The notes beneath the pieces were generated by a model. The model had not been told where the DNA came from and ran no database searches. It worked only from the letters and a program-made list of their open reading frames with translations. Positions 1 through 64,000 of a stretch of DNA of 64,000 nt are shown in pieces. Within the stretch, counting starts at the first letter, position 1. Each line of letters begins with the position of its first letter. Both the position numbers and the translations under genes were made by a program. Source of the DNA: Quadrisphaera sp. DSM 44207 (GTDB lineage: Bacteria > Actinomycetota > Actinomycetes > Actinomycetales > Quadrisphaeraceae); the NCBI RefSeq assembly GCF_900101335.1, contig NZ_FNKA01000001.1, forward strand, positions 930,001 through 994,000. Direction: 5' to 3'.

Positions 1-188
1 GCGACGGCGAGCCCGAGCAGGCCGAGCTCGGGCCGGTCAGCGGAGGAGGACAGGGCGGCGGTGGCGCAGCCGGCCAGGGCGCCGACCGGGACGGCGGCGA
101 CGGAGACGAGGGCGCGGGCGGCGGCGGCGGTGACGAACGCCCGGGGGGAGGGGGTCTCGGCGCGGTGACGGGCGCAGGAGGAGGTCAT
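1..188 (-). CDS. Hypothetical membrane protein, N-terminal part only
   Basis: The frame opens at an ATG at 188 and runs off the left edge with no stop in 62 codons. The first residues are polar (MTSSCARHRAETPSPRAF), followed by an Ala/Val-rich stretch that looks like a signal anchor or first membrane segment, then a second hydrophobic stretch at the window edge. The start is preceded by a purine-poor region, so it is not certain. I do not recognise a family. It could be a small integral membrane protein or a transporter; only the N-terminus is visible. Confidence 0.45.
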   Translation of the reverse strand, partial: MTSSCARHRAETPSPRAFVTAAAARALVSVAAVPVGALAGCATAALSSSADRPELGLLGLAV

Positions 189-271
189 GCGGAGGACACT
201 AGGGCCCCGAGGGCACCAGCAGCACCACAACACGCCGTGTGCGTCTTCCACCACTCCAGTCACACGAGTCA

Positions 272-306
272 CAGCCGTCCCAGCGCCGGGACCGCCGGGA
301 CGGCTG
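272..306 (-). terminator. Hairpin terminator after the substrate-binding protein gene
   Basis: A perfect 10-bp inverted repeat (CAGCCGTCCC / GGGACGGCTG) with a 15-nt loop lies just downstream of the stop at 313 on the minus strand. There is no T tract, which is usual for GC-rich actinomycete hairpins. It may serve both the osmolyte operon and the gene at the left edge. Confidence 0.5.
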
Positions 307-312
307 CGCGCG

Positions 313-1299
313 TCAGCCGCCGACCAGGCCCTGCTCCTCCAGGTAGGCGCGGGCGACGTCCGCGGGCAGCTGGCGCTCGGCGTCCACCTGTGCGTTCAGC
401 TGCGCGAGGTCGTCGGTGGTGAGCACGGCCGAGAGGCTGTCCAGCGCCCCGGCCAGCTGCTCGTCGTCCGCGAGCTCGCTGGAGACGGCCGGGATGACGT
501 TGTCCGCCAGCTGCACACCGCGGTCGTCCTCGAGCACGACGAGGTCGAACTGCTCGACGGTGGCGTCGGTGCTGCCGACGAGCGCGAGGTCGGCCTGGCC
601 CTGCTGCACGGCCTGCTTGGCCGGGATGCTGGAGTACCCCAGCGGCAGCACCTGGGTGATGTCCAGGCCGTAGGTCTGCTCGAGCCCCGGCTCGCACAGC
701 GGCCGGGTCGGGCACTCCTCCGTCGCGGCCAGGCGGATCGGCCGGCCGAGGGCCGCGAGGTCCGAGAGCGTGGCGAGGCCGTCCGCCTCGGCGGTCGCGC
801 GGGCCACGGCGAAGGCGTTCTGGGAGGCGGCCTCGGCGGGCTCGAGCACGCTGACCCGCCCGCCGGCCGCCTCCAGCTGCGCCTGCAGCGCCTCGACGGT
901 CGCGGTGACGTCCGCGGACGCCACCTGCGGGGCGTCGGGCCCGTTCAGGGAGCGGTTGACGAACTCGGCGAGGGTGGCGGCGTACTCGGGGATGACGTCG
1001 ATCTCCCCGGACTGCAGCGCCGGGTAGTACAACTCGCGGTTGTCGGCCGTGACGGTCTCGACGGTGTAGCCGGCGTCCTCCAGCAGCGCCGTGTACATCT
1101 CCTGCAGCACCTGGCTCTCCGTGAAGCCGGCGCCGCCGACGACGACGGTCCCCCCGCCCCCGCCGGCCGCGCTGGAGCTGGACGCCGAGCCGCCCGCCGA
1201 GGGGTCGAGGGGGTCACCGCCGCCGCCGCAGCCGGCCAGGAGCAGCGTCCCGGCGGCGATCAGGGGGAGCGCCCGCAGGCGCGCACGGGTCGAGGGCAT
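313..1299 (-). CDS. Osmoprotectant ABC transporter substrate-binding lipoprotein (OpuAC/ProX-like)
   Basis: Predicted extracytoplasmic lipoprotein that captures glycine betaine, choline or a related osmolyte and delivers it to the permeases just upstream. The start at 1299 (MPSTRARLRALPLI) gives a classic signal peptide with lipobox LLAGC; a longer open frame to 1389 adds an implausible leader. After a Gly/Ser linker comes an OpuAC-type domain beginning GGAGFTESQVLQEMY, with the family pattern around YPALQSGEIDVIPEYA and GYSSIPAKQAVQQGQADLALVGSTD. About 328 residues, normal for the family. It is the distal gene of a three-gene minus-strand operon (permease 2216-2872, permease 1438-2175). The exact ligand cannot be read from sequence. 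Confidence 0.88.
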   Translation of the reverse strand: MPSTRARLRALPLIAAGTLLLAGCGGGGDPLDPSAGGSASSSSAAGGGGGTVVVGGAGFTESQVLQEMYTALLEDAGYTVETVTADNRELYYPALQSGEIDVIPEYAATLAEFVNRSLNGPDAPQVASADVTATVEALQAQLEAAGGRVSVLEPAEAASQNAFAVARATAEADGLATLSDLAALGRPIRLAATEECPTRPLCEPGLEQTYGLDITQVLPLGYSSIPAKQAVQQGQADLALVGSTDATVEQFDLVVLEDDRGVQLADNVIPAVSSELADDEQLAGALDSLSAVLTTDDLAQLNAQVDAERQLPADVARAYLEEQGLVGG

Positions 1300-1437
1300 G
1301 GCTGCACCGCCTTCTGTGTCCCGCGGCCAGGAGCGACCGCGCGTGTCCGGCGAGCAGCACCGCGCGGCCCGCCCGGCCAGTGAACACACCGGCCACGGTC
1401 GGTGACCACCGGGAGCGGATCACGATCCGGCAACGGA

Positions 1438-2175
1438 TCACCCGCGCGCGACGGACCCCTCGGCGGCCGGGCCGCGCGGCCCCGCGGCCCGGCGCCGGGC
1501 GGCGCGCCGCGCGCGCACCGCCGGGTCCAGGCGGCGGGTGAGCAGCGCCAGGGCGCCCTCGACGAGCAGCGCCAGCACGGTCACGAGCAGGGCTCCGGCG
1601 ATCAGCTGCCCGATGTCCCGGCGGCCCAGGCCCGCGTTGATGATCCGGCCCAGGCCCGGCCCGGCGATGAAGGCGGCGACCGTCGCGGTGGCGACGACCT
1701 CGACCGCCGCCAGGCGCACGCCGCTCATGAGCAGCGGCACCGCGAGCGGCAGCTCCACCTGCGTCAGCACCTGCCGCTCGCTCATGCCGGCGCCGCGCGC
1801 GGCCGCCACGGCGCCCGGGTCCGCCTCCGCGACGCCGGTGTAGGCGCTGGTGACGACGGCGGGCAGCGCGAACAGGACCAGGGCGGTCAGCACGGTCGTG
1901 GTGGAGTACCCGAAGGGCGGCGGCAGCAGGAACAGCACGACGAGGACGGCGAGCACGGGCACGGCCCGGCCGAGGTTGGTCAGGCCGAGCGCGAGGACCC
2001 GGCCGCGGTGCGCGTGCCCGAGCCACAGCGCGAGCGGCAGCCCGAGCAGGCAGGCGAGGCCCACCGCGGCCGCCGAGACGGCCACGTGCTCGCCGAGGCG
2101 CGCCCAGACGCCGTCCGGGCCGGCCCAGTTCGCGCCGTCCGCCAGCCACGCGGCCGTGGCGCCCACCCAGCCCAT
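1438..2175 (-). CDS. Osmoprotectant ABC transporter permease (OpuCB/ProW-like)
   Basis: Integral membrane subunit of a glycine betaine/choline-type importer. The protein has about six hydrophobic segments and the binding-protein-dependent transport signature region around AARGAGMSERQVLTQVELPLAVPLLMSG, which carries the EAA-type loop that docks on the ATPase. Late in the protein GPGLGRIINAGLGRRDIGQLIAGA is typical of OpuCB/OpuCD permeases. The ATG at 2175 is preferred over a GTG at 2181. It lies 40 bp downstream of a second, paralogous permease, the usual two-permease arrangement of OpuC systems. About 245 residues. Confidence 0.86.
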   Translation of the reverse strand: MGWVGATAAWLADGANWAGPDGVWARLGEHVAVSAAAVGLACLLGLPLALWLGHAHRGRVLALGLTNLGRAVPVLAVLVVLFLLPPPFGYSTTTVLTALVLFALPAVVTSAYTGVAEADPGAVAAARGAGMSERQVLTQVELPLAVPLLMSGVRLAAVEVVATATVAAFIAGPGLGRIINAGLGRRDIGQLIAGALLVTVLALLVEGALALLTRRLDPAVRARRAARRRAAGPRGPAAEGSVARG

Positions 2176-2215
2176 CAGCACCGGCCCGTCGGCGCGCCGC
2201 CCACCAGCACCGGCA

Positions 2216-2872
2216 TCAGCGCGCCGCCCGCCGCCAGGGCAGCGCCGCCCGCTGCAGGAGCAGCACCAGCGCGTCCGCGACGAGCGCCAGGACGACGGTG
2301 AGGGCGCTGGCGGTGAGCACCTGGGCGCGGAAGTTCGAGCGCAGGCCCTCCAGGACCAGCTGCCCGAGGCCGCCCTCCCCCAGCAGCGCCCCCACGGTGG
2401 TCAGCGCGACGGTGGAGACGACCGCGACCCGCAGGCCGGCGAGCACCGCCGGCAGCGCCAGGGGCGCCTGCACCGACCACAGCAGCCGCGCGGGCCCGTA
2501 CCCCATGCCGCGGGCGGCCTCGACGACCCGCGGGTCGACGCCGTCCAGCCCCACGACGACGGCCCGCACGAGGACGACGAGGGAGTACAGCGCCAGGCCC
2601 ACGACGACGACCACCACGGCCCGGGTGATGCCGAAGAAGGGCAGCAGCAGGGAGAACAGAGCCAGGGAGGGCACGGTGTAGACGAGCGTCGCGAGCCCGA
2701 GGACCGCGCCGCGCCCGTGCGGGAGCGCCCGGGCCAGCAGCGCCAGGGGCACCGCGAGCAGCACGCCGAGGGCGACGGCGGCGGCGGCGATGCCGACGTG
2801 GTCGAGCGCGGCGTCCAGCAGCTGCTGCCACCGGGTGGCGACGTAGCGCGGGCACACCCAGTCGTTGCTCAC
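2216..2872 (-). CDS. Osmoprotectant ABC transporter permease (OpuCD/ProW-like)
   Basis: Second membrane subunit of the osmolyte importer. The EAA-type loop is visible (EAARGMGYGPARLLWSVQ, then PLALPAVLAGLRVAVV), as is GEGGLGQLVLEGLRSNFRAQVLTAS near the C-terminus. The open frame continues far upstream, but that part is antisense to the ATPase gene; I chose the GTG at 2872 (VSNDWVCPRYVATRW), giving 218 residues, normal for the family. The YVATRWQQLLDAALDHVGI start resembles periplasm-to-membrane N-termini of OpuC permeases. It is divergent from the ATPase gene, with a gap of only about 50 bp that must hold both promoters. Confidence 0.82.
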   Translation of the reverse strand: MSNDWVCPRYVATRWQQLLDAALDHVGIAAAAVALGVLLAVPLALLARALPHGRGAVLGLATLVYTVPSLALFSLLLPFFGITRAVVVVVVGLALYSLVVLVRAVVVGLDGVDPRVVEAARGMGYGPARLLWSVQAPLALPAVLAGLRVAVVSTVALTTVGALLGEGGLGQLVLEGLRSNFRAQVLTASALTVVLALVADALVLLLQRAALPWRRAAR

Positions 2873-2923
2873 GAGGCAGTCGTCGGCGACAGTGGCGGCG
2901 TGAGTGGCGGCGTGAGCGGCGGC

Positions 2924-4120
2924 GTGCGCGAGGAACCCGGCTCCGGCCACGGCGGGGACGCTACCGGCGCCCCGGCCATCCGTCTGCAGGGCGTGGCCAA
3001 GCGCTACCCCGACGGCACCGTGGCGGTCGGCGACCTCGACCTGGAGGTCGGGCGCGGGGACCTGGTGGCGCTCGTCGGCCCCTCCGGGTGCGGGAAGTCC
3101 ACGACGCTGCGGATGGTCAACCGGCTCGTGGAGCCGACGTCGGGGCGCATCTGGCTGGACGGGGAGGACGTGACCGCCGCGGACCCCGTCCGGCTGCGCC
3201 GCCGGATCGGGTACGTGATCCAGCAGGTAGGCCTCTTCCCGCACCGCACGGTCGCGCAGAACGTCGCCACCGTGCCGGGGCTGCTCGGGTGGGACCGCGC
3301 CCGCACCGCCGCCCGCACCGAGGAGGTGCTGGCGCTGGTGGGCCTGGACCCGGCCGTCCACGGCGGCCGGTACCCGCACGAGCTGTCCGGCGGCCAGCAG
3401 CAGCGCGTCGGCGTGGCGCGCGCCCTGGCGGCCGACCCGCCCGTGCTGCTCATGGACGAGCCGTTCGGCGCGGTCGACCCGGTGGCGCGCGACCGGCTGC
3501 AGACCGAGTTCCGCCGCCTCCAGCGCGAGCTCGGCACCACGGTGCTGTTCGTCACCCACGACATCGACGAGGCCGTGCGCCTGGCGGACCGGATCGCCGT
3601 CTTCAGCCAGGGCGGGCGCCTGGAGCAGCTGGCCGACCCCGCCACCGTGCTCGGCGCCCCCGCCAGCGAGTTCGTCGCCGACTTCGTCGGGGCCGACCGC
3701 GGCCTGCGGCGCCTCGCGGTCACCCCGATCGAGGCGCAGGACCTCGCGCACCCGCCCACCGTGCTCGTCACCGACCCCGTCGAGGCCGCGCGCGCGGCGC
3801 TGGCGGGCGCCGCCGAGCCCTACGCCGTCGTCCTCGACCGCTCGGGCGCGCTGCGCGGCTGGGTGGCCGAGCGGCACCTGCACGGGGACGCGCACGGGGA
3901 CGGCGGCGCGGTGGTCGGGGACCGCGCGCGCCGCTTCGAGCGGACCGTCGAGGTCGGCGAGTCGCTGCGCCGGGGCCTCGCAGAGATCGTCCAACACGAC
4001 GCCGGCTGGCTGCCGGTGCTGGACGGCGACCGCTACGTCGGCGTCCTGACCCCCGACGCGGTGCACGCGGCCCTGCGCCGCACCGCCCCGGCGCCGCACC
4101 GGGTCTCCGCACCGGCCTGA
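2924..4120 (+). CDS. Osmoprotectant ABC transporter ATP-binding protein with CBS-like C-terminus
   Basis: ATPase of the osmolyte importer. Walker A is GPSGCGKST, the Q-loop region reads GYVIQQVGLFPHRTV, the signature is LSGGQQQRVGVARAL, Walker B is LLMDEPFGAVD, and the switch His is in FVTHDIDEA. After about residue 250 a tandem CBS-like region follows (PTVLVTDPVEAARAAL; AGWLPVLDGDRYVGVLTPDAV), as in OpuA/OpuC ATPases where CBS domains sense ionic strength. In-frame GTG starts lie at 2900, 2912 and 2924 within a GVSGG repeat; 2924 leaves most promoter room. It is transcribed away from the binding protein and permeases, an unusual split for this family. Confidence 0.88.
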   Translation: MREEPGSGHGGDATGAPAIRLQGVAKRYPDGTVAVGDLDLEVGRGDLVALVGPSGCGKSTTLRMVNRLVEPTSGRIWLDGEDVTAADPVRLRRRIGYVIQQVGLFPHRTVAQNVATVPGLLGWDRARTAARTEEVLALVGLDPAVHGGRYPHELSGGQQQRVGVARALAADPPVLLMDEPFGAVDPVARDRLQTEFRRLQRELGTTVLFVTHDIDEAVRLADRIAVFSQGGRLEQLADPATVLGAPASEFVADFVGADRGLRRLAVTPIEAQDLAHPPTVLVTDPVEAARAALAGAAEPYAVVLDRSGALRGWVAERHLHGDAHGDGGAVVGDRARRFERTVEVGESLRRGLAEIVQHDAGWLPVLDGDRYVGVLTPDAVHAALRRTAPAPHRVSAPA

Positions 4121-4144
4121 GCCGGCTCGCGCGGGTCGCGGGGG

Positions 4145-4621
4145 TCAGGCGGCGAGCCCGGGACGCCGGTCGTCCTCGTCGTCGTCCGGGGGCAGGCGGC
4201 ACCACCGCTCCACGACGAGGCCCGCGACGGCGAGCCCGAGCGCGGCCAGGACGGCGGCCACGGCCACGAGGAGGCGCTCGCGCTGCGGCTCGACGCCGGC
4301 CGCGGGCGCCACGAGCACGACCAGGCCCGCGTAGCCGCCGGTGAGCACAGCCCCGGCGACCGCGCAGGCGCGGGCCAGGACCACCGTGCGCGCCGCGCGC
4401 AGCGGGTCCAGCGGCCGGTCGCGGCGCCCGCGGTTCCACGCCCGCACCGGCCAGCCGAAGCCGAGCAGCGCACCGGCGAGCACGAGCAGGCCCGCGGGCG
4501 CCGTCCACGGCAGGGGCAGGGAGGGGCGCCCGTCCTGCTCGACCAGCCCCAGCACCACCCACGCGACCACGCCCGCGGACAGCGCCACGAGCAGCAGGGG
4601 GCGCACCCGCAGCGGCGTCAC
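4145..4621 (-). CDS. DUF3180 membrane protein of the folate cluster
   Basis: About 158 residues with four hydrophobic segments (LLLVALSAGVVAWVVLGLV; AGLLVLAGALLGFGWPV; VLARACAVAGAVLTGGYAGLVV; a last one before the acidic C-terminal tail PPDDDEDD). This matches the DUF3180 family, found next to folK in actinomycetes. Its GTG start at 4621 overlaps the folBK stop by four bases (GTGA), so it is translationally coupled to folate synthesis. The biochemical role is not known; a membrane role associated with folate or membrane homeostasis would be speculation. Confidence 0.82.
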   Translation of the reverse strand: MTPLRVRPLLLVALSAGVVAWVVLGLVEQDGRPSLPLPWTAPAGLLVLAGALLGFGWPVRAWNRGRRDRPLDPLRAARTVVLARACAVAGAVLTGGYAGLVVLVAPAAGVEPQRERLLVAVAAVLAALGLAVAGLVVERWCRLPPDDDEDDRRPGLAA

Positions 4622-5637
4622 CGGGCTCCCTCGACGGGCCCGGCCGCCCCGGGCCACGCCAGCACGACGTCGGGGCGGGGGCGCAGCGCCGCCCGCTGCC
4701 CCGGCGAGGCGCTCGCGGCGGCGGCCAGGTCTCCCACGCGCCCGGCGCCCGGCAGGACGTCGTCCGGGGCCAGCTCGGCCCACGGCACCAGCACGAACGC
4801 GCGCTGCGCGGCGCGCGGGTGCGGCACGGCCAGCTCCTCGTCGGCGGCGGCGAGGTCGCCGTGCGCGACCAGGTCGACGTCGAGGGTGCGCGGGCCCCAG
4901 CGCTGCTCGCGGGAGCGGTCGCGCCCGTGCGCGGCCTCGACCCGCCGGCACGCGGCCAGCACCGCCCGCGCCGACAGCGTCGTGCTCGCCCGCACGACGG
5001 CGTTGAGGTAGCGCGGCTGCACCGGCCCGCCGACGGGGTCGGTCTCGAGCACGGACGAGGCCCGCACGCCGGTGACGCCGGGCTGGGCGGCCAGCGCCGC
5101 CACCGCCGAGCGCAGCGCCGCCGCCGGGTCGCCGGCGTTGGCCCCGAGCGCGAGGACGACCGGCACGGGCTCCGCCGGCACGGCGTCGAGGGCGGCGCCG
5201 AGGGCGGTGCCCAGAGCGCCGCCGGCCGCGGCCGCCGGTCCCGCGGGCCGCTCGGTGGCCGCGGTGCGCGCGGTGCGCACGACGACGTCGTCGAACGGCA
5301 CGCCGACGGGGGCCTGCGGCTTGTGCACGGCCACCTCCACGCGCGCCACGCCGTCGTGGCGCAGGCACGCCTCCGCCACGCGGGAGGCGAGGGTCTCGAG
5401 CAGGTCGACGGGCTCCCCGGCCAGCACGGCGTGCACGTCGGCCGCGACGCGCGAGTAGTCCACGGCGTCGGCGAGGTCGTCCGAGGCGGCCGCGGCCCGC
5501 ACGCCGCGGCGCTCGTGCAGGTGCAGCACGACGTCGGCGGCGAACTCCTGGCCCAGCTCCCGCTCGGCGGGCAGCACCCCGTGCCGCCCGCGCGCCCGCA
5601 GCCCGCGCAGCTCGACCGCGTCCCCCGTGCCGCTCAC
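4618..5637 (-). CDS. folBK: Fused dihydroneopterin aldolase / HPPK (FolB-FolK)
   Basis: Bifunctional folate enzyme. The N-terminal ~120 residues are FolB-like (VELRGLRARGRHGVLPAERELGQ; DYSRVAADVHAVL; HKPQAPVGVPFDDVVV), making 6-hydroxymethyl-dihydropterin. After an Ala/Gly linker of about 35 residues comes FolK (PVVLALGANAGDPAAAL; YLNAVV; RWGPRTLDVDLVAHGD with the Mg/ATP-binding Asp residues; VPHPRAAQRAFVLVP), which transfers pyrophosphate from ATP. The GTG at 5637 matches the usual FolB N-terminus and follows GAGCGGGAC; a GTG at 5670, closer to the folP stop, would add 11 residues. It sits between folP and DUF3180 in the folate operon. Confidence 0.88.
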   Translation of the reverse strand: MSGTGDAVELRGLRARGRHGVLPAERELGQEFAADVVLHLHERRGVRAAAASDDLADAVDYSRVAADVHAVLAGEPVDLLETLASRVAEACLRHDGVARVEVAVHKPQAPVGVPFDDVVVRTARTAATERPAGPAAAAGGALGTALGAALDAVPAEPVPVVLALGANAGDPAAALRSAVAALAAQPGVTGVRASSVLETDPVGGPVQPRYLNAVVRASTTLSARAVLAACRRVEAAHGRDRSREQRWGPRTLDVDLVAHGDLAAADEELAVPHPRAAQRAFVLVPWAELAPDDVLPGAGRVGDLAAAASASPGQRAALRPRPDVVLAWPGAAGPVEGAR

Positions 5638-5677
5638 GTCCCGCTCACCGCCCGACCACCGCCCGACCACCGCCGCC

Positions 5678-6481
5678 TCACCCCTGCGCCCAGCGGTGGG
5701 CGACCCGGACGGCGTCCGCGCTGGCCCGCACCTCGTGCACCCGCACCCCCCACGCCCCGGCCGCCGCGGCCAGGGCGGAGACCGCGGCGGTGGCGTCGTC
5801 GCGGGCGCTCGGGTCGCCGCCCCGCTCGGGCAGGAGGGCGCCGAGGAAGCGCTTGCGGGAGGCGCCCACGAGCACGGGCGCGCCGTCGGCGACGAGCAGC
5901 GGCAGCGCGGCGAGCAGCGCCCAGTTGTGCTCGGCGGTCTTGGCGAACCCCAGGCCCGGGTCGACGACGACGCGGTCGGGGGCCACGCCGGCCGCCTCGG
6001 CGGCGGCGCGGCGCCCGCGCAGGGCGGCGCGCACGTCGGCGACCACGTCGTCGTAGTCGGCCAGGGCGTCCATGCCCGCCGAGTGCCCCCGCCAGTGGGA
6101 CAGCACGCAGCGGGCGCCGGTGCGGGCGACGACGTCCAGCAGGGCCGGGTCCGCCAGGCCCCCGCTGACGTCGTTGACGACGCGGGCCCCGGCCCCGACC
6201 GCGGCGTCGGCGACCTCCGCGCGCATCGTGTCGACGCTGACGAGCGCGCCGTCGCGGGCGAGCGCGGCGACGACGGGCACGACCCGGGCCAGCTCCTCCT
6301 CCACGTCCACGCGCACGGCGCCGGGGCGGGTGGACTCGCCGCCGACGTCCACGGCGTCGGCGCCCTCGGCGAGCAGGGCCCGCCCGCGCGCGACGGCGTC
6401 CTCGGCGGCCAGGTACCGGCCGCCGTCGCTGAAGCTGTCCGGGGTGGTGTTGACGACCCCCAGGACCAGGGTGCGGCTCAC
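5678..6481 (-). CDS. folP: Dihydropteroate synthase
   Basis: Condenses 6-hydroxymethyl-dihydropterin pyrophosphate with p-aminobenzoate to dihydropteroate, the sulfonamide target. Hallmarks are all present: GVVNTTPDSFSDGG (loop 1), DVGGESTRPGA (loop 2), SVDTMRAEVADAAV, NDVSGG, DPGLGFAKT and GASRKRFLG. 267 residues, normal length. The start is a GTG at 6481. It lies 31 bp after folE and ahead of folBK on the minus strand, so the cluster runs folE, folP, folBK, DUF3180. Confidence 0.95.
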   Translation of the reverse strand: MSRTLVLGVVNTTPDSFSDGGRYLAAEDAVARGRALLAEGADAVDVGGESTRPGAVRVDVEEELARVVPVVAALARDGALVSVDTMRAEVADAAVGAGARVVNDVSGGLADPALLDVVARTGARCVLSHWRGHSAGMDALADYDDVVADVRAALRGRRAAAEAAGVAPDRVVVDPGLGFAKTAEHNWALLAALPLLVADGAPVLVGASRKRFLGALLPERGGDPSARDDATAAVSALAAAAGAWGVRVHEVRASADAVRVAHRWAQG

Positions 6482-6512
6482 CGCTCCCCCACCGGCCCGC
6501 TCACCGGCGCCC

Positions 6513-7097
6513 TCACCGGCCCAGCACGAGGCTGAGCGCCTCGGCGCGCGTGGCCGGCTCGCGCATGCCGCCGCGCACCGCGGACGTCGTGGTGCGTGCG
6601 CCCCCGCGCTGCACGCCGCGCATCGACATGCACAGGTGCTCGCAGTCGAGCACGACCATCACCCCGCGCGGGGACAGGTGCTGCACGAGCGCGTCCGCGA
6701 CCTGCGCCGTCAGGCGCTCCTGCACCTGGGGGCGGCGCGCGTAGACGTCGACGAGGCGGGCCAGCTTCGACAGGCCCGTGATCCGCCCGTCCGCGGAGGG
6801 GATGTACGCCACGTGCGCGACGCCCGTGAAGGGCAGCAGGTGGTGCTCGCACACGGACGAGACCGTGATGTCGCGCACGAGCACCATCTCGTCGTGCCCC
6901 AGGTCGAAGGTCGTGGCGAGCACCTGCGCCGGGTCCTGGTGCAGGCCCGCGAAGATCTCCTCGTAGGCGCGGGCGACGCGCTCGGGGGTGCCGACCAGCC
7001 CCTCCCGGTCCGGGTCCTCCCCGATCGCCAGGAGGATCTCCCGCACCGCGCGGCGCACCCGCTCCGCGTCGTACCCGGGCGGCGGCGTCCCCGCCAT
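6513..7097 (-). CDS. folE: GTP cyclohydrolase I
   Basis: First enzyme of folate/tetrahydropterin synthesis, turning GTP into dihydroneopterin triphosphate. Visible motifs are [26 protein letters not shown] with zinc-binding Cys and His, [23 protein letters not shown], and the second zinc Cys region [12 protein letters not shown]. 194 residues, standard for the short FolE-I family. ATG at 7097 lies four bases after the ftsH stop, so folE appears to be co-transcribed from ftsH. Confidence 0.96.
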
Positions 7098-7101
7098 CCG
7101 G

Positions 7102-9177
7102 TCAGGCCTGGGCGCCGGGATCGCGGCCGTCGTTGGGGACCTCGGCGATCAGGTGCGGCGGGTGCACCTCGCCGGCCGCCGCGGCCTCGTCCTGCGGCGC
7201 GGGGCGCCCGTTGCCGTTGCCGTTGCCGAGCGCGTGGCTGCCGCTGCCGCCCCGCATCGCGGCCCGCTCCGCGGGCGTGAGCACCGGCGGCTTGTCGGAG
7301 ACGTAGCGCCGGTCGCTGGAGAGCCACACCGGGCGCAGCGGCCGCTTCTGCACGGGCGCGAACACGCGCGCCAGCTGGGCCTGGTCGAGCGTCTCCTTCT
7401 CGAGCAGCTCGAGGACGAGGTCGTCGAGGACCTTGCGGTGCTCGACGAGGATCTCCCACGCCTCGTCGTGCGCGGACTCGATGAGGCGGCGCACCTCCTC
7501 GTCGACGACCTCGGCGATGCCCTCGGAGTAGTCGCGCTCGTGGCCCATGTCGCGGCCGAGGAAGACCTCGCCGCTGCCGGAGCCGAGCTTGATCGCGCCC
7601 ACGCGCTCGCTCATGCCGTACTGGGTGACCATCTTGCGGGCCAGGCCGGTGGCCTTCTCGATGTCGTTGGCCGCGCCCGTCGTCGGGTCGTGGAAGACGA
7701 GCTCCTCGGCCACGCGCCCGCCCAGGGCGTACGCCAGCTGGTCGAGGATCTCGTTGCGCGTGGTCGAGTACTTGTCGTCCGTGGGCATCACCATCGTGTA
7801 GCCGAGGGCCCGCCCGCGCGGGAGGATCGTCACCTTGGTCACCGGGTCGGTGTGCCGCAGCGCCGCCGCCACCAGGGCGTGGCCGCCCTCGTGGTAGGCC
7901 GTGATCTTCTTCTCCTTGTCGCCCATCAGCCGGGTGCGCTTCTGCGGGCCGGCGATGACGCGGTCGATCGCCTCGTCCAGCTCGCGGTTGCCGATCACCT
8001 GGCCGTTCGTGCGGGCGGTCAGCAGCGCGGCCTCGTTGAGCACGTTGGCCAGGTCCGCGCCGCTGAAGCCCGGGGTGCGCCGGGCCACGGCGAGCAGGTC
8101 GACGTCCGGCGCCATGGGCTTGCCCTTGGCGTGCACCTGCAGGATCTGGTGGCGGCCCTGCATGTCGGGGGCGTCTACGGCGATCTGGCGGTCGAAGCGG
8201 CCGGGGCGCAGCAGCGCCGGGTCGAGGATGTCGGGGCGGTTCGTCGCGGCGATGAGGATGACGTTGGTCTTGACGTCGAAGCCGTCCATCTCGACGAGCA
8301 GCTGGTTCAGCGTCTGCTCGCGCTCGTCGTGGCCGCCGCCCATGCCGGCGCCGCGGTGGCGGCCGACGGCGTCGATCTCGTCGACGAAGATGATCGCCGG
8401 GGCGTTGTTCTTGGCCTGCTCGAACAGGTCGCGCACGCGGGAGGCGCCGACGCCGACGAACATCTCCACGAAGTCCGAGCCGGAGATGGAGTAGAACGGG
8501 ACGCCGGCCTCGCCGGCCACCGCGCGGGCCAGCAGCGTCTTGCCGGTGCCGGGCTGGCCGTAGAGCAGCACGCCCTTGGGGATCTTGGCGCCGACGGCCT
8601 GGAACTTGGCGGGCTCGGCGAGGAACTCCTTGATCTCGTGCAGCTCCTCGACGGCCTCCTGCGCGCCGGCGACGTCGGCGAAGGTGACCTTGGGGGCCTC
8701 CTTGGAGACGAGCTTGGCCCGGGACTTGCCGAACTGCATGACGCGCGAGCCGCCGCCCTGCATGTTCGAGAAGAAGAACCAGAACAGCGCCAGGATGATG
8801 ACCAGCGGGAGCAGCGTGATGAGCAGCGTGCCGAGGAACGAGCTCTGCGGGACCTCGTCGGTGTAGCCCTGCGGCAGGTCGGCGGCGTTGACGGCCTGGA
8901 CGACCTCGTCCCCGCGCGGCGCGACGTAGTAGAACTGGACGTCGGCGCCGTGCTCCTCGAACGCCTCGGAGCCCTCGGTGAGCGTCAGGTCGACCCGCTG
9001 GTCGCCGTCGACGAGGCGCGCCTGCTGCACCTGGCCCTCGGCGAGGTAGCGCAGGCCGTCCTGGGTGTCGACGGTCTCGGCCCGGCTGCCGCCGAGCGCC
9101 TGGCTGCCGATGAGCAGCGCGAGCAGGGCCACGACGATCCAGACCGTCGGGCCGCGGAAGATCCTTCTGGGGTTCAT
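7102..9177 (-). CDS. ftsH: ATP-dependent zinc metalloprotease FtsH
   Basis: Membrane-anchored AAA+ protease that degrades misfolded membrane proteins and short-lived regulators. It has an N-terminal membrane helix ([18 protein letters not shown]), an extracytoplasmic region, and a second helix near residue 110 ([19 protein letters not shown]). The AAA module has Walker A GQPGTGKT, Walker [11 protein letters not shown] and [21 protein letters not shown]. The zinc site is HEGGH with the distal Asp in the family position. The tail (after residue ~640) is low-complexity and Asn/Gly-rich (GNGNGNGRP). 691 residues. It heads the folate operon. Confidence 0.96.
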
Positions 9178-9348
9178 GGGGTGGTGGGCTCGGAGCCCGG
9201 TCCCTCCTGCTCGCCGAGTCGCCGCCGACCGTACACCGCAGGCCGGGCGTCACCGCGTGCCAGCGGTGCTCCTCTCCTCCAACGGGCGCGGGCGCGAGGA
9301 GCGTTCCCCCGCGGGGCCCCGTTCGCTCAGGGCGATCAGGCCGGCGGG

Positions 9349-9912
9349 TCAGCCCGAGGCGCCGGCGTAGACGTGCGGCGCCAGCGTGCCGACGAACGGC
9401 AGGCCGCGGTAGCGCTCGGCGTGGTCGAGCCCGTAGCCGACGACGAACGCGTCCGGGATCTCGAAGCCGACGTAGCGGACGTCGACGGCCACCTTGGCGG
9501 CGTCCGGCTTGCGCAGCAGGGTGAGCACCGAGACGGACCCGGCGCCGCGCGAGCGCAGGTTCGCCACCAGCCACGACAGGGTCAGGCCGGAGTCGATGAT
9601 GTCCTCGACGATGAGCACGTCGCGCCCGAGCACGTCGCGGTCGAGGTCCTTGAGGATGCGCACGACGCCGGAGGACTTCGTGCCCGAGCCGTAGCTGGAG
9701 ACGGCCATCCAGTCCATCTCCGCGTTCCCGTGCAGGGCGCGCGCGAAGTCCGCCATGACCATCACGGCGCCCTTGAGCACGCCCACGAGCAGCAGGTCGC
9801 GCCCGGCGAAGTCGCGGTCGACCTCGGCGGCCATCTCCTGCAGCCGCGCGCGGATCTGCTCGGCGCTGAGGAGCACCTCCGCCAGGTCCTCACCCATGTC
9901 CTCGGCGTCCAC
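9349..9912 (-). CDS. hpt: Hypoxanthine phosphoribosyltransferase
   Basis: Purine salvage enzyme making IMP/GMP from hypoxanthine/guanine and PRPP. The PRPP loop is [14 protein letters not shown], with upstream [15 protein letters not shown] and downstream [17 protein letters not shown]. The open frame continues upstream antisense to nothing recognisable; a GTG at 9912 is supported by AGGAGG seven bases before it, giving 187 residues. An ATG at 9897 is a weaker alternative. It follows tilS by 11 bp, the conserved tilS-hpt-ftsH order. Confidence 0.93.
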
Positions 9913-9923
9913 GCGGGGCCTCC

Positions 9924-11009
9924 TCAGGAGGTGTCGTGCTCGGGAGCCCGCCCCTGGGCCCCCGGGCGGCGCAGCGCCAGCCTGCCACAGGCCCGGGAGG
10001 CGCTGACCCGGCCGGGCAGGTGCAGCGGCCCCTGCCCGCGCCAGGCGGTCACGAGGGCGTCCAGCGGCAGCACGTGGTCGCGGTGCAGGTCGCTCGCGGG
10101 GCTCCCCGCGGCGAGCAGCGCGGCGCGCAGCGCGCGGCGGCGCAGCGCGGGCGCGGCGGCGGCCAGCACCGCGACGTCCAGCACCACGACGTCGTCCGGC
10201 CGCTCGTGGCCCGGCACCCGGGCCCGCGCGAGCAGGTCCGCCGCCAGGGCGTCGAGGACGTCGGCGTCCTCGCGCAGCTGCTCGGCCGTGCGCGCCAGGG
10301 CGGCCGCGACGCCCGGGCCGAGCTCGGCCTCGAGCACCGGCAGCACCCGCGCGCGCACGCGGTTGCGCAGCGGGTGCGGGTCCGCGTTGGCGGGGTCGGA
10401 CCACGGCTGCAGGCCCAGGGCGTCGCCCGCGCGGGCGACCACCGCGCGCGGCAGCCCCAGGAGGGGGCGGCGGTGGGGGCCGCGCCGCGCGGGCATGCCG
10501 GCCAGCGAGCGGGCGCCGGAGCCGCGGGCCAGGCCCAGCAGCACCTGCTCCGCCTGGTCGTCGCGCGTGTGCCCCAGCAGCACCGCGGCGGCGCCCAGGC
10601 GCTGCGCAGCCTCCTCCAGGGCGGCGTACCGCACGGCGCGCGCCGCCGCCTCCGGCCCGCCCGCGCGGGCGGGCGCAGCGGGGTCGGGCGCCGCGGGGGC
10701 GCGCACCACCTCGACCGGGTCCAGGCCGAGCCGGGAGCACGCCGCGCCGGCGCGCTCGGCGGCGTGCGCGGAGCCCGCCTGCAGGGCGTGGTCGACCACG
10801 ACGGCTCCCGCGCGCCAGCCGCACCGCGGCGCGAGCCACGCCGCGGTGGCGGCCAGCGCCAGGGAGTCCGGGCCGCCGCTGCACGCGACCAGCACGAGCG
10901 CGCCGCCGGGGAGGTCGGCGCAGGCGCCGCGCACCGCCGAGCGCAGGGAGGCCACGGCCGGGTCCGGCCGGCCGCGCCGCCCGCGCGCGCCGTGCGGGCC
11001 GTGCGCCAC
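9924..11009 (-). CDS. tilS: tRNA(Ile)-lysidine synthase
   Basis: Modifies C34 of tRNA-Ile(CAU) to lysidine, so the tRNA reads AUA and is charged with Ile. The PP-loop is [16 protein letters not shown]; other family stretches are [31 protein letters not shown] and [23 protein letters not shown]. 361 residues, a typical actinobacterial short form with a reduced C-terminal domain. GTG start at 11009. It lies 18 bp downstream of the DUF2342 metalloprotease gene and just upstream of hpt. Confidence 0.92.
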
Positions 11010-11027
11010 CGGCTCGCGCCGCCCGCC

Positions 11028-12209
11028 TCAGCCGTGCACCCGGCGCACCCAGGCGGCCGGGTCGGCGACCTCCTCGGGCGCGGGCAGCGCGGCCGGCCCG
11101 CTCCAGACGGCGTTCAGGCCGGCCGTGCCCACGCGGCGGGTGACGCCGCGCACGAACCGGGCGCCGTCGGCGTACTGGCGCAGCTTGGCCTCCAGGCCCA
11201 GCACCGAGCGCAGCACCTGGTCGACCAGGCCGCGCGAGCGGGCGCGGCGGGCGGCGAAGCGGGCGCGGATCAGCGCCACGCTCGGCACCACCTGCGGCCC
11301 CACCTCGTCCATCACCACGTCGGCGTGCCCCTCCAGCAGGGACATCACCGCCGTCGCCTCGGCCAGGGCGCGGCGCTGCGCGGGCGTCTGCAGCAGGTCG
11401 AGCAGGCCGACGGGCGCCCCTGCCGCCCCGCCGGACGCCCCGCCGCCGCGGCGCACGAGCTCCGGCAGCGACCGGACGGCGGCGGCGGCCCGCTCCAGGC
11501 CGGCGCCGGGGTCGCCGACGAGGTCGTCCGCGAGGGCGCGCACGCGCTCGCGCAGGTGGTCGGCCAGCCACGGCGCCGCGGCGAACTGCACCCGGTGGGT
11601 CTCCTCGTGCAGGGCCACCCACAGGGCGAAGTCGTCGAGGTCGACGTCGAGCTGCTGCGCGACCTCCAGGACGTTCGGCGCCACGAGCATCAGCCGCCCG
11701 CCGTCCGGGCCGAAGGCGTCGTACTGGCCGAGCACGCGCGGGGAGAGCAGCGCCAGCAGGGAGCCCAGCTCGGCGCCGGTGACGCTGCGGGTCACGGCCG
11801 TCGCGGCGCGCCCGTCGCCGAGGCCGCCCCGGGAGCGGCGGCGCGAGGAGCGCCGCTCGCGCTCGCGCCGCGCGAGCACGTCCTCCAGGAGGGGCTCGAG
11901 CAGCGCCCGGAAGGCCGTCACGTTCGCGCGCGCCCACGCGCCGCGCTCGACGACCACGGCGCCGGGGCCGGCCGGGACGTCGAGGCCCGTCACCCGCGCG
12001 ACGTGCGCCGGGGCCTCGGCGGCCGCGGCGCGCAGCAGCTGCACGACGTCGGCGGCCCGCTCGGGGCTGACGCGGGGACCGGGCCGGCTGAGCCGGACGG
12101 CGGTGCGGGCGGCGAGGTCCCAGTCGACCGGCCCGGTGCGCGGGCCGGTGCGCGGGCCGGTGCGCGGCCCGCGGCGCGGGGAGGGCGGCGGCGGCGCCGA
12201 GAGGTCCAC
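11028..12209 (-). CDS. Zinc-dependent metalloprotease, DUF2342 family
   Basis: Family long annotated as associated with coenzyme F420 biosynthesis but regarded as a zincin-like protease. The metal-binding helix is [11 protein letters not shown] (HExxH) and the third ligand region is [16 protein letters not shown]. 393 residues, normal. The N-terminus carries a GPRT-type repeat (residues ~13-27) encoded by three copies of a 12-bp unit. Start GTG at 12209. Its usual neighbours in actinomycetes are dacB upstream and tilS/hpt downstream, exactly as here. The substrate is unknown. Confidence 0.88.
12133..12168. repeat. 12-bp tandem repeat, three copies, in the metalloprotease N-terminus
   Basis: Three back-to-back copies of ccggtgcgcggg (the last with one mismatch) encode the GPRT repeat on the minus strand. 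The same 12-mer, in reverse complement, forms tandem arrays at about 25600 and 55330. Confidence 0.85.
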
Positions 12210-12371
12210 CGACCCACCGTAGGCCCCGCACCGGGCGGGTGCTGCGAGGTGGCGGCGCCGGCGGCGACCCCCGCGCCGCCTGCTGGACGCGTGCGGGTCG
12301 TCGACCCCGCCCGCGCGCCTCCCGGACGGGCCGCGGGCGACGGGCGGCGGGGACGTCGCCCGTCCGGCCCC

Positions 12372-13847
12372 TCAGCGGCAGCCGCAGCGGGCGAGGGCGT
12401 CGGCGACCGCGTCGACGGCGGCGCGCGCGGGCCCCGTCGGGCCCGTCGCGTCGGCGAGGACGGCGAAGGCCAGCAGCCGCCCGTCGGCGTCCACCACGGT
12501 CCCGGCCAGGCTCGTCACGCCCGTCAGGGACCCCGTCTTCGCCCGCACGGCGCCCGCCCCGACCGGCGGCGGCGCGCCGTCCGCGCCGGTGAAGCGCTCC
12601 GCGAGCGTGCCGGTCAGCCCCGCCACCGGCAGGGCCGCCAGCAGCGGCCGCACCCGCGGGTGGTCCGGGCCCGCGGCGGCGGCGAGGACGCCGGAGAGGA
12701 CGGCGGGCGGCACGCGCGAGCCGTCCCCGAGGCCGCTGCCGTCGGCGAGCGCGGTCGCGGAGGTGTCGACGCCGAGGGCGGCGACCTCGGCCAGGACGGC
12801 GGCGGCGGACTCCCCCGGGCCCGAGGGCCGCCCGGCGTCGGCGGCCACCACGGAGGCGAGGGCCTCGGCGGCGGTGTTGTCGCTCTCCGCGAGCACGTGC
12901 TCGACGACCTCGCGCAGCGGCGCCGAGCGCACCTCGGCCAGCTCCTCGGCGTCGGCCGCCACGGGGCCGGACGTGCGCGCGGGGGCGCCCTGCACGGCGA
13001 CGCCGCGCTCGGCGAGCAGGGCGGCGAAGGCGGAGGCGGCGGACAGGGCGGGGTCGGCGGAGCGGGGGCCGTAGCGCCCGGGAGGGCGTCCGGGGGAGAG
13101 GCGGCCGGCGTCCACCCCGAGGGAGGTCACGGGAGCGGCGTACCCGGAGCTGAGGTCACCGGGGTGCCAGCCGGGGGGCACCGCGGGCGCGCCGCCGGTG
13201 AGGGAGTCGTCGACGGCGAGGACGACGGCGCCCGTCCCGCGCTCGCGCAGCGCCTGCGCGGTCGCGTCGGCGAGGTCCGCCAGCCCGGCGCGCCCGGCGG
13301 CGGCCGCCGGGTCCCCCGCGCCGGCCGCCAGCAGCACGTCGCCGCCGCCGACGAGGACGACCTGGCCGGGAGCGGCGCCCGCGACGACCCGCGTCGGCAG
13401 GGTGGCGTCGGGGCCCAGGCGCTCCAGGACCGCCGCGGCGGTCAGCAGCTTGGCGACGGACGCGGGCTCGCGGGCGGTCGCCGCGCCGTCGTCGAGCAGC
13501 ACCCGGCCGGTGGTGGCGTCCACCACGGACCCGCCCACGGCGCCGCCGAGGGCGGGGGCGCGGAGCAGGGGCCCCAGCGAGGTGGCCAGCACCGCGGGGT
13601 CCGGCTCGGGGGCCGCCGCCGCGAGGTCGGGCAACGCGTCCGGGGCCCGCGGGGCCAGCAGGGCGCCCGGTGCGGGCGGCAGCTGCGGCGCGACCGGCAC
13701 GGGGTCGGTGGTCAGCACGCCGGGGACGACGTCGGCGGCGTCCGCCACCGCGTAGCCGGCGCCGGCGGCCAGGAGCAGGCCCGCGGCGGCGGTCACCGCG
13801 CCGACCCGGCGGGCTCCCGGCCGGCGCGCTGCACGGCGTCCTGCCAC
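12372..13847 (-). CDS. dacB: D-alanyl-D-alanine carboxypeptidase/endopeptidase (PBP4 type)
   Basis: Penicillin-binding peptidase S13 that trims peptidoglycan stem peptides. It has an N-terminal membrane/signal segment ([19 protein letters not shown]), then the serine motifs: SVAK (nucleophile Ser and Lys), SDN in [11 protein letters not shown], and KTG in [16 protein letters not shown]. 491 residues, normal. The GTG start at 13847 has GAGGAG five bases upstream. It is divergent from ppa with a 148-bp shared promoter region, an arrangement conserved in actinomycetes. Confidence 0.92.
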
Positions 13848-13995
13848 GGCACTCCTCGCCTCGACCGGGACGGTGCGGGTCGTCGTCGCGCGGACCCGTG
13901 CGCGAGACTACCCGCGCACGCGGGGCTCCCGGGAGCCCGCGCGAGACCGTGCGGCCCCGACGGCGGCGCTGCCGGAGGCGGATGGAGGAGAGGCT

Positions 13996-14523
13996 GTGGA
14001 GTTCGACGTCACCATCGAGATCCCGCGCGGCTCGCGCAACAAGTACGAGGTGGACCACGCCACGGGACGCATCCGGCTGGACCGGATGCTGTTCACCGCC
14101 ACCCGCTACCCCGCCGACTACGGCTTCATCGACGGCACCCTCGGTGAGGACGGCGACCCGCTGGACGCGCTGGTGCTGCTGGAGGAGCCGACGTTCCCCG
14201 GCTGCGTCATCCGCTGCCGGGCGATCGGCATGTTCCACATGCGCGACGAGGCCGGTGGCGACGACAAGGTGATGTGCATCCCGATCGACCCGCGCATGGA
14301 GCACCTGCAGGACCTCCCGGACCTCGGCGAGTTCCACCGCCTGGAGATCCAGCACTTCTTCGAGACCTACAAGGACCTCGAGCCCGGCAAGTCCGTCGAG
14401 GGCGCGCACTGGGTCGGCCGCGACGAGGCGGAGGAGGAGATCAGGAACTCCGTCAAGCGGCTCGCCGACCACGGCGGCCACCTGCCCGACGACCACCACC
14501 CCGAGCCCCTGACCGAGGCCTGA
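13996..14523 (+). CDS. ppa: Inorganic pyrophosphatase (family I)
   Basis: Soluble enzyme hydrolysing pyrophosphate released in biosynthesis. The N-terminus [21 protein letters not shown], the signature region [23 protein letters not shown] with its metal-binding Asp residues, and the C-terminal [16 protein letters not shown] are all family hallmarks. 175 residues. The start is GTG at 13996, with GGAGGAGAGG just upstream; a longer frame to 13873 is not needed. The window also has a membrane H+-pyrophosphatase (46675-49212), so the strain has both soluble and energy-conserving PPases. Confidence 0.96.
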
Positions 14524-14527
14524 GCCT

Positions 14528-14544
14528 CGAACGGGCCCCGTTCG
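14528..14544. terminator. Short hairpin between convergent ppa and NlpC/P60 genes
   Basis: CGAACGG-GCC-CCGTTCG forms a seven-bp stem with a three-base loop in the 29-bp gap between two convergent stops. Its position suggests a bidirectional terminator. Confidence 0.5.
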
Positions 14545-14552
14545 GCAGCGGC

Positions 14553-16112
14553 CTAGGGGCGGCCGGCCCAGGTCATCGACCGGGCCATCCGCAGCGGCGC
14601 CTCGCGCACCGGCACCCCGGCGCGCGGGGCCTCGACGACGCGACCGGAGCCGGCGTACACCGCCACGTGGTAGACCGTGGCCGGGTCGTCCGGGTCCGTG
14701 CCGTAGAAGACGAGGTCCCCGGGCCGCAGCTGCGAGTACGGGATCTTCTCCGCGCGGCGGTACTGGTCGCGCGAGGTGCGCGGCAGGCCGACCCCGCCGC
14801 GCTTCCACGCCTGCGAGGTCAGCCCGGAGCAGTCGTAGGCGTCCGGTCCGGAGGCGCCCCACAGGTACGGCGTGCCGATCTCCCCCCGGGCCCACTCCAC
14901 GGCGGCCCGCCCGCCGGCGGCCGACCCGCTGGAGCTGCCGGTCGGGACGACGGGGGTGTCGGGGGCGCTCGGCGCGCCGGCGTCCGAGGCCGTTCCCGAG
15001 GACGTCGCCGTGGAGGTCGCGGAGCCGTCGGCCGCGGGGCTCGGGGACGCCGTCGAGCGGGTCCTCCGCGCGGTGCCCGGCGAGGCGCTGCTCGAGGGCG
15101 TGCTGCCCGACGACGCGCCGCTCGAGGACGAGCGGCCGGACGACGACGCGCCGGTGGCCGCCGACGGGGCCGCCGACGGGGCCGCCGACGGGGCCGCCGA
15201 CGGGGCCGCCGACGGGGCCGCGGTCGGGGCGACGGGGCCGGAGGCCGAGCGCCGCTGGCGGTCGGCCTCCTGGCGCCGGAGCCTGTCCTCGGCGGCCGCG
15301 GCCTCCTCGCGCTCGCGCCGCTGGCGCTCCAGCGCCGCCTGCCGCCGCTGCTCCAGGGCCACGCTGGTGCCCCGCAGCTCGGCGAGGCGGGCCACCAGCC
15401 GGGCGCGGGTGGCCTCGGTTCTGCCGACGAGGGCCTGCGCGTCGGCGGCGGAGGCCGCGGCGGCCCGGCGAGCGGCGTCGGCCGCGCCGGCCGCCGCGCG
15501 CTGGTCCGCCAGCGCCCGCTGGGCCTGCTCGTCCATCAGGCCGGCGACGACCTCGGCGGCCCGCATGCGCTGGTGGGCGCGCTCGCGCACCTCCCCCACG
15601 GCGTCGAGCAGCGCCGCGCGGTCGAGCAGGTCCTGCGGGCCGCCCCCGTCGAGGAAGGCCGAGACCCCGGCCAGGTCACCGCCCGAGCGGTAGGAGCCCG
15701 CCGCCAGCCGGCCGATCGCGCGGCGGGCGTCCGCGACGCCGGCGCGGGCGTCGCCGGCGGCGGTGCGCGCGGCGTCGGCCGCGCCCGTGCGCTGCTCCAG
15801 CTCCGCCTGGGCGGCGCCGTACTCCTCCGTCGCGGTCGCGGCGCGCACCTGGGCGTCCTCCAGCCGGGCCGAGGCCAGGGCGAGCTGGGCCTCCGCGGAG
15901 GCCACGGACGTGGCGGCCGCGTCGGCGTCGCGGCGGGCGTCGTCCACCTGCTGCTGGCTGGGCGCCTCGGGAGCGGCGCTCGCGGGCAGCCCGGAGGCCA
16001 GCACCAGCGCGGCGGCCGCCGCGACGGTCCACGGGGCGGTCCACGGGGCGCGCGGCAGCGGGCGGCGCGCGGCGCCGCCGGGGCGCGGTGCGGTCGGCCG
16101 GGCTCGTTCCAC
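14553..16112 (-). CDS. Secreted NlpC/P60 peptidoglycan endopeptidase (RipA-like)
   Basis: Cleaves cell-wall peptides outside the membrane. Layout: Arg-rich start, signal peptide (VAAAAALVLASGLPASAAP), a long coiled-coil region (~residues 50-280, rich in Ala/Glu/Arg), a low-complexity linker with five PSAA repeats and Ser/Thr/Pro runs, then the NlpC/P60 domain. Catalytic Cys is in AYDCSGLTSQAW, His in VYHVAVYAG, and GDLVFYG precedes. 519 residues. The coiled coil and linker match actinobacterial RipA/RipC division hydrolases. Convergent with ppa. GTG start at 16112 has no strong ribosome site. Confidence 0.88.
   Translation of the reverse strand: MERARPTAPRPGGAARRPLPRAPWTAPWTVAAAAALVLASGLPASAAPEAPSQQQVDDARRDADAAATSVASAEAQLALASARLEDAQVRAATATEEYGAAQAELEQRTGAADAARTAAGDARAGVADARRAIGRLAAGSYRSGGDLAGVSAFLDGGGPQDLLDRAALLDAVGEVRERAHQRMRAAEVVAGLMDEQAQRALADQRAAAGAADAARRAAAASAADAQALVGRTEATRARLVARLAELRGTSVALEQRRQAALERQRREREEAAAAEDRLRRQEADRQRRSASGPVAPTAAPSAAPSAAPSAAPSAAPSAATGASSSGRSSSSGASSGSTPSSSASPGTARRTRSTASPSPAADGSATSTATSSGTASDAGAPSAPDTPVVPTGSSSGSAAGGRAAVEWARGEIGTPYLWGASGPDAYDCSGLTSQAWKRGGVGLPRTSRDQYRRAEKIPYSQLRPGDLVFYGTDPDDPATVYHVAVYAGSGRVVEAPRAGVPVREAPLRMARSMTWAGRP
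15157..15216. repeat. 12-bp tandem repeat, five perfect copies
   Basis: Five perfect copies of gccgccgacggg lie inside the linker of the NlpC/P60 gene and encode PSAA five times on the minus strand. A degenerate sixth copy follows. It is a likely length-variable linker. Confidence 0.88.
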
Positions 16113-16196
16113 GGCCCGTGCATCGGCACCGGCCGCGGCCGCCTTGACCCTCCGCCCGGACGGCCAGCCCCCGCTCAGCGCGCGCAGGCGCCGCGC

Positions 16197-16646
16197 TCAG
16201 CGCACGGAGCGCTCGTCGTCGAGCTCGTTGAAGCGGCGCAGCAGGGCGGCCAGCTGGTCCAGGTCCTCGTCGCTCCAGGACTCCAGGCGCTCCTGCATGT
16301 GCTCGCGCCGGGCGCGGCGCACGCGGTCCAGCCGCTCCTGGCCCAGGGGGGTGAGCACGACCACCTGGGCGCGGGCGTCCTCCGGGTCCGGGGAGCGGCC
16401 GACGAGGCCGAGGCGCTCGAGCGTCGCGAGCTGGCGCGAGATGGTGGGCTTGCCGATGCCGAGGTAGGCCGCCAGGTCGGTGGCGCGCGCGCCGTCCCCG
16501 GCGGACAGCCTCAGCAGCAGCCCGTACGCCCCCGGCTCCAGGTCGGGGTGCAGGTCGCGCGCCAGCTGCCCGGAGATCGCGCGGGCGCGGCGCAGCAGCA
16601 CGGCGAGCTCGCGCTCGAGCCGGTCGACCGGGGCGTCGCTGACCAC
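16197..16646 (-). CDS. MarR-family transcriptional regulator
   Basis: 149-residue winged helix regulator. The recognition region is ATDLAAYLGIGKPTISRQLATLERLGLVGRSPDPEDARAQV, followed by the wing and a C-terminal dimerisation helix. GTG start at 16646, 12 bp after the ribD stop, so the two may be co-transcribed. The ligand and regulon are not evident; nearby candidates are ribD itself and the siderophore-interacting gene. Confidence 0.88.
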   Translation of the reverse strand: MVSDAPVDRLERELAVLLRRARAISGQLARDLHPDLEPGAYGLLLRLSAGDGARATDLAAYLGIGKPTISRQLATLERLGLVGRSPDPEDARAQVVVLTPLGQERLDRVRRARREHMQERLESWSDEDLDQLAALLRRFNELDDERSVR

Positions 16647-16658
16647 GGGCAGATCATG

Positions 16659-17732
16659 TCAGGCCCGCAGCGGTGCCGCGGTGATCCGCACGTCGGGGCC
16701 CACGGCGACCACCTCCCGCACCCGCAGGCGGCGGGCGGCGGCGATGGTCGAGCCGGTCGCGGTGGTCGCCAGCGCCGCGGGCCCCTGCCCCAGCAGCGCG
16801 GGCGCCAGGTAGGCGACGACGCGGTCGACCAGGTCGGCGTCGACGAAGGCGCCCGCCAGGGTGGGGCCGCCCTCCAGCAGCACCGAGCGCACCCCGCGCG
16901 CGTGCAGCACCCCCAGCGCGGCCGCGAGGTCGACGCCGCGCCCGCCCGGGCCGGCACCGACGTCCGCGGCCGTCAGCACCAGGGTCGGCGCGGCGCCGTC
17001 GCGCACGCGGGCGCCGGCCGGCGTGCGGCCGCGGGCGTCGAGGACGACGCGCAGCGGCTGGCGGGCCGGCGGCGGGTCGGTGCGCGCCGTCAGCGCGGGG
17101 TCGTCGGCGAGGACCGTGCCGACCCCCACCACGACGGCGTCCGCGCGCGAGCGCAGCGCGTGGACGTCGGCGCGCGCCTCCTGCGAGGTGATCCAGCGGC
17201 TCGTGCCGTCGGCGGCGGCGCTGCGGCCGTCCAGCGTCGCGGCGACCTTCCACGTCACGAGCGGCCTGCCGGTGCGCACCGCGTGCAGCCACGCGGCGTT
17301 GACCTCTGCGGCCTCCTCCGCGAGCAGGCCGCCCTCGACGTCCACGCCGGCGGCCGCCAGCACCGCCGCGCCGCCGCCGGCGACCGGGTCGGGGTCGGCG
17401 ACGGCGTGCACGACCCGCGCGACCCCGGCGCGCAACAGGGCCTGCGTGCACGGCCCGGTGCGGCCGGTGTGCCGGCACGGCTCGAGGGTGACGACGGCCG
17501 TGCCGCCGCGGGCGCGCCCGCCCGCGGCGGCCAGGGCCTCGACCTCCGCGTGCGGGCCGCCGGCGCGCCGGTGCCAGCCCTCCCCCGCCACCGCGCCCGC
17601 GGCGTCCAGCACCACGCAGCCGACCACGGGGTTTGGCGAGGTGGTCCCCAGCCCGAGCGCGGACAGCTGCACCGCCCGGGCCATCGCCGCGCGCTCGCGC
17701 TGCCGGCGCTGTTCGTGCGCTCCTGCGTCCAC
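16659..17732 (-). CDS. ribD: Bifunctional riboflavin deaminase/reductase RibD
   Basis: Carries out deamination and side-chain reduction in riboflavin synthesis. The N-terminal deaminase has SPNPVVGCVV, the zinc motif HAEVEAL and PCRHTGRTGPC. The reductase half has VTWKVAATLDGRSAAADGTSRWITS, DAVVVGVGTVLADDPALTAR, and LLEGGPTLAGAFVDADLVD. 357 residues. GTG start at 17732; an internal ATG (MARAVQLSALGLG) 16 codons later is an alternative. No FMN riboswitch fits the 61-bp gap upstream. Other rib genes are not in the window. Confidence 0.93.
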   Translation of the reverse strand: MDAGAHEQRRQRERAAMARAVQLSALGLGTTSPNPVVGCVVLDAAGAVAGEGWHRRAGGPHAEVEALAAAGGRARGGTAVVTLEPCRHTGRTGPCTQALLRAGVARVVHAVADPDPVAGGGAAVLAAAGVDVEGGLLAEEAAEVNAAWLHAVRTGRPLVTWKVAATLDGRSAAADGTSRWITSQEARADVHALRSRADAVVVGVGTVLADDPALTARTDPPPARQPLRVVLDARGRTPAGARVRDGAAPTLVLTAADVGAGPGGRGVDLAAALGVLHARGVRSVLLEGGPTLAGAFVDADLVDRVVAYLAPALLGQGPAALATTATGSTIAAARRLRVREVVAVGPDVRITAAPLRA

Positions 17733-17774
17733 CCGTCGACGCTACCCGCGCGCCCTCGCCCGGATCGCGCGGAG

Positions 17775-17793
17775 CAAGGGTAGGCTGCCCTTC
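17775..17793. promoter_or_regulatory. Putative DtxR/IdeR iron box overlapping a leaderless-type promoter
   Basis: The 19-bp site CAAGGGTAGGCTGCCCTTC ends right before the GTG of the siderophore-interacting gene. It is an imperfect palindrome and matches the DtxR/IdeR consensus (TTAGGTTAGGCTAACCTAA) at 12 of 19 positions by my alignment, including the central TAGGCT. TAGGCT also fits a TANNNT -10 box, seven bases before the start, as expected for a leaderless mRNA. Confidence 0.5.
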
Positions 17794-18792
17794 GTGACGG
17801 TAGCGGAGACGAGCGCCCCGGGCGCCAGCAGCCCGCGCGCCCTGCCGACCTACCGCAGCTTCGAGGCCCGCGTCAGCCGCACCGAGCGGCTCTGCCCGAG
17901 CTTCCTGCGCGTCACGTTCACCGGGGAGGAGCTGCACTCCTTCGGCCTCGGCGGCGCCGACCAGCGCATCAAGCTGCTGCTGGCCCCGGACGGCGGCACG
18001 CTCGACCCGGTGCGCCCCGCCGGCGCCGACTGGTACGAGCGGTGGCGCGCCCTGCCCGAGGCCGCCCGCCCCGTGCTGCGCACCTACACCGTGCGCTCGG
18101 CCCGCCCGCGGCTGGCGGAGGTGGACGTCGACTTCGTCCTGCACGGCGTCGGGCCCGGCGCCGCGGACGCCGCGGGGCCCGCGTCGCGGTGGGCCGCGGC
18201 CGCGCGCGCCGGGGACCGCGTGCTGCTCGTCGGCCCGGACAGCAGCGGCGCCGGCCGCGCCTGGGGGTGCGAGTGGGCGCCGCCGGCCGACGCCGGCACG
18301 CTGCTGCTGGCCGGCGACGAGACCGCCGTCCCCGCCGTGTGCGCCGTGCTGGAGCAGCTGCCCTCCGGGCCGCGCACCGTCGTGCTCCTGGAGGTGCCGG
18401 AGCAGGGCGACGTCCTCGACGTCCCGGCCCCGGCGGGGGCCGAGGTGCGGTGGCTGCCGCGCCGCACGGCCTCCGGCACGCGCCCGCACGGGCAGCTGCT
18501 GACCGCCGCCGTCCGCGAGGCCGTGCGCGGCGCGACGGCGCCGGTGGGCGCCCGCCCGGCCGGCCTGGCGCGGGCCCTCGCCGAGCCCGAGGACGTCGAC
18601 GTCGACGGCGCGCTGCTGTGGGAGGTGCCCTCGGCGCCGGCGGCGGCCGCCGGCGGGCTCTACGCCTGGCTGGCCGGGGAGGCGGGCGTGGTCAAGGAGC
18701 TGCGCCGGCACCTGGTGCGCGACGTCGGGGTGCCGCGCTCGTCCGTGGCGTTCATGGGCTACTGGCGGGCGGGCCGCGCCCACGCGGTCTGA
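17794..18792 (+). CDS. Siderophore-interacting protein (flavin-dependent ferric reductase)
   Basis: Cytoplasmic FAD/NAD(P)H-dependent enzyme of the SIP/ViuB family that releases iron from imported ferric siderophores. The FAD-binding motif is RTYTVRSARP (residues ~100), preceded by the ferredoxin-reductase fold start YRSFEARVSRTERLCPSFLRVTFTG. A siderophore-binding C-terminal half follows with LLLAGDETAVPAVCAVLEQL and the terminal VAFMGYWRAGRA. 332 residues. GTG at 17794 is placed directly after a predicted iron box, suggesting iron-repressed, leaderless expression. No siderophore transporter is adjacent. Confidence 0.9.
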   Translation: MTVAETSAPGASSPRALPTYRSFEARVSRTERLCPSFLRVTFTGEELHSFGLGGADQRIKLLLAPDGGTLDPVRPAGADWYERWRALPEAARPVLRTYTVRSARPRLAEVDVDFVLHGVGPGAADAAGPASRWAAAARAGDRVLLVGPDSSGAGRAWGCEWAPPADAGTLLLAGDETAVPAVCAVLEQLPSGPRTVVLLEVPEQGDVLDVPAPAGAEVRWLPRRTASGTRPHGQLLTAAVREAVRGATAPVGARPAGLARALAEPEDVDVDGALLWEVPSAPAAAAGGLYAWLAGEAGVVKELRRHLVRDVGVPRSSVAFMGYWRAGRAHAV

Positions 18793-18856
18793 GCCCGCGC
18801 CCGCGCGGTCCGAGCCCGCACCCGCGCGGCGGGCGGGACGGCCCCGCCGGCCGCAT

Positions 18857-18900
18857 CTGCCCGTGCCTGCCTGCGCCTGCCCGTGCCTGCCCGTGCCTCC
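18857..18900. repeat. 10-bp tandem repeat, about four copies, intergenic
   Basis: Four degenerate copies of ccgtgcctgc lie in the 174-bp gap between the siderophore-interacting gene and the next gene. The array is followed closely by the ribosome site of that gene and may sit in its 5' leader. Confidence 0.7.
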
Positions 18901-18966
18901 CTGTTGGCAGGAGCGTCGCGGGCGACGAGAATGGCCGGACCCACCCCCACCGCCGCAGGAGGGTCC

Positions 18967-19710
18967 GTGTCCGGTCGTGCAGAGGACCTGCGAGACGCCC
19001 TGGTCGCGCCGCCGCCCGACGTGCTGCCCGTGCTGTCGCGCGGCAAGCACCGCAACCCGAGGCAGGGCGCCTGCTTCATGGAGCTCGCCTCCTACCTCGC
19101 CGGCGAGCGGTGGAGCGACCACCCCGCGTGCACCCACCCGCTGCTGGCGCACACCGCCCGGTACGTCAACGACCACACCTCCGACGCGGGCCGACCGCGC
19201 CTGGCGGCGCTGATCCCCTCGGTGATCGGGCTGACGAGCGACGACCCGCACGTCGACGCCCGCCTGGCGCTGCTGTGCGCGAGCCGGGCGCTGCCGGTCG
19301 CGGCCGAGGAGCGCCAGCGGGTCCTCGCCGTCGCCGCGCTCACGTGCGACCGGTTCCTCGCCGACCTCGACGGGCGGCCCGCCGGTCAGCTCGAGGAGGC
19401 CACGCGGGCGGTCCTGGCGCGGGTGCCGCTGGCGGCCCGGTGGGCGGACCGCTTCGCGGCCGAGACCCCGCCGACTACCAAGGCGTTCCGGCGCAGGACG
19501 GCCCCCCACGTCGTGGGCTACTCCGTGCACGCGCTGGCGCTGGCCTGCGTGCCGGACCCGGACGCGCTCATGCGCGAGGTGCTCGCGGAGGCGGTCGACG
19601 CCTGCCGCTCCTGGACGGCCGCCGCGGCCGCGCCGCAGCGCCCCGTCGACACGGGGGCCTGGCAGGCGGCGTGCGCACTCACGGGGGCCGGCGGGACCCG
19701 GAGGGGGTAG
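18967..19710 (+). CDS. Uncharacterised protein with a Cys/His cluster
   Basis: 247 residues from a GTG at 18967 with AGGAGGG five bases upstream. I do not recognise a named family. It has no signal peptide or membrane helix and looks alpha-helical. A compact, probably conserved stretch (residues ~24-62) reads SRGKHRNPRQGACFMELASY followed by a Cys/His group: C36, H52, C55 and H57 (pattern C-x15-H-x2-C-x-H), which could bind a metal. The C-terminal third includes KAFRRRTAPHVVGYSVHALALACVPDPDALM. The gene ends about 20 bp before the broken end of the SDR remnant on the other strand. Confidence 0.72.
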   Translation: MSGRAEDLRDALVAPPPDVLPVLSRGKHRNPRQGACFMELASYLAGERWSDHPACTHPLLAHTARYVNDHTSDAGRPRLAALIPSVIGLTSDDPHVDARLALLCASRALPVAAEERQRVLAVAALTCDRFLADLDGRPAGQLEEATRAVLARVPLAARWADRFAAETPPTTKAFRRRTAPHVVGYSVHALALACVPDPDALMREVLAEAVDACRSWTAAAAAPQRPVDTGAWQAACALTGAGGTRRG

Positions 19711-19730
19711 CGCGCCGCGGCCGCCCTCAC

Positions 19731-20168
19731 GGTGACCCGGGTCAGCGACGCCAGGCCGCTGCTGACGTTGACCACGACCGGGGCGCTCGAGCGCTGCAGC
19801 AGCGGCAGGAACGCGGGCGTGACCCGCACCACGCCGAGGACGTTGGTCTCGAACAGCGGCCGCGCCTGCTCGGCGGTCGCCTCCGCGGCGCCGACCACGC
19901 TCCCGTCCGGCCTGCGCCCCTCGACGCCGGCGTTGTTGACCAGCACGTCCAGTCCGCCGTCCGCCTCGACGGCCCTCGCCGCCGCGGCGACGGACGCCTC
20001 GTCGGTGACGTCCAGGAGGACCAGCCGGGCGCCCAGCTGCTCGGCGGCCCGCCGCCCGCGCTCGGCGTCCCGGCTGCCCGCGCAGACGGTGTGACCCGCG
20101 GCGACGAGCCGGCGGGCGGTCTCGAAGCCGAGGCCCTTGGTGGCGCCGGTGATCAGGATCGTCGTCAT
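19731..20168 (-). pseudogene. SDR oxidoreductase truncated at its 3' end
   Basis: The start MTTILITGATKGLGFETARRL is a perfect Rossmann N-terminus and the NNAG motif (DVLVNNAGVEG) and the catalytic Ser strand (VVVNVSSGLASLTRVT) are intact. The protein should then continue to the YxxxK active site, but homology ends near 19731 and the frame runs on to 19518 through sequence antisense to the preceding gene. Without Tyr/Lys and the C-terminal half it cannot be a working dehydrogenase. The gene is divergent from a broken HTH gene and has an intact palindrome upstream. Confidence 0.8.
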
Positions 20169-20210
20169 GGCGCCAGGTTCGGCGGGGGCGGTGCGCTCAG
20201 CCAGGCGTCC

Positions 20211-20243
20211 GGTCTTCCTGGGACCACGGGTACCAGGAAGACC
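20211..20243. promoter_or_regulatory. Perfect inverted repeat, likely operator between divergent remnants
   Basis: GGTCTTCCTGG and CCAGGAAGACC are perfect 11-bp arms separated by 11 bp. The site is 43 bp upstream of the SDR start and 28 bp upstream of the HTH-type start on the other strand, the expected place for an autoregulated divergent operator. Confidence 0.65.
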
Positions 20244-20270
20244 CGGCGGTGGCGGTGGACACTGGCGGGC

Positions 20271-20360
20271 GTGGCGGCGGAGTTCGGGCGGGTGGTGCGC
20301 CGCTGGCGCGACCGGGTCTCCCGTCGGGCTCCCGCCGGGCGCGACCAGGCGGTAGCCGTG
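20271..20360 (+). pseudogene. 5' remnant of an XRE/MmyB-type regulator
   Basis: From a GTG at 20271 the frame reads VAAEFGRVVRRWRDRVS, which resembles the first residues of MmyB-like HTH regulators commonly divergent from SDR genes in actinomycetes (EFGxxLRxWRDRVSP). After that the sequence loses similarity (RRAPAGRDQAVAVPRG), with no helix-turn-helix, and runs into the next gene at 20395. I read it as a remnant of a regulator whose body was deleted. It is short, so this rests on family recall. Confidence 0.45.
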
Positions 20361-20394
20361 CCGCGCGGTCCGTCGTCCGCGCTCCCGGCGCCGC

Positions 20395-21267
20395 TCAGGA
20401 CAGGGCCCCGGCGCTGTCGCGGGCCCACTGGGCGAAGGTGCGCGGAGCGCGGCCGGTGAGGGCCCGCACGTCCCCGGACGGCTCCAGGACGGCAGCGGCC
20501 GGGCCCACGGTCTCCAGCACCGAGGTGGTCACGGAGTGCGGGGTGCCGGGAGGGAAGACGTCCCGGGCCGCCTCGGCCTCGCTGATCGCCTCCACCTCCA
20601 GCGGCCGGCTCAGCACCTCGGCCAGGACCCGGGCCTGCTGGCGCACGGAGATCCTCTCCGGGCCGGTGATGGAGAACGCCCCGGTGGGCGGGGTCTGCGC
20701 GAGCAGGACGGCGACCGCGGCAGCGGCGACGTCGGCCGGGTCGACCACGGGCAGGGCGACGTCGGGGTGGGGGGTGCGCACGGCGCCGTTCCCGCCGGGA
20801 CGCGCCCCCGCGGCCCAGAGGAGGACGTTGGAGTCGAACCCGGCCGCCCGCAGGAACGTCGCCGGGACGCCCGCGCCGGTCAGCGCCGCCTCACCGGCCC
20901 GGTGCCGGGCGGTGATGGCGTTCGCCTCCCCGCTGGGCAGGTCGGTGGCGGCGGTGAAGGAGGACAGCAGCACCACGTGCTGCAGGTCCGCCTCGGCCGC
21001 CGCGCCGGCGAAGGCCGCGCCGTCGTCGTCGGCCATGGTCAGGTGGGCGCGGTCCACGCCCTCCAGGGCGCGGCGCAGGTCCTCGGGGTCGGTCAGGTCG
21101 CCCTGAACGACCTGCACGCCCTCCGGAACGGCCCCGGTGGCGCGGGCGCGGGCGGCGCCGCGGACCAGCACCACGACGTCGTGGCCGTGCTCGGGACGCG
21201 TGCTGACCAGCTGGCGCACGACGTGGCCGCCGACGGTGCCCGTGGCGCCGGTGACGAGGAGCTTCAC
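20395..21267 (-). CDS. NAD(P)-binding NmrA-like oxidoreductase
   Basis: 290-residue atypical SDR. The N-terminal glycine motif is MKLLVTGATGTVGGHVVRQL (start codon GTG), followed by VVQGDLTDPEDLRRAL and VVLLSSFTAA; no classic YxxxK is seen, as in NmrA/HSCARG-type sensors and quinone reductases. The GTG at 21267 has GGAGGG eight bases upstream; the ORF can extend to 21327 but would cross the promoter. It is divergent from the TetR gene and so is the likely target of that repressor. Confidence 0.85.
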   Translation of the reverse strand: MKLLVTGATGTVGGHVVRQLVSTRPEHGHDVVVLVRGAARARATGAVPEGVQVVQGDLTDPEDLRRALEGVDRAHLTMADDDGAAFAGAAAEADLQHVVLLSSFTAATDLPSGEANAITARHRAGEAALTGAGVPATFLRAAGFDSNVLLWAAGARPGGNGAVRTPHPDVALPVVDPADVAAAAVAVLLAQTPPTGAFSITGPERISVRQQARVLAEVLSRPLEVEAISEAEAARDVFPPGTPHSVTTSVLETVGPAAAVLEPSGDVRALTGRAPRTFAQWARDSAGALS

Positions 21268-21336
21268 GGTGGTTCCCTCCAGTGCCCGCGCCGACCCTCG
21301 GCGCGTTAGCATTGATAATAAAAGCACATGATCACC

Positions 21337-21371
21337 GGTAACACAATTGCCGCTAACACTTGGGTGTTACC
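21337..21371. promoter_or_regulatory. TetR operator candidate in an AT-rich divergent promoter
   Basis: Two nested symmetries lie here: GGTAACAC (21337-21344) with GTGTTACC (21364-21371), and an inner TAACAC-TTGG-GTGTTA (21354-21369). The region 21301-21370 is clearly AT-richer than its surroundings. It ends nine bases before the TetR start and is 70 bp from the NmrA-like start. Confidence 0.65.
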
Positions 21372-21379
21372 GTCTTCGC

Positions 21380-22129
21380 ATGGCACTCGCCTCGGCCGCG
21401 GCCGGCGGCCCCGCAGCGGCCGCGGCGAGTCCGCGGGAGCGGATCCTCGCCGCTGCGGCGCACCTGCTCGCCGCGGGCGGGCGCGAGGCGGTCACCACGC
21501 GGGCGGTCAGCGCCGCCGCCGACGTGCAGGCCCCCACCATCTACCGGCAGTTCGGCGACATGCGGGGCCTGCTGGACGCCGTGGCGAGCCGGGGCTTCGC
21601 CGCCTACCTGCGCTCCAAGGCCGACCGCGAGCGGCTGGCCGACCCCGTGGAGGACCTGCGCGCCGGCTGGGACCTGCACGTGGACTTCGGGCTGGCCAAC
21701 CCCGCGCTGTACGCGCTGATGTACGGCGACCCGCGCCCCGGCGGGGGCGGGCAGGCGGCCGAGGAGGCCCGAGCCGTCCTGCACCAGCTGGTCCAGCGGG
21801 CGGCCGAGGCCGGGCGGCTGCGCGTCGGCGTCGAGCCCGCCGCCCGCATGATCGGCGCCGCCGGCGTCGGGGTCGTGCTCACCCTGCTGGCCGCCCCGGA
21901 GCGGCACCGCGACCTCGCGCTCTCCCGCGCCACCCGCGAGGCGGTCCTGGCCGCCGTCACGACCGCCCCCGGGGCCGGCGCGCCGGAGGGCCCCGAGGAG
22001 GAGCGCGAGCGCACCAGCACCCGCGCCGTCGCCCTGCGGGCCGCCCTGGGTCGAGCGCCCGGCGGCCTCACCGCGGCCGAGCACGCCCTGCTCCTGGAGT
22101 GGCTGGACCGGATCACCGCCCAGCCGTGA
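21380..22129 (+). CDS. TetR-family transcriptional regulator
   Basis: 249 residues. The N-terminal HTH is [20 protein letters not shown], then [20 protein letters not shown], with the family [15 protein letters not shown] after it. The C-terminal ligand domain is of the WHG-like type ([20 protein letters not shown]). The ATG at 21380 is taken over an upstream ATG at 21347, which would fall within the palindrome. Divergent from the NmrA-like oxidoreductase; likely autoregulated and derepressed by a small molecule. Confidence 0.9.
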
Positions 22130-22447
22130 GCCCGGCCGGCCTCCGCAGCGCTCGACGGGCCTGGCCCCGGCGCGGGACGACGTGCCCGCGCCGCACGGCG
22201 AGACGCAGCAGGAGCCCCGTGACCACGAGGCAGACGAGGATCGCGGGCAGGCCCGCCTCGAGCCCGGAGCCGCCGCCGGTGAGGAGCGCGGGGCCGTCCA
22301 CGACCGAGCGCAGGACGCCGTCGGACCCGCAGGCGGGAGCGGTGCCGTACAGGGCGCTCTGGGACCAGTTCCACCCCAGGTGGACGCCGATGGGCAGTCA
22401 CAGGGTGCGGGTGGCGGCGCAGGCCGCCGCGAGCAGGGCCCCGCCGC
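22113..22447 (-). pseudogene. 3' remnant of a CPBP intramembrane protease gene with a nonsense codon
   Basis: Read on the minus strand the sequence gives GALLAAACAATRTL, a TGA, then LPIGVHLGWNWSQSALYGTA and, to the end, GPALLTGGGSGLEAGLP and a final helix AILVCLVVTGLLLRLAV. LWLPIGxHxGWN is the conserved last motif of CPBP (CAAX protease/bacteriocin processing) proteins, so the TGA stands where TGG (Trp) is expected. The first two-thirds of the gene, with the EExxxR motif, are missing. The end overlaps the TetR stop by 17 bp. Confidence 0.72.
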
Positions 22448-22448
22448 G

Positions 22449-22763
22449 ATGCGCACCGTCGCCCACGGTGACGCCCTGATCTCCCCCGCGGTCACCCGCG
22501 CCCTCATCGGCCGCCACGCCGACCGCCTGCACGACCCCCCGGGTAGCGCCGGCCCGGTCGGCGCGCTGACCCCGCGCGAGGTCGAGGTGCTGCGCCTGGT
22601 CGCCGAGGGCCGCTCGAACGCGGAGATCGCCGCCGACCCCGTCGTGAGGACCGAGGCGGTCAAGACCCACGTCTCGCGCATCCTCACCGAACTAGGGCTG
22701 CGCGACCGCGTCCAGGCCGTCGTCCACGCCCACCGCACCGGGTTGGTGGACCCGCGCTCCTGA
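22449..22763 (+). pseudogene. 3' remnant of a NarL-family response regulator
   Basis: An ATG at 22449 opens 104 codons that match only the linker and LuxR-type HTH: MRTVAHGDALISPAVTRALI is the usual post-receiver linker, then LTPREVEVLRLVAEGRSNAEIAADPVVRTEAVKTHVSRILTELGLRDRVQAVV. The receiver domain with its phospho-Asp is absent, and the sequence upstream is the CPBP remnant on the other strand. The HTH is intact, so a free DNA-binding domain could still be made, but no ribosome site is evident. Confidence 0.72.
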
Positions 22764-22769
22764 GCCGGT

Positions 22770-23270
22770 TCAGGTGGGGCTCGGCGGCGCCGGCAGCTGC
22801 TCGGGCGGCCGGGGCCTCACGACCAGCACCTCGCACGGCGCGCGGCGCACCACGTCGCTGGCGACCGTGCCGAGGAGGCGGTCGGCGATGCTGGTATCGC
22901 GCACCGCGCCGACGACGACGAGGTCCGCGCCGCGCTCCTCCGCCGTGGTCAGCAGCGCGGCCGCCGGCTCGGCCTCCACGAGCAGCGCCGCCGAGATCGT
23001 CGCGGACTGCTCCTGCGCCACGGCCACGGCCGCGGCGATGGCGGCGCTGGCCGCCGCCCGGCCGGGCAGCTGCCCCAGGCGCGGGTCGGCGCCCAGCGCC
23101 GCGACGCTGCGCGCGTCCTGGCGGGAGGAGACCCCGCCGAAGGCGCAGACGATGACCAGGTCGGCGTCGTCGTGGGTCGCCAGCCACGCGGCCCGCGCGA
23201 CCGTGGGCGCCGCCAGCGTGGAGCCGTCGGTGCCGACGACGATGGTGCGGTAGTCGTACAGGGACGTCAT
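22770..23270 (-). CDS. Universal stress protein (UspA family)
   Basis: 166 residues, single Usp domain. It opens TIVVGTDGSTLAAPTVARAA and ends with VVGAVRDTSIADRLLGTVASDVVRRAPCEVLVV, corresponding to the ATP-binding G-x2-G-x9-G-S/T motif of the ATP-binding subclass. ATG at 23270, 11 bp after the transporter stop, so it is probably the last gene of the operon SRPBCC - GPH transporter - Usp. Confidence 0.9.
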   Translation of the reverse strand: MTSLYDYRTIVVGTDGSTLAAPTVARAAWLATHDDADLVIVCAFGGVSSRQDARSVAALGADPRLGQLPGRAAASAAIAAAVAVAQEQSATISAALLVEAEPAAALLTTAEERGADLVVVGAVRDTSIADRLLGTVASDVVRRAPCEVLVVRPRPPEQLPAPPSPT

Positions 23271-23281
23271 CGCCGCCGCCC

Positions 23282-24658
23282 TCAGTGGGCGCCCGCAGGG
23301 ACCTGCAGGACGTCGTCGACGTGCCGGACGATGGGCGGCTCCTTGATCCACGTCATGGCGGCCGCCGCGCACGCCAGCAGGATCCCGGCGAACAGGATCG
23401 CGCTGGTCGGCTCGCCGCCCAGGACGGCCTCGAAGACGAACCCGAAGGTCAGCGACTGGATGAGCATCGGGATGACGATCATCATGTTGATGATGCCCAT
23501 GTACACCCCGAAGCGGGTGGAGGGGATCATCCGCGTGGCCATGATGTAGGGCACGCCCATGATCGAGGCCCACGCGATGCCCAGCCCGGTGATCGGGACG
23601 AGCAGCAGGTACCGGTTGCCGATGGAGGGGACGATCGCCAGCCCGACCGCGGCGCACAGCAGGCAGACGATGTGCACCCACTTCGCGCCCCGCCGGCGCG
23701 CGAACCCGACGAGCGGGAAGGCGACGAGGAAGGTGACGACGCTGTACCAGCCGTTCACCAGCGAGGTCGTCGCCAGCGCCTGGTCGTACTCGGGGTCCGC
23801 CGCCGTCGCGCCGTAGACCGACTGCGCGATGGACAGGGAGATGAACTGCCAGTAGGTGGCCATGGCGTACCACTGGAACAGGTACACCAGGGCCAGCTTG
23901 CGCAGCTCGACGGGCATCTCGACGATCGCGTCCTTGATCTCGACGAGCGCGACGCCCAGGCCCCCCTTCTTCGCCCGCAGGGCCGCCAGCTCCTCCGGGC
24001 TCGGCGGGAGCTCGGGGGTGCTCAGCACCGAGATCAGGACGGTGGCGATGGAGCAGACCGCGCCGAGCAGGAAGGAGCCGACGACCCAGTAGGGGATGCC
24101 GGCGTCGGTGGCGCCGGTGATGAACTGCTGGAAGACGAACAGGGAGATGGTCGCCAGGGTGATGCCGAAGCCGGTGAAGAAGCTCTGCGCGAGGAACCCG
24201 TTGCCGAGCTGCGACGGCGGCAGCCGGTCGGAGATGAACGCCCGGTACGGCTCCATCGCCGTGTTGTTGCTGGCGTCGAGCAGCCAGAGCAGCAGCACCG
24301 CCATCCAGATCGCCGTGACGAACGGGAAGAGGAACAGGCAGATGCTGCAGCCGATCGCGCCGATGAGGAAGAACGGCTTGCGCCGCCCCCACCGCGGGCT
24401 CCAGGTGCGGTCCGACAGGGCCCCGATCAGGGGCTGGATGAACAGGCCGGTGATCGGGCCGGCGAGGTTGAGGATCGGCAGGTCGTGCGGGTCGGCCCCC
24501 AGGTAGTTGTAGATGGGGTTCACCGCGTTCTGCTGCATGCCGAAGCTGTACTGGATCCCGAAGAACCCGAAGTTCATGAGCAGGATCTGCCGCATGGTCA
24601 TCAGCGGCTTCTCGCGCACCACCGTGGTGTGCGCGGCGGGTGCGGCCGTGGCGGTCAC
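23282..24658 (-). CDS. MFS transporter, GPH/sugar-cation symporter like
   Basis: 458 residues with about 12 membrane helices. The N-terminal region (MNFGFFGIQYSFGMQQNAVNPIY; GPITGLFIQPLIGALSDRTW; RWGRRKPFFLIGA) has the RxGRRxP loop shared by maltose/sucrose carriers of the GPH/SLC45-like group. A cytoplasmic loop with PELPPSPEELAALRAKK separates the halves. The substrate is probably a disaccharide, by family; no sugar enzymes are adjacent. The GTG at 24658 overlaps the SRPBCC stop by four bases. Confidence 0.85.
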   Translation of the reverse strand: MTATAAPAAHTTVVREKPLMTMRQILLMNFGFFGIQYSFGMQQNAVNPIYNYLGADPHDLPILNLAGPITGLFIQPLIGALSDRTWSPRWGRRKPFFLIGAIGCSICLFLFPFVTAIWMAVLLLWLLDASNNTAMEPYRAFISDRLPPSQLGNGFLAQSFFTGFGITLATISLFVFQQFITGATDAGIPYWVVGSFLLGAVCSIATVLISVLSTPELPPSPEELAALRAKKGGLGVALVEIKDAIVEMPVELRKLALVYLFQWYAMATYWQFISLSIAQSVYGATAADPEYDQALATTSLVNGWYSVVTFLVAFPLVGFARRRGAKWVHIVCLLCAAVGLAIVPSIGNRYLLLVPITGLGIAWASIMGVPYIMATRMIPSTRFGVYMGIINMMIVIPMLIQSLTFGFVFEAVLGGEPTSAILFAGILLACAAAAMTWIKEPPIVRHVDDVLQVPAGAH

Positions 24659-25134
24659 CGCGCCACCCCCGGCGCGCTGCGGCTGCTCAGGTGCGCCTGG
24701 AGGCGCTCGAGCTCCTGCTCCCAGCCGCGGCTGTGGTAGCCGGCGACGTCCTGCTCGAACGGGCCCTGCACGATGCGCACCAGCGTCCCGTCGCGCCCCG
24801 TCCTCGTGAACTCCACGCGCAGCTCCAGGAGCGAGTCCGGGTCGATGCCGGGGTCCCCCGCGATCCGCTGGCGCGCCACGAAGACGTCCGGCTCGAAGAG
24901 CTCGGTGAAGACCGCGTCGGTCGTCACGCGCACCGTCGGGTCGTCGTCCCGGACCTTCACGTGGTGGTGGCGCCCGCCCGGGCGCAGGTCGGAGGCGACG
25001 GTGTCGGGTTCGACGTGCCAGCCGGGGCTGCCGCGCCAGCGCGCCATCTCCTCCGGCGCCGTCCAGGCCCGGAAGACCTCGGGGCGAGGGTGGTCGAACT
25101 GGCGCTCGACGACGACCATGATGTTCCCGGGCAT
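24655..25134 (-). CDS. SRPBCC (AHSA1/START-like) domain protein
   Basis: 159 residues. VVVERQFDHPRPEVFRAWTAPEEMARW is the signature start of AHSA1-type lipid/ligand-binding folds, and HHHVKVRDDDPTVRVTT and EQDVAGYHSRGWEQELERLQAHL close the domain. The ATG at 25134 is preceded by GGGGGAGCTC; longer frames to 25353 overlap the tRNA and are unlikely. Function in this family ranges from stress responses to ligand carriage; nothing here fixes a ligand. Confidence 0.82.
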   Translation of the reverse strand: MPGNIMVVVERQFDHPRPEVFRAWTAPEEMARWRGSPGWHVEPDTVASDLRPGGRHHHVKVRDDDPTVRVTTDAVFTELFEPDVFVARQRIAGDPGIDPDSLLELRVEFTRTGRDGTLVRIVQGPFEQDVAGYHSRGWEQELERLQAHLSSRSAPGVAR

Positions 25135-25318
25135 GAGCTCCCCCAGCCGCGGCCCGCGCCCGGGCGCCCCCGCGTCCGGCTGCGCTGCCGCTCCCGGAGC
25201 CTCTCTTTCGGGGTGCGCGCCTGTCACCCCAGGGGGCAGGTTCATGCCACTCAGGACGGGCGGCCAGCCCGAGGGCGCAGGAGCGCCGCGCACCGCACGG
25301 CCTGCAGGGCTGCGGGGA

Positions 25319-25391
25319 GCCGCCTGTGGGAATCGAACCCACGACCTACGCATTACGAGTGCGTCGCTCTGGCCGACTGAGCTAAGGCGGC
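25319..25391 (-). tRNA. tRNA-Thr (anticodon CGT)
   Basis: On the minus strand the 73-nt sequence folds as a full cloverleaf: acceptor GCCGCCT with AGGCGGC, D-arm GCTC/GAGC, anticodon stem ACGCA/TGCGT with loop CTCGTAA, and T-arm GTGGG-TTCGAAT-CCCAC. Anticodon CGT reads ACG (Thr). No CCA is encoded. Confidence 0.96.
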
Positions 25392-25576
25392 GAGACGCCG
25401 GCCGGAGGACCGGCGCCGGTCAGAAGCGTACCCGGCAGCGGGAGCGGCCAGGACCGGAACCCTCGCGGACGGGCGGTCACCCGGGTCCGCGCCGGTGGTC
25501 CCCGTCATGCCCTCCGGCCGGGCGCTCGCGCTCCGCCCCGCGACACGCGGCCCCGGCGGGACCTACCGTGCCGCTC

Positions 25577-26374
25577 GTGGACACGGACCCGCCCCCAGAC
25601 CCGCGCACCGGCCCGCGCACCGGCCCGCACGCGGACCTGGCCGGCCGCCGCGCCGTCGTCACCGGCGCCGCCAGCGGCATCGGGCTCGCCTGCGCCCGCG
25701 CCCTCGCCGCCGCGGGCGCCGACGTCCTGGCCGTCGACCGCGACGGCGAGGGCCTGTCGGCGCTCGCGGCGCAGACGGGTGCCCGCACCGCGGTGGTGGA
25801 CCTGCTCGACCTCGACGCCGCCGGGCAGATCGGCGAGGGCGCCGACGTCGTCGTCAACAACGCGGGGGTCCAGCACGTCGCCCCGCTGCACGAGTTCCCG
25901 CCCGAGCGGTTCTCGACGATCCTCACCCTGATGCTCGAGGCGCCGTTCCGCACGGTGCGCGCCGCGCTGCCCGGCATGTACGCCCAGGGCTGGGGCCGCG
26001 TGGTCAGCATCAGCAGCGTGCACGGGCACCGGGCGAGCGAGTACAAGGCCGCCTACGTCGCCGCCAAGCACGGCCTGGAGGGCCTGTCGAAGGTGATCGC
26101 CCTGGAGGGCGCGCCGCACGGGGTGACGAGCAACTGCATCAGCCCCGGCTACGTGCGCACCCCGCTCGTCGAGGGGCAGGTCGCGGACCAGGCGCGGGTG
26201 CACGGCATCGCCGAGTCCGAGGTCGTGGCGAGGGTGATGCTGGAGCGCTCCCCCGTCAAGCGCCTCGTGGAGCCGGAGGAGGTCGCCGCGGCGGCGCTGT
26301 TCCTGTGCGGGCCGGCCTCGGCGTCCGTGACCGGCACCTCGCTGGTGCTGGACGGCGGGTGGACGGCGCGCTGA
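25577..26374 (+). CDS. SDR dehydrogenase, likely 3-hydroxybutyrate dehydrogenase
   Basis: 265-residue classical SDR. Motifs: [54 protein letters not shown] (Ser, Tyr and Lys of the active site) and the C-terminal [15 protein letters not shown]. The pattern [14 protein letters not shown] and SVHGHRAS are typical of D-beta-hydroxybutyrate dehydrogenase, and the next two genes encode 3-oxoacid CoA-transferase, which supports that role (3-hydroxybutyrate to acetoacetate). Start GTG at 25577 or 25568; the N-terminal PRTGPRTGP stretch comes from a 12-bp repeat. Confidence 0.87.
25601..25624. repeat. 12-bp tandem repeat, two copies
   Basis: Two perfect copies of ccgcgcaccggc, plus a partial third, encode PRTG repeats just after the start of the dehydrogenase. 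The unit is the reverse complement of the one at 12133. Confidence 0.8.
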
Positions 26375-26410
26375 GCGCGCCCTGCGGCACGACGAGGAAC
26401 GGAGGCAGCG

Positions 26411-27229
26411 GTGGACAAGGTGGTGGGCTCGGTGGCGGAGGCTGTCGCGGACGTGCCCGACGGCGCGACGCTGGCCGTCGGGGGCTTCGGCCTGTGCGGG
26501 ATCCCCAGCGCGCTGATCGGCGCGCTGCTGGAGCAGGGCGCCTCCGGCCTGGAGGTGGTCTCGAACAACTGCGGGGTCGACGACTGGGGCCTGGGGCTGC
26601 TGCTGCGCGCCGGGCGCATCCGCCGGGTGGTCGGCTCCTACGTCGGCGAGAACAAGGAGTTCGCCCGCCAGTACCTGTCCGGGGAGCTGGAGGTGGAGCT
26701 GACCCCGCAGGGCACCCTGGCCGAGCGGCTGCGCGCCGGCGGGTGCGGCATCCCCGGGTTCTACACCGCCACCGGGGTGGGCACGCAGGTGGCCGAGGGC
26801 GGGCTGCCGTGGCGCTACGCGCCCGACGGGTCGGTCGCGGTGGCCTCCCCGCCCAAGGAGACCCGCACCTTCCCCGTCGACGGGGAGGAGCGCGAGTTCG
26901 TCCTCGAGCGCGCCATCGTCGCCGACGTGGCGCTGGTGCGGGCGTGGAAGGGCGACCGGCACGGGAACCTCGTCTTCCGCTCCTCGGCGCGCAACTTCAA
27001 CCCGCTGTGCGCGATGGCCGGGCGGGTGGCGGTCGCGGAGGTCGAGCAGCTCGTCGAGCCGGGCGAGATCGATCCGGACGCCGTCCACCTGCCGGGCGTG
27101 TACGTGCACCGGGTGGTGCCGCTGACGCCCGAGCAGGCGGCGGACAAGCGGATCGAGCGGCTGACCACCCGGCCCCGCACCGCCCCGGCGGGCGCGGCAG
27201 CCGGCGGCGGAGAGGAGGCGGGGTCCTGA
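26411..27229 (+). CDS. scoA: 3-oxoacid CoA-transferase subunit A
   Basis: Transfers CoA (usually from succinyl-CoA) onto acetoacetate, together with subunit B. The family start is [35 protein letters not shown], with [18 protein letters not shown] and [21 protein letters not shown]. 272 residues, slightly extended by an Ala/Gly-rich tail. The GTG at 26411 has GGAGG five bases upstream. The stop overlaps the scoB start (TGATG). With the dehydrogenase it forms a ketone-body or PHB-monomer catabolic unit. Confidence 0.94.
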
Positions 27230-27873
27230 TGGCCTGGACGCGCGAGCAGATGGCGGCGCGCGCCGCCGCGGAGCTGAGCGACGGCTCCTACGTCAACCTC
27301 GGCATCGGGCTTCCCACCCTGGTGCCCGACCACGTCCCGGACGACGTCGAGATCGTCCTGCAGTCGGAGAACGGGATCCTCGGCGTCGGCCCCTACCCGA
27401 GCGAGGACGAGGCCGACGCCGACCTCGTCAACGCCGGCAAGGAGACCGTCACCGTGCGCCGGGGCGCGTCGTACTTCGACTCCGCGACCAGCTTCGGCAT
27501 GATCCGCGGCGGCAAGGTCGACGCCGCGATCCTCGGGGCGATGCAGGTCTCCGCGCGCGGGGACATCGCGAACTGGATGGTGCCCGGCAAGCTCGTCAAG
27601 GGCATGGGCGGGGCGATGGACCTCGTCCACGGCGCCCGCCGGGTCGTCGCGCTCATGGAACACGTGGCCAGGGACGGGTCGGCGAAGGTGGTCCAGGAGT
27701 GCTCCCTGCCCCTGACCGGGCGGGGGGTGGTGCAGCGGATCATCACCGACCTGTGCGTGCTCGACGTCACCGACGGCGGGCTCGTGCTGCGCGAGCTGGC
27801 GCCCGGCGTCACCGCGCAGGAGGTCCAGGACAGGTCCGAGCCGCCGGTGCGCGTCGCCCTCGACCCGCGCTGA
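27229..27873 (+). CDS. scoB: 3-oxoacid CoA-transferase subunit B
   Basis: 214 residues. The catalytic Glu lies in [14 protein letters not shown], following [43 protein letters not shown] and [19 protein letters not shown] are further family blocks. GAGGAGGCGGGGTCCTG precedes the ATG at 27229, and translational coupling to scoA is implied by the one-base overlap. No thiolase is adjacent in this window. Confidence 0.95.
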
Positions 27874-27946
27874 GGCCCCGGGCGGAGGCCCAGCGCGGGC
27901 CCCGACGCGAGTCCGGACGCGGGCTCAGCGCCGGCTCAGCGCCGGC

Positions 27947-29554
27947 TCAGACGGTGAAGCGGCCGACCAGGGCCTGCAGCTGCGCGCTGACGCGCCGCAG
28001 CTCGACCGCGGCCTCCTGGGACTCGGCGACGCCCCGGGTGGTGGAGGCCGCGGCCTCCGCCACCCCGGAGATGTTCTGCGCGATCTGCACGGAGCTCTCG
28101 GCGGCCTCGGCCACCGAGCGGGACATCTCCCCGGTGGTGGCGGTCTGCTCCTCCACCGCCGAGGCGATGGTGGTCTGGAAGTCGCTGATGGAGGTGATGA
28201 TCGAGGAGATCTCCTCGATCGCCTCCACCGCCCCGGTGGTGTCGGCCTGGATCGTCTCCACCCGGGCGGCGATGTCCTCGGTGGCCTTGGCCGTCTCCTG
28301 CGCCAGCTCCTTGACCTCGTTGGCGACCACGGCGAAGCCCTTGCCCGCCTCACCGGCCCGCGCCGCCTCGATGGTGGCGTTCAGGGCGAGCAGGTTCGTC
28401 TGCTCCGCGATCGAGGTGATCACCTTCACGACGTCGCCGATCTCCCTGGAGGAGCTCCCCAGCTTGGTCACGGTGCTGGTCGCCTGCCCCGCCGCGGCCA
28501 CGGCGTCGCTGGCCACCCGGGCCGCCTCGGAGGCGTTGGTGGCGATCTCGCGGATGGAGGCGCCCATCTCCTCGCTCCCGGCGGCCACGGTCCCGACGTT
28601 GGAGGACACCTGCGAGGCGGCAGCGGCGACGACGCCGGCCTGCGCGGCGGCCTCCTCCGCGCTGGCCGCGATCACGTGCGAGGTGGCGCCCAGCTGCTCG
28701 CTGGTGCTGTCCAGGCTGGCGGTGCTGCGCGCGATCTCCCGCACGGTGTCGGCGACCTGGGAGGCGAAGCGGTTGAAGGCCGCGGCGAGCGCGCCCAGCT
28801 CGTCCCGGCGGTCCTCGTCGGCGCGCTGGGTCAGGTCGCCGTCCCCGTCGGCGATCTCGGCGAGGCGGGCGGTCAGGGCGGCGAGCGGTCGCGTCAGCGA
28901 TCGGGTCAGGGCCACGCCGATGACCACCACGAGCACCAGGCCGGCGACGCCCGCGACGAGCATCACCCGCTCGGCGCGCTCGGCGGCCACCACGGCGCGG
29001 GCGGCCGCCTCGTCGCTGCCGCTCCGGGCCGCCTCGACGACTCCCTCGACGCTGGCGGCGATCGTGGCGAAGTGCTCCAGCGACTCCCCGGACGCCAGGT
29101 CGTTGGCCGCCGCGACGCTGCGCGGGTCCCCGGCCCGGTAGGCGGCGACGATGCGCTCGTCGGTGGCGAGGAAGCTGTCGAAGGCCTCCTGGGCCGCCGT
29201 CAGGCTCGCCCGCTGCTCGGCGGTGAGGTCGTAGGCGGCGACGCGGGCGAGGTCCTCGGCGAAGGCGGCCGTGGAGGCCAGGAACTGCGCGCGCTGCCCG
29301 ACGTCGTCCTGGGTGGCGCCGGGCACGCCCCGCACGGTGTCGAACGCGTACCCGGTCTGCCAGCCGGCGAAGTCCGCGGTGCGGAACTTCGCCTCCAGCG
29401 CGTCCCCGGTCAGGTCGACCTGGCCGGCCAGGGCCGCCGTGGCGCGCCGGCTCTCCGCGAGGCTGGTCACGCCGTTGACGACGACCACGACGAGGATGCC
29501 GGCGATCAGGGCCAGGCAGAGCGCCATGCGCCGGCCGATCTTCAGGAAGGACAC
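27947..29554 (-). CDS. Methyl-accepting chemotaxis protein
   Basis: Chemoreceptor of 535 residues. N-terminal helix ([22 protein letters not shown]), a helical periplasmic sensor (~45-240, four-helix-bundle type), second helix ([20 protein letters not shown]), a HAMP domain ([21 protein letters not shown]) and a long signalling domain with the hairpin tip [48 protein letters not shown]. The GTG at 29554 starts VSFLKIGRR; the upstream frame crosses the promoter. Its expression is probably flagellar-sigma dependent (site at 29606-29631). No che genes are adjacent. Confidence 0.93.
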
Positions 29555-29605
29555 GACTGGCTCCAGCGACGTCGGGACGCGACGCCTGCCGTCGCTCAGG
29601 GGTGC

Positions 29606-29631
29606 TTCGGCACGGCGGCGGGAGACTTGAG
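29606..29631 (-). promoter_or_regulatory. FliA (sigma-28)-type promoter of the chemoreceptor gene
   Basis: On the minus strand CTCAA (29631-29627), a 15-base spacer, and GCCGAA (29611-29606) exactly match the flagellar-sigma consensus reported for motile actinomycetes (CTCA[A/T]-N15-17-GCCGAA, from memory). It is 52 bp from the receptor start, leaving a leader of about 40 nt. Confidence 0.68.
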
Positions 29632-29794
29632 CGGCGCTGCCGCGCGGGTGGAGCGGACGGGGGGTGCACGCCCACCGCGAGGAGGGGAGGTCGGCCTCAC
29701 CCGGGGCGGCGCCCTCCAGGCCGCTGCTGGCTGCCACCCGCCGACCGTCGTGCTGCCCGGGGTCAGCGGGCGCCGTGCTCCTGGGACGGCGGGC

Positions 29795-30724
29795 TCAGGG
29801 GGCGCCGTCCGGGCTCTCGAAGAGGCCCTCGACGGAGAGGTACCGCTCCCCCGTGTCGTAGCAGTACGTCAGCACGCGGGCGCCGTCCGGCAGCTGCGGC
29901 AGCGTCTGGGCCACCGCGGCCAGAGCCGCGCCCGAGGACGCGCCGACGAACAGCCCCTCCTCGCGCGCCGCGCGCACGGCGTACGCGAAGGCGTCCTCCT
30001 CGGTGACCTGGACGGTGCCGTCGAGGGTGCCGGTGTGCAGGTTCGCGGGGAGGAACCCGGCGCCGATGCCCTGCAGCCGGTGGGGGCTGTGCTGCCCGCC
30101 GCTGATGACGGGCGAGTTCGCCGGCTCGACGGCGTACGTGCGCAGCTGCGGGAAGCGCTCCTTGAGCACCTCGCTGACGCCGGTCAGGTGACCGCCGGTG
30201 CCCACGCCGGTGATGAGCGCGTCGAGGCCGTCGGGGAAGTCGCGCAGCACCTCCTGCGCGGAGGTGCGCCGGTGCACCTCGACGTTGGCCGGGTTCTCGA
30301 ACTGCTGCGGCATCCACGCCCCCGGGGTGGCGGCGACGACCTCCTGCGCGCGCTCGATCGCCCCGCGCACGCCCTTCTCGCGCGGAGTCAGCTCCAGGCG
30401 CGCGCCGTAGGCGGCCATGAGGCGCCGGCGCTCGACCGACATCGACTCGGGCATGACGAGCACGATCCGGTAGCCCTTGACGGCGGCGACCATCGCCAGG
30501 CCCACGCCGGTGTTCCCCGACGTCGGCTCCACGATGGTGCTGTCCGGCTGCAGGACCCCGCGCTGCTCGGCGTCCTCGACCATCGCCAGGGCGATGCGGT
30601 CCTTGATGCTCCCGCCGGGGTTGGCCCGCTCGGACTTCAGCCACACCTCGGCGTCGGGGAACAGGCGCGCCAGGTGGATGTGCGGGGTGTTCCCGATGGT
30701 GTCGAGGACGCTGTTCGCTCTCAC
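29795..30724 (-). CDS. cysK: Cysteine synthase (O-acetylserine sulfhydrylase family)
   Basis: PLP enzyme making cysteine from O-acetylserine and sulfide. The PLP Lys is in [16 protein letters not shown], the substrate loop is [12 protein letters not shown], and [15 protein letters not shown] holds the phosphate site. 309 residues, normal. GTG start at 30724 with AGGAGG five bases upstream. The pattern [20 protein letters not shown] is typical of CysK. No cysE is adjacent. Confidence 0.93.
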
Positions 30725-30793
30725 GGGGCCTCCTGGGACCGGCTCGTCGTGCCCGGACGCTACCGCGCGACGGCAGCGCCGCTGGTCACGCCC

Positions 30794-31711
30794 TCAGGAG
30801 CTGCTCGCGGCCGCGGCGACCGCGTCCGCCACCGCTCGCGCGCCGTCGGAGCCCAGCAGCACCGAGTAGTGGTTGGTGCCGGGCACCTGCCGCGCGGCCA
30901 CGTGCGCCGGCAGGCGCAGGGCCGCCAGGCGCTCCTCGTCGTAGAGGCCCTGGGGCTCGTCGAGCAGGCCGCGGGCCGCCCACAGCAGCTGCGCCGGCAC
31001 CCCGGCGCGGGCCGCCGCCGAGAGCGCGGCGGCGTCGGCGAGGACGTCGCGGCCGTCGGTGCGCACCGCCTCGGAGGAGCACGAGGAGCGGTGCCCGCCC
31101 TCGCCGTCCTCGACGAGGTCGTGCAGCAGGTGCCCGGCGACCGCGCCGGTGGCGTCGTCGGCGAGGACGGGCCCCACGGCCGGGTGCTCGCGCCAGAACC
31201 CCAGGTACTCCTCCGGGCCGGGGAAGCGGGCGCCGAGGCGGCGCAGGGCCGGGCCGAGGACGGCCTCGAGCACGGCGTCGGGGTCCGCGCCCGCAGGGGC
31301 GGGGAAGCCGAGGCCGCCGTCGACGAGGACCAGGCGGCGCACGCGCCCCGGGTGCCGGGCGGCGGCCAGGGCCGCCACGAACGCGCCCATCGAGTGCCCG
31401 ACCAGCACGCCGGCCTCGACCCCGGCGGCGTCGAGCACCGCGACGACGTCGTCGGCGTGCGCGGCGAGCCCGTGCGGGCCGGGCAGGTGCCGGCTCTCCG
31501 CGCGCCCGCGCAGGTCCGGCGCCAGCAGCGCGGCCCGCCCGGCCAGCTGGCGCGCCACGGGGCCCCACGCCAGCCCGTTGGAGGTGATGCCGTGCACGGC
31601 GAGCACGGGCTGCGCGCCCGCCGGCCCCGCCCCGAGCCGGTGCACCGCCAGCCCGCCACCGCGCACCGGCACGCGCAGCAGCACGCCGGCGGCGTCCCGC
31701 GGCTCGGTCAC
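30794..31711 (-). CDS. Alpha/beta-fold hydrolase
   Basis: 305 residues. AVHGITSNGLAWGPV (oxyanion HG), LAPDLRGRAESRHLPGPHG, and the nucleophile elbow VLVGHSMGAFVAALAAARHP are clear; the late His lies in PGTNHYSVLLGSDGARAV and the acid is probably in the LLDEPQGLYDEE region. The GTG at 31711 is chosen because it lies seven bases after the livM stop. Substrate unknown; esterase or lactonase-like activity is a family-level guess. Confidence 0.87.
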   Translation of the reverse strand: MTEPRDAAGVLLRVPVRGGGLAVHRLGAGPAGAQPVLAVHGITSNGLAWGPVARQLAGRAALLAPDLRGRAESRHLPGPHGLAAHADDVVAVLDAAGVEAGVLVGHSMGAFVAALAAARHPGRVRRLVLVDGGLGFPAPAGADPDAVLEAVLGPALRRLGARFPGPEEYLGFWREHPAVGPVLADDATGAVAGHLLHDLVEDGEGGHRSSCSSEAVRTDGRDVLADAAALSAAARAGVPAQLLWAARGLLDEPQGLYDEERLAALRLPAHVAARQVPGTNHYSVLLGSDGARAVADAVAAAASSS

Positions 31712-31718
31712 GGCCGGC

Positions 31719-32800
31719 TCAGCTCCCCGCGCCAGCGGGCGCGGCGGTGGTGTGCTGCGCCTCGCCGGCGACCGGCGCCTCCGGCTCGGGCCGACCGCGC
31801 ACGAGCCCGACCAAACCGCCGGGGGCGAAGAAGGCCACAACGATGAAGAGTACGCCCAGGACGAACAGCGGCTCGGACGCCGGCACGCGCAGCACTGCGG
31901 ACAGCCCCTCCACGACGTCGGACCCTGCCAGCTGCAGGAGCCGGTTGTCGAGGTAGGCGTACACCACCCCGCCGAGCACCGCGCCGTAGCGCGTGCCCGG
32001 CCCGCCGAGGACGACCATGACCAGCAGCGGCAGCGTCAGCTCGCTCGTGGTCAGGTGCGGCATCGCGCCGCCGACGACGAGCAGGTGCACGAGCCCGCCG
32101 AGCGTGCCGAGCCCCCCGACGATGACGAAGGCCAGCAGCTTGGCGCGGAACGTGGAGACGCCCAGCACCGCCAGGCGCTCCTCGTTCTCGCGCACCGCGG
32201 CCCATGCGCGGCCGGCGCGCGAGCGCATGAGCCACTCAACGGCCGGCCAGCACAGCAGCAGGTACGCCAGCGCCAGCCAGTACCAGCAGGGCGCATTGAG
32301 CACGCCGGTCAGCAGCGCCGGGACGGCGTGGCGCACCAGTGGCAGGCCCTCCTCGCCGCCGGTGAGCCCGCTGGGGTTGCGCAGCACGAGGATGGAGCCC
32401 GCCTGCGCGACGGCGAGCGTCACCATGGCGAAGGCGATGCCGCTCACCCGCAGGGCCACCACACCCACGACCAGCGGCAGCGCAACGCCGGCAGCCAGCA
32501 CGAGCCCGACGGCGGGCAGCCAGGGCGAGGTCGAGCTCGGCGAGCGCGAGCGCCGTCACGTACGAGCCGGAGGCGACGAAGAGGGCGTGGCCGAAGGAGA
32601 GCAGCCCGGTGCGCCCGAACAGCACGTCGTAGGACAGCGCGAGGCCCCCGAAGACGAAGCACAGGGCCAGCAGCTGCATGGAGCCGGGGCTGTTCGCGCC
32701 CCCGGGCAGCAGCCCCGGCACCTCGAGGATGACCCACGGCAGGAGCACGAGGAGCATCAACACGGCTACCGGGACGAGCGCGCGGGCGGCGCGGCCGGCG
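31719..32800 (-). pseudogene. Branched-chain amino-acid ABC permease (LivM-like), frameshifted
   Basis: The N-terminal half (RAARALVPVAVLMLLVLLP ... VLFGRTGLLSFGHALFVASGSYVTALALAELDL) and C-terminal half (PWLPAVGLVLAAGVALPLVV ... REN, AVLGGVVYAYLDNRLLQL) are both typical LivM but lie in different frames, switching at about 32515-32530. Family markers SFGHA and AWAAVRENEERLAVLGVS are intact. Upstream, VRPLVAEHNHLRRTG appears in a third frame, hinting at a second shift near 32800. The other liv genes are absent; the low-GC islet begins at 32881, so an insertion seems to have cut the operon. Confidence 0.72.
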
Positions 32801-32848
32801 CCGTGCCCGTGCGTCGCAGGTGGTTGTGCTCGGCCACCAGGGGGCGCA

Positions 32849-32880
32849 CCTTGCCGCGCAGCAGCACGCCTTGCCGCGCA
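32849..32880. repeat. 12-bp direct repeat at the islet edge
   Basis: CCTTGCCGCGCA occurs at 32849-32860 and again at 32869-32880; the second copy ends exactly where base composition drops. I found no matching copy at the other end of the islet. Confidence 0.6.
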
Positions 32881-32923
32881 TTTTGCAAGTGCGACAGTCA
32901 CTAATGAAAGTCCGGCGACTACT

Positions 32924-33825
32924 TCATACAGTACTAATCTTTGGCAGGTCTTCAACAGGACAGTAGTCTCCCAAACTGTGTACACGCCAGCTGTGCGACT
33001 TGAGAACATCATCGAGGTCGAGCCGCCGCTGAAGCGTAAGAATCACGAGGTCATCTACCAAAAACTCACCTGTCGCCCTGACGGTGGCTCCCGGATCGGG
33101 CGTAAGCTTTACGTAGGCGATGTCTGGCGAGGGATACTCAGGGCGGGTCGCCATACCACGATTGCGGACGACTTTGCGCGCCTGGCGGAGAGTCCGCCGC
33201 CACGAGGTCAACGACTGCGGGGTGACGATGGAGCGCAACTCATGACGTGCGCGCGGCCCTTCCAAGATGTTGCAGAACCGACGGGCCGTCCGAAGCACGT
33301 GCAGGTGGCCTTCAGCTTCTGCCTGTCGCCAGGCTGCGGCCTCGTCAGTCGGTAGCAAAGCCGGGCCCCATGGGTGTCGGTAACGCACGGCATCAACGGC
33401 AGCTCGCGGTGCACGGACGTCGAGGCCTGGCCGTTCGAGGGCAAGGAGGTCTCGATCTCCGCTGACGAGGAGACTCGCCTGCGTCGACTCAGCGAGAGCA
33501 AGGAGGTAGTCGTCATCCGGATCGCGACACACCCGCGTCCAGGTCTCCTCTGGCGGGTCCTCGACATGGTCAGCCAGCAGCGTCAGCGCTCGTATGAACT
33601 GTTGACCACCCTCAAAGCGAGGTACCGGTAGAACTTTTTCCGCTCAAGGACCCCCTGGAGCTCCGAGAGCAGCAATGGGGAGACCAGGAGCACGGCCTGG
33701 CCCTCGACCGCCAGGTCGAGCACCTCGGCCGGTGCTCCCTTACCGGTGATGGCCGCGGAGACGTACACACCGGGGTCCACCACCAAGCGTGGGATACCAG
33801 GGCGCTCCGGGTGCTCTCCCCTCAT
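32924..33825 (-). pseudogene. PIN-domain toxin (VapC-like) with long C-terminal extension, frameshifted
   Basis: The first frame (33825 to 33583) encodes RLVVDPGVYVSAAITGKGA and SPLLLSELQGVLERKKFYRYL, the PIN fold start. The rest, in another frame, reads FIRALTLLADHVEDPPEETW, then CRDPDDDYLLALAESTQASL and SGDRDLLAL, the acidic PIN motifs. A single-base deletion at about 33617-33619 restores one frame. After the PIN domain a further ~150 residues continue to 32924, including RQARKVVRNRGMATRPEYPS and DIAYVKLTPDPG, with no match I can name. ATG overlaps the antitoxin stop (ATGA). As sequenced, it would make an 80-residue fragment. Confidence 0.75.
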
Positions 33826-34106
33826 GGAGCCAGGCCGTCGTCCCTCAGCACTGCACGACCGCGAGCCTTGCGAGCAGCGCGGACAGCCTTCACCTCGTCC
33901 CGTGCCAACTCGCTGGCTTGCTCCTCACTGAGATCACTGTTCGCGCGCACCGCGGCCAGCACATCAGTCAGGAGTCGTGTAGCGAGGCTGCGGCGGATCG
34001 AGTCTTCGATGACCTGATCCCTGCTCGTGCCCAACTGCTCAGCCACTTCATCGACCGAACGCAGGACCGCTGCATCAAGCTCGACGCGAGCTCCGACCTT
34101 TGTCAT
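33822..34106 (-). CDS. Ribbon-helix-helix antitoxin (VapB-like)
   Basis: 94 residues from ATG 34106. The N-terminal TKVGARVELDAAVLRSVDEVAEQLGTSRDQVIEDSIRRSL fits a ribbon-helix-helix DNA-binding domain: short strand, two helices. The C-terminal part (SDLSEEQASELARDEVKAVRAARKARG) is a charged helix suited to wrap a PIN toxin. Stop and toxin start overlap by four bases. A longer frame to 34169 is unlikely. The partner is broken, so the antitoxin may now be a solitary regulator. Confidence 0.78.
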   Translation of the reverse strand: MTKVGARVELDAAVLRSVDEVAEQLGTSRDQVIEDSIRRSLATRLLTDVLAAVRANSDLSEEQASELARDEVKAVRAARKARGRAVLRDDGLAP

Positions 34107-34334
34107 GACACCCCATCCCTCCTGTCGCAACCAGCCTAGACGGAGAACCGTTCCACGACGGGCCCTCACGCCTCGGCATCACCTGTGAGTGGCAACCGCA
34201 TCAAGGACAACTCCTAGGCAGCGACGGCTAGGCCGGCGCGCCGTCCGCCGTGCTGCTCGACGACGCGCTCGGTTTCATGTCTTGGCAGCATGCAGCCTCG
34301 CGGTAGACGCTGAGCGCATTACCTGGCTCACCCA

Positions 34335-35921
34335 TTAGCCGCAGGTGGCGCCCTCGCCCGGCAGCACGCCGTCCAGCAGGTAGCCGTCGACGGCGGCGTC
34401 CACGCACGCCGACCCCCGGCGGTAGGCGGTGTGCCCCTCGCCGTCCCACGTCAGCAGCCGCCCCGAGGACAGCTGGTCGGCGAGGGCCTGCGACCACGCG
34501 TACGGCGTGGCCGGGTCGCCCGTGGTGCCGACGACGAGGACGGGCGCAGCGCCCTCGGCGGTGACCGGCCCCGGCGCGCCGACGGGCGCCGCGGGCCACA
34601 CCCCGCACAGCACCTCCCCGCGCGCCAGGGACGCGCCGAACGTGGGCGAGGCCGCCTCCACGCGCCGCGCGGCGGCCTCGACGGCCCCGGCGGAGGCGTC
34701 CACCGGGTGGTCCAGGCAGGTGACCGCGTGGAAGGCCTCCATGATGTTGGAGGCGTACGTGCCGTCCGGGCGCCGGTCGGCGTAGGCGTCCGCCATCCGC
34801 AGCAGCACCGACCCGTCGTCTCGCTGCGCGCGCGCCAGGCCCTCGTCGAGCGCGGGCCACGAGGCGTCGTCGTACAGCGCGGCGACGACGCCCGTGGTCG
34901 CCAGCGCGGCCGTCAGCGGCCGGTCGGTGCCGGTCGGCAGCGGGGCGGTGCGGGCGGCCTCGAGCACGTCGCGCACCTGCTCCACCGCGGCCTCGGGGTC
35001 CTGCGCCAGCGGGCAGCCGCTGCGCTGCGGGCAGTCCTCGGCGTACGCGCGCAGCGCCCCCTCCAGGCCCTCGGCCTGCTCCACGGCGACGTCGACGTAG
35101 GACGCCGCGGGGTCCAGCGCGCCGTCGAGGACGAGGCGGCCCACCCGCTGCGGGAACAGGTCGGCGTAGGTCGCGCCGAGCTGGGCGCCGTAGGACTTGC
35201 CCAGGTAGTGCAGGCGCTGCGAGCCGAGGACGGCGCGCAGCACGTCGAGGTCGCGGGCCGCGCTGGCGGTGTCGACGTGCGCCAGCAGGGGGCCCGTGCG
35301 CTCGGCGCACCCGGCCGCGAAGGCCTCGGCGTCGCGGCGCAGCTCCTGCAGGTCCGGGCTCGGCGCGCCCCCGGACCCGGCGGCCGCGCCCCCGGCCAGC
35401 TGCGCGTCGAGCTCGGCGTCGGAGACGCAGTCCACCGGCGAGGAGGAGCCGACGCCGCGGGGGTCGAACCCGACGACGTCGTAGCGGGCCGCCACGGCCG
35501 GGGAGACGACGCCGCGCCCTGCGCGGCGCACCCACGCCACCCCGGAGGCGCCGGGCCCGCCGGGGTTGACGAGCAGCGCGCCGGCGCGCTCCTCGGGCTC
35601 GGTGGCCGGCCAGCGCGCCACGGCCAGGCCCAGGTCCTGCCCCGCCGGGTCCGCCCAGTCCACGGGCACGCGCACCGTGGCGCACTCCAGGCCCTGCTCG
35701 CACGGCACCCACTGCGGCGCCTGCGCGTAGTAGCGCGCCGCGGCGGGGTCGCCGCTCTGCTCCGCGCCGGCGTCCACGGGGCCGGAGGGCGCGGCCAGCG
35801 TGGTCGGCGGGCCCCCGCTCGGCTGCGGCGGCCCCGACGAGCAGCCGCCCAGCGCCAGGGCAGCGGCGGCCAGCAGCGCCGCCGCCCCGCTCCGGCCGGC
35901 TCCCCGCCGGCCGGCCGTCAC
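34335..35921 (-). CDS. Secreted tripeptidyl aminopeptidase-type alpha/beta hydrolase lipoprotein
   Basis: 528 residues. Signal peptide with lipobox LALGGCSSG, then a peptidase-S33 fold: VNPGGPGASGVAWV (oxyanion), VVGFDPRGVGSSSPVDC, nucleophile elbow YLGKSYGAQLGATYADLFP, and C-terminal TAP-like domain with GDPATPYAW (Asp) and DGEGHTAYRRGSACVDAAVDGYL (His). Extra Cys pairs suit an exported protein. It probably removes peptides from extracellular proteins. GTG at 35921 overlaps the holB stop by four bases. Confidence 0.9.
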   Translation of the reverse strand: MTAGRRGAGRSGAAALLAAAALALGGCSSGPPQPSGGPPTTLAAPSGPVDAGAEQSGDPAAARYYAQAPQWVPCEQGLECATVRVPVDWADPAGQDLGLAVARWPATEPEERAGALLVNPGGPGASGVAWVRRAGRGVVSPAVAARYDVVGFDPRGVGSSSPVDCVSDAELDAQLAGGAAAGSGGAPSPDLQELRRDAEAFAAGCAERTGPLLAHVDTASAARDLDVLRAVLGSQRLHYLGKSYGAQLGATYADLFPQRVGRLVLDGALDPAASYVDVAVEQAEGLEGALRAYAEDCPQRSGCPLAQDPEAAVEQVRDVLEAARTAPLPTGTDRPLTAALATTGVVAALYDDASWPALDEGLARAQRDDGSVLLRMADAYADRRPDGTYASNIMEAFHAVTCLDHPVDASAGAVEAAARRVEAASPTFGASLARGEVLCGVWPAAPVGAPGPVTAEGAAPVLVVGTTGDPATPYAWSQALADQLSSGRLLTWDGEGHTAYRRGSACVDAAVDGYLLDGVLPGEGATCG

Positions 35922-37048
35922 GGGCGCAGCTCCAGCGCCATCGCCTCCACGGCCAGCAGGGGGTTGACGTTGGCACCGATGCGCTCGCGGGCCTGCCGGA
36001 CGGCGTCCAGGCGGCGCAGGGTGCGCTCGGGGGTGGTGTCCGCGGCCAGCCGCTCGACGTCGCGGCGCGCCTCGGCGTTGACCAGCTCCACGTCGGCGCC
36101 CAGCTGGACGACGAGGACGTCGCGGTAGAGGGAGGCCAGGTCGACCAGCGCGCGGTCGAGGACGTCGCGGCGCGAGCGCGTGGCGCGGGCCTTCTGGTCC
36201 TTCTCCAGCTGGCCGACCTGGGCGCGCACCGCCGGCGGCAGCGTCGCGGCCCCCTCGGCGCCGAGGGAGCGCAGCAGCGCCGCCCGCTCGGCGGCGTCGC
36301 GCTCGGCGGTGGCCGCGGTGGCCTCCTCGGCGGCCACGTCGACGAGGTCGGCGGCGCGCAGGACGGCGTCGCCGACGCCGCGCACCTCCAGCGCGATCCT
36401 CAGCACCTCGCGCCGCCGGATGCGCGCGCCCTCGTCGCGCGCGAGCCGGCGCGCCAGGCCGATGTGGCTCTGCGCCGCGCGCGCGGCGTGCGCGGCCATC
36501 GCCGGGTCCACCCCGTCGCGGCGCACCAGCAGCTGCGCCACCGCCTCGACCGCCGGCACCCGCAGCCGCACGGCCCGGCAGCGCGAGCGGATGGTCGCCA
36601 CGAGGTCCTCGGGGCTGGGCGCGCACAGCAGCCACACGGTGCGCGCCGGGGGCTCCTCGACGGCCTTGAGCAGCACGTTCGCGCCGCGCTCGCTCATCCG
36701 GTCGGCGTCCTCGACGAGCAGCACGCGCCAGCGGCCCGACGCGGGGCGCCGCTGCGCGGACTGCACCAGGCCGCGCACGACGTCGATGTCGATGCCGAGC
36801 TTCTCGGTGGTGACCACCTGCACGTCGGCGTGCGTGCCGGCCAGCGCGGTGGTGCAGGCGTGGCAGCGCCCGCACCCGCCCCGCTCGCACTGCAGGGCCG
36901 CGGCGAAGGCGCCCGCCGCCACCGAGCGCCCCGAGCCGGGCGGCCCGGTGAACAGCCACGCGTGGGTCATCTCCGCCGGGTCGCGGACGGCGCCCTGCAG
37001 CGCCGCGACGGCCTCCGGCTGGCCGACGACCTCGTTCCAGACGCTCAG
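35918..37048 (-). CDS. holB: DNA polymerase III subunit delta' (clamp loader)
   Basis: AAA+ subunit of the clamp loader. The P-loop is FTGPPGSGRSVAAGAF, the zinc Cys cluster is CERGGCGRCHAC, sensor 1 is VLLVEDADRMSERGANVLLKAVEEPP, and SRC follows in TIRSRCR. The only ATG (36970) removes the conserved start SVWNEVVGQPEAVAALQGAV, which is encoded upstream without ATG, GTG or TTG. A CTG at 37048 supplies it, with AGGAGGAGCG just before, and overlaps the tmk stop as CTGA. I therefore annotate a CTG start (376 residues); the ATG gives 350. Confidence 0.85.
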   Translation of the reverse strand: MSVWNEVVGQPEAVAALQGAVRDPAEMTHAWLFTGPPGSGRSVAAGAFAAALQCERGGCGRCHACTTALAGTHADVQVVTTEKLGIDIDVVRGLVQSAQRRPASGRWRVLLVEDADRMSERGANVLLKAVEEPPARTVWLLCAPSPEDLVATIRSRCRAVRLRVPAVEAVAQLLVRRDGVDPAMAAHAARAAQSHIGLARRLARDEGARIRRREVLRIALEVRGVGDAVLRAADLVDVAAEEATAATAERDAAERAALLRSLGAEGAATLPPAVRAQVGQLEKDQKARATRSRRDVLDRALVDLASLYRDVLVVQLGADVELVNAEARRDVERLAADTTPERTLRRLDAVRQARERIGANVNPLLAVEAMALELRP

Positions 37049-39555
37049 CGCTCCTCCTCGCCGTCCGGCCCGGGGCGGCCGTCACCGCGGTCGCCCGGCT
37101 GGCCGTCGTGGTCGACGTCGGCAGAGGGCCCGGACCAGCCGTCCGGCAGCCAGGCGTCGTCCACGACCCGCTCCACGTGCACCGGCTCCCCGAGGCGCCG
37201 CTCGCGCACGACGAGCGGCACGTCGTCCCCGTGCTCCACGGGGCGCAGGCGGCGGGTGCGCTCGACGGCGCGCTCGCTGGCCTGCTCGGTCGGCCGCAGC
37301 TCCCCCAGCGGCAGCACCTGGGTGGCGGCGGCGTCGCGCTCGCGGCGGCGCTCCTCGGCCAGGACGGCCCGCCGCTCGCGCTCGGCCTCGCGCTCGGCCT
37401 CCTCCTCGGCCCGGCGCGCCTGCACCGCCGCGGCCTCGGCGGCCTGGCGGGCGGCCTCCGCCTCCGCGAGCGCGCGCTCGGCCTCCTGGCGGGCGCGCTC
37501 CGCCTCCAGGCGGGCCGCCTCGGCCTCGGCGAGCTGGCGCGGCGAGAGGGGCAGCAGCGGCTCGAGGCGCTCGCGCACCCGGCTCGCCACCTCCTCCGGA
37601 GTGCCCGCGGCGTCCACGACGAGGTAGCGGCGCGGGTTGCGGCGGGCCAGGGCCAGGAACCGCTCGCGCACCGCGGTGTGGAACGCCACCGGCTCGCGCT
37701 CGAGGCGGTCCAGCTGCTCGCCGAGGCGGGTGCGGGAGAGCTCCGGCGGCGCGTCGAGCAGCACCGTCAGGTCGGGCACCAGCCCCTCGGTGCCCCAGCG
37801 GGACAGCGCGGCGACCTCGTCGCCGTCCAGCGCGCGCCCGGCGCCCTGGTAGGCGATCGACGAGTCGAGGTAGCGGTCGGTGACCACAACGGCGCCGCGG
37901 TCGAGCGCGGGGCGCACCACCTCCGCCACGTGCTGGGCGCGGTCGGCCGCGTAGAGCAGGGCCTCGGCGCGCGGCGCGAGGTCACCGCCGTGCAGGAGCA
38001 GCTCGCGCACCTGCTGCCCGACGGCGGTGGCGCCCGGCTCGCGGGTGAGCACCACCTCGTGCCCGAGCCCCGTCAGCCACTCGCGCAGCCGGCGCCCCTG
38101 CGTGGTCTTGCCCACGCCGTCCCCGCCCTCGAGGGCGATGAGGAACCCGCTCGCCGGGCGGCGCGGTCCCGGGTCCGGGTGCGCCAGGTGGCGCCGGCGC
38201 CACGCCTCGGCGACGGCGGTGTGCAGGCGCACGCCGCTGCCGTCGTCCATCTGGCGGTGCGCCAGCACGCCGATGCCGACGGCGATCACGGCGGCGACCA
38301 GCAGGGTCAGGGCCGCGCCGTTGTAGTTCAGGACGGTGCTCTCGGTGGGCTGGATCCGGTGCTGGCCGAACGCGGCCGCCAGCGCCGGGGCCAGCGCCAT
38401 GACCGCGACGAGCACGACCCGGGCGGCGGACTGCACGAACGCGAACGTGCGCCCGCGCAGGTCGTCGCTGACCTCCAGGCCGAGCAGGGTGTAGCCGGTC
38501 ACCCACGCCACGCCCCCGCAGGCGCCGACGAGCAGGGACAGCGCCGCGACGATGACGATGTTGGGGATCAGCGCCAGCGGCAGCAGCAGCACGCCGGCGG
38601 CCGTGATGGACAGGGCGAACAGCCGCCAGCGCGCCAGCGCCGCCAGCACCCGCGGGCCGGTCCACATGCCCAGCGCCAGGCCCGTGAACACGCACCCGAA
38701 CAGCAGGCCGTAGCCCGGGTCGCCCGCGCCGAGGTCGGCCACGAAGGTCGGCGCCACGCCGATGACGAAGCCGCCGGCGGCGAAGGCGCCGAGCATGCCG
38801 ATCACCAGGCCGCGCACCAGCGGCGTGGACGCGACGAAGCGCCAGCCGTCGAGGATGCTGCGGGCCAGGCCCGGCTGCTCGGAGCCCTCGGGCGCCGGGG
38901 AGCGCCGCGGCACCGCCAGGCGGGCGATGACGAGCGCGGCGACGAGGTAGGTCAGGGCGTTGGCGTACAGGGCGATGCCGACGCTGCCGCTCGAGCCGGC
39001 GTCGAGCGCGCCGGAGACGAGGGTCAGCCCGGTGAAGAGCACGGCCGCGACGGGCGCGGTGCCGTAGGCGGCGACCAGGCTCAGCTGGTTCGCGGCCTCC
39101 AGCCGGGATCGGGGCACGAGGTTGGGGACCGTGGCGTCCTTGGCCGGGATCCAGAACAGGCCGACGACCTCGATGAGCAGCGTGGCGACGAGCAGCCACC
39201 ACAGCGTGCCGACGAGCGGGATGGAGACGAACAAGGCGCAGCGGACCACGTCGCCGACGACCATGGTGGTCTTGCGGTCCCACCGGTCGGCGACGGCGCC
39301 GGCCAGCGGCCCGACGAGCACCGCGGGCGCCAGGCGCAGCACCAGCACCCCCGCGACGGCGAGGTTGGCGGCCTCGTAGGAGGACTGCGCCCCCAGGTCG
39401 CGCGCCATCGCGGTGACGGCCAGCAGCCCGAGCCAGTCGCCCAGGCTGGACAGCACCAGGCTCAGCCACAGCGCGCGGAACGGCCTGACGGCCAGGACCG
39501 CCCGCACGCTGTGGTCGGGGGCCGCAGCCACCGGGGTGCTGCCTCCCGCGCTCAC
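37045..39555 (-). CDS. tmk: MFS transporter-thymidylate kinase fusion
   Basis: 836 residues. The first ~450 form a 12-helix MFS-like domain (RALWLSLVLSSLGDWLGLLA; GAVADRWDRKTTMVVGD). Then thymidylate kinase: FLIALEGGDGVGKTTQGRRL (P-loop), LTREPGAT, DRYLDSSIAYQGAGRAL and the LID EPVAFHTAVRERF, phosphorylating dTMP to dTDP. The last ~190 residues are a charged Ala/Glu/Arg coiled-coil and acidic tail. The fusion is known in several actinobacterial groups. Next to holB as usual for tmk. The transported substrate is unknown. Confidence 0.92.
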   Translation of the reverse strand: MSAGGSTPVAAAPDHSVRAVLAVRPFRALWLSLVLSSLGDWLGLLAVTAMARDLGAQSSYEAANLAVAGVLVLRLAPAVLVGPLAGAVADRWDRKTTMVVGDVVRCALFVSIPLVGTLWWLLVATLLIEVVGLFWIPAKDATVPNLVPRSRLEAANQLSLVAAYGTAPVAAVLFTGLTLVSGALDAGSSGSVGIALYANALTYLVAALVIARLAVPRRSPAPEGSEQPGLARSILDGWRFVASTPLVRGLVIGMLGAFAAGGFVIGVAPTFVADLGAGDPGYGLLFGCVFTGLALGMWTGPRVLAALARWRLFALSITAAGVLLLPLALIPNIVIVAALSLLVGACGGVAWVTGYTLLGLEVSDDLRGRTFAFVQSAARVVLVAVMALAPALAAAFGQHRIQPTESTVLNYNGAALTLLVAAVIAVGIGVLAHRQMDDGSGVRLHTAVAEAWRRRHLAHPDPGPRRPASGFLIALEGGDGVGKTTQGRRLREWLTGLGHEVVLTREPGATAVGQQVRELLLHGGDLAPRAEALLYAADRAQHVAEVVRPALDRGAVVVTDRYLDSSIAYQGAGRALDGDEVAALSRWGTEGLVPDLTVLLDAPPELSRTRLGEQLDRLEREPVAFHTAVRERFLALARRNPRRYLVVDAAGTPEEVASRVRERLEPLLPLSPRQLAEAEAARLEAERARQEAERALAEAEAARQAAEAAAVQARRAEEEAEREAERERRAVLAEERRRERDAAATQVLPLGELRPTEQASERAVERTRRLRPVEHGDDVPLVVRERRLGEPVHVERVVDDAWLPDGWSGPSADVDHDGQPGDRGDGRPGPDGEEER

Positions 39556-39630
39556 GCCGCCAGGGTAGCCGCGCGCCCCGACCAGTCCCAGGCTCCGCGC
39601 CGCGCGGCTCAGGCTCCGCGCCCGCGCGGC

Positions 39631-40455
39631 TCAGGCCGCCGTCGCCAGGGGGTAGGTGGCCACCGGCTCGGTGGTCGGCTGGTCGCTGCCGCCCTCGGGC
39701 TCGAGCGTGACCGCCACGGCGGCGGCGTCCTGCGGCGAGCCGGTCAGCACCGCCCCCGGATCGCCGCCGCCCTCGAACGTGCCGGCGGGGACGGCGCCGC
39801 CGCTCGCGACGTACCACAGCTGGTACGTGCGGTCCTCCGGCGCGGGCGCGGTGCCGCCGTCGAGCAGCACCGCCCGGCCCTGCTCGGCGGAGAGCACCAG
39901 CCGGGTGCCGCGCCAGCCCCGCCCGCTGCCGGCGGCCGCCTCGACGACGACCGCGTCGGGCGCCGCGGCGACCTCGCCCAGGGCCGCGGCCAGCGAGCGC
40001 GCCCGGTCGCGGTCCTCGCGCAGCTCCAGCGCTGTCCACCCGAGGCCGAGCCCGCCGACGACGAGCACGGCGACCGCGGCCGCCGCCAGCGCCGGCGCCC
40101 ACCACCGTCCCTCGCGGCCAGGCCGGCCCCGCTCGCGGCGGGCGGCGAGCTCGTCGCGGGCCGGCGGCACCGCGTCGCGCGCCGGCAGCGGCGGCAGCTG
40201 CTCGACGTCGTCGAGCCGGGCCATCACCGCCTCCTTCAGGGACGGCGGCGGCGCCACGGCGTCCACCGAGCCCAGGTCCGCCAGGGCCGCTCGCAGGTCG
40301 GCGAGCTCGGCGCGGCAGGGCGCGCAGCGGGCCAGGTGCTCCTCCGCCGCCCGCGCCTCGGCGGCGTCCAGGGCGCCCACGGCGTGGGCGGCGACCAGCC
40401 CGTGCCCGTCCTCCGGCACGGGCGGGCGGTCGCGCGCGTCGTCGACGGGGTTCAC
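39631..40455 (-). CDS. rskA: Anti-sigma-K factor (RskA-like)
   Basis: 274 residues. The N-terminal zinc-binding anti-sigma domain has His/Cys motif HLARCAPCRAEL after a helix with AAHAVGALDAAEARAAEE; a membrane helix (APALAAAAVAVLVVGGLGLGW) follows, then an extracytoplasmic RskA domain with TYQLWYVASGGAVPAGTFEG and a terminal ...VATYPL segment. It holds SigK at the membrane until proteolysed. GTG at 40455 overlaps the sigma gene stop by four bases. Confidence 0.9.
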   Translation of the reverse strand: MNPVDDARDRPPVPEDGHGLVAAHAVGALDAAEARAAEEHLARCAPCRAELADLRAALADLGSVDAVAPPPSLKEAVMARLDDVEQLPPLPARDAVPPARDELAARRERGRPGREGRWWAPALAAAAVAVLVVGGLGLGWTALELREDRDRARSLAAALGEVAAAPDAVVVEAAAGSGRGWRGTRLVLSAEQGRAVLLDGGTAPAPEDRTYQLWYVASGGAVPAGTFEGGGDPGAVLTGSPQDAAAVAVTLEPEGGSDQPTTEPVATYPLATAA

Positions 40456-41081
40456 GTCCTGCCCTCCAGCCCTCCGCGCAGGCGGATCAGCCCGTCCCTC
40501 AGGCGCGTCTTCACCGTGGGCACCGGCACGCCCAGGCGGTCGCTGATCTCCGCCGACGTGCAGCCGCCCCAGTAGGCGAGGACGACGGCCTCCCGCTGCA
40601 GGTCGGTCAGACACGCCAGGGCCGCGCGCACCCTGTCCTCGTCCTCGCGCTGCTCGGCCCGCTCGGCGACGTCGTCGTACTCGCGCTGCACGTGGGAGGA
40701 GGCCACCCGGTCCTCGCGGTCCTCCGCCGCGCGCACCGAGCGCACCCGGTCCACCGCCCGGCGGTGGGCGATGGTCATCGCCCACGTGGTCACGCTGCCC
40801 GCCGCGGGGTCGTAGCGGGGGGCCTGGCGCCACACCTCGAGCAGGACCTCCTGCGCGACCTCCTCGGCCAGGGCGGGGTTGCGCACCACGGCGCGGGCGA
40901 GGCCGAGGACCTTCGGCGCGAGGGCGTCGTAGACGTCCGCGAAGGCGTCGCGGTCGCCCGCGGCCACGCGGGCCACGGCGCCCGCGAGGGGGTCGCCCGC
41001 TCTGCCGGCACCACGGATCGGTCCCCTCCTCCCGCCCGCGGGCGCGGCCGGTCCGCCGCCCCCGTCGACGTGGTTCGTCAC
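40452..41081 (-). CDS. sigK: ECF RNA polymerase sigma factor SigK
   Basis: 209 residues. Region 2 includes DAFADVYDALAPKVLGLARAVV and DPAAGSVTTWAMTIAHRRAVDRVRSVRAAEDRE; region 4 is LTDLQREAVVLAYWGGCTSAEISDRLGVPVPTVKTRLRDGLIRLR. The RskA-like neighbour supports the SigK assignment. Its targets cannot be read here; in relatives these include oxidative-stress and antigen genes. GTG/ATG at 41081 with a Gly/Pro-rich leader. Confidence 0.9.
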   Translation of the reverse strand: MTNHVDGGGGPAAPAGGRRGPIRGAGRAGDPLAGAVARVAAGDRDAFADVYDALAPKVLGLARAVVRNPALAEEVAQEVLLEVWRQAPRYDPAAGSVTTWAMTIAHRRAVDRVRSVRAAEDREDRVASSHVQREYDDVAERAEQREDEDRVRAALACLTDLQREAVVLAYWGGCTSAEISDRLGVPVPTVKTRLRDGLIRLRGGLEGRT

Positions 41082-41136
41082 CGGCCCTCCTGCGGACGGG
41101 TGCCGCGCGGGCGCCGGCGCCCGGACGGGGCGGCGG

Positions 41137-43920
41137 TCAGCGGGTCGCGGCCCGGCGGCCGCCGCCCGCGCCGGCTCCCGTCCCGCCGCCGCGGGCCGCG
41201 CCCTTCGCGCCGCCCTTCGCCGCTGCCTTGCCGCCCTTGGCCGGGGCCTTCGCCGGGGCGCGGCGCGCCGGCTTCGCGGCGGGCCCCTTGGCGCGCTTCT
41301 CCGCCAGCAGCTCCGCGGCCCGCTCCAGGGTCACGGACTCCACCGCGTCCTCCTTGCGCAGGGTCGCGTTGACGGTGCCGTCGGTCACGTAGGGGCCGAA
41401 GCGGCCCTCCTTGACCACCACCGGGGCGCCGCTGACCGGGTCCGCGCCCAGCTCGCGCAGGGGCGCGGTCGCCGCGCGCGCCCCCCGGCCGCGCTTGGGC
41501 TGGGCGTAGACCGCCAGCGCCTGCTCGAGGGTGATGTCGAAGATCTGGTCCTCCGACTCCAGCGAGCGCGAGTCGGTGCCCCGCTTCAGGTAGGGCCCGT
41601 AGCGGCCGTTCTGGGCGGTGATCTCCTCGCCCGTGGCCGGGTCGGTGCCCACGAGCCGCGGCAGCGACAGCAGGCGCAGGGCGTCGTCGAGGGTGACCGT
41701 CTGCAGCTGCATGCCCTTGAACAGCGAGCCGGTGCGCGGCTTCGCCGACTTCGGCGCGTCCTCGGGCAGCACCTCGGTCACGTACGGGCCGTAGCGGCCC
41801 GCGCGGGCGACCACGGTGCGCCCGGTCGCCGGGTCCGCGCCCAGCTCGCGGTCGCCGTCCCCGGAGGTGGCCAGCAGCTCGCGGGCCCGCTCGACCGTCA
41901 GCTCGTCGGGGGCGACGTCGTCGGGCACGGAGGCCCGCTGGGGCTCCCCGCCCGGGACCTCCGGCGGCGCCTCGAGGTACGGGCCGTAGCGGCCCACCCG
42001 CAGCGTGATGCCCTCGCCGACGTCGAGGGAGTTGATGCCCCGCGCGTCGATCTCGCCGAGGTCGTCCACCAGCGGCTTGAGGCCCCGCCCCGGCGACTCG
42101 TCGCCAGGGCCGAAGTAGAAGCGGCCCAGCCACGCCGAGCGGTCCTCGGAGCCGCCGGCGATGCGGTCGAGGTCGTCCTCCATGGCGGCGGTGAAGTCGT
42201 AGTCGACGAGGTAGCCGAAGTGCTCCTCCAGCAGGCGCACCACCGCGAACGCCAGCCAGCTCGGCACCAGCTGGTTCCCGCGCCGCCACACGTACCCGCG
42301 CTCGGTGATGGTGGCGATGGTCGCCGCGTACGTGGAGGGGCGGCCGATGCCGCGCTCCTCGAGGGCCTTGACGAGGCTGGCCTCGGTGTAGCGCGGCGGC
42401 GGGGACGTCTCGTGCCCCTCGGCGTCGGCCTCCAGGACGTCGAGCACCTGCCCGCGCACCAGCTCCGGCAGGCGCCGCTCGTCGTCCTCCCCGGCGCGCG
42501 CGTGGCGGTCCTCGTCGCGGCCCTCCTCGTAGGCGGCGAGGAAGCCCCGGAAGGTGATCACCGTGCCGGACGCCGCGAGCTCGACGTCCCGCGCGCCGGC
42601 CTCGGCGGAGGGCGCCGGCACCCGCGCCCCCAGGCGCACGCTGGCGGTCGAGCCGCGGGCGTCCTCCATCTGGCTGGCCACGGTGCGCTGCCAGACCAGC
42701 TCGTAGAGGCGGAACTCGTCCCCGCGCAGCTGGCCGGCCACCTGGGCGGGGGTGCGGAAGGCGTCGCCGGCGGGCCGGATCGCCTCGTGCGCCTCCTGCG
42801 CGTTCTTCGACTTCGAGGCGTACGCGCGCGGGCGCGCCGGCACGTGCTCGGGCCCGTACAGCTGCGTCGCCTGGGCGCGCGCCGCGCGCAGCGCCTGCTC
42901 GGAGAGCACGGTGGAGTCGGTGCGCATGTACGTGATGAAGCCGTTCTCGTACAGCGTCTGCGCCGTGCGCATCGTCTGCCGCGCCAACCAGCGCAGCTTG
43001 CGCGAGGCCTCCTGCTGCAGCGTGGACGTGGTGAACGGCGCGGCCGGACGGCGCGTGTAGGGCTTCTCCTCGACGCCGAGCACCGTCGCGGTGCTGGTGC
43101 GCAGCCCCTGCGCCACCTCGGTGGCCAGCGCCTCGTCCAGGCGCACGACCTCCGCCGCGGCGCGCGCCCGCAGCTGCCCGGTGTCGTCGAAGTCGCGCCC
43201 GGTCGCCACGCGCCGGCCGTCCACGGCCGCCAGCCGGGTGCCGAACGCGCCGCCCTGCTCCTGCGGCGCGACCTGGGCGCGCACGTCCCAGTAGGACGCC
43301 GCGCGGAACGCCATCCGCTCGCGCTCGCGCTCGACCACCAGGCGCGTGGCCACCGACTGCACGCGCCCGGCGGACAGCCCGGCCCGCACCTTGCGCCACA
43401 GCACCGGGGAGACCTCGTAGCCGTAGAGGCGGTCGAGGATGCGGCGGGTCTCCTGCGCGTCGACCAGGCGCGCGTCGATGTCGCGCGTGGCCTCCAGGGC
43501 CCGCCGGATCGCCTCGGGCGTGATCTCGTGGAAGACCATGCGCCTGACCGGCACCTTCGGCTGCAGCGTCTGCAGCAGGTGCCAGGCGATGGCCTCGCCC
43601 TCGCGGTCCTCGTCCGTGGCGAGGTACAGCTCGTCCGCGTCCTTCAGCGCCCGCTTGAGCTCGGTGACCTTCTTCCTCTTGTCGGCGTCGACGACGTAGT
43701 ACGGCTCGAAGCCGTGCTCGACGTCGACCGCGAACCTGCCGAAGGGGCCCTTCTTCATCTCCGCCGGCAGCTCGGAGGGCTGGGGCAGGTCGCGGATGTG
43801 CCCGACGCTGGCCTCGACGTCGTAGCCGTCGCCGAGGTAGCCGGCGATCGTGCGCGCCTTGGCGGGCGACTCGACGATCACCAGGCGGCGACCGCCGGCG
43901 GGCGAGGACGAACGGGCCAC
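41137..43920 (-). CDS. topA: DNA topoisomerase I
   Basis: Type IA enzyme relaxing negative supercoils, 927 residues. The Toprim motif is RRLVIVESPAKARTIAGYLG with acidic DEDREGEAIAWHL; the active-site Tyr is in ENGFITYMRTDSTVLS; domain III has SAGRVQSVATRLVV. C-terminally three or more TopA repeats (GRYGPYLEAP; RYGPYVTEVLP; NGRYGPYLKRGTDSRSL; GRFGPYVTDGTVNATL) precede a Lys/Ala/Gly-rich basic tail, common in actinomycetes. GTG at 43920 gives the VARSSSPAGGRR start; further upstream frame is not coding. Confidence 0.95.
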   Translation of the reverse strand: MARSSSPAGGRRLVIVESPAKARTIAGYLGDGYDVEASVGHIRDLPQPSELPAEMKKGPFGRFAVDVEHGFEPYYVVDADKRKKVTELKRALKDADELYLATDEDREGEAIAWHLLQTLQPKVPVRRMVFHEITPEAIRRALEATRDIDARLVDAQETRRILDRLYGYEVSPVLWRKVRAGLSAGRVQSVATRLVVERERERMAFRAASYWDVRAQVAPQEQGGAFGTRLAAVDGRRVATGRDFDDTGQLRARAAAEVVRLDEALATEVAQGLRTSTATVLGVEEKPYTRRPAAPFTTSTLQQEASRKLRWLARQTMRTAQTLYENGFITYMRTDSTVLSEQALRAARAQATQLYGPEHVPARPRAYASKSKNAQEAHEAIRPAGDAFRTPAQVAGQLRGDEFRLYELVWQRTVASQMEDARGSTASVRLGARVPAPSAEAGARDVELAASGTVITFRGFLAAYEEGRDEDRHARAGEDDERRLPELVRGQVLDVLEADAEGHETSPPPRYTEASLVKALEERGIGRPSTYAATIATITERGYVWRRGNQLVPSWLAFAVVRLLEEHFGYLVDYDFTAAMEDDLDRIAGGSEDRSAWLGRFYFGPGDESPGRGLKPLVDDLGEIDARGINSLDVGEGITLRVGRYGPYLEAPPEVPGGEPQRASVPDDVAPDELTVERARELLATSGDGDRELGADPATGRTVVARAGRYGPYVTEVLPEDAPKSAKPRTGSLFKGMQLQTVTLDDALRLLSLPRLVGTDPATGEEITAQNGRYGPYLKRGTDSRSLESEDQIFDITLEQALAVYAQPKRGRGARAATAPLRELGADPVSGAPVVVKEGRFGPYVTDGTVNATLRKEDAVESVTLERAAELLAEKRAKGPAAKPARRAPAKAPAKGGKAAAKGGAKGAARGGGTGAGAGGGRRAATR

Positions 43921-43996
43921 GGGGAGCGCCTTCCGGGACGGGGGCGGGACGGCTGCGCAGCGCAGCAGCGACGAACGGTAACCCGAAACGCGCCCG

Positions 43997-45118
43997 TCAC
44001 CGCACAGGCCGGGCCGGGCCTGTGGGGCCGGGCCCGGCGCGGCGGGCGGCTGCGCCGGGGCGGACGGCGCTCGGAGGCCCGGCGGCGCTCGGAGGGCGGG
44101 CGGCGCTCGGAGGGCGCCGGCGCCGCAGCGCCAGCACGGCCGCCTGCACCGCGCAGCTGGCCGCCCCGACGGCCAGCGCGCCCCCGAGCGCCGCCAGCGC
44201 CAGCTCCCAGCGGCCGGAGCCCGGCGCGAGCACCGCCCAGGCCCGCCCCAGCAGCAGCGCGGCGCCCAGCGCGCCCCCCGCGGCCCCGAGGGCGAGCAGC
44301 CCGGTCGCGGCCCCGTGCCCACCGCCGGCGCCGCTCCTCCTGGTGCCGCCGGTGCCGCCGCTCCTCCCGGTCCCGCCGGTGCCGCCGCTCCTCCCGGTCC
44401 CGCCGGTGCCGCCGTCCTCGCGCGGGGCGGCGGCCAGGGCCGCGCAGACGAGACCGGCCCAGGCCCCGACCACGAGCACGGCCGCGACGACGTCGCTGGC
44501 CCGGTGCCAGGCGGCCACGAGCGTCGCTCCGCCGGTGACGGCGGTGTAGACCGCCCCCGCCACGGCCGCGGTCGGCCTCGAGCGCGGCGGGAGGACGAGC
44601 AGCAGCGCCGCGGCCGCCGCGGCCGCGAACGCGGTGTGGCCGCTGGGCAGGGTGTTCGCGGTGGACCCGACGTCGACGAGCTCGGGGCGCGGCAGGACCC
44701 ACCGCTTGAGCGCCTGAGTGGTCGCCGTCGCGCCCAGGACGAGCACGACGGCGGCGGCGGCCACCCCGGCGCGGCGCCGCACCAGCCCCACGCCGGCGAC
44801 CACGACGAGCACGAGCAGCAGCGCGAGCGCGGAGACGACCCCGAGCGCGGCGTCCAGCACCGCCTGCACGGAGGCGGCCAGGCGGTCCTCGCCGGCGCGG
44901 GCCCCCGCGCGGGTGGCCTCGTCGACCAGCTGCCCTCGCGCGGAGAGCACGAAGACGCGGTGCAGGCCGAGCACGCCCGCCGCGCAGGCCGCGGCCACCA
45001 GCAGCGCCGAGGCCACCAGCCCCCAGCGCGGCTCCCCCGCGCCGGGCCGGCCCGTCGCGCCAGCGCGCCCTCCCGGAGCCGGTCCGGCAGCGGGCGCGGG
45101 CCCTGCGGGCGTGCTCAC
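43997..45118 (-). CDS. Membrane PAP2 (phosphatidic-acid phosphatase) family protein
   Basis: 373 residues. The PAP2 motifs are TTQALKRWVLPRPELVD (KxxxxxxRP), LPSGHTAFAAAAAAA (PSGH) and VAAWHRASDVVAAVLV (H-xxxSD). About five membrane helices, with a low-complexity Gly/Thr/Arg stretch (GGTGGTGRSGG repeated) before the last two helices and an Arg/Pro-rich tail. It could dephosphorylate isoprenyl or lipid phosphates at the membrane. GTG at 45118 overlaps the methyltransferase stop by four bases. Confidence 0.85.
   Translation of the reverse strand: MSTPAGPAPAAGPAPGGRAGATGRPGAGEPRWGLVASALLVAAACAAGVLGLHRVFVLSARGQLVDEATRAGARAGEDRLAASVQAVLDAALGVVSALALLLVLVVVAGVGLVRRRAGVAAAAVVLVLGATATTQALKRWVLPRPELVDVGSTANTLPSGHTAFAAAAAAALLLVLPPRSRPTAAVAGAVYTAVTGGATLVAAWHRASDVVAAVLVVGAWAGLVCAALAAAPREDGGTGGTGRSGGTGGTGRSGGTGGTRRSGAGGGHGAATGLLALGAAGGALGAALLLGRAWAVLAPGSGRWELALAALGGALAVGAASCAVQAAVLALRRRRPPSAARPPSAAGPPSAVRPGAAARRAGPGPTGPARPVR
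44324..44418. repeat. 27-bp tandem repeat in the PAP2 gene
   Basis: About 3.5 copies of a 27-bp unit (two exact at 44351-44377 and 44378-44404) encode repeated GGTGGTGRS-type linker sequence, a region that could vary in length without breaking frame. Confidence 0.8.
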
Positions 45119-46665
45119 GGCGCGACCCCGCGCAGCAGGAGGCCGTCGGCGAGGAGCTCGCGCACCTGCGGCAGCAGCTGCGCGCCCAGCGCGGCGGCGT
45201 CGACGTCGAGGAGGGCGGCCAGGGCCGCGACGACCTGCCCCACGGCCAGCTCGCCGTCGCAGGCGCCCACCAGGCCCGCGAGCGCCGTGGACGCCGCCAC
45301 GACCCGCCCGAACCCGCCGCCCTGGCGCAGCAGGAGCACCTGCGGGTGCTCGGCGCCCGGGCGCAGGTGGCGCTCCTCCGTGACGTCCTCCGCGACGCGC
45401 AGCCGCTCGCGCAGCAGGTCGGCGTCCGACGTCGCCGCCAGCGCGTCCCGGGCGGCGAGGACGGCGGCGACGTGCGCGCCGAGCGGCCCCGGCGAGGGCC
45501 CGGTCAGCTCCTCCACGCGCCGCCAGCGGGGGCGCTGGTCGCGCGGGCGGTGCAGCACGACGACGCCGAGGCCGACGGCCTCCACCCCCCGCGCGGCGAA
45601 GTCGTCCAGCCACGCCTCGATCAGCGCGTTGAAGGCGGGGCCCGGGAGCTGGCCGCCGTCGCGGATCCACGTCTCGGCGTACTCGGCCGGGTCCTGCACC
45701 TCGCGCTGGACCACCCAGCCGTCGAGGCCGGACTCCTCCAGCCAGCCGCCGACGCGCTCGCGCCAGCCCTCGCCGTCGCGGTGCTCCCAGTTGCCGAGCA
45801 GCTGCGCGCTGCCGCCGGGAGCGAGCACGGCGCCGGCGCCGGTGACCAGGGCCCGCACGACGTCGTCGCCGCGCCGCCCGGCGTCCCGGTACGACCACTG
45901 CGGCACCGCGGCGTCGCGAGGGGTGACCACGAACGGGGGGTTGGAGACGACGAGGTCGAACTCCTCGCCCGCGACCGGGTCGAGCAGGTCCCCGCGGCGC
46001 AGGTCGAGCTCCGCGCCGGCCAGCGCGGCGTTGAAGGCGGCGAAGGCGAGCGCGCGCGAGGAGGTGTCGGTCGCCGTCACGGACGCCGCGTGGCGCGCGG
46101 CGTGCAGCGCCTGCACGCCGCTGCCCGTGCCGACGTCGAGGACGCGGGCGACGGGGGTGCGCACCGCCAGGCGGGCGAGGGACGTCGAGGCGCCGCCCAC
46201 GCCCAGCACGTGGTCCGTGCCCAGCGGGCCGCCGGTGGCGAGCTCGCCGAGGTCGGAGGCGAGCCACCAGTGCGCCTGCCCCGCCGCGTCGACGGCCGCG
46301 TACGGGCGCAGGTCGACCAGGGCGCGCACCTCGTCCCCCTCGCCGGCGCCGGCGGCCTCGACCAGGCCCAGGCGCTGCGCGCCCGCCGCGCCCGCGGTGG
46401 GCAGGGCGCGGTCGAGCACCGCGCGGGGCACCGGATCCCCCAGCACGAACAGCGAGGTCAGCGCCGCGACGTCGCCCGCCGGGCCGCCGCGGGCGCGGGC
46501 GAGCGCCCGGCGCGCCGGAACGGGCTGGTCGCGCAGCAGGGCGCCGGCCGCCACCGGGCCGAGCAGCCCGGTGACGGCGTCGACCGTCCACCCGGCGGCG
46601 TGCAGGTCCGCGCGCAGCGCCGCGAGCGGGCCCGGCTCCGCGCGCGGCGGCGGGGGCGGGGTCAG
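45115..46665 (-). CDS. Class I SAM methyltransferase with NPPF motif
   Basis: 516 residues from a proposed CTG start. SAM site: VARVLDVGTGSGVQALHAARHA; acidic TATDTSSRALAFAAFNAA; catalytic FDLVVSNPPFVVTP, an N- or Q-methylation-type motif. The N-terminal LRADLHAAGWTVDAVTGLLGPVAAGALLR domain is typical of its actinobacterial family but lies upstream of the only GTG (46554). No ATG, GTG or TTG is in frame; a CTG at 46665 is preceded by GAGGGGG. A winged-helix-like C-terminus ends the protein. Target unknown. Confidence 0.82.
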   Translation of the reverse strand: MTPPPPPRAEPGPLAALRADLHAAGWTVDAVTGLLGPVAAGALLRDQPVPARRALARARGGPAGDVAALTSLFVLGDPVPRAVLDRALPTAGAAGAQRLGLVEAAGAGEGDEVRALVDLRPYAAVDAAGQAHWWLASDLGELATGGPLGTDHVLGVGGASTSLARLAVRTPVARVLDVGTGSGVQALHAARHAASVTATDTSSRALAFAAFNAALAGAELDLRRGDLLDPVAGEEFDLVVSNPPFVVTPRDAAVPQWSYRDAGRRGDDVVRALVTGAGAVLAPGGSAQLLGNWEHRDGEGWRERVGGWLEESGLDGWVVQREVQDPAEYAETWIRDGGQLPGPAFNALIEAWLDDFAARGVEAVGLGVVVLHRPRDQRPRWRRVEELTGPSPGPLGAHVAAVLAARDALAATSDADLLRERLRVAEDVTEERHLRPGAEHPQVLLLRQGGGFGRVVAASTALAGLVGACDGELAVGQVVAALAALLDVDAAALGAQLLPQVRELLADGLLLRGVAP

Positions 46666-46674
46666 CCGGCCCCC

Positions 46675-49212
46675 TCAGTCGACCGCGCGCTCGCCGGCCC
46701 TCGCCCGGGGCTCGGCGGCCCCGGCGGGGACGGCGCCCGTGCGCTCCCGGCCCGCGCCGGGTGCACCAGCGCCGTCCCGGCCCGCGCCGTCCCGACCCGC
46801 GCCGTCGCGCGCGTCCCCGGCGTCGAGGTCGTCCGCGCCGTCCGGGCCGGCGCCGTCGACCGCGAGGGCGTCCGGGTCCTCGTCGTCGCCGATGGCGGTC
46901 GAGCGCTGCTTGGAGACGAAGACCGCGGCGACGATGACGAGCACGGCCGCGGCGGCGATGCCGAGCCGCACGACGCGGCTGTCGCCGGCGCCGAGGCTGA
47001 AGTAGACGACCGCAGGCAGGATGAGGATCGCCACGAGGTTCATGACCTTCAGCAGCGGGTTGATGGCCGGGCCCGCGGTGTCCTTGAACGGGTCGCCGAC
47101 GGTGTCGCCGATCACCGTGGCCGCGTGCGCCTCGGAGCCCTTCCCGCCGAAGTGGCCGTCCTCCACGATCTTCTTCGCGTTGTCCCAGGCGCCGCCGGAG
47201 TTGGCGAGGAAGACGGCCATCAGGCACCCGGTGCCGATCGCGCCGGCGAGGAAGCCGGCGAGGGCGCTGACGCCGAGGCCGAAGCCGACGGCCACGGGCG
47301 CGAGGATCGCCAGCAGGCCGGGGGTGGCCAGCTCGCGCAGGGAGTCGCGGGTGCAGATGTCGACGACGCGGCCGTAGTCGGGCCGCTCCGTGCGGTCCAT
47401 GATCCCCGGCTTGGTGCGGAACTGGCGGCGCACCTCGAAGACGATCGCGCCGGCCGCGCGGGTGACGGCGTCGATGGCGAGGCCGGAGAAGAGGAAGACC
47501 ACCGCGGCGCCGAGCAGGAGGCCCACCAGCACCGACGGCGACGTGACGAAGTAGTTGAGCAGCGAGTTCGCGAGGCGCTCGGAGGGCTGCTCGGTCAGGG
47601 TCGGGATCGCCGCCTGCACGGCCTCGTTGACCGTGTTGGTGAAGGAGCCGAACAGCGCCGTGGCGGCCAGCACGGCCGTCGCGATCGCGATGCCCTTGGT
47701 GATGGCCTTCGTGGTGTTGCCCACGGCGTCCAGCTCCGTCAGCGTTCGCGCACCGTCCTCGTCGACGTCCCCCGACATCTCCGCGATGCCCTGGGCGTTG
47801 TCGCTGACCGGGCCGAAGGTGTCCATCGCGACGATCACGCCGACGGTGGTCAGCAGGCCGCAGCCGGCGAGCGCGACGAGGAAGAGCGCGAGCGTGACGG
47901 CGCCGTCGGCGAGCAGGAAGGCCAGCAGCACCGCGCCCGCGATGATCAGCGTGGTGTAGACGGCCGAGGTGAAGCCGACGCCGATGCCCGAGAGCACGAC
48001 GGTGGCCGGGCCGGTCAGGGACGTGCGGGCCACCTCGCGGGTGGGCCGCGAGTCGGTGCCGGTGAAGTAGCCGGTGATCCACAGGATGACGACGGCCAGC
48101 AGGATGCCGACCCACACCGCGGCCGTGGCCAGGACCCGCGGGTCCTGGGTCAGCGCCGCGGACTCCTGGCCGACGCCGGTCAGGCCGGCGAAGCTGTCGG
48201 GGAGGTAGGCGAAGGCGGCGACGGCGCAGCCCAGGGCCGCGACGGCCGCGGAGACGTAGAAGCCGCGCTGGATGGCGGCCAGGCCGCCCTCCCCGGAGCG
48301 GGCGCGGATGAGGAAGACGCCCAGCACCGCGGTCAGGGCGCCGACCGCGGGCACGATGAGCGGGAAGACCAGGCCCTCGGCGCCGAAGACGGAGCGGCCG
48401 AGGATGAGCGCGGCCACGAGGGTGACGGCGTAGGACTCGAACAGGTCCGCCGCCATGCCCGCGCAGTCGCCGACGTTGTCGCCGACGTTGTCGGCGATGG
48501 TCGCGGCGTTGCGGGGGTCGTCCTCGGGGATGCCCTGCTCGACCTTGCCGACCAGGTCGGCGCCGACGTCGGCGGCCTTGGTGAAGATGCCGCCGCCGAC
48601 GCGCATGAACATCGCCAGCAGCGCGGCGCCGAAGCCGAAGCCCTCCAGCACCGCCGGGGCGTCGTCGCGGTAGACCAGCACGACGAGCGCGGCGCCGAGC
48701 AGGCCCAGGCCCACCGTGGCCATGCCCACGGTGCCGCCGGTGCGGATCGCCAGGCGCATCCCGGTGGCCCGGCCGCCGGCCTCGCGGGCGGCGGCGGCGA
48801 CGCGCACGTTGGCGCGCACGGCCAGCGACATGCCGAGGTAGCCGATCAGCGCGGAGAACAGCGCCCCGAAGAGGAAGGCGATGCTGCGCCCCAGCTTGAC
48901 GCCGCCCTCGCCCGGCAGCAGGTACAGCAGGGCCACGACCGGCAGGACGAAGACGCCGAGGGTGCGGAACTGGCGCCGCAGGTAGGCGCTGGCGCCCTCC
49001 TGGACGGCGCGCCCGATCTCCTGCATGCGCTCGGTGCCCTCGCCGGCGGCGAGCACCTGGCGGCGGAAGACGAACGCCATCACCAGGCCGGCGAGGGCGA
49101 TGGCGGCGATCACCAGGACGAGCGCGCGGTCGCCGCCCTGCACGGACGCGACGTCAGCGGTCGACGCGGCCTGCACCAGGGGGGCTCCTGCGGCACTGGT
49201 CTGCCCGAGCAT
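46675..49212 (-). CDS. hppA: K+-independent membrane H+-pyrophosphatase
   Basis: 845-residue, ~16-helix pump using PPi to move protons. Signature DVGADLVGKVEQGIPEDDPRNAATIADNVGDNVGDCAGMAADLFESYAV holds the substrate-binding acids. The determinant GNTTKAITKG has Lys where K+-dependent enzymes have Ala, so it should be potassium-insensitive. The C-terminus has an unusually long hydrophilic Gly/Asp/Arg-rich tail (~residues 770-845). ATG at 49212 with GAGGAGGACGG upstream. It is well placed to save energy under stress. Confidence 0.95.
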   Translation of the reverse strand: MLGQTSAAGAPLVQAASTADVASVQGGDRALVLVIAAIALAGLVMAFVFRRQVLAAGEGTERMQEIGRAVQEGASAYLRRQFRTLGVFVLPVVALLYLLPGEGGVKLGRSIAFLFGALFSALIGYLGMSLAVRANVRVAAAAREAGGRATGMRLAIRTGGTVGMATVGLGLLGAALVVLVYRDDAPAVLEGFGFGAALLAMFMRVGGGIFTKAADVGADLVGKVEQGIPEDDPRNAATIADNVGDNVGDCAGMAADLFESYAVTLVAALILGRSVFGAEGLVFPLIVPAVGALTAVLGVFLIRARSGEGGLAAIQRGFYVSAAVAALGCAVAAFAYLPDSFAGLTGVGQESAALTQDPRVLATAAVWVGILLAVVILWITGYFTGTDSRPTREVARTSLTGPATVVLSGIGVGFTSAVYTTLIIAGAVLLAFLLADGAVTLALFLVALAGCGLLTTVGVIVAMDTFGPVSDNAQGIAEMSGDVDEDGARTLTELDAVGNTTKAITKGIAIATAVLAATALFGSFTNTVNEAVQAAIPTLTEQPSERLANSLLNYFVTSPSVLVGLLLGAAVVFLFSGLAIDAVTRAAGAIVFEVRRQFRTKPGIMDRTERPDYGRVVDICTRDSLRELATPGLLAILAPVAVGFGLGVSALAGFLAGAIGTGCLMAVFLANSGGAWDNAKKIVEDGHFGGKGSEAHAATVIGDTVGDPFKDTAGPAINPLLKVMNLVAILILPAVVYFSLGAGDSRVVRLGIAAAAVLVIVAAVFVSKQRSTAIGDDEDPDALAVDGAGPDGADDLDAGDARDGAGRDGAGRDGAGAPGAGRERTGAVPAGAAEPRARAGERAVD

Positions 49213-49336
49213 CCGTCCTCCTCGACGAGGTCAGGCGGGACGCTCCCCGGGTGGCCTCGTGGCACCGGGCGGGGAGCGCGGTGGTCGCGCGGAGTCTACG
49301 CAGGCTCCCCCGGGCGTCCAGGCCCCCGACGGCGGC

Positions 49337-49759
49337 TCAGGAGCTCGAGGGCGGCAGCCGCCAGGTGAGCCGGACGCACCCGCCGGGGCCGCCCGCGCCG
49401 TCGGTGACGGCCACCGCGTCGGCCAGCCCCTCCATGAGCAGCAGCCCGACGTCGTCGCCCGCGACGTCCTCGGCGCCGGCCCCGTCGCGGACCTCGACCA
49501 CCAGCGCCCCGCCCTCCAGGCGCAGGTCGAGCGCGACGAGGTCGGCGCCGCCCCCGGAGGCGGTGGAGGCCTCGGTGCGCTGCACGGCCCGGCTGCACGC
49601 CTCGCCGACGGCCAGGCGCACGCCCTCCAGGGCGGTGTCGTCGAGCCCCGTGCGCCGGGCCACGGCGGTGGTGACCAGCCGCGCCGTGCGCACGTGCTCG
49701 GGCAGGGCGGTGAAGCGCAGCTGGACCGGTCCGGCGCCGGGCGGCGAGGGCGCGGTCAC
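49337..49759 (-). CDS. ATP-binding anti-sigma (RsbW/SpoIIAB-like) protein, degenerate
   Basis: 140 residues, GHKL-type fold. LRFTALPEHVRTARLVTTAV is the typical start, LEGVRLAVGEACSRAV is the N-box region, VEVRDGAGA the G1 box, and DDVGLLLMEGLADAVAV the G2 region. The N-box Asn is replaced by Arg (EACSRAV instead of EAxxNA), so ATP/Mg binding may be weak. GTG at 49759. It lies immediately downstream of an anti-anti-sigma gene, consistent with a partner-switching pair. Confidence 0.78.
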   Translation of the reverse strand: MTAPSPPGAGPVQLRFTALPEHVRTARLVTTAVARRTGLDDTALEGVRLAVGEACSRAVQRTEASTASGGGADLVALDLRLEGGALVVEVRDGAGAEDVAGDDVGLLLMEGLADAVAVTDGAGGPGGCVRLTWRLPPSSS

Positions 49760-49805
49760 GGGCGGGGCGGGAGCGCGGGGACGGCGGGCCGGTCGGGGCT
49801 GACGC

Positions 49806-50162
49806 TCAGGCGCCGGCCTCCCCGCCGGAGGCCGCGACCGCCTCGTCGACGCTGGAGTGGATCGGGAAGACCTTCGTCAGGCCGGTGATGCGGAAGACCT
49901 TGAGGATCTTCTCCTGCGTGCACACCAGGTGCAGGGAGCCGTCGTGCGAGCGCACGCGCTTGAGGCCGCCGACCAGGACGCCGAGGCCCGTGGAGTCGAG
50001 GAAGTCCACGCCCTCCATGTCCACCACGAGGTGGTGGCGGCCCTCGCCGACCAGGTCGTTGAGGCGCTCGCGCAGCACCGGGGCCGTGTAGACGTCGATC
50101 TCGCCGCCGACCTCGACGACGGTGCGGCCGCCCTGCTCGCGACTGGTGACGGACAGGTCCAC
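49806..50162 (-). CDS. STAS-domain anti-anti-sigma factor
   Basis: 118 residues, single STAS domain (RsbV/SpoIIAA-like). [20 protein letters not shown] and [22 protein letters not shown] show the phosphorylation Ser in DSTG. GTG at 50162 with GAGGAG seven bases upstream; the longer frame to 50243 is unlikely. It probably binds the anti-sigma kinase-like protein encoded next, releasing a sigma factor not located in this window. Confidence 0.88.
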
Positions 50163-50294
50163 GCGGACTCCTCGACGGTCTCGGGACGGCTGGGGGTCGC
50201 AGGACGGCGTCCCGCGGGGCGGGGGCTCGAGCGACCGGGGCATTCAACCACCCGCCGTGCAGGGCGGCCACGCCGCCGCCGCCGCGCCGCAGCG

Positions 50295-50360
50295 GCCCGC
50301 GCTCGGCCCGCGCTCGGCCCGTCGTCGCCCCGCGGTCGGCCCGTGGTCGCCCCGCGGTGC
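50295..50360. repeat. Degenerate 11-bp tandem repeat upstream of the helicase gene
   Basis: About six copies of an 11-bp unit (gcccgcgctcg and variants) fill most of the 211-bp gap between the STAS gene and the divergent helicase gene. It ends 13 bp before the helicase start. Confidence 0.7.
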
Positions 50361-50373
50361 GACGATGGGGGCG

Positions 50374-52779
50374 ATGAGCGGCCTGGACGTCGCGGTCGAG
50401 CGGCTCCTGGCGGCGCCGGGGCGCCGCGAGCGCGTGCTGCACGAGCACCGCTCCCCCGCCCGCGAGGGACGCACCGCGCCGTGGCCGGGGTGGACCGAGC
50501 CGGCCCTGCGCTCGGCGCTGGCCGGCGCGGGCGTCGTGGACCTGTGGGAGCACCAGGCGCGCGCCGCCGAGCTGGCGCACGGCGGGCGCTCGGTCGTCGT
50601 GGCGACCGGCACGGCGTCCGGCAAGTCGCTGGCCTACCTGCTGCCCGCGCTGACCGACGTGGCGCGGGGCGCGTCCGCGCGCGACGGGCGCGGCGCGACG
50701 GCGCTGTACCTAGCCCCCACCAAGGCGCTGGCGGCCGACCAGCTGAGCGGGGTGCGGGCGCTCGCGGTCCCGGGGGTGCGGGCGGCCACCTACGACGGGG
50801 ACACGCCGGCCGACGAGCGCCGCTGGGTGCGCGACCACGCGGGGTACGTGCTGACCAACCCCGACATGCTGCACCGGTCGCTGCTGCCCGGGCACGCCCG
50901 GTGGTCCTCCTTCTTCCGCGCCCTGCGCTACGTGGTGGTGGACGAGTGCCACCGCTACCGGGGCCTGTTCGGCTCCCACGTCGCCGCGGTGCTGCGCCGC
51001 CTGCGCCGGGTCGCCGCCCGCTACGGCGCGGACCCGGTCTTCGTCCTCGCCTCCGCGACCGCCGCCGACCCCGCCGAGACGGCGACCCGCCTGGTCGGGG
51101 CGCCCGTGGCGGCCGTCACCGAGGACGCCGCCCGCCGCGGCGCCACGCGGTTCTGGCTGTGGGAGCCGCCGCTGCAGCCCGGCACGGGCGAGCACGGCGC
51201 CCCCACCCGCCGCTCGGCGACGGCCGAGGCCGCCGACCTGCTCACCGACCTGGTGGTGGACGGCGTGCGCACGGTCGCCTTCGTGCGCTCGCGCCGCGGC
51301 GCCGAGGCGGTGGCCGTCTCCGCCCGCCGCGCGCTGGAGGAGGTCTCGCCGGAGCTGTCGCGGCGGGTGGCCGCCTACCGCTCGGGCTACCTGCCCGAGG
51401 AGCGGCGCGCCCTGGAGGGCCGCCTGCGCAGCGGGGACCTGCTGGGGGTGGCGTCGACGAACGCGCTGGAGCTGGGGGTGGACGTCTCGGGCCTGGACGC
51501 CGTGGTGGTCGCGGGCTGGCCGGGCACGCGCGCGTCGCTGTGGCAGCAGGCGGGGCGGGCCGGGCGCGCGGGCGAGGACGCGCTGGCCGTCTTCGTCGCC
51601 GAGGACGACCCCCTGGACACCTTCGTCGTCCACCACCCCGAGGCCGTCTTCGGCGCCCCGGTCGAGAGCACGGTGCTCGACCCCGACAACCCCTACGTCC
51701 TCGGGCCGCACCTGTGCGCCGCGGCGGCCGAGCTGCCGCTGACGACGTCCGACCTGGAGCTGTTCGGGCCCTCCGCCGAGCCGGTGCTGCGCCACCTGGT
51801 CGCCGGCGGCCTGCTGCGCCGCCGTCCCGGCGGGTGGTTCTGGACCCGCCGGGAGCGCGCGAGCGACCTCGCGGACCTGCGCGGCACCGGCGGGGAGCCG
51901 GTGCGGCTCGTCGAGCGCGGCACCGGGCGGGTGCTGGGCAGCGTCGACGCCGGCGCCGCGCACCACGCGGTGCACCCCGGCGCCGTCTACCTGCACCAGG
52001 GCGAGGGGTACCTGGTCGAGGAGCTCGACGCGGAGCAGCACGTGGCCCTGCTGCAGCCGGGCGAGGTGGACTGGACCACGTCGGCGCGCGAGGTCACCGA
52101 CGTGCGCGTGCTGGCCGAGGAGCGGTGGCGCGACTGGGGGCCGGTGCGCCTGAGCACGGGCACCGTGGAGGTGACCAGCCGCGTGACCTCCTACCTGCGC
52201 CGCCGCGTCGTCACGGGCGAGGTGCTCGGGGAGGAGCCGCTGGACCTGCCCTCGCGCACGCTGCGCACGACGGCGGTGTGGTGGACGCTGCCGCCGGAGC
52301 TGCTCGAGGCCCACGGGGTCGGGGCGGACGACGTGCCGGGCGCCGCCCACGCCGCCGAGCACGCCGCCATCGGCCTGCTGCCGCTCGTGGCCACGTGCGA
52401 CCGGTGGGACGTCGGCGGGGTCTCCACCGACCTGCACCCGGACACCGGCGCGCCCACCGTGTTCGTGCACGACGCGGCGGCCGGCGGGGCGGGCTTCGCC
52501 GAGCGGGGCTTCACGGCCGCGGCCACCTGGCTGCGCGCCACCGCCGAGCTCGTCGCCGCCTGCGAGTGCGCGAGCGGCTGCCCGTCCTGCGTGCAGTCGC
52601 CCAAGTGCGGCAACGGCAACGAGCCGCTGGACAAGGCGGGGGCGCTGCGGCTGCTCGCCGCCACGCTCGCCGCCGCGGACGGCGACGCCGGGCCGGCGGG
52701 GACCGGTGCCCGGCAGGGGCTGGCGGGCGCGGACCAGGAGCGTTCGCCCGCGGGTGCGTCCGCGCGCCCGCCGGCCTGA
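50374..52779 (+). CDS. DEAD/DEAH helicase with DUF1998 zinc domain (MrfA/YprA-like)
   Basis: 801 residues. Motif I TGTASGKSLAYLLPAL, Ia APTKALAADQL, motif II VDECHRY, motif III ASATAADPAETA, motif IV region TVAFVRSRRGAE, motif VI QQAGRAGRAG. The C-terminal domain ends with the four-Cys cluster CECASGCPSCVQSPKCGN, as in MrfA (mitomycin repair helicase). The ATG at 50374 (MSGLDVAVERL) is chosen; ATG 50365 adds three residues. Its location opposite a tad pilus locus is conserved in actinomycetes. Confidence 0.92.
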   Translation: MSGLDVAVERLLAAPGRRERVLHEHRSPAREGRTAPWPGWTEPALRSALAGAGVVDLWEHQARAAELAHGGRSVVVATGTASGKSLAYLLPALTDVARGASARDGRGATALYLAPTKALAADQLSGVRALAVPGVRAATYDGDTPADERRWVRDHAGYVLTNPDMLHRSLLPGHARWSSFFRALRYVVVDECHRYRGLFGSHVAAVLRRLRRVAARYGADPVFVLASATAADPAETATRLVGAPVAAVTEDAARRGATRFWLWEPPLQPGTGEHGAPTRRSATAEAADLLTDLVVDGVRTVAFVRSRRGAEAVAVSARRALEEVSPELSRRVAAYRSGYLPEERRALEGRLRSGDLLGVASTNALELGVDVSGLDAVVVAGWPGTRASLWQQAGRAGRAGEDALAVFVAEDDPLDTFVVHHPEAVFGAPVESTVLDPDNPYVLGPHLCAAAAELPLTTSDLELFGPSAEPVLRHLVAGGLLRRRPGGWFWTRRERASDLADLRGTGGEPVRLVERGTGRVLGSVDAGAAHHAVHPGAVYLHQGEGYLVEELDAEQHVALLQPGEVDWTTSAREVTDVRVLAEERWRDWGPVRLSTGTVEVTSRVTSYLRRRVVTGEVLGEEPLDLPSRTLRTTAVWWTLPPELLEAHGVGADDVPGAAHAAEHAAIGLLPLVATCDRWDVGGVSTDLHPDTGAPTVFVHDAAAGGAGFAERGFTAAATWLRATAELVAACECASGCPSCVQSPKCGNGNEPLDKAGALRLLAATLAAADGDAGPAGTGARQGLAGADQERSPAGASARPPA

Positions 52780-53199
52780 CGGCGCGGCGCCGGCCCGCGC
52801 CCGCCCCAGCGCCGGGCCGGCGGCCGCTGCCGCCCCGTCGGGCAGGACCTCCACGTGCACGGTGACCGCGCCGTCGGCCACCGCGCAGGCGGTCAGCCGG
52901 GCGCCGTTGGCCGCCGCCGCGGCCTCGGCGCGCCCGCACGGCGTCCCCCCGGCGCGCCCGAGCAGCGCGTCCGCGCCGGCGAGCGCGGCGAGGTCGGCCG
53001 CGCTGCGGGCGGTGGCCGCCGCGGCGGCGGCCTGCGCCAGCACCGCCGTCGCCGCGGCGAGCAGCACCGCCACGGCCAGCAGCCCCAGCACCAGCACGCT
53101 CCCGGCGCCCCGGTCGCCGTGGCCCCCGTCGCCCCTATCGCTCCCGTCGCTGCGACGACCGCGCCCGGCGCCGCCCGCACCGGCGCCCGCGCCCGTCAC
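52780..53199 (-). CDS. Rv3654c-type TadE-like protein; 3' end unresolved
   Basis: GTG at 53199 overlaps the TadE stop by four bases. The N-terminus is Arg/Gly/Asp-rich, then a single membrane helix (AGSVLVLGLLAVAVLLAAATAVLAQ) and the helix TARSAADLAALAGADAL, then CGRAEAAAAANGARLTACAVADGAV. This fits the helicase/secretion-neighbourhood TadE-like family. The conserved part ends near 52830, but there is no in-frame stop until 50710, deep inside the helicase gene on the other strand. I mark the end at the helicase stop, as a practical boundary. Confidence 0.65.
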
Positions 53200-53615
53200 G
53201 CCGCCGCGCCCGGCGCCGGGCCGGTCTCGACGAGCGCGGTCGCCGTGCCGGCGACCGCCAGGCGCGGCGCGCCGGGCAGCAGGAGCGCGACGTCCCGGCG
53301 GACGACGACGCGCACGAGCCCGCCTCCCGCACCGCCGCTGCCCGTCGACGTCCGCACCGCGGCGTCCGGGCCGGCCACCGCCCGGGCCGCCGCCGCGACG
53401 CCGTCGGCCCCCTCACCGCGCGCGGCCGCCCGCGCCGCGGCCGCGGCTCCCGCGACGGCGCGCACCTGCGCCACGGCGACCAGGCCGACCGAGAGCACCA
53501 GGGCCACGGCGACGACCGCGCCGACCAGGCCGACGGCGAGCTCGGCGGTGACGGAGCCGCGCTGACCGGGCCCCGCCACCGCCGCCGCCGGCCGCTCAGC
53601 CCAGCGTGAGCGCAC
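53196..53615 (-). CDS. TadE-family minor pilin-like protein
   Basis: 139 residues. A short Arg-rich leader, then GQRGSVTAELAVGLVGAVVAVALVLSVGLVAVAQV, the pilin-like E-containing hydrophobic helix typical of TadE, then a small extracytoplasmic domain with VVVRRDVALLLPGAPRLAVAG. Part of the tad cluster. GTG at 53615 lies inside the coding end of the preceding small gene (overlap 20 bp), suggesting coupling. Confidence 0.8.
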   Translation of the reverse strand: MRSRWAERPAAAVAGPGQRGSVTAELAVGLVGAVVAVALVLSVGLVAVAQVRAVAGAAAAARAAARGEGADGVAAAARAVAGPDAAVRTSTGSGGAGGGLVRVVVRRDVALLLPGAPRLAVAGTATALVETGPAPGAAA

Positions 53616-53862
53616 GCCGGACGATCGAGAGGAGCATGCCGCGCACCTCGCCGCTGCCCAGGACCGCCACGAGCAGGCCGGCGAAGCCGCACGCCGCCAG
53701 GGTGGCGACGGCGTACTCCGCCGTGGCCATGCCCGCGTCCCCCAGGGCCGTGCGCCCGCTGCGCCGGGCCACCGCCGCCTCCGGCGGCTGCACCGCCCCG
53801 CGCCCGCGCTCCTCGACCCGCTCCTCCACCTGCTCCGCGTCCTGCGCCGCGCGTCCTGCCAC
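53596..53862 (-). CDS. DUF4244 small Flp-pilin-like protein
   Basis: 88 residues. The conserved DUF4244 helix reads GDAGMATAEYAVATLAACGFAGLLVAVLG; the processing site is probably before the AEYAVATL helix, as in Flp pilins. The charged N-terminal 40 residues are longer than usual Flp leaders. GTG at 53862 with GGAGGAGGAGAC upstream. It is likely the major pilin or a pilin-like subunit of the tad system here. Confidence 0.84.
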   Translation of the reverse strand: MAGRAAQDAEQVEERVEERGRGAVQPPEAAVARRSGRTALGDAGMATAEYAVATLAACGFAGLLVAVLGSGEVRGMLLSIVRRALTLG

Positions 53863-54020
53863 GTCTCCTCCTCCGAGTGGTCCGACCCGGGGCCACCGGT
53901 CGCGGCCCCCGCCCGAGCCTGCGGGGTGGCCGGCCGCGGTGGGCGCGACCGCGCACCGGCGGTGGACGGCGGGACGCCGCGCCGTCCTGTGGGCGGCCCG
54001 CGGCGCCCTGTGGACGATGT

Positions 54021-54665
54021 TCACGGGCGCAGCACCGCCCCGGCCAGGCCCAGCACGACGGGCACCACCCCGAGGGCGGCGAAGCCGGGCAGCGCGCACA
54101 GGCCCAGCGGCAGGACGACGCGCACGCCCAGGCGGGCGGCGGCGAGCTGGCCCGCGCGCGCCCGCCGCCGCCTCACCTCGCCCGCGGCCGCGGTCAGCAG
54201 GGCCGCCACGGGTGCTCCGGTGGACTCCGCCAGGTGCAGGCAGCGGCGCACGGCCGCGCAGCCGCCGGGAGCGCCGGCCCACGCCAGCTCCTCGGCGGCG
54301 CCCAGGCGCAGCAGGTCGGCGACCCGCACCAGGGCCGCCCCGCCGGAGCCGCCCACGGCGCGACCGACGACGGCGAGGGCCGGCACCGGCGGGGCGCCGG
54401 CCTGCACCGCCGCCGCCAGCAGGTCCAGCACGAGGGCGGCGTCGACCGGCTCGTACCGGGCCGCGGCGCGCCTGCCCGCGCGGCGGTCCCGGAGGAGCGC
54501 ACGAGCACGGCGACGCCCGGGTCCGCCGGACCCCGGTGCTGCCCCGGCGCTCGGGTGCGGCCCGGCGACGCGCCGCAGCCGGTGCTCGGCTCCCGGGTGC
54601 GATCCGACCAGCACCGCCGCCAGCAGGCACAGGGCGGCGACCGCGGCCGCGAGCGCGCCGCTCAC
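54021..54665 (-). CDS. Type II secretion F / TadC-like membrane protein
   Basis: 214 residues. An N-terminal membrane helix (ALAAAVAALCLLAAVLVGS), a cytoplasmic GspF-like region (LVLDLLAAAVQAGAPPVPAL; HLAESTGAPVAALL) and a C-terminal membrane pair (VVLPLGLCALPGFAALGVVPVVLG). This fits TadC-like proteins of actinobacterial tad loci. GTG at 54665 overlaps the tadB-like stop by four bases. Confidence 0.82.
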   Translation of the reverse strand: MSGALAAAVAALCLLAAVLVGSHPGAEHRLRRVAGPHPSAGAAPGSGGPGRRRARALLRDRRAGRRAAARYEPVDAALVLDLLAAAVQAGAPPVPALAVVGRAVGGSGGAALVRVADLLRLGAAEELAWAGAPGGCAAVRRCLHLAESTGAPVAALLTAAAGEVRRRRARAGQLAAARLGVRVVLPLGLCALPGFAALGVVPVVLGLAGAVLRP

Positions 54666-55417
54666 CCGGCGCGCTCGGCGGCCCGGACCAGGGCCCTGGT
54701 CCACCACCAGCCGGCCGCGGTGCAGCACACCCCCACCGCGGCGGCCACCCGCCCGGCGGCGGTGCCCAGCAGCACTCCCAGCGGGTCGGCGCCCACCGCG
54801 GCGCCGAGCGCGAGGCCGAGCCCGGGCAGGGCCACGAGCAGCGCCGCGGTGGCGCGCGGCGCGGCCAGCGCGGCGTCCCGGGCGCCCTGCGCGTCGGCGT
54901 CGGCGCGCAGCCCGAGCACGAGCCGGTCCAGCACGTCCGCCGGCGCCGCGCCGGTGCGCTCCGCCACCCGCCAGGCCGCCGCCACCGACCGCAGCGCCGC
55001 CCGCGCCGGCGGGGGCAGCGCGCCCTCGCCGGCGGGCTGCGGGCCCGCGAGGGCGGCGGCCACGTCACTCCCGGCGGCCGACGCCGCGGCAGCCGCGGCC
55101 AGGACGGCGCCGACGGGCCCGCTCGCGGCCTGCGCCGCCGGGTGCGCCCAGGCGCTGGCCGGCGCCACGCCCGCGCGCAGCAGCGCGGCGACCTCCGCCA
55201 CCGCCTGCGCGACGTCCTCGACCGCCGCCGCGGCCGGGGCCCGGCGGCGGGCCCACCCGGCGAGGACCGCCGCCCGCGCCCGCCGGCCCCGGGACGCGGT
55301 CGCCCCGGCGCGCACCGGCGGCGCGACGCGCACCGGCCCGCGCACCGGCCCGCGCACCGGCCCGGCCAGGACGGCGGCGCCGACCAGCAGGGCGGCCAGC
55401 ACGGCCCCTGCGCTCAC
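54662..55417 (-). CDS. Type II secretion F / TadB-like membrane protein
   Basis: 251 residues. N-terminal helix AGAVLAALLVGAAVLAGPV, a short GPVR repeat from a 12-bp tandem array, a GspF-like region (AVAEVAALLRAGVAPASAWAH; WRVAERTGAAPADVLDRL) and two C-terminal helices (LLVALPGLGLALGAAVG; GRVAAAVGVCCTAAG). Start GTG at 55417 within the GTGA overlap with tadA; a second GTG at 55420 is possible. It would form the membrane platform for pilus assembly with TadC. Confidence 0.82.
   Translation of the reverse strand: MSAGAVLAALLVGAAVLAGPVRGPVRGPVRVAPPVRAGATASRGRRARAAVLAGWARRRAPAAAAVEDVAQAVAEVAALLRAGVAPASAWAHPAAQAASGPVGAVLAAAAAASAAGSDVAAALAGPQPAGEGALPPPARAALRSVAAAWRVAERTGAAPADVLDRLVLGLRADADAQGARDAALAAPRATAALLVALPGLGLALGAAVGADPLGVLLGTAAGRVAAAVGVCCTAAGWWWTRALVRAAERAG
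55328..55360. repeat. 12-bp tandem repeat, nearly three copies
   Basis: cccgcgcaccgg recurs almost three times in the TadB-like gene, encoding GPVR repeats. It is the same 12-mer as at 12133 (reverse complement) and 25601. Confidence 0.85.
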
Positions 55418-55470
55418 CACGGGCTCACCACGGGCCTCACCACGGGCTCACCACGGGCCTCACCACGGCC
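55413..55470. repeat. 23-bp period tandem repeat straddling the tadA/tadB junction
   Basis: Five consecutive 11/12-bp units (ctcaccacggg and ctcaccacgggc, alternating) span the last codons of tadA and the start codons of the tadB-like gene. The period of 23 bp is not a multiple of three. On the minus strand each unit presents a GTGGTGAG, so copy-number change would alter the tadA tail and the spacing or choice of tadB starts. Confidence 0.82.
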
Positions 55471-56658
55471 TTCCCCGGCCAGGCCGAGGCGCTGGGCCAG
55501 CTCGGGCCAGGCCCGTTCCACCGCACCCGGCGCGGCCGGGTCGTCGGGGTCGGCGCTCAGCGCGGGGACCACGGCCAGGGCCCCGTGCCGGTCGCGGGCG
55601 ACGATGCCGACCTCCGCGACGCGGCGCAGGCCCGCGTCGCGGCGCAGGTGCAGCACCACGTGCAGCGCGCTCGCGGCCTGAGCGGCGAGGGCCGCGCGGT
55701 CCAGGCCGGCGAGGGCGCCGAGAGCCTCCAGCCGCGCCGGGACGTCGGCGGCCGCGTTCGCGTGCACGGTGCCGCACCCGCCCTCGTGCCCGGTGTTCAG
55801 CGCCGCGAGCAGGTCACGGACCTCCGCGCCGCGGCACTCCCCGACGACGATGCGGTCCGGGCGCATGCGCAGGGCCTGGCGCACGAGGTCGTCCAGGCCG
55901 ACGGCGCCGGCGCCCTCGACGTTGCCGTGCCGCGCCTGCAGGCGCACCACGTGCGGGTGCACCGGCGCCAGCTCCCCGGCGTCCTCGACGAGCAGGAGGC
56001 GCTCGAACGGGTCGGCCAGCCCCAGCAGGGACGACAGGACCGTGGTCTTGCCGCTGCCGGTGCCGCCGCTGACGAGGAAGGACAGCCGGCGGCGCACGAG
56101 CGCGCGCAGCACCGGCGCCCACGACGGCGGCACCGCGCCCGCGGCCACGAGGTCCTCGAGGGAGAAGGCGCGCCGCCGCGGCACGCGCAGCGACAGCAGG
56201 GTGCCGTCGGGCGAGAGGGGCGGCAGCACCGCGTGCAGCCGCACGCCGTCCGGCAGCCGCGCGTCGACCCACGGGCTGGACTCGTCCAGGCGGCGCCCTC
56301 CGACCGCGGCCAGGCGCACCGCCAGGGCCCGCAGCGCCGCCTCGCCGCCGAGGTCGAGGTCCACGCGGCGCGGTCCCTCGCCGCGGTCCACCCACACCGA
56401 GCCCGCGCCGTTGACGAGCACGTCGGTGACGCCGGGCGCGTCCAGCAGCGGCTGCAGCGGGCCGGCCCCGAGGATCTGCGCGCCCACCCGCCGGGAGGCG
56501 TCCAGGACGCCGTCCGCGCCCAGGACCGAGGTGGCCGCCACGGCGCTGACCAGCTCCGCGCCGCCCGGTGCGGGACCGGGCAGGCCGGTGCGCACGCGGT
56601 CGACGAGGGCTCCCGGCGGCGCGCCGGGAGCACCGCTGGACGCGCCGCGGCGGCTCAC
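55414..56658 (-). CDS. tadA: TadA-type pilus/secretion ATPase
   Basis: 414 residues, type II/IV secretion ATPase of the CpaF/TadA group. GAGSVWVDRGEGPRRVDLDLG in the N-domain, Walker A VSGGTGSGKTTVLSSLL, Asp box LLLVEDAGELAP, Walker B/His box RMRPDRIVVGECRGAEVRDLLAALNTGHEGGCGTVHANAA. GTG at 56658 overlaps the ssd stop. The C-terminus REARGEPVVRPVVSPW region is repeat-derived. It powers assembly of the pilins encoded downstream. Confidence 0.92.
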   Translation of the reverse strand: MSRRGASSGAPGAPPGALVDRVRTGLPGPAPGGAELVSAVAATSVLGADGVLDASRRVGAQILGAGPLQPLLDAPGVTDVLVNGAGSVWVDRGEGPRRVDLDLGGEAALRALAVRLAAVGGRRLDESSPWVDARLPDGVRLHAVLPPLSPDGTLLSLRVPRRRAFSLEDLVAAGAVPPSWAPVLRALVRRRLSFLVSGGTGSGKTTVLSSLLGLADPFERLLLVEDAGELAPVHPHVVRLQARHGNVEGAGAVGLDDLVRQALRMRPDRIVVGECRGAEVRDLLAALNTGHEGGCGTVHANAAADVPARLEALGALAGLDRAALAAQAASALHVVLHLRRDAGLRRVAEVGIVARDRHGALAVVPALSADPDDPAAPGAVERAWPELAQRLGLAGEGRGEARGEPVVRPVVSPW

Positions 56659-57725
56659 GCGGCACCGACGGCGGGCGCCTCGTCCTCCACCGCCGCCAGC
56701 ACCGCCTGGCAGCAGGCGGCGAGGGCGCCGCGCCGGCGGCTGCCGGGCGGCTCGCCGCGGTCGAGCGCCGCGCGCAGCCCGGCCTCGGGCGCGGTGCGGG
56801 CCAGGAGCGGCAGCTCCAGCGCGTCCGCGAGCGCGGCGGCGCCCACGCCCGCGCGGGGCGGGACGACGGCGACCACGCGCAGGTCGCCGGTGTGCGGGGC
56901 GACCAGGTCGCGCACCCGGCGCGCGGAGGCCACGGCCCGCACCTCGGCGGGGACCACGAGCAGCAGGAGGTCGAGGCGCCACAGCGCCGCGACGGTGGCG
57001 GGGTCGTCGCGGCGCGGGAGGTCGACGACGACGAGGTCGCTGCCGCGCGCACCGGCGTCCAGCACCGCCTCGACCGCCGGCGCCGGCGCCGGCAGCGGGG
57101 CGCCCCCGCCGGGCTCGCGCCCCCACGCCAGCACCGGGACGCCCTCGGCGACCGGCAGCGCCTCGCGCAGCAGGGACGCCCGCACCGTGCCCCGGGCGGC
57201 CGCGAGGTCCGCCCACCGCAGGCCGGCGGCGTCCTCCGCGCCGAGCAGCAGGTCCAGACCGCCGCCCAGGGGGTCGCCGTCGACGAGGAGCGCCCGGCGC
57301 CGGCGCGCGGCGGTCACGGCCAGCGCGGCCGCCAGCACGGACGCGCCGGCGCCGCCGCGCCCCCCGACGACGCCCACGACGCGGCCCCCGGCCCCGGGCG
57401 GCTCCCCGGCGCGCGCCAGGTGGTGCAGGAGGGCCTGCTCGCCGTCCGGGAGCACCAGCACCTCCTGGGCGCCGACCTCGACCGCCGAGCGCCACACCCG
57501 CTCGCCCGCGCCCGGGAGCGCGAGGAGCACCGTCCCGCCGCGCCGCACCGGCACCCCGAGCGCCGCGGCGTCGTCGCCGAGCAGGACGAGCTCGGCGTCC
57601 AGCCACGCCCGGCGCGCCGCCCCGGCGTCCACGACGACGTCCACGGGCACCGAGGCGGCCGCCGCCAGGCGCCCGACCTCCTCCACCAGCACCGACCGCC
57701 GCGTCACCAGCAGCACCCCCGCCAC
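56655..57725 (-). CDS. Septum-site-determining/CpaE-like ATPase of the tad locus (Ssd)
   Basis: 356 residues. N-terminal receiver-like region (GVLLVTRRSVLVEEVGRL; DAELVLLGDDAAAL), then a ParA/MinD-like domain. The P-loop position reads VGGRGGAGASVLAAALAV, without the usual Lys, as often in actinobacterial Ssd proteins; DGDPLGGGLDLLLG and VVVDLPR follow. GTG at 57725 is backed by GGAGGAGGG six bases upstream; the open frame to 57962 is not used. It probably localises the pilus machinery rather than acting as a true ATP switch. Confidence 0.84.
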   Translation of the reverse strand: MAGVLLVTRRSVLVEEVGRLAAAASVPVDVVVDAGAARRAWLDAELVLLGDDAAALGVPVRRGGTVLLALPGAGERVWRSAVEVGAQEVLVLPDGEQALLHHLARAGEPPGAGGRVVGVVGGRGGAGASVLAAALAVTAARRRRALLVDGDPLGGGLDLLLGAEDAAGLRWADLAAARGTVRASLLREALPVAEGVPVLAWGREPGGGAPLPAPAPAVEAVLDAGARGSDLVVVDLPRRDDPATVAALWRLDLLLLVVPAEVRAVASARRVRDLVAPHTGDLRVVAVVPPRAGVGAAALADALELPLLARTAPEAGLRAALDRGEPPGSRRRGALAACCQAVLAAVEDEAPAVGAA

Positions 57726-58144
57726 CCGGACCCTCCTCCGCACCGCGGTCCCCGCGGACCCGCCCGACACACCCCGGCGCCCGAGTCGGCACCCGTGGCG
57801 GCCAGGCTGGCGGCGCGAGGGCCCGACCGGGCCCGTCCGCGGGGCGCCTGTGGACGGCGGGACGTCGGGGCCGCCTGTGGGCAGGAGGTGGGCGGGACGT
57901 GGGCGCGCGGCCGGTGCTCCGCACCCGGCAGGGGAAACCCGGCGCCGGAACTCGCGGGTCACGGTCCGTACCCAGGACGGGACGGAGCGTTCGATCGCGG
58001 TCGACGCACCGGTGTCCGAGGAGACGACGCGGGCGCCGCGCCGTGCCTGCTCACCTGGTGAGACGGCTGCTTGACGAAGCGCCGGGCGCAGGGTGTCATG
58101 ACCCGGCCACCGGCGACGGCGCCGGTCCGTGACGAGGAGGTCGC
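57726..58144. other. Intergenic region between divergent tad and acetate-uptake operons
   Basis: 419 bp without a convincing gene. It contains several GTGGGCAGG/GTGGACGG-type short repeats near 57850-57900, then, toward the DUF485 gene, a palindrome (58050-58062) and a promoter-like pair (58071-58099). Minus-strand frames through it are shadows. Confidence 0.6.
58050..58099 (+). promoter_or_regulatory. Promoter candidate with upstream palindrome for DUF485-actP
   Basis: TTGACG (58071-58076), 17-bp spacer and TGTCAT (58094-58099) resemble -35/-10 elements, 45 bp before the DUF485 start. CTCACC-T-GGTGAG, a perfect six-bp-arm palindrome at 58050-58062, lies just before the -35, where an activator would bind. 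Confidence 0.45.
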
Positions 58145-58522
58145 ATGTCCGTCGAGAACCGCGTGGGCGCTGTGCCGGCGGGTGAGCCGCCGGGTCGCGC
58201 CACGGCGTTCGAGGAGGTGCACGGGAGCTGCGAGTTCGAGGCCCTCAAGCGCAGCTTCCGCCGGGTGATCTTCCCCGCCACGGCCGTGTTCCTGGCCTGG
58301 TACTTCCTCTACGTCCTCCTCGCCGCCTTCGCCCAGGACTTCATGGCCACGCGCCTGATCGGCAACATCAACGTGGGCCTGGTCTTCGGGCTCCTGCAGT
58401 TCGTCAGCACGTTCGCGATCACCATGGCGTACCGGCGCTGGGCCGACCGCACGTACGACCCGGCGGCGACGGCGCTGCGCGAGCGCATCGAGGGCGGCAC
58501 CGCCGCCGGGGGCCACCGGTGA
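58145..58522 (+). CDS. DUF485 membrane protein
   Basis: 125 residues, two membrane helices (VIFPATAVFLAWYFLYVLLA; LVFGLLQFVSTFAITMAY), with an N-terminal charged region FEALKRSFRR typical of DUF485. These proteins are encoded with ActP-type acetate permeases. ATG at 58145 with GAGGAGGTCGC upstream; its stop overlaps the actP start (GTGA). Role is probably accessory to the symporter. Confidence 0.92.
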   Translation: MSVENRVGAVPAGEPPGRATAFEEVHGSCEFEALKRSFRRVIFPATAVFLAWYFLYVLLAAFAQDFMATRLIGNINVGLVFGLLQFVSTFAITMAYRRWADRTYDPAATALRERIEGGTAAGGHR

Positions 58523-60183
58523 GCCCCGTGCTCGCGGCGGCCGCCGCGCCCGTGGCGCCGGGCAACCCCCTGGTCAACATCGCCATCTTCGCCGCGTTCG
58601 TCGTGGTGACGATGGTGATCGTCCTGCGGGCGTCGCGGAACAACCAGACCGCGGCGGACTACTACGCCGGCGGCCGCTCCTTCACCGGCCCGCAGAACGG
58701 CACCGCGATCGCCGGCGACTACCTGTCCGCGGCGAGCTTCCTCGGCATCGCCGGCGCGATCGCCCTCAACGGCTACGACGGCTTCCTGTACTCCATCGGC
58801 TTCCTCGTGGCGTGGCTGGTCGCGCTGCTGCTGGTGGCGGAGATGCTGCGCAACACGGGCCGCTTCACGATGGCCGACGTCCTGAGCTTCCGGCTGCGCC
58901 AGCGGCCGGTGCGCATGGCCGCGGCGCTGGCGACCCTGGCGGTCTGCTTCTTCTACCTGCTGGCCCAGATGGCCGGCGCCGGCGGCCTCGTCGCCCTGCT
59001 GCTGGGCATCAGCGGCACGGCCGGCCAGTACGTCGTCGTGGCCATCGTCGGCGCCCTGATGCTCTTCTACGTCCTCGTCGGCGGCATGAAGGGCACCACG
59101 TGGGTGCAGATCGTCAAGGCCGTCCTGCTCATCGGCGGCGCCGCCGTGATGACGGTGTGGGTGCTCGCCCTGTACGGGTTCAACATCTCCGGCCTGCTCG
59201 GCGACGCGGTGGCGACGGCGACGGCGCAGGGCGTGGAGAACGCGCAGGGCCTGCTCGACCCGGGCCGCCAGTACGGCGCCACGACCCTCACAAAGATCAA
59301 CTTCATCTCGCTGGCGCTGGCCCTGGTGCTCGGCACCGCCGGCCTGCCGCACGTGCTGATGCGCTTCTACACGGTGCCCGACGCCAAGGAGGCCCGGCGC
59401 AGCGTGGTGTGGGCGATCTGGCTGATCGGCCTGTTCTACCTGTTCACCCTCGTCCTCGGCTTCGGCGCCGGCGCCCTCGTCGGGCCGGAGGCCATCCGGG
59501 CCGCTCCGGGCGGCCCGAACAGCGCCGCGCTCCTGCTCGCGTACGAGCTCGGCGGCACGCTGCTGCTCGGGTTCATCGCCGCCGTCGCGTTCGCCACGAT
59601 CCTCGCCGTGGTGGCGGGCCTGGCGATCACGGCCGCGACGTCCTTCGCCCACGACATCTACGCCAGCGTCATCAAGCGCGGGCAGGTGGACCCCAACGCC
59701 GAGGTGAAGGTCGCCCGGCGCACGGTCGTCGTCATCGGCATCGTCGCCATCGTGGGCGGCATGGCCGCCATCGGCCAGAACATCGCCTTCCTCGTGGCCC
59801 TCGCCTTCGCCGTGGCGGCGAGCGCGAACCTGCCGACGATCGTCTACTCGCTGTTCTGGAAGCGGTTCAACACCCGCGGCGCGCTGTGGGCCATCTACGG
59901 GGGCCTGATCAGCTGCATCACGCTGATCGCCTTCTCTCCCGTGGTCAGCGGCAAGGTCGACCCGGCCACCGGGGCGAGCCTGTCGATGATCAAGGACACC
60001 GCGGTGGACTTCTCGCTGTTCCCCCTCGAGAACCCGGGGATCGTCTCGATCCCGCTGGCGTTCTTCCTCGGCTGGCTCGGCACCGTGACGAGCAAGCCGG
60101 AGCGGGAGCACGACGCCAAGCACGCGGAGATGGAGGTGCGCGCCCTGACCGGCGCGGGAGCGGAGAAGGCCGTCGCCCACTGA
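58519..60183 (+). CDS. actP: Cation/acetate symporter (SSS family)
   Basis: 554 residues, ~13 helices of the sodium:solute symporter fold. ADYYAGGRSFTGPQNGTAIAGDYLSAASFLG is the SSS start, DVLSFRLRQRPVRMAAAL and NFISLALALVLGTAGLPHVLMRFYTVPDAKEARRS are ActP hallmarks. It imports acetate (and perhaps glyoxylate, propionate) with Na+ or H+. The GTG at 58519 follows DUF485 by four-base overlap. An acetyl-CoA synthetase gene, often nearby, is not in the window. Confidence 0.94.
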   Translation: MSPVLAAAAAPVAPGNPLVNIAIFAAFVVVTMVIVLRASRNNQTAADYYAGGRSFTGPQNGTAIAGDYLSAASFLGIAGAIALNGYDGFLYSIGFLVAWLVALLLVAEMLRNTGRFTMADVLSFRLRQRPVRMAAALATLAVCFFYLLAQMAGAGGLVALLLGISGTAGQYVVVAIVGALMLFYVLVGGMKGTTWVQIVKAVLLIGGAAVMTVWVLALYGFNISGLLGDAVATATAQGVENAQGLLDPGRQYGATTLTKINFISLALALVLGTAGLPHVLMRFYTVPDAKEARRSVVWAIWLIGLFYLFTLVLGFGAGALVGPEAIRAAPGGPNSAALLLAYELGGTLLLGFIAAVAFATILAVVAGLAITAATSFAHDIYASVIKRGQVDPNAEVKVARRTVVVIGIVAIVGGMAAIGQNIAFLVALAFAVAASANLPTIVYSLFWKRFNTRGALWAIYGGLISCITLIAFSPVVSGKVDPATGASLSMIKDTAVDFSLFPLENPGIVSIPLAFFLGWLGTVTSKPEREHDAKHAEMEVRALTGAGAEKAVAH

Positions 60184-60197
60184 CCTCCCCTCCCGGC

Positions 60198-60239
60198 GGC
60201 GCCCCCGTCGCGGTCCTCGGCGACCGCGACGGGGGCGCC
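60198..60239 (+). terminator. Strong hairpin terminator after actP
   Basis: Perfect 18-bp arms (GGCGCCCCCGTCGCGGTC and GACCGCGACGGGGGCGCC) around a six-base loop, starting 15 bp after the actP stop. No T tract, but the stem is very stable. Confidence 0.75.
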
Positions 60240-60337
60240 CTCGCGCAGCTCCCGAGGTGGCGCTGACCCGCGGCCGAGCGACGTGCCGGCCGTCGTCCCG
60301 GTCACCGGCCTCCCGGCGCCGCGCCTAGGGTCGGGGC

Positions 60338-61471
60338 GTGGCGCAGCACCACCGCACAGGGCACGGCGACTCGGACGCGGACCTGGACGCCGACCTCGAC
60401 GCGCCGGCCGACGCGCCGGCCGACGCGCCGGCCGGCCCGGACGCCGTCGCTCCCCGCGCCCCGGAGCCGGCACGCGCTCCCCACCCGCCCGCGGGCGCCG
60501 GGTCCCGGGCCCGGCGCTCGCTGCTGGAGTGGCCCGAGCGCTCGCCCGCGTGGCTGCGCGGGCCCGCGGTGGTGCTCGTGGCCGCCGCCACCGCGGCGTC
60601 CCTGACGTGGGCGCTCGGCGTGCGGCACGCGCGCGCCGGGATCGCGCAGGAGGCGGCGGCCACCGCGGCGGCGGCGTCCCTGCAGGTCGGCACGCCGCAC
60701 GTCAGCGGGGAGGACGCCGCGGGCGGCGACCCCGGCTCCGCCGTCCGCGTGCTCGTGCCGCTGTCCAACCGGGGCGCGCAGCCCGTGCGGGTCTCGGTGC
60801 TGGGCATCTCCTCCCTGGAGGACCGCGTGCTGCGGGCGTCGGAGCCCACGGCCGTCGGGCCGGGTCGGAGCGCGGTGGCGCTGCTGCTGCTGGAGGGCGG
60901 GTGCGAGGGCGTGCCGGGCCCGGACGAGCTGGACGGGGTGCCGGGCGAGGCGCCGGACGACGCACCGGACGAGGCGCCGGACGACGGCGGGCACGAGCTC
61001 GTCCGCCTGTCGCTGGAGGCCGCCGGGCAGGTGCGCGAGCTCGAGGTGCCCTACACCGGCGATGGCTACGACGGCGCCCTCGCGCAGCTGTCGTGGCAGT
61101 GCCGGCCCTGGGGCGGCAGCAGCGCGGTGCTGGCCTCCGGGCGGGTCCTGGACGACGGGCGGGTGCGCTTCGCGGTCACCAACGTCGGGCGCGCGGCGGC
61201 CACCGTGGACGTGCAGGGCTCCCTCAGCCTCGGCGTGCGCAGCGACCCCGCGCTGCCGCTCGACCTGCCCTCCGGGGAGCAGGTGGAGGTCGTGCTCTCC
61301 CTGGCGCCGGACTGCGGGCGGATCGCGGAGGGGCAGTCCCAGGAGGTGGACCTCGTGGCGCTGCCGCGCGACGTCCCGGCCGAGGACGGCGCGCCGAGCG
61401 CGGAGGTGCTCTCGGACCAGCTGACGATCGCCCCCTGGGTCGCGCGGCAGGTCGCCCTGGCCTGCGGCTGA
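60338..61471 (+). CDS. Uncharacterised membrane-anchored protein with Ig-like extracytoplasmic domains
   Basis: 377 residues, no family I recognise. Layout: acidic N-terminus with repeated DAPAD (12-bp unit, three copies), Pro/Ala linker, one membrane helix ([19 protein letters not shown]), then beta-rich extracellular sequence with two similar segments, each like [22 protein letters not shown] and [19 protein letters not shown], which resemble Ig/CARDB-like folds. Two Cys pairs may form disulfides. GTG at 60338. It sits alone between actP and nhaA. Confidence 0.72.
60401..60436. repeat. 12-bp tandem repeat, three copies
   Basis: gcgccggccgac repeated three times (the third with one change) encodes the APAD repeat at the N-terminus of the unknown anchored protein. 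Confidence 0.82.
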
Positions 61472-61631
61472 GCGCCCGCGGCCGCGCACCTGCGGTCGCG
61501 GCCGAGCGTCCGCGCCCGCGCGCAGCCCCGGCCCGGTGGCCCGCTCCCCCGGGCGTCGTTACCGTGGCCGCGGGTGTGCCGGGAAGCCTGGTCGGCGGGT
61601 GGTGCCGCCTGCCCCCGACCGAGGAGCCCTG

Positions 61632-63011
61632 ATGCCGAGCACGCCGTCCCGACGCCTGCTGCCCCGCCCGGCCGAGCCGTGGTACGTCGCCGAGCTGCTG
61701 CGCACCGAGACGGCCGGCGGCCTGCTGCTGCTGGGCGCCGCCGTCGTGGCGATGGCGTGGGCCAACTCCCCCTGGTCGGGGGCCTACGAGGCGCTGCGCG
61801 AGCTGAGGGTCGGCCCCGCGGCGCTGCACCTGGACCTCTCGCTGCGCGCCTGGGCGGCCGACGGGCTGCTGGCGGTGTTCTTCTTCGTCGCCGGCCTCGA
61901 GCTCAAGCGCGAGTTCGTCGTGGGCGACCTGCGCTCGCCCGCGCGGGCGGCGCTGCCCGTGCTGGCCGCGGTCGGCGGCATGGTGGTTCCGGCGCTGCTC
62001 TACGTCGCCGTCAACCTCGCCGCGGGCGGCCCGCTGCGCGGCTGGGCGGTGCCCACGGCCACCGACATCGCGTTCGCGCTCGGGGTGCTGGCCGTGATCG
62101 GGTCCGCGCTGCCGGGGTCCCTGCGGGCCTTCCTGCTGACCCTGGCCGTGGTCGACGACCTCCTGGCCATCGTCGTGATCGCCGTCTTCTACACCGCGGA
62201 GCTGGCCTGGCTGCCGCTGCTGGCGGCGCTGGCGCCGCTGACGGCCTTCCGCCTCCTCATGACCCGCGGGGTCACGCGCTGGTACCTGCTGCTGCCCCTG
62301 GCCGCGGCCGCGTGGGTCCTGGTGCACGAGTCGGGGGTGCACGCGACGATCGCCGGTGTCGCCCTGGGCCTGCTCGTGCCGGTGCACCTGTCCGGGCGCG
62401 AGGGCCCGCAGGTGGCCCACGACGTCGAGCACGCGGTGCGCCCGTTCTCCGCGGGCGTCGCCGTCCCCGTCTTCGCGCTCCTCGCCGCCGGGGTGTCCGT
62501 CTCCGGCGGCGAGGGGCTCTCCGCGGCGCTGCGGGACCCGGTGACCCTCGGGGTCGTCGCCGGCCTGGTCGCCGGCAAGGCGGTCGGCATCGTCGGCACG
62601 ACCTGGCTGGTCTCCCGGTTCACGCGCGCGGAGCTGGACCCCGACCTGCGCTGGGCCGACCTCGTGGGCCTGGGCCTGCTCGGCGGCATCGGGTTCACGG
62701 TCTCCCTGCTCATCGGGGAGCTGGCGTTCGGCGCGGGCACGCCGGAGGACGAGCACGCCCGCCTCGGCGTCCTGGTCGGCTCCCTCGCCTCCGCCCTGCT
62801 GGCGGCCGCGCTGCTCAGCGCCCGCAACCGGGCCTACCGCAGGATCAGCGCGCAGGAGGAGCGGGACGAGGACCAGGACGGCGTCCCGGACGCCTGGCAG
62901 CGGCCCTCCCCGGACGGCGCAGCGCCCGCGAGCGCCGCGGACCCGCGCCCCCTACCCTCTGACGGAGTCGAGGGGCGTGATCGGCCGCGCCGTGGACAGG
63001 AGGCACCGTGA
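61632..63011 (+). CDS. nhaA: Na+/H+ antiporter NhaA
   Basis: 459 residues, 12-helix antiporter. [19 protein letters not shown], the ion-binding pair in [16 protein letters not shown] and [18 protein letters not shown] (DD), and [18 protein letters not shown] are canonical. The ATG at 61632 follows GAGGAGCCCTG. After the last helix an 70-residue hydrophilic tail contains [11 protein letters not shown], a thrombospondin-type calcium-loop-like motif, uncommon for NhaA. The stop overlaps the next gene by four bases. Confidence 0.94.
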
Positions 63012-63463
63012 GCCACCCGCAGGGGACGACAGGACGCACGACCAGCCACCCGCTGGGCACGACGCAGGGGGCGGCAGGGCACGGCGGCGGCCAGGAGCGC
63101 ACGATCGGCCAGCTGGTCGTCGACGCGACGCGGGACCTCTCCCAGCTCCTGCGGGCCGAGGTCGCGCTGGCCAAGGCCGAGATCGCCAAGGAGGCCAAGC
63201 AGGGCGCCATCGGCGCGAGCCTGTTCATCGCCGCGGCCGTCTTCGGCTTCCTGGGCCTGATCTTCGTGCTGCTCACCATCGCCTGGGCCCTCGCCCTCGT
63301 GATGCCGACGTGGCTGGCCTTCCTGATCGTCGCCGTCCTCCTCCTCGTTGTCGCGGGCGTGCTCGCGCTGATCGGGCGCGGGCGGGTCAAGCAGGTCGGG
63401 CCCCCCGTGCGCACGATCGAGACCTCCAAGCGGTCGGTCGAGGCCCTCAAGGGCCGCCACTGA
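63008..63463 (+). CDS. Actinobacterial holin-X/phage-holin-3-like membrane protein
   Basis: 151 residues. A flexible N-terminus ([19 protein letters not shown] repeat), then [36 protein letters not shown] and two membrane helices ([41 protein letters not shown]), the pattern of PF07332-type proteins. Despite the name it is a chromosomal core gene in actinomycetes, normally followed by an alpha/beta hydrolase, as here. GTG at 63008. Confidence 0.88.
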
Positions 63464-64000
63464 GCCCGCTCGGGCGCACCGAGGCCGCCGACGGCGGTCC
63501 CGTCGACGCGGCCGAGCTGCTCGTGCCCGGCCCGTGGCGCCACCGCTTCGTGGCCGCCAACGGCAACCGGTTCCACGTCGCCGAGTCCGGCCCGGACGAC
63601 GGCAGCGCCCCCCTCGTCGTCCTGCTCCACGGGTTCCCGCAGTGCTGGCAGGCCTGGGAGCACCAGCTGCCGGCGCTGGCGGTGGCCGGCTACCGGGCCG
63701 TGGCGATGGACCTGCGCGGCTACGGCGCCTCGGACAAGCCGCCCCGCGGCTACGACACCCCGACCCTGGCGGCGGACGTCGCGGGGACCATCCGCTCCCT
63801 GGGCGCCTCCCGCGCGGTCGTCGCGGGCAGCGGGTGGGGCGCGTGGATCGCGTGGTCCATGCCGGCGCTGGAGCCGGCGAGCACCGCGGCCGTCGCGGCG
63901 CTGTCCGCGCCGCACCCGCTGGGCCTGCGCCGCCGCGGCGCCCGCGACGTGGTGACGAGCCCGGCGGCGCGGCTGGTCGCGTCGTTCCAGGTGCCCGTGC
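63460..64000 (+). CDS. Epoxide-hydrolase-like alpha/beta hydrolase, N-terminal part
   Basis: Runs off the right edge. Family blocks: RHRFVAANGNRFHVAESGPD, VVLLHGFPQCWQAWEHQLPALAVAGYRAVAMDLRGYGASDKPPRGY, and VVAGSGWGAWIAWSMPALEP. At the nucleophile elbow the usual G-H-D-W-G (or G-x-S-x-G) reads G-S-G-W-G, so the position normally occupied by Asp/Ser is Gly. A CTG at 63460 overlapping the previous stop (CTGA) gives a full-length N-terminus; the only regular start, GTG 63523, removes about 21 residues. The active-site change suggests altered or lost hydrolysis. Confidence 0.8.
   Translation, partial: MSPLGRTEAADGGPVDAAELLVPGPWRHRFVAANGNRFHVAESGPDDGSAPLVVLLHGFPQCWQAWEHQLPALAVAGYRAVAMDLRGYGASDKPPRGYDTPTLAADVAGTIRSLGASRAVVAGSGWGAWIAWSMPALEPASTAAVAALSAPHPLGLRRRGARDVVTSPAARLVASFQVPV

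Follow-up and report, generated by a model that had tools for sequence, protein, structure and literature searches.

The 64,000-nucleotide stretch analyzed here (the window; contig C1, positions 930001-994000, of a genome of 3.2 Mb split over four contigs) contains a chemoreceptor gene preceded by a sequence that resembles a flagellar promoter. This raises the question of whether the receptor belongs to a motility regulon and, if it does, which sigma factor would read its promoter. A sequence-only reading had called the site an exact FliA-type promoter 52 bp from the start codon, had assigned the receptor to the flagellar regulon, and had predicted that the strain is, or once was, flagellated. 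The features that bear on these claims are collected in Table 1.

Table 1. Positions of the promoter-like sites in the window and of the genes behind them
Feature	Position	Strand	Basis
-35 element CTCAA, receptor promoter	29627..29631	-	motif match; matrix from flagellar-cluster sites
-10 element GCCGAA, separated from the -35 element by 15 bases (GCCGAT in the local consensus)	29606..29611	-	motif match; matrix
Predicted transcript start, 5-9 bases beyond the -10 element	29597..29601	-	predicted from position only
Chemoreceptor gene, 535 aa, GTG start preceded by GGAG	27947..29554	-	gene model; Pfam
Second promoter-like site, GTCAA-N16-GCCGAT, two trailing bases included	16120..16148	-	matrix 18.2, window maximum
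NlpC/P60 protein gene behind the second site, GTG about 10 bases away	14553..16112	-	Pfam; start placed from the frame

We confirmed CTCAA-N15-GCCGAA on the right strand ahead of the receptor (CTCAAGTCTCCCGCCGCCGTGCCGAA, window positions 29606-29631, minus strand); it is the only copy in the window, and none of 100 shuffles yielded one. The site is sense to the gene and lies within about 200 bases of the start codon, with a gap of 51 bases from the -10 box to the GTG. Its elements resemble those of the genome's flagellar sites, which have a spacing of 15 to 16 bases, except at the last base of the -10 box; there the receptor site has A where local sites mostly have T, and the word exact was therefore too strong. 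A spacer of 15 bases is also that of the enterobacterial sigma-28 consensus. Set against the flagellar sigma-28 (FliA, or SigD) consensus as quoted in the part of PMC8325347 that we consulted (-35 TAAA, -10 GCCGATAA), the site carries TCAA at the TAAA position and shares the GCCGA core; it differs in that the -35 element here is CTCAA, GCCGAT is mostly followed by bases other than AA, and the receptor site itself ends in GCCGAA. The sequence-only reading had given CTCAA-N15-GCCGAA as the flagellar sigma consensus of motile actinomycetes, and it was not found in the Actinoplanes papers searched for it.

We scored the site with a matrix built from nine promoter-like sequences in and at the edge of the flagellar cluster described below, with receptor sites left out. 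At 16.9, the receptor site falls below all nine training sites (18.6-22.8). Measured against every position of random sequence, this score is borderline: the maxima of 12 random Markov 64-kb sequences ranged from 13.9 to 17.3, and one of them (17.3) exceeded it. Against the upstream regions of the 56 modelled genes in the window, the site stands out, as only the receptor and the NlpC/P60 gene scored above 13, the next best region reached 8.8, and none of the 56 regions passed 13 when reversed.

The gene behind the site encodes a methyl-accepting chemotaxis protein, with a HAMP domain (residues 216-266; PF00672, 55.2 bits) and an MCP signalling domain (residues 341-501; PF00015, 116.5 bits). 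The Pfam scan returned no match in its sensor part, and no close orthologue appeared among the matches listed: the top-scoring outside match had 52% identity over residues 98-534, and those of higher identity spanned the signalling part only. Eight receptors are encoded in the genome, and each has a sense-strand site scoring 13.5 or more (22.5, 22.5, 22.3, 17.1, 16.9, 16.3, 14.0 and 13.5, the last two weak); six reach at least 16, and antisense scores do not exceed 6.3. We also scored 40 upstream regions of receptors from the same family, hand-chosen among the matches listed whose alignments began at residue 28 or earlier (one region was shortened by a contig end). At least 16 was reached by 28 of them and 12 fell below, compared with none when reversed and five on the antisense strand; four of these five exceeded 20 and are probably true divergent promoters. 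Among named receptor loci, 76 of 79 were usable, and 24 scored at least 12 while 52 scored below, with one antisense and no reversed match. A strict rule of N15 for flagella and N16 for receptors was discarded, as the 28 family receptors scoring at least 16 split into 16 with N16 and 12 with N15.

These comparisons bear on whether the site is simply a chance match in GC-rich sequence, with the receptor read from an ordinary promoter. Such a reading would fit the one random sequence in 12 that beats 16.9 when all positions are counted, and it would fit the census of a looser pattern, CTCA-N15..17-GCCGAA, which matched 11 times genome-wide compared with 10 for the backward control. Nevertheless, we consider chance very improbable, given how near the receptor start the site lies, that every receptor in the genome has one, and that the remaining window genes, with one exception, score no higher than 8.8.

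Since the looser GCCGAA pattern was at background, we used the genome's own consensus in its place. Unlike the GCCGAA form, CTCAA-N15/16-GCCGAT was enriched genome-wide, with 21 sites against one in the backward control. Twelve other genomes of the family had 9-24 such sites against 0-3 in controls, and two relatives without FlhA or flagellin (G031 and G036) had 15 and 20 against 5 and 4; these counts are probably inflated by codon usage, because N16 holds CTC and GCC in one frame. With the last base left free (CTCAA-N15/16-GCCGA), the genome has 35 sites, with 9 in the control, and for 27 of the 35 a modelled gene on the same strand begins 10-163 bases downstream. One more, at C1:1106753, sits inside an over-long open reading frame model upstream of conserved fliA sequence and was counted apart from the 27. 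We judged the other seven to be chance matches: six fall within gene models (C1:813023, C1:1084146, C2:100523, C2:116506, C2:158022 and C3:126978), and one (C2:850431) falls in a spacer of a CRISPR-like repeat array. This array, near C2:850400, has 28-base repeats and by eye resembles type I-E CRISPR.

Six of the 27 sites precede flhA, fliM, flbD, flgB, flgN and cheB. Five more lie before receptors and another five before GGDEF/EAL genes, of which four were identified by Pfam and one by eye; two lie before genes of a pilus cluster, which encode a pilin-like protein and a type II/IV secretion ATPase. The remaining genes encode a VanY-type peptidase, a LysM transglycosylase and a DUF1059 protein, together with three small proteins that matched no Pfam family; an RmlB-like protein and two small secreted proteins were recognized by eye. 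CTCAA-N15/16-GCCGAT is legible before flgB, flbD, flgN, fliM, flhA, cheB and several receptors, with -10 variants at flagellin (ACCGAT) and at the fliA site (GCCGAC). The two small secreted proteins (L096:7549-8136, minus strand, and L101) look by eye like the TasA/camelysin type, the first having no Pfam match. The NlpC/P60 gene of the window joins other cell wall enzymes behind such sites in the genome, VanY and LysM-SLT.

The prediction of a flagellated strain was borne out, and the fliA and flagellar genes that it called for were found together. A flagellar and chemotaxis cluster at C1:1.07-1.12 Mb, 113-160 kb from the receptor, encodes a flagellin (C1:1100312), a second flagellin-domain protein (C1:1108863), FlhA (C1:1075576) and a FliA/WhiG-type sigma factor (about C1:1105738-1106646). 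Gene models were drawn over C1:1060001-1140000, with FlhA, FliM, FlbD, FlgB, FlgN and CheB confirmed by Pfam and the remainder assigned by eye. The cluster sigma factor scored 164.8 bits against TIGR02479, under the cut-off of 189.6, and is thus a divergent member. A second sigma factor, on C3, scored 417.8 bits against the WhiG equivalog model (cut-off 343) and 277.4 against TIGR02479, and these two make up the FliA-clade sigma factors of the genome. The attribution of the site to FliA therefore stands at the level of the clade; FliA itself is unproven, because WhiG, of the same clade, is encoded as well.

Given that the same promoter type precedes flgB, flagellin, flbD, flgN, fliM, flhA and cheB, as well as the receptors, the placement of the window receptor in the flagellar regulon appears sound; the set is wider than flagella, in that it takes in pilus and cyclic di-GMP genes. 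We consider it highly probable that the site functions as a promoter of the sigma-28 (FliA/WhiG) clade, which would put the chemoreceptor in the motility regulon of a flagellated genome. A FliA-clade sigma factor would bring RNA polymerase to CTCAA and GCCGAA upstream of the receptor, transcription would begin in the interval given in Table 1 and leave a short leader, and the receptor would be produced alongside flagella and the genome's other receptors despite the gap of about 113 kb to the flagellar cluster. Alternatively, the site could be a relic, decaying since the receptor was part of the flagellar regulon, with transcription now weak or arising elsewhere. A sub-consensus -10 base and the lack of a close receptor orthologue among the matches listed would be expected of a relic; on the other side, the receptor frame is open with both domains kept, in three genomes of genus g3 the flgB site likewise ends in GCCGAA (with N16), and we noticed no broken flagellar frame on reading through the cluster gene models. 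We regard a relic as improbable.

If the promoter works, its spacer and its last -10 base could suggest which of the two sigma factors reads it. Spacer length tracked the gene in flagellar clusters, first in our genome's own family and then across the order. A search for WhiG and FlhA covered 198 genomes from the order. At 1e-40, 69 had a match to the WhiG model, and 45 of these exceeded the cut-off. For G010, G028 and G113, which are among the 69, the sole match looks by its score like a FliA; family f9 and most of family f8 have a WhiG under the cut-off, which we counted as present. Flagellar neighbourhoods were read in 14 further genomes without WhiG, with the incomplete G023 and G164 left out, and in 17 hand-chosen genomes with it. 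We took flgB, flhA, fliA, cheB and fliM as early genes and flagellin, flgN, flbD, fliD and flgK as late genes, each named by its best blastp match to our genome's proteins, so that 'cheB' takes in other response regulators.

In the first count, 165 of 584 scanned genes passed, compared with 9 in the reversed control. Early genes in genomes with WhiG had N16 in 35 cases, N17 in 7, N15 in 12 and no site in 80, and late genes had N15 in 63, N16 in 4, N14 and N17 in 1 each and no site in 40. Without WhiG, early genes had N15 in 7 cases, N16 in none and no site in 48, and late genes had N15 in 5, N16 in 1 and no site in 27. Because this score favors A and T at two variable positions, we recounted with a score blind to both, in a shorter region, and required a perfect core match (123 of 583 genes passed; reversed, 2). 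With WhiG, the recount gave N16 30, N15 7, N17 2 and N14 1 at 133 early genes and N15 52 and N16 2 at 109 late genes; without it, the 55 early genes had N15 5 and N16 1 and the 33 late genes N15 4. The early N15 sites in genomes with WhiG (12 in the first count, 7 in the recount) include those of fliM and of one flgB of our own genome. With counts pooled so that each gene contributes a single cell per family, WhiG-bearing genomes gave 12 N16/17 to 4 N14/15 for early genes and 0 to 22 for late genes (Fisher, 6.7e-7), and early genes with and without WhiG, N14 excluded, differed at p = 0.03; these cells still share descent and are not independent.

The bases at the two variable positions followed the spacer. 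At N15 sites the fifth -35 base was G in 34, A in 17, C in 15 and T in 2, and the last -10 base was T in 61 of 68; at N16 sites the former was A in 32 of 33, and the latter was T in 12, A in 11, G in 5 and C in 5. Two promoter classes are thus well supported, a late class CTCAn-N15-GCCGAT and an early or regulatory class that is mostly CTCAA-N16-GCCGAn, and we propose that FliA would read the first and WhiG the second. This idea was partly prompted by G028, a genome without WhiG that has N15 at flgB, flhA and fliM and is itself counted in the WhiG-less set. The prediction drawn from it, that early genes lack N16 where WhiG is missing, compares with zero N16 sites in the first count and one in the recount. 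The seven early N15 sites of the first count without WhiG include four from newly read genomes, two of these from G113, which is of the same genus as G028, and for three of the seven the position coincides with the estimated gene start or falls inside it. WhiG-less genomes with sites come almost solely from families f17 and f3. Families f6, f13 and f19, which supply 13 of the 16 WhiG-less genomes read, have almost no such sites at flagellar genes and are uninformative about the two classes, the exceptions being N16 at fliM in f6 (blind recount) and a weak N16 at flbD in f13 (first count). Several of their genomes, G051, G071 and G077 among them, have FlhA and no WhiG match. A WhiG-bearing genome without flagella would be a separate comparison: G003 was dropped as a candidate when FlhA proved to be present, and G027 (WhiG, no FlhA match) yielded 13 sites, of which, at the 12 loci examined, 2 fell in intergenic sequence upstream of a gene model, both N16, which is too few.

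Judged by these classes, the receptor site is a hybrid in its sequence, pairing the N15 spacing of late flagellar promoters with the GCCGAA end seen at N16 sites. Its spacer leaves it outside the proposed WhiG class and favors FliA, since N15 is the late-gene spacing, and its terminal A points toward WhiG, being commoner in the class tentatively assigned to that factor. Taken together, FliA seems somewhat more likely as the reader. The competing account, in which WhiG drives receptors, pili, cyclic di-GMP enzymes and early flagellar genes, much as proposed for Rubrobacter, remains a serious contender that we nonetheless believe to be the less probable. WhiG is encoded in the genome, A is more frequent at N16 than at N15 sites both at the last -10 position (11 of 33 versus 4 of 68) and at the fifth -35 position (32 of 33 versus 17 of 68), and N16 is found at all five GGDEF/EAL genes and both pilus genes behind sites in the genome. 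Against it, a spacer of 15 is what 52 of 54 late flagellar sites have in WhiG-bearing genomes. Several N16 sites lie in one type IV pilus-like cluster (C2:604001-640000), before secretion ATPase, pilin-like, GGDEF and EAL genes.

We tentatively suggest a wider scheme, which we hold at well short of even confidence: in flagellated Actinomycetales with both sigma factors, motility genes would be divided by promoter spacing, with WhiG as the upstream switch of a sigma-28-to-sigma-28 cascade. WhiG would read CTCAA-N16-GCCGAn at fliA, flgB, flhA, cheB and type IV pilus and cyclic di-GMP genes (an early and lifestyle tier), and FliA would read CTCAn-N15-GCCGAT at flagellin, flgN and flbD (a late tier). 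WhiG possibly switches on fliA, cyclic di-GMP might gate the cascade if RsiG is present, and hybrid sites such as the one before the window receptor might answer to both sigma factors.

WhiG is a sporulation sigma factor in Streptomyces, and if the cascade exists, that factor would also be an upstream motility switch. Control of pili and cyclic di-GMP enzymes by WhiG has been proposed for Rubrobacter radiotolerans (PMC8325347, consulted in part); our sites share the promoter clade and the presence of type IV pilus and cyclic di-GMP genes behind them, and differ in that the targets named there are pilus and cyclic di-GMP genes, whereas here flagellar and chemotaxis genes are included and FliA stands beside WhiG. 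Actinoplanes missouriensis has the FliA-family sigma factors FliA1-3 (named in the parts consulted of PMC13293333 and PMC11064477), and Actinoplanes pili and flagella are described as driven by WhiG-like flagellar sigma factors (PMC8325347), a likeness to the mixed set found here. The consulted part of PMC4255298 states that the roles of WhiG in the motility of simple motile actinobacteria had not been analyzed, and the titles and abstract beginnings examined on WhiG, flagella and actinobacterial FliA regulons mention neither a WhiG-to-FliA cascade nor spacing classes. The present genome offers WhiG and FliA together, a predicted target set, and two promoter classes one spacer base apart, so that the old question of the role of WhiG before sporulation is now open to a few direct experiments. 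Transcripts of several genes with such sites, among them the L040 receptor, fliM and the GGDEF gene that ends at C2:609740, would be leaderless, since their modelled start codon follows the end of the -10 box by only about 10 bases.
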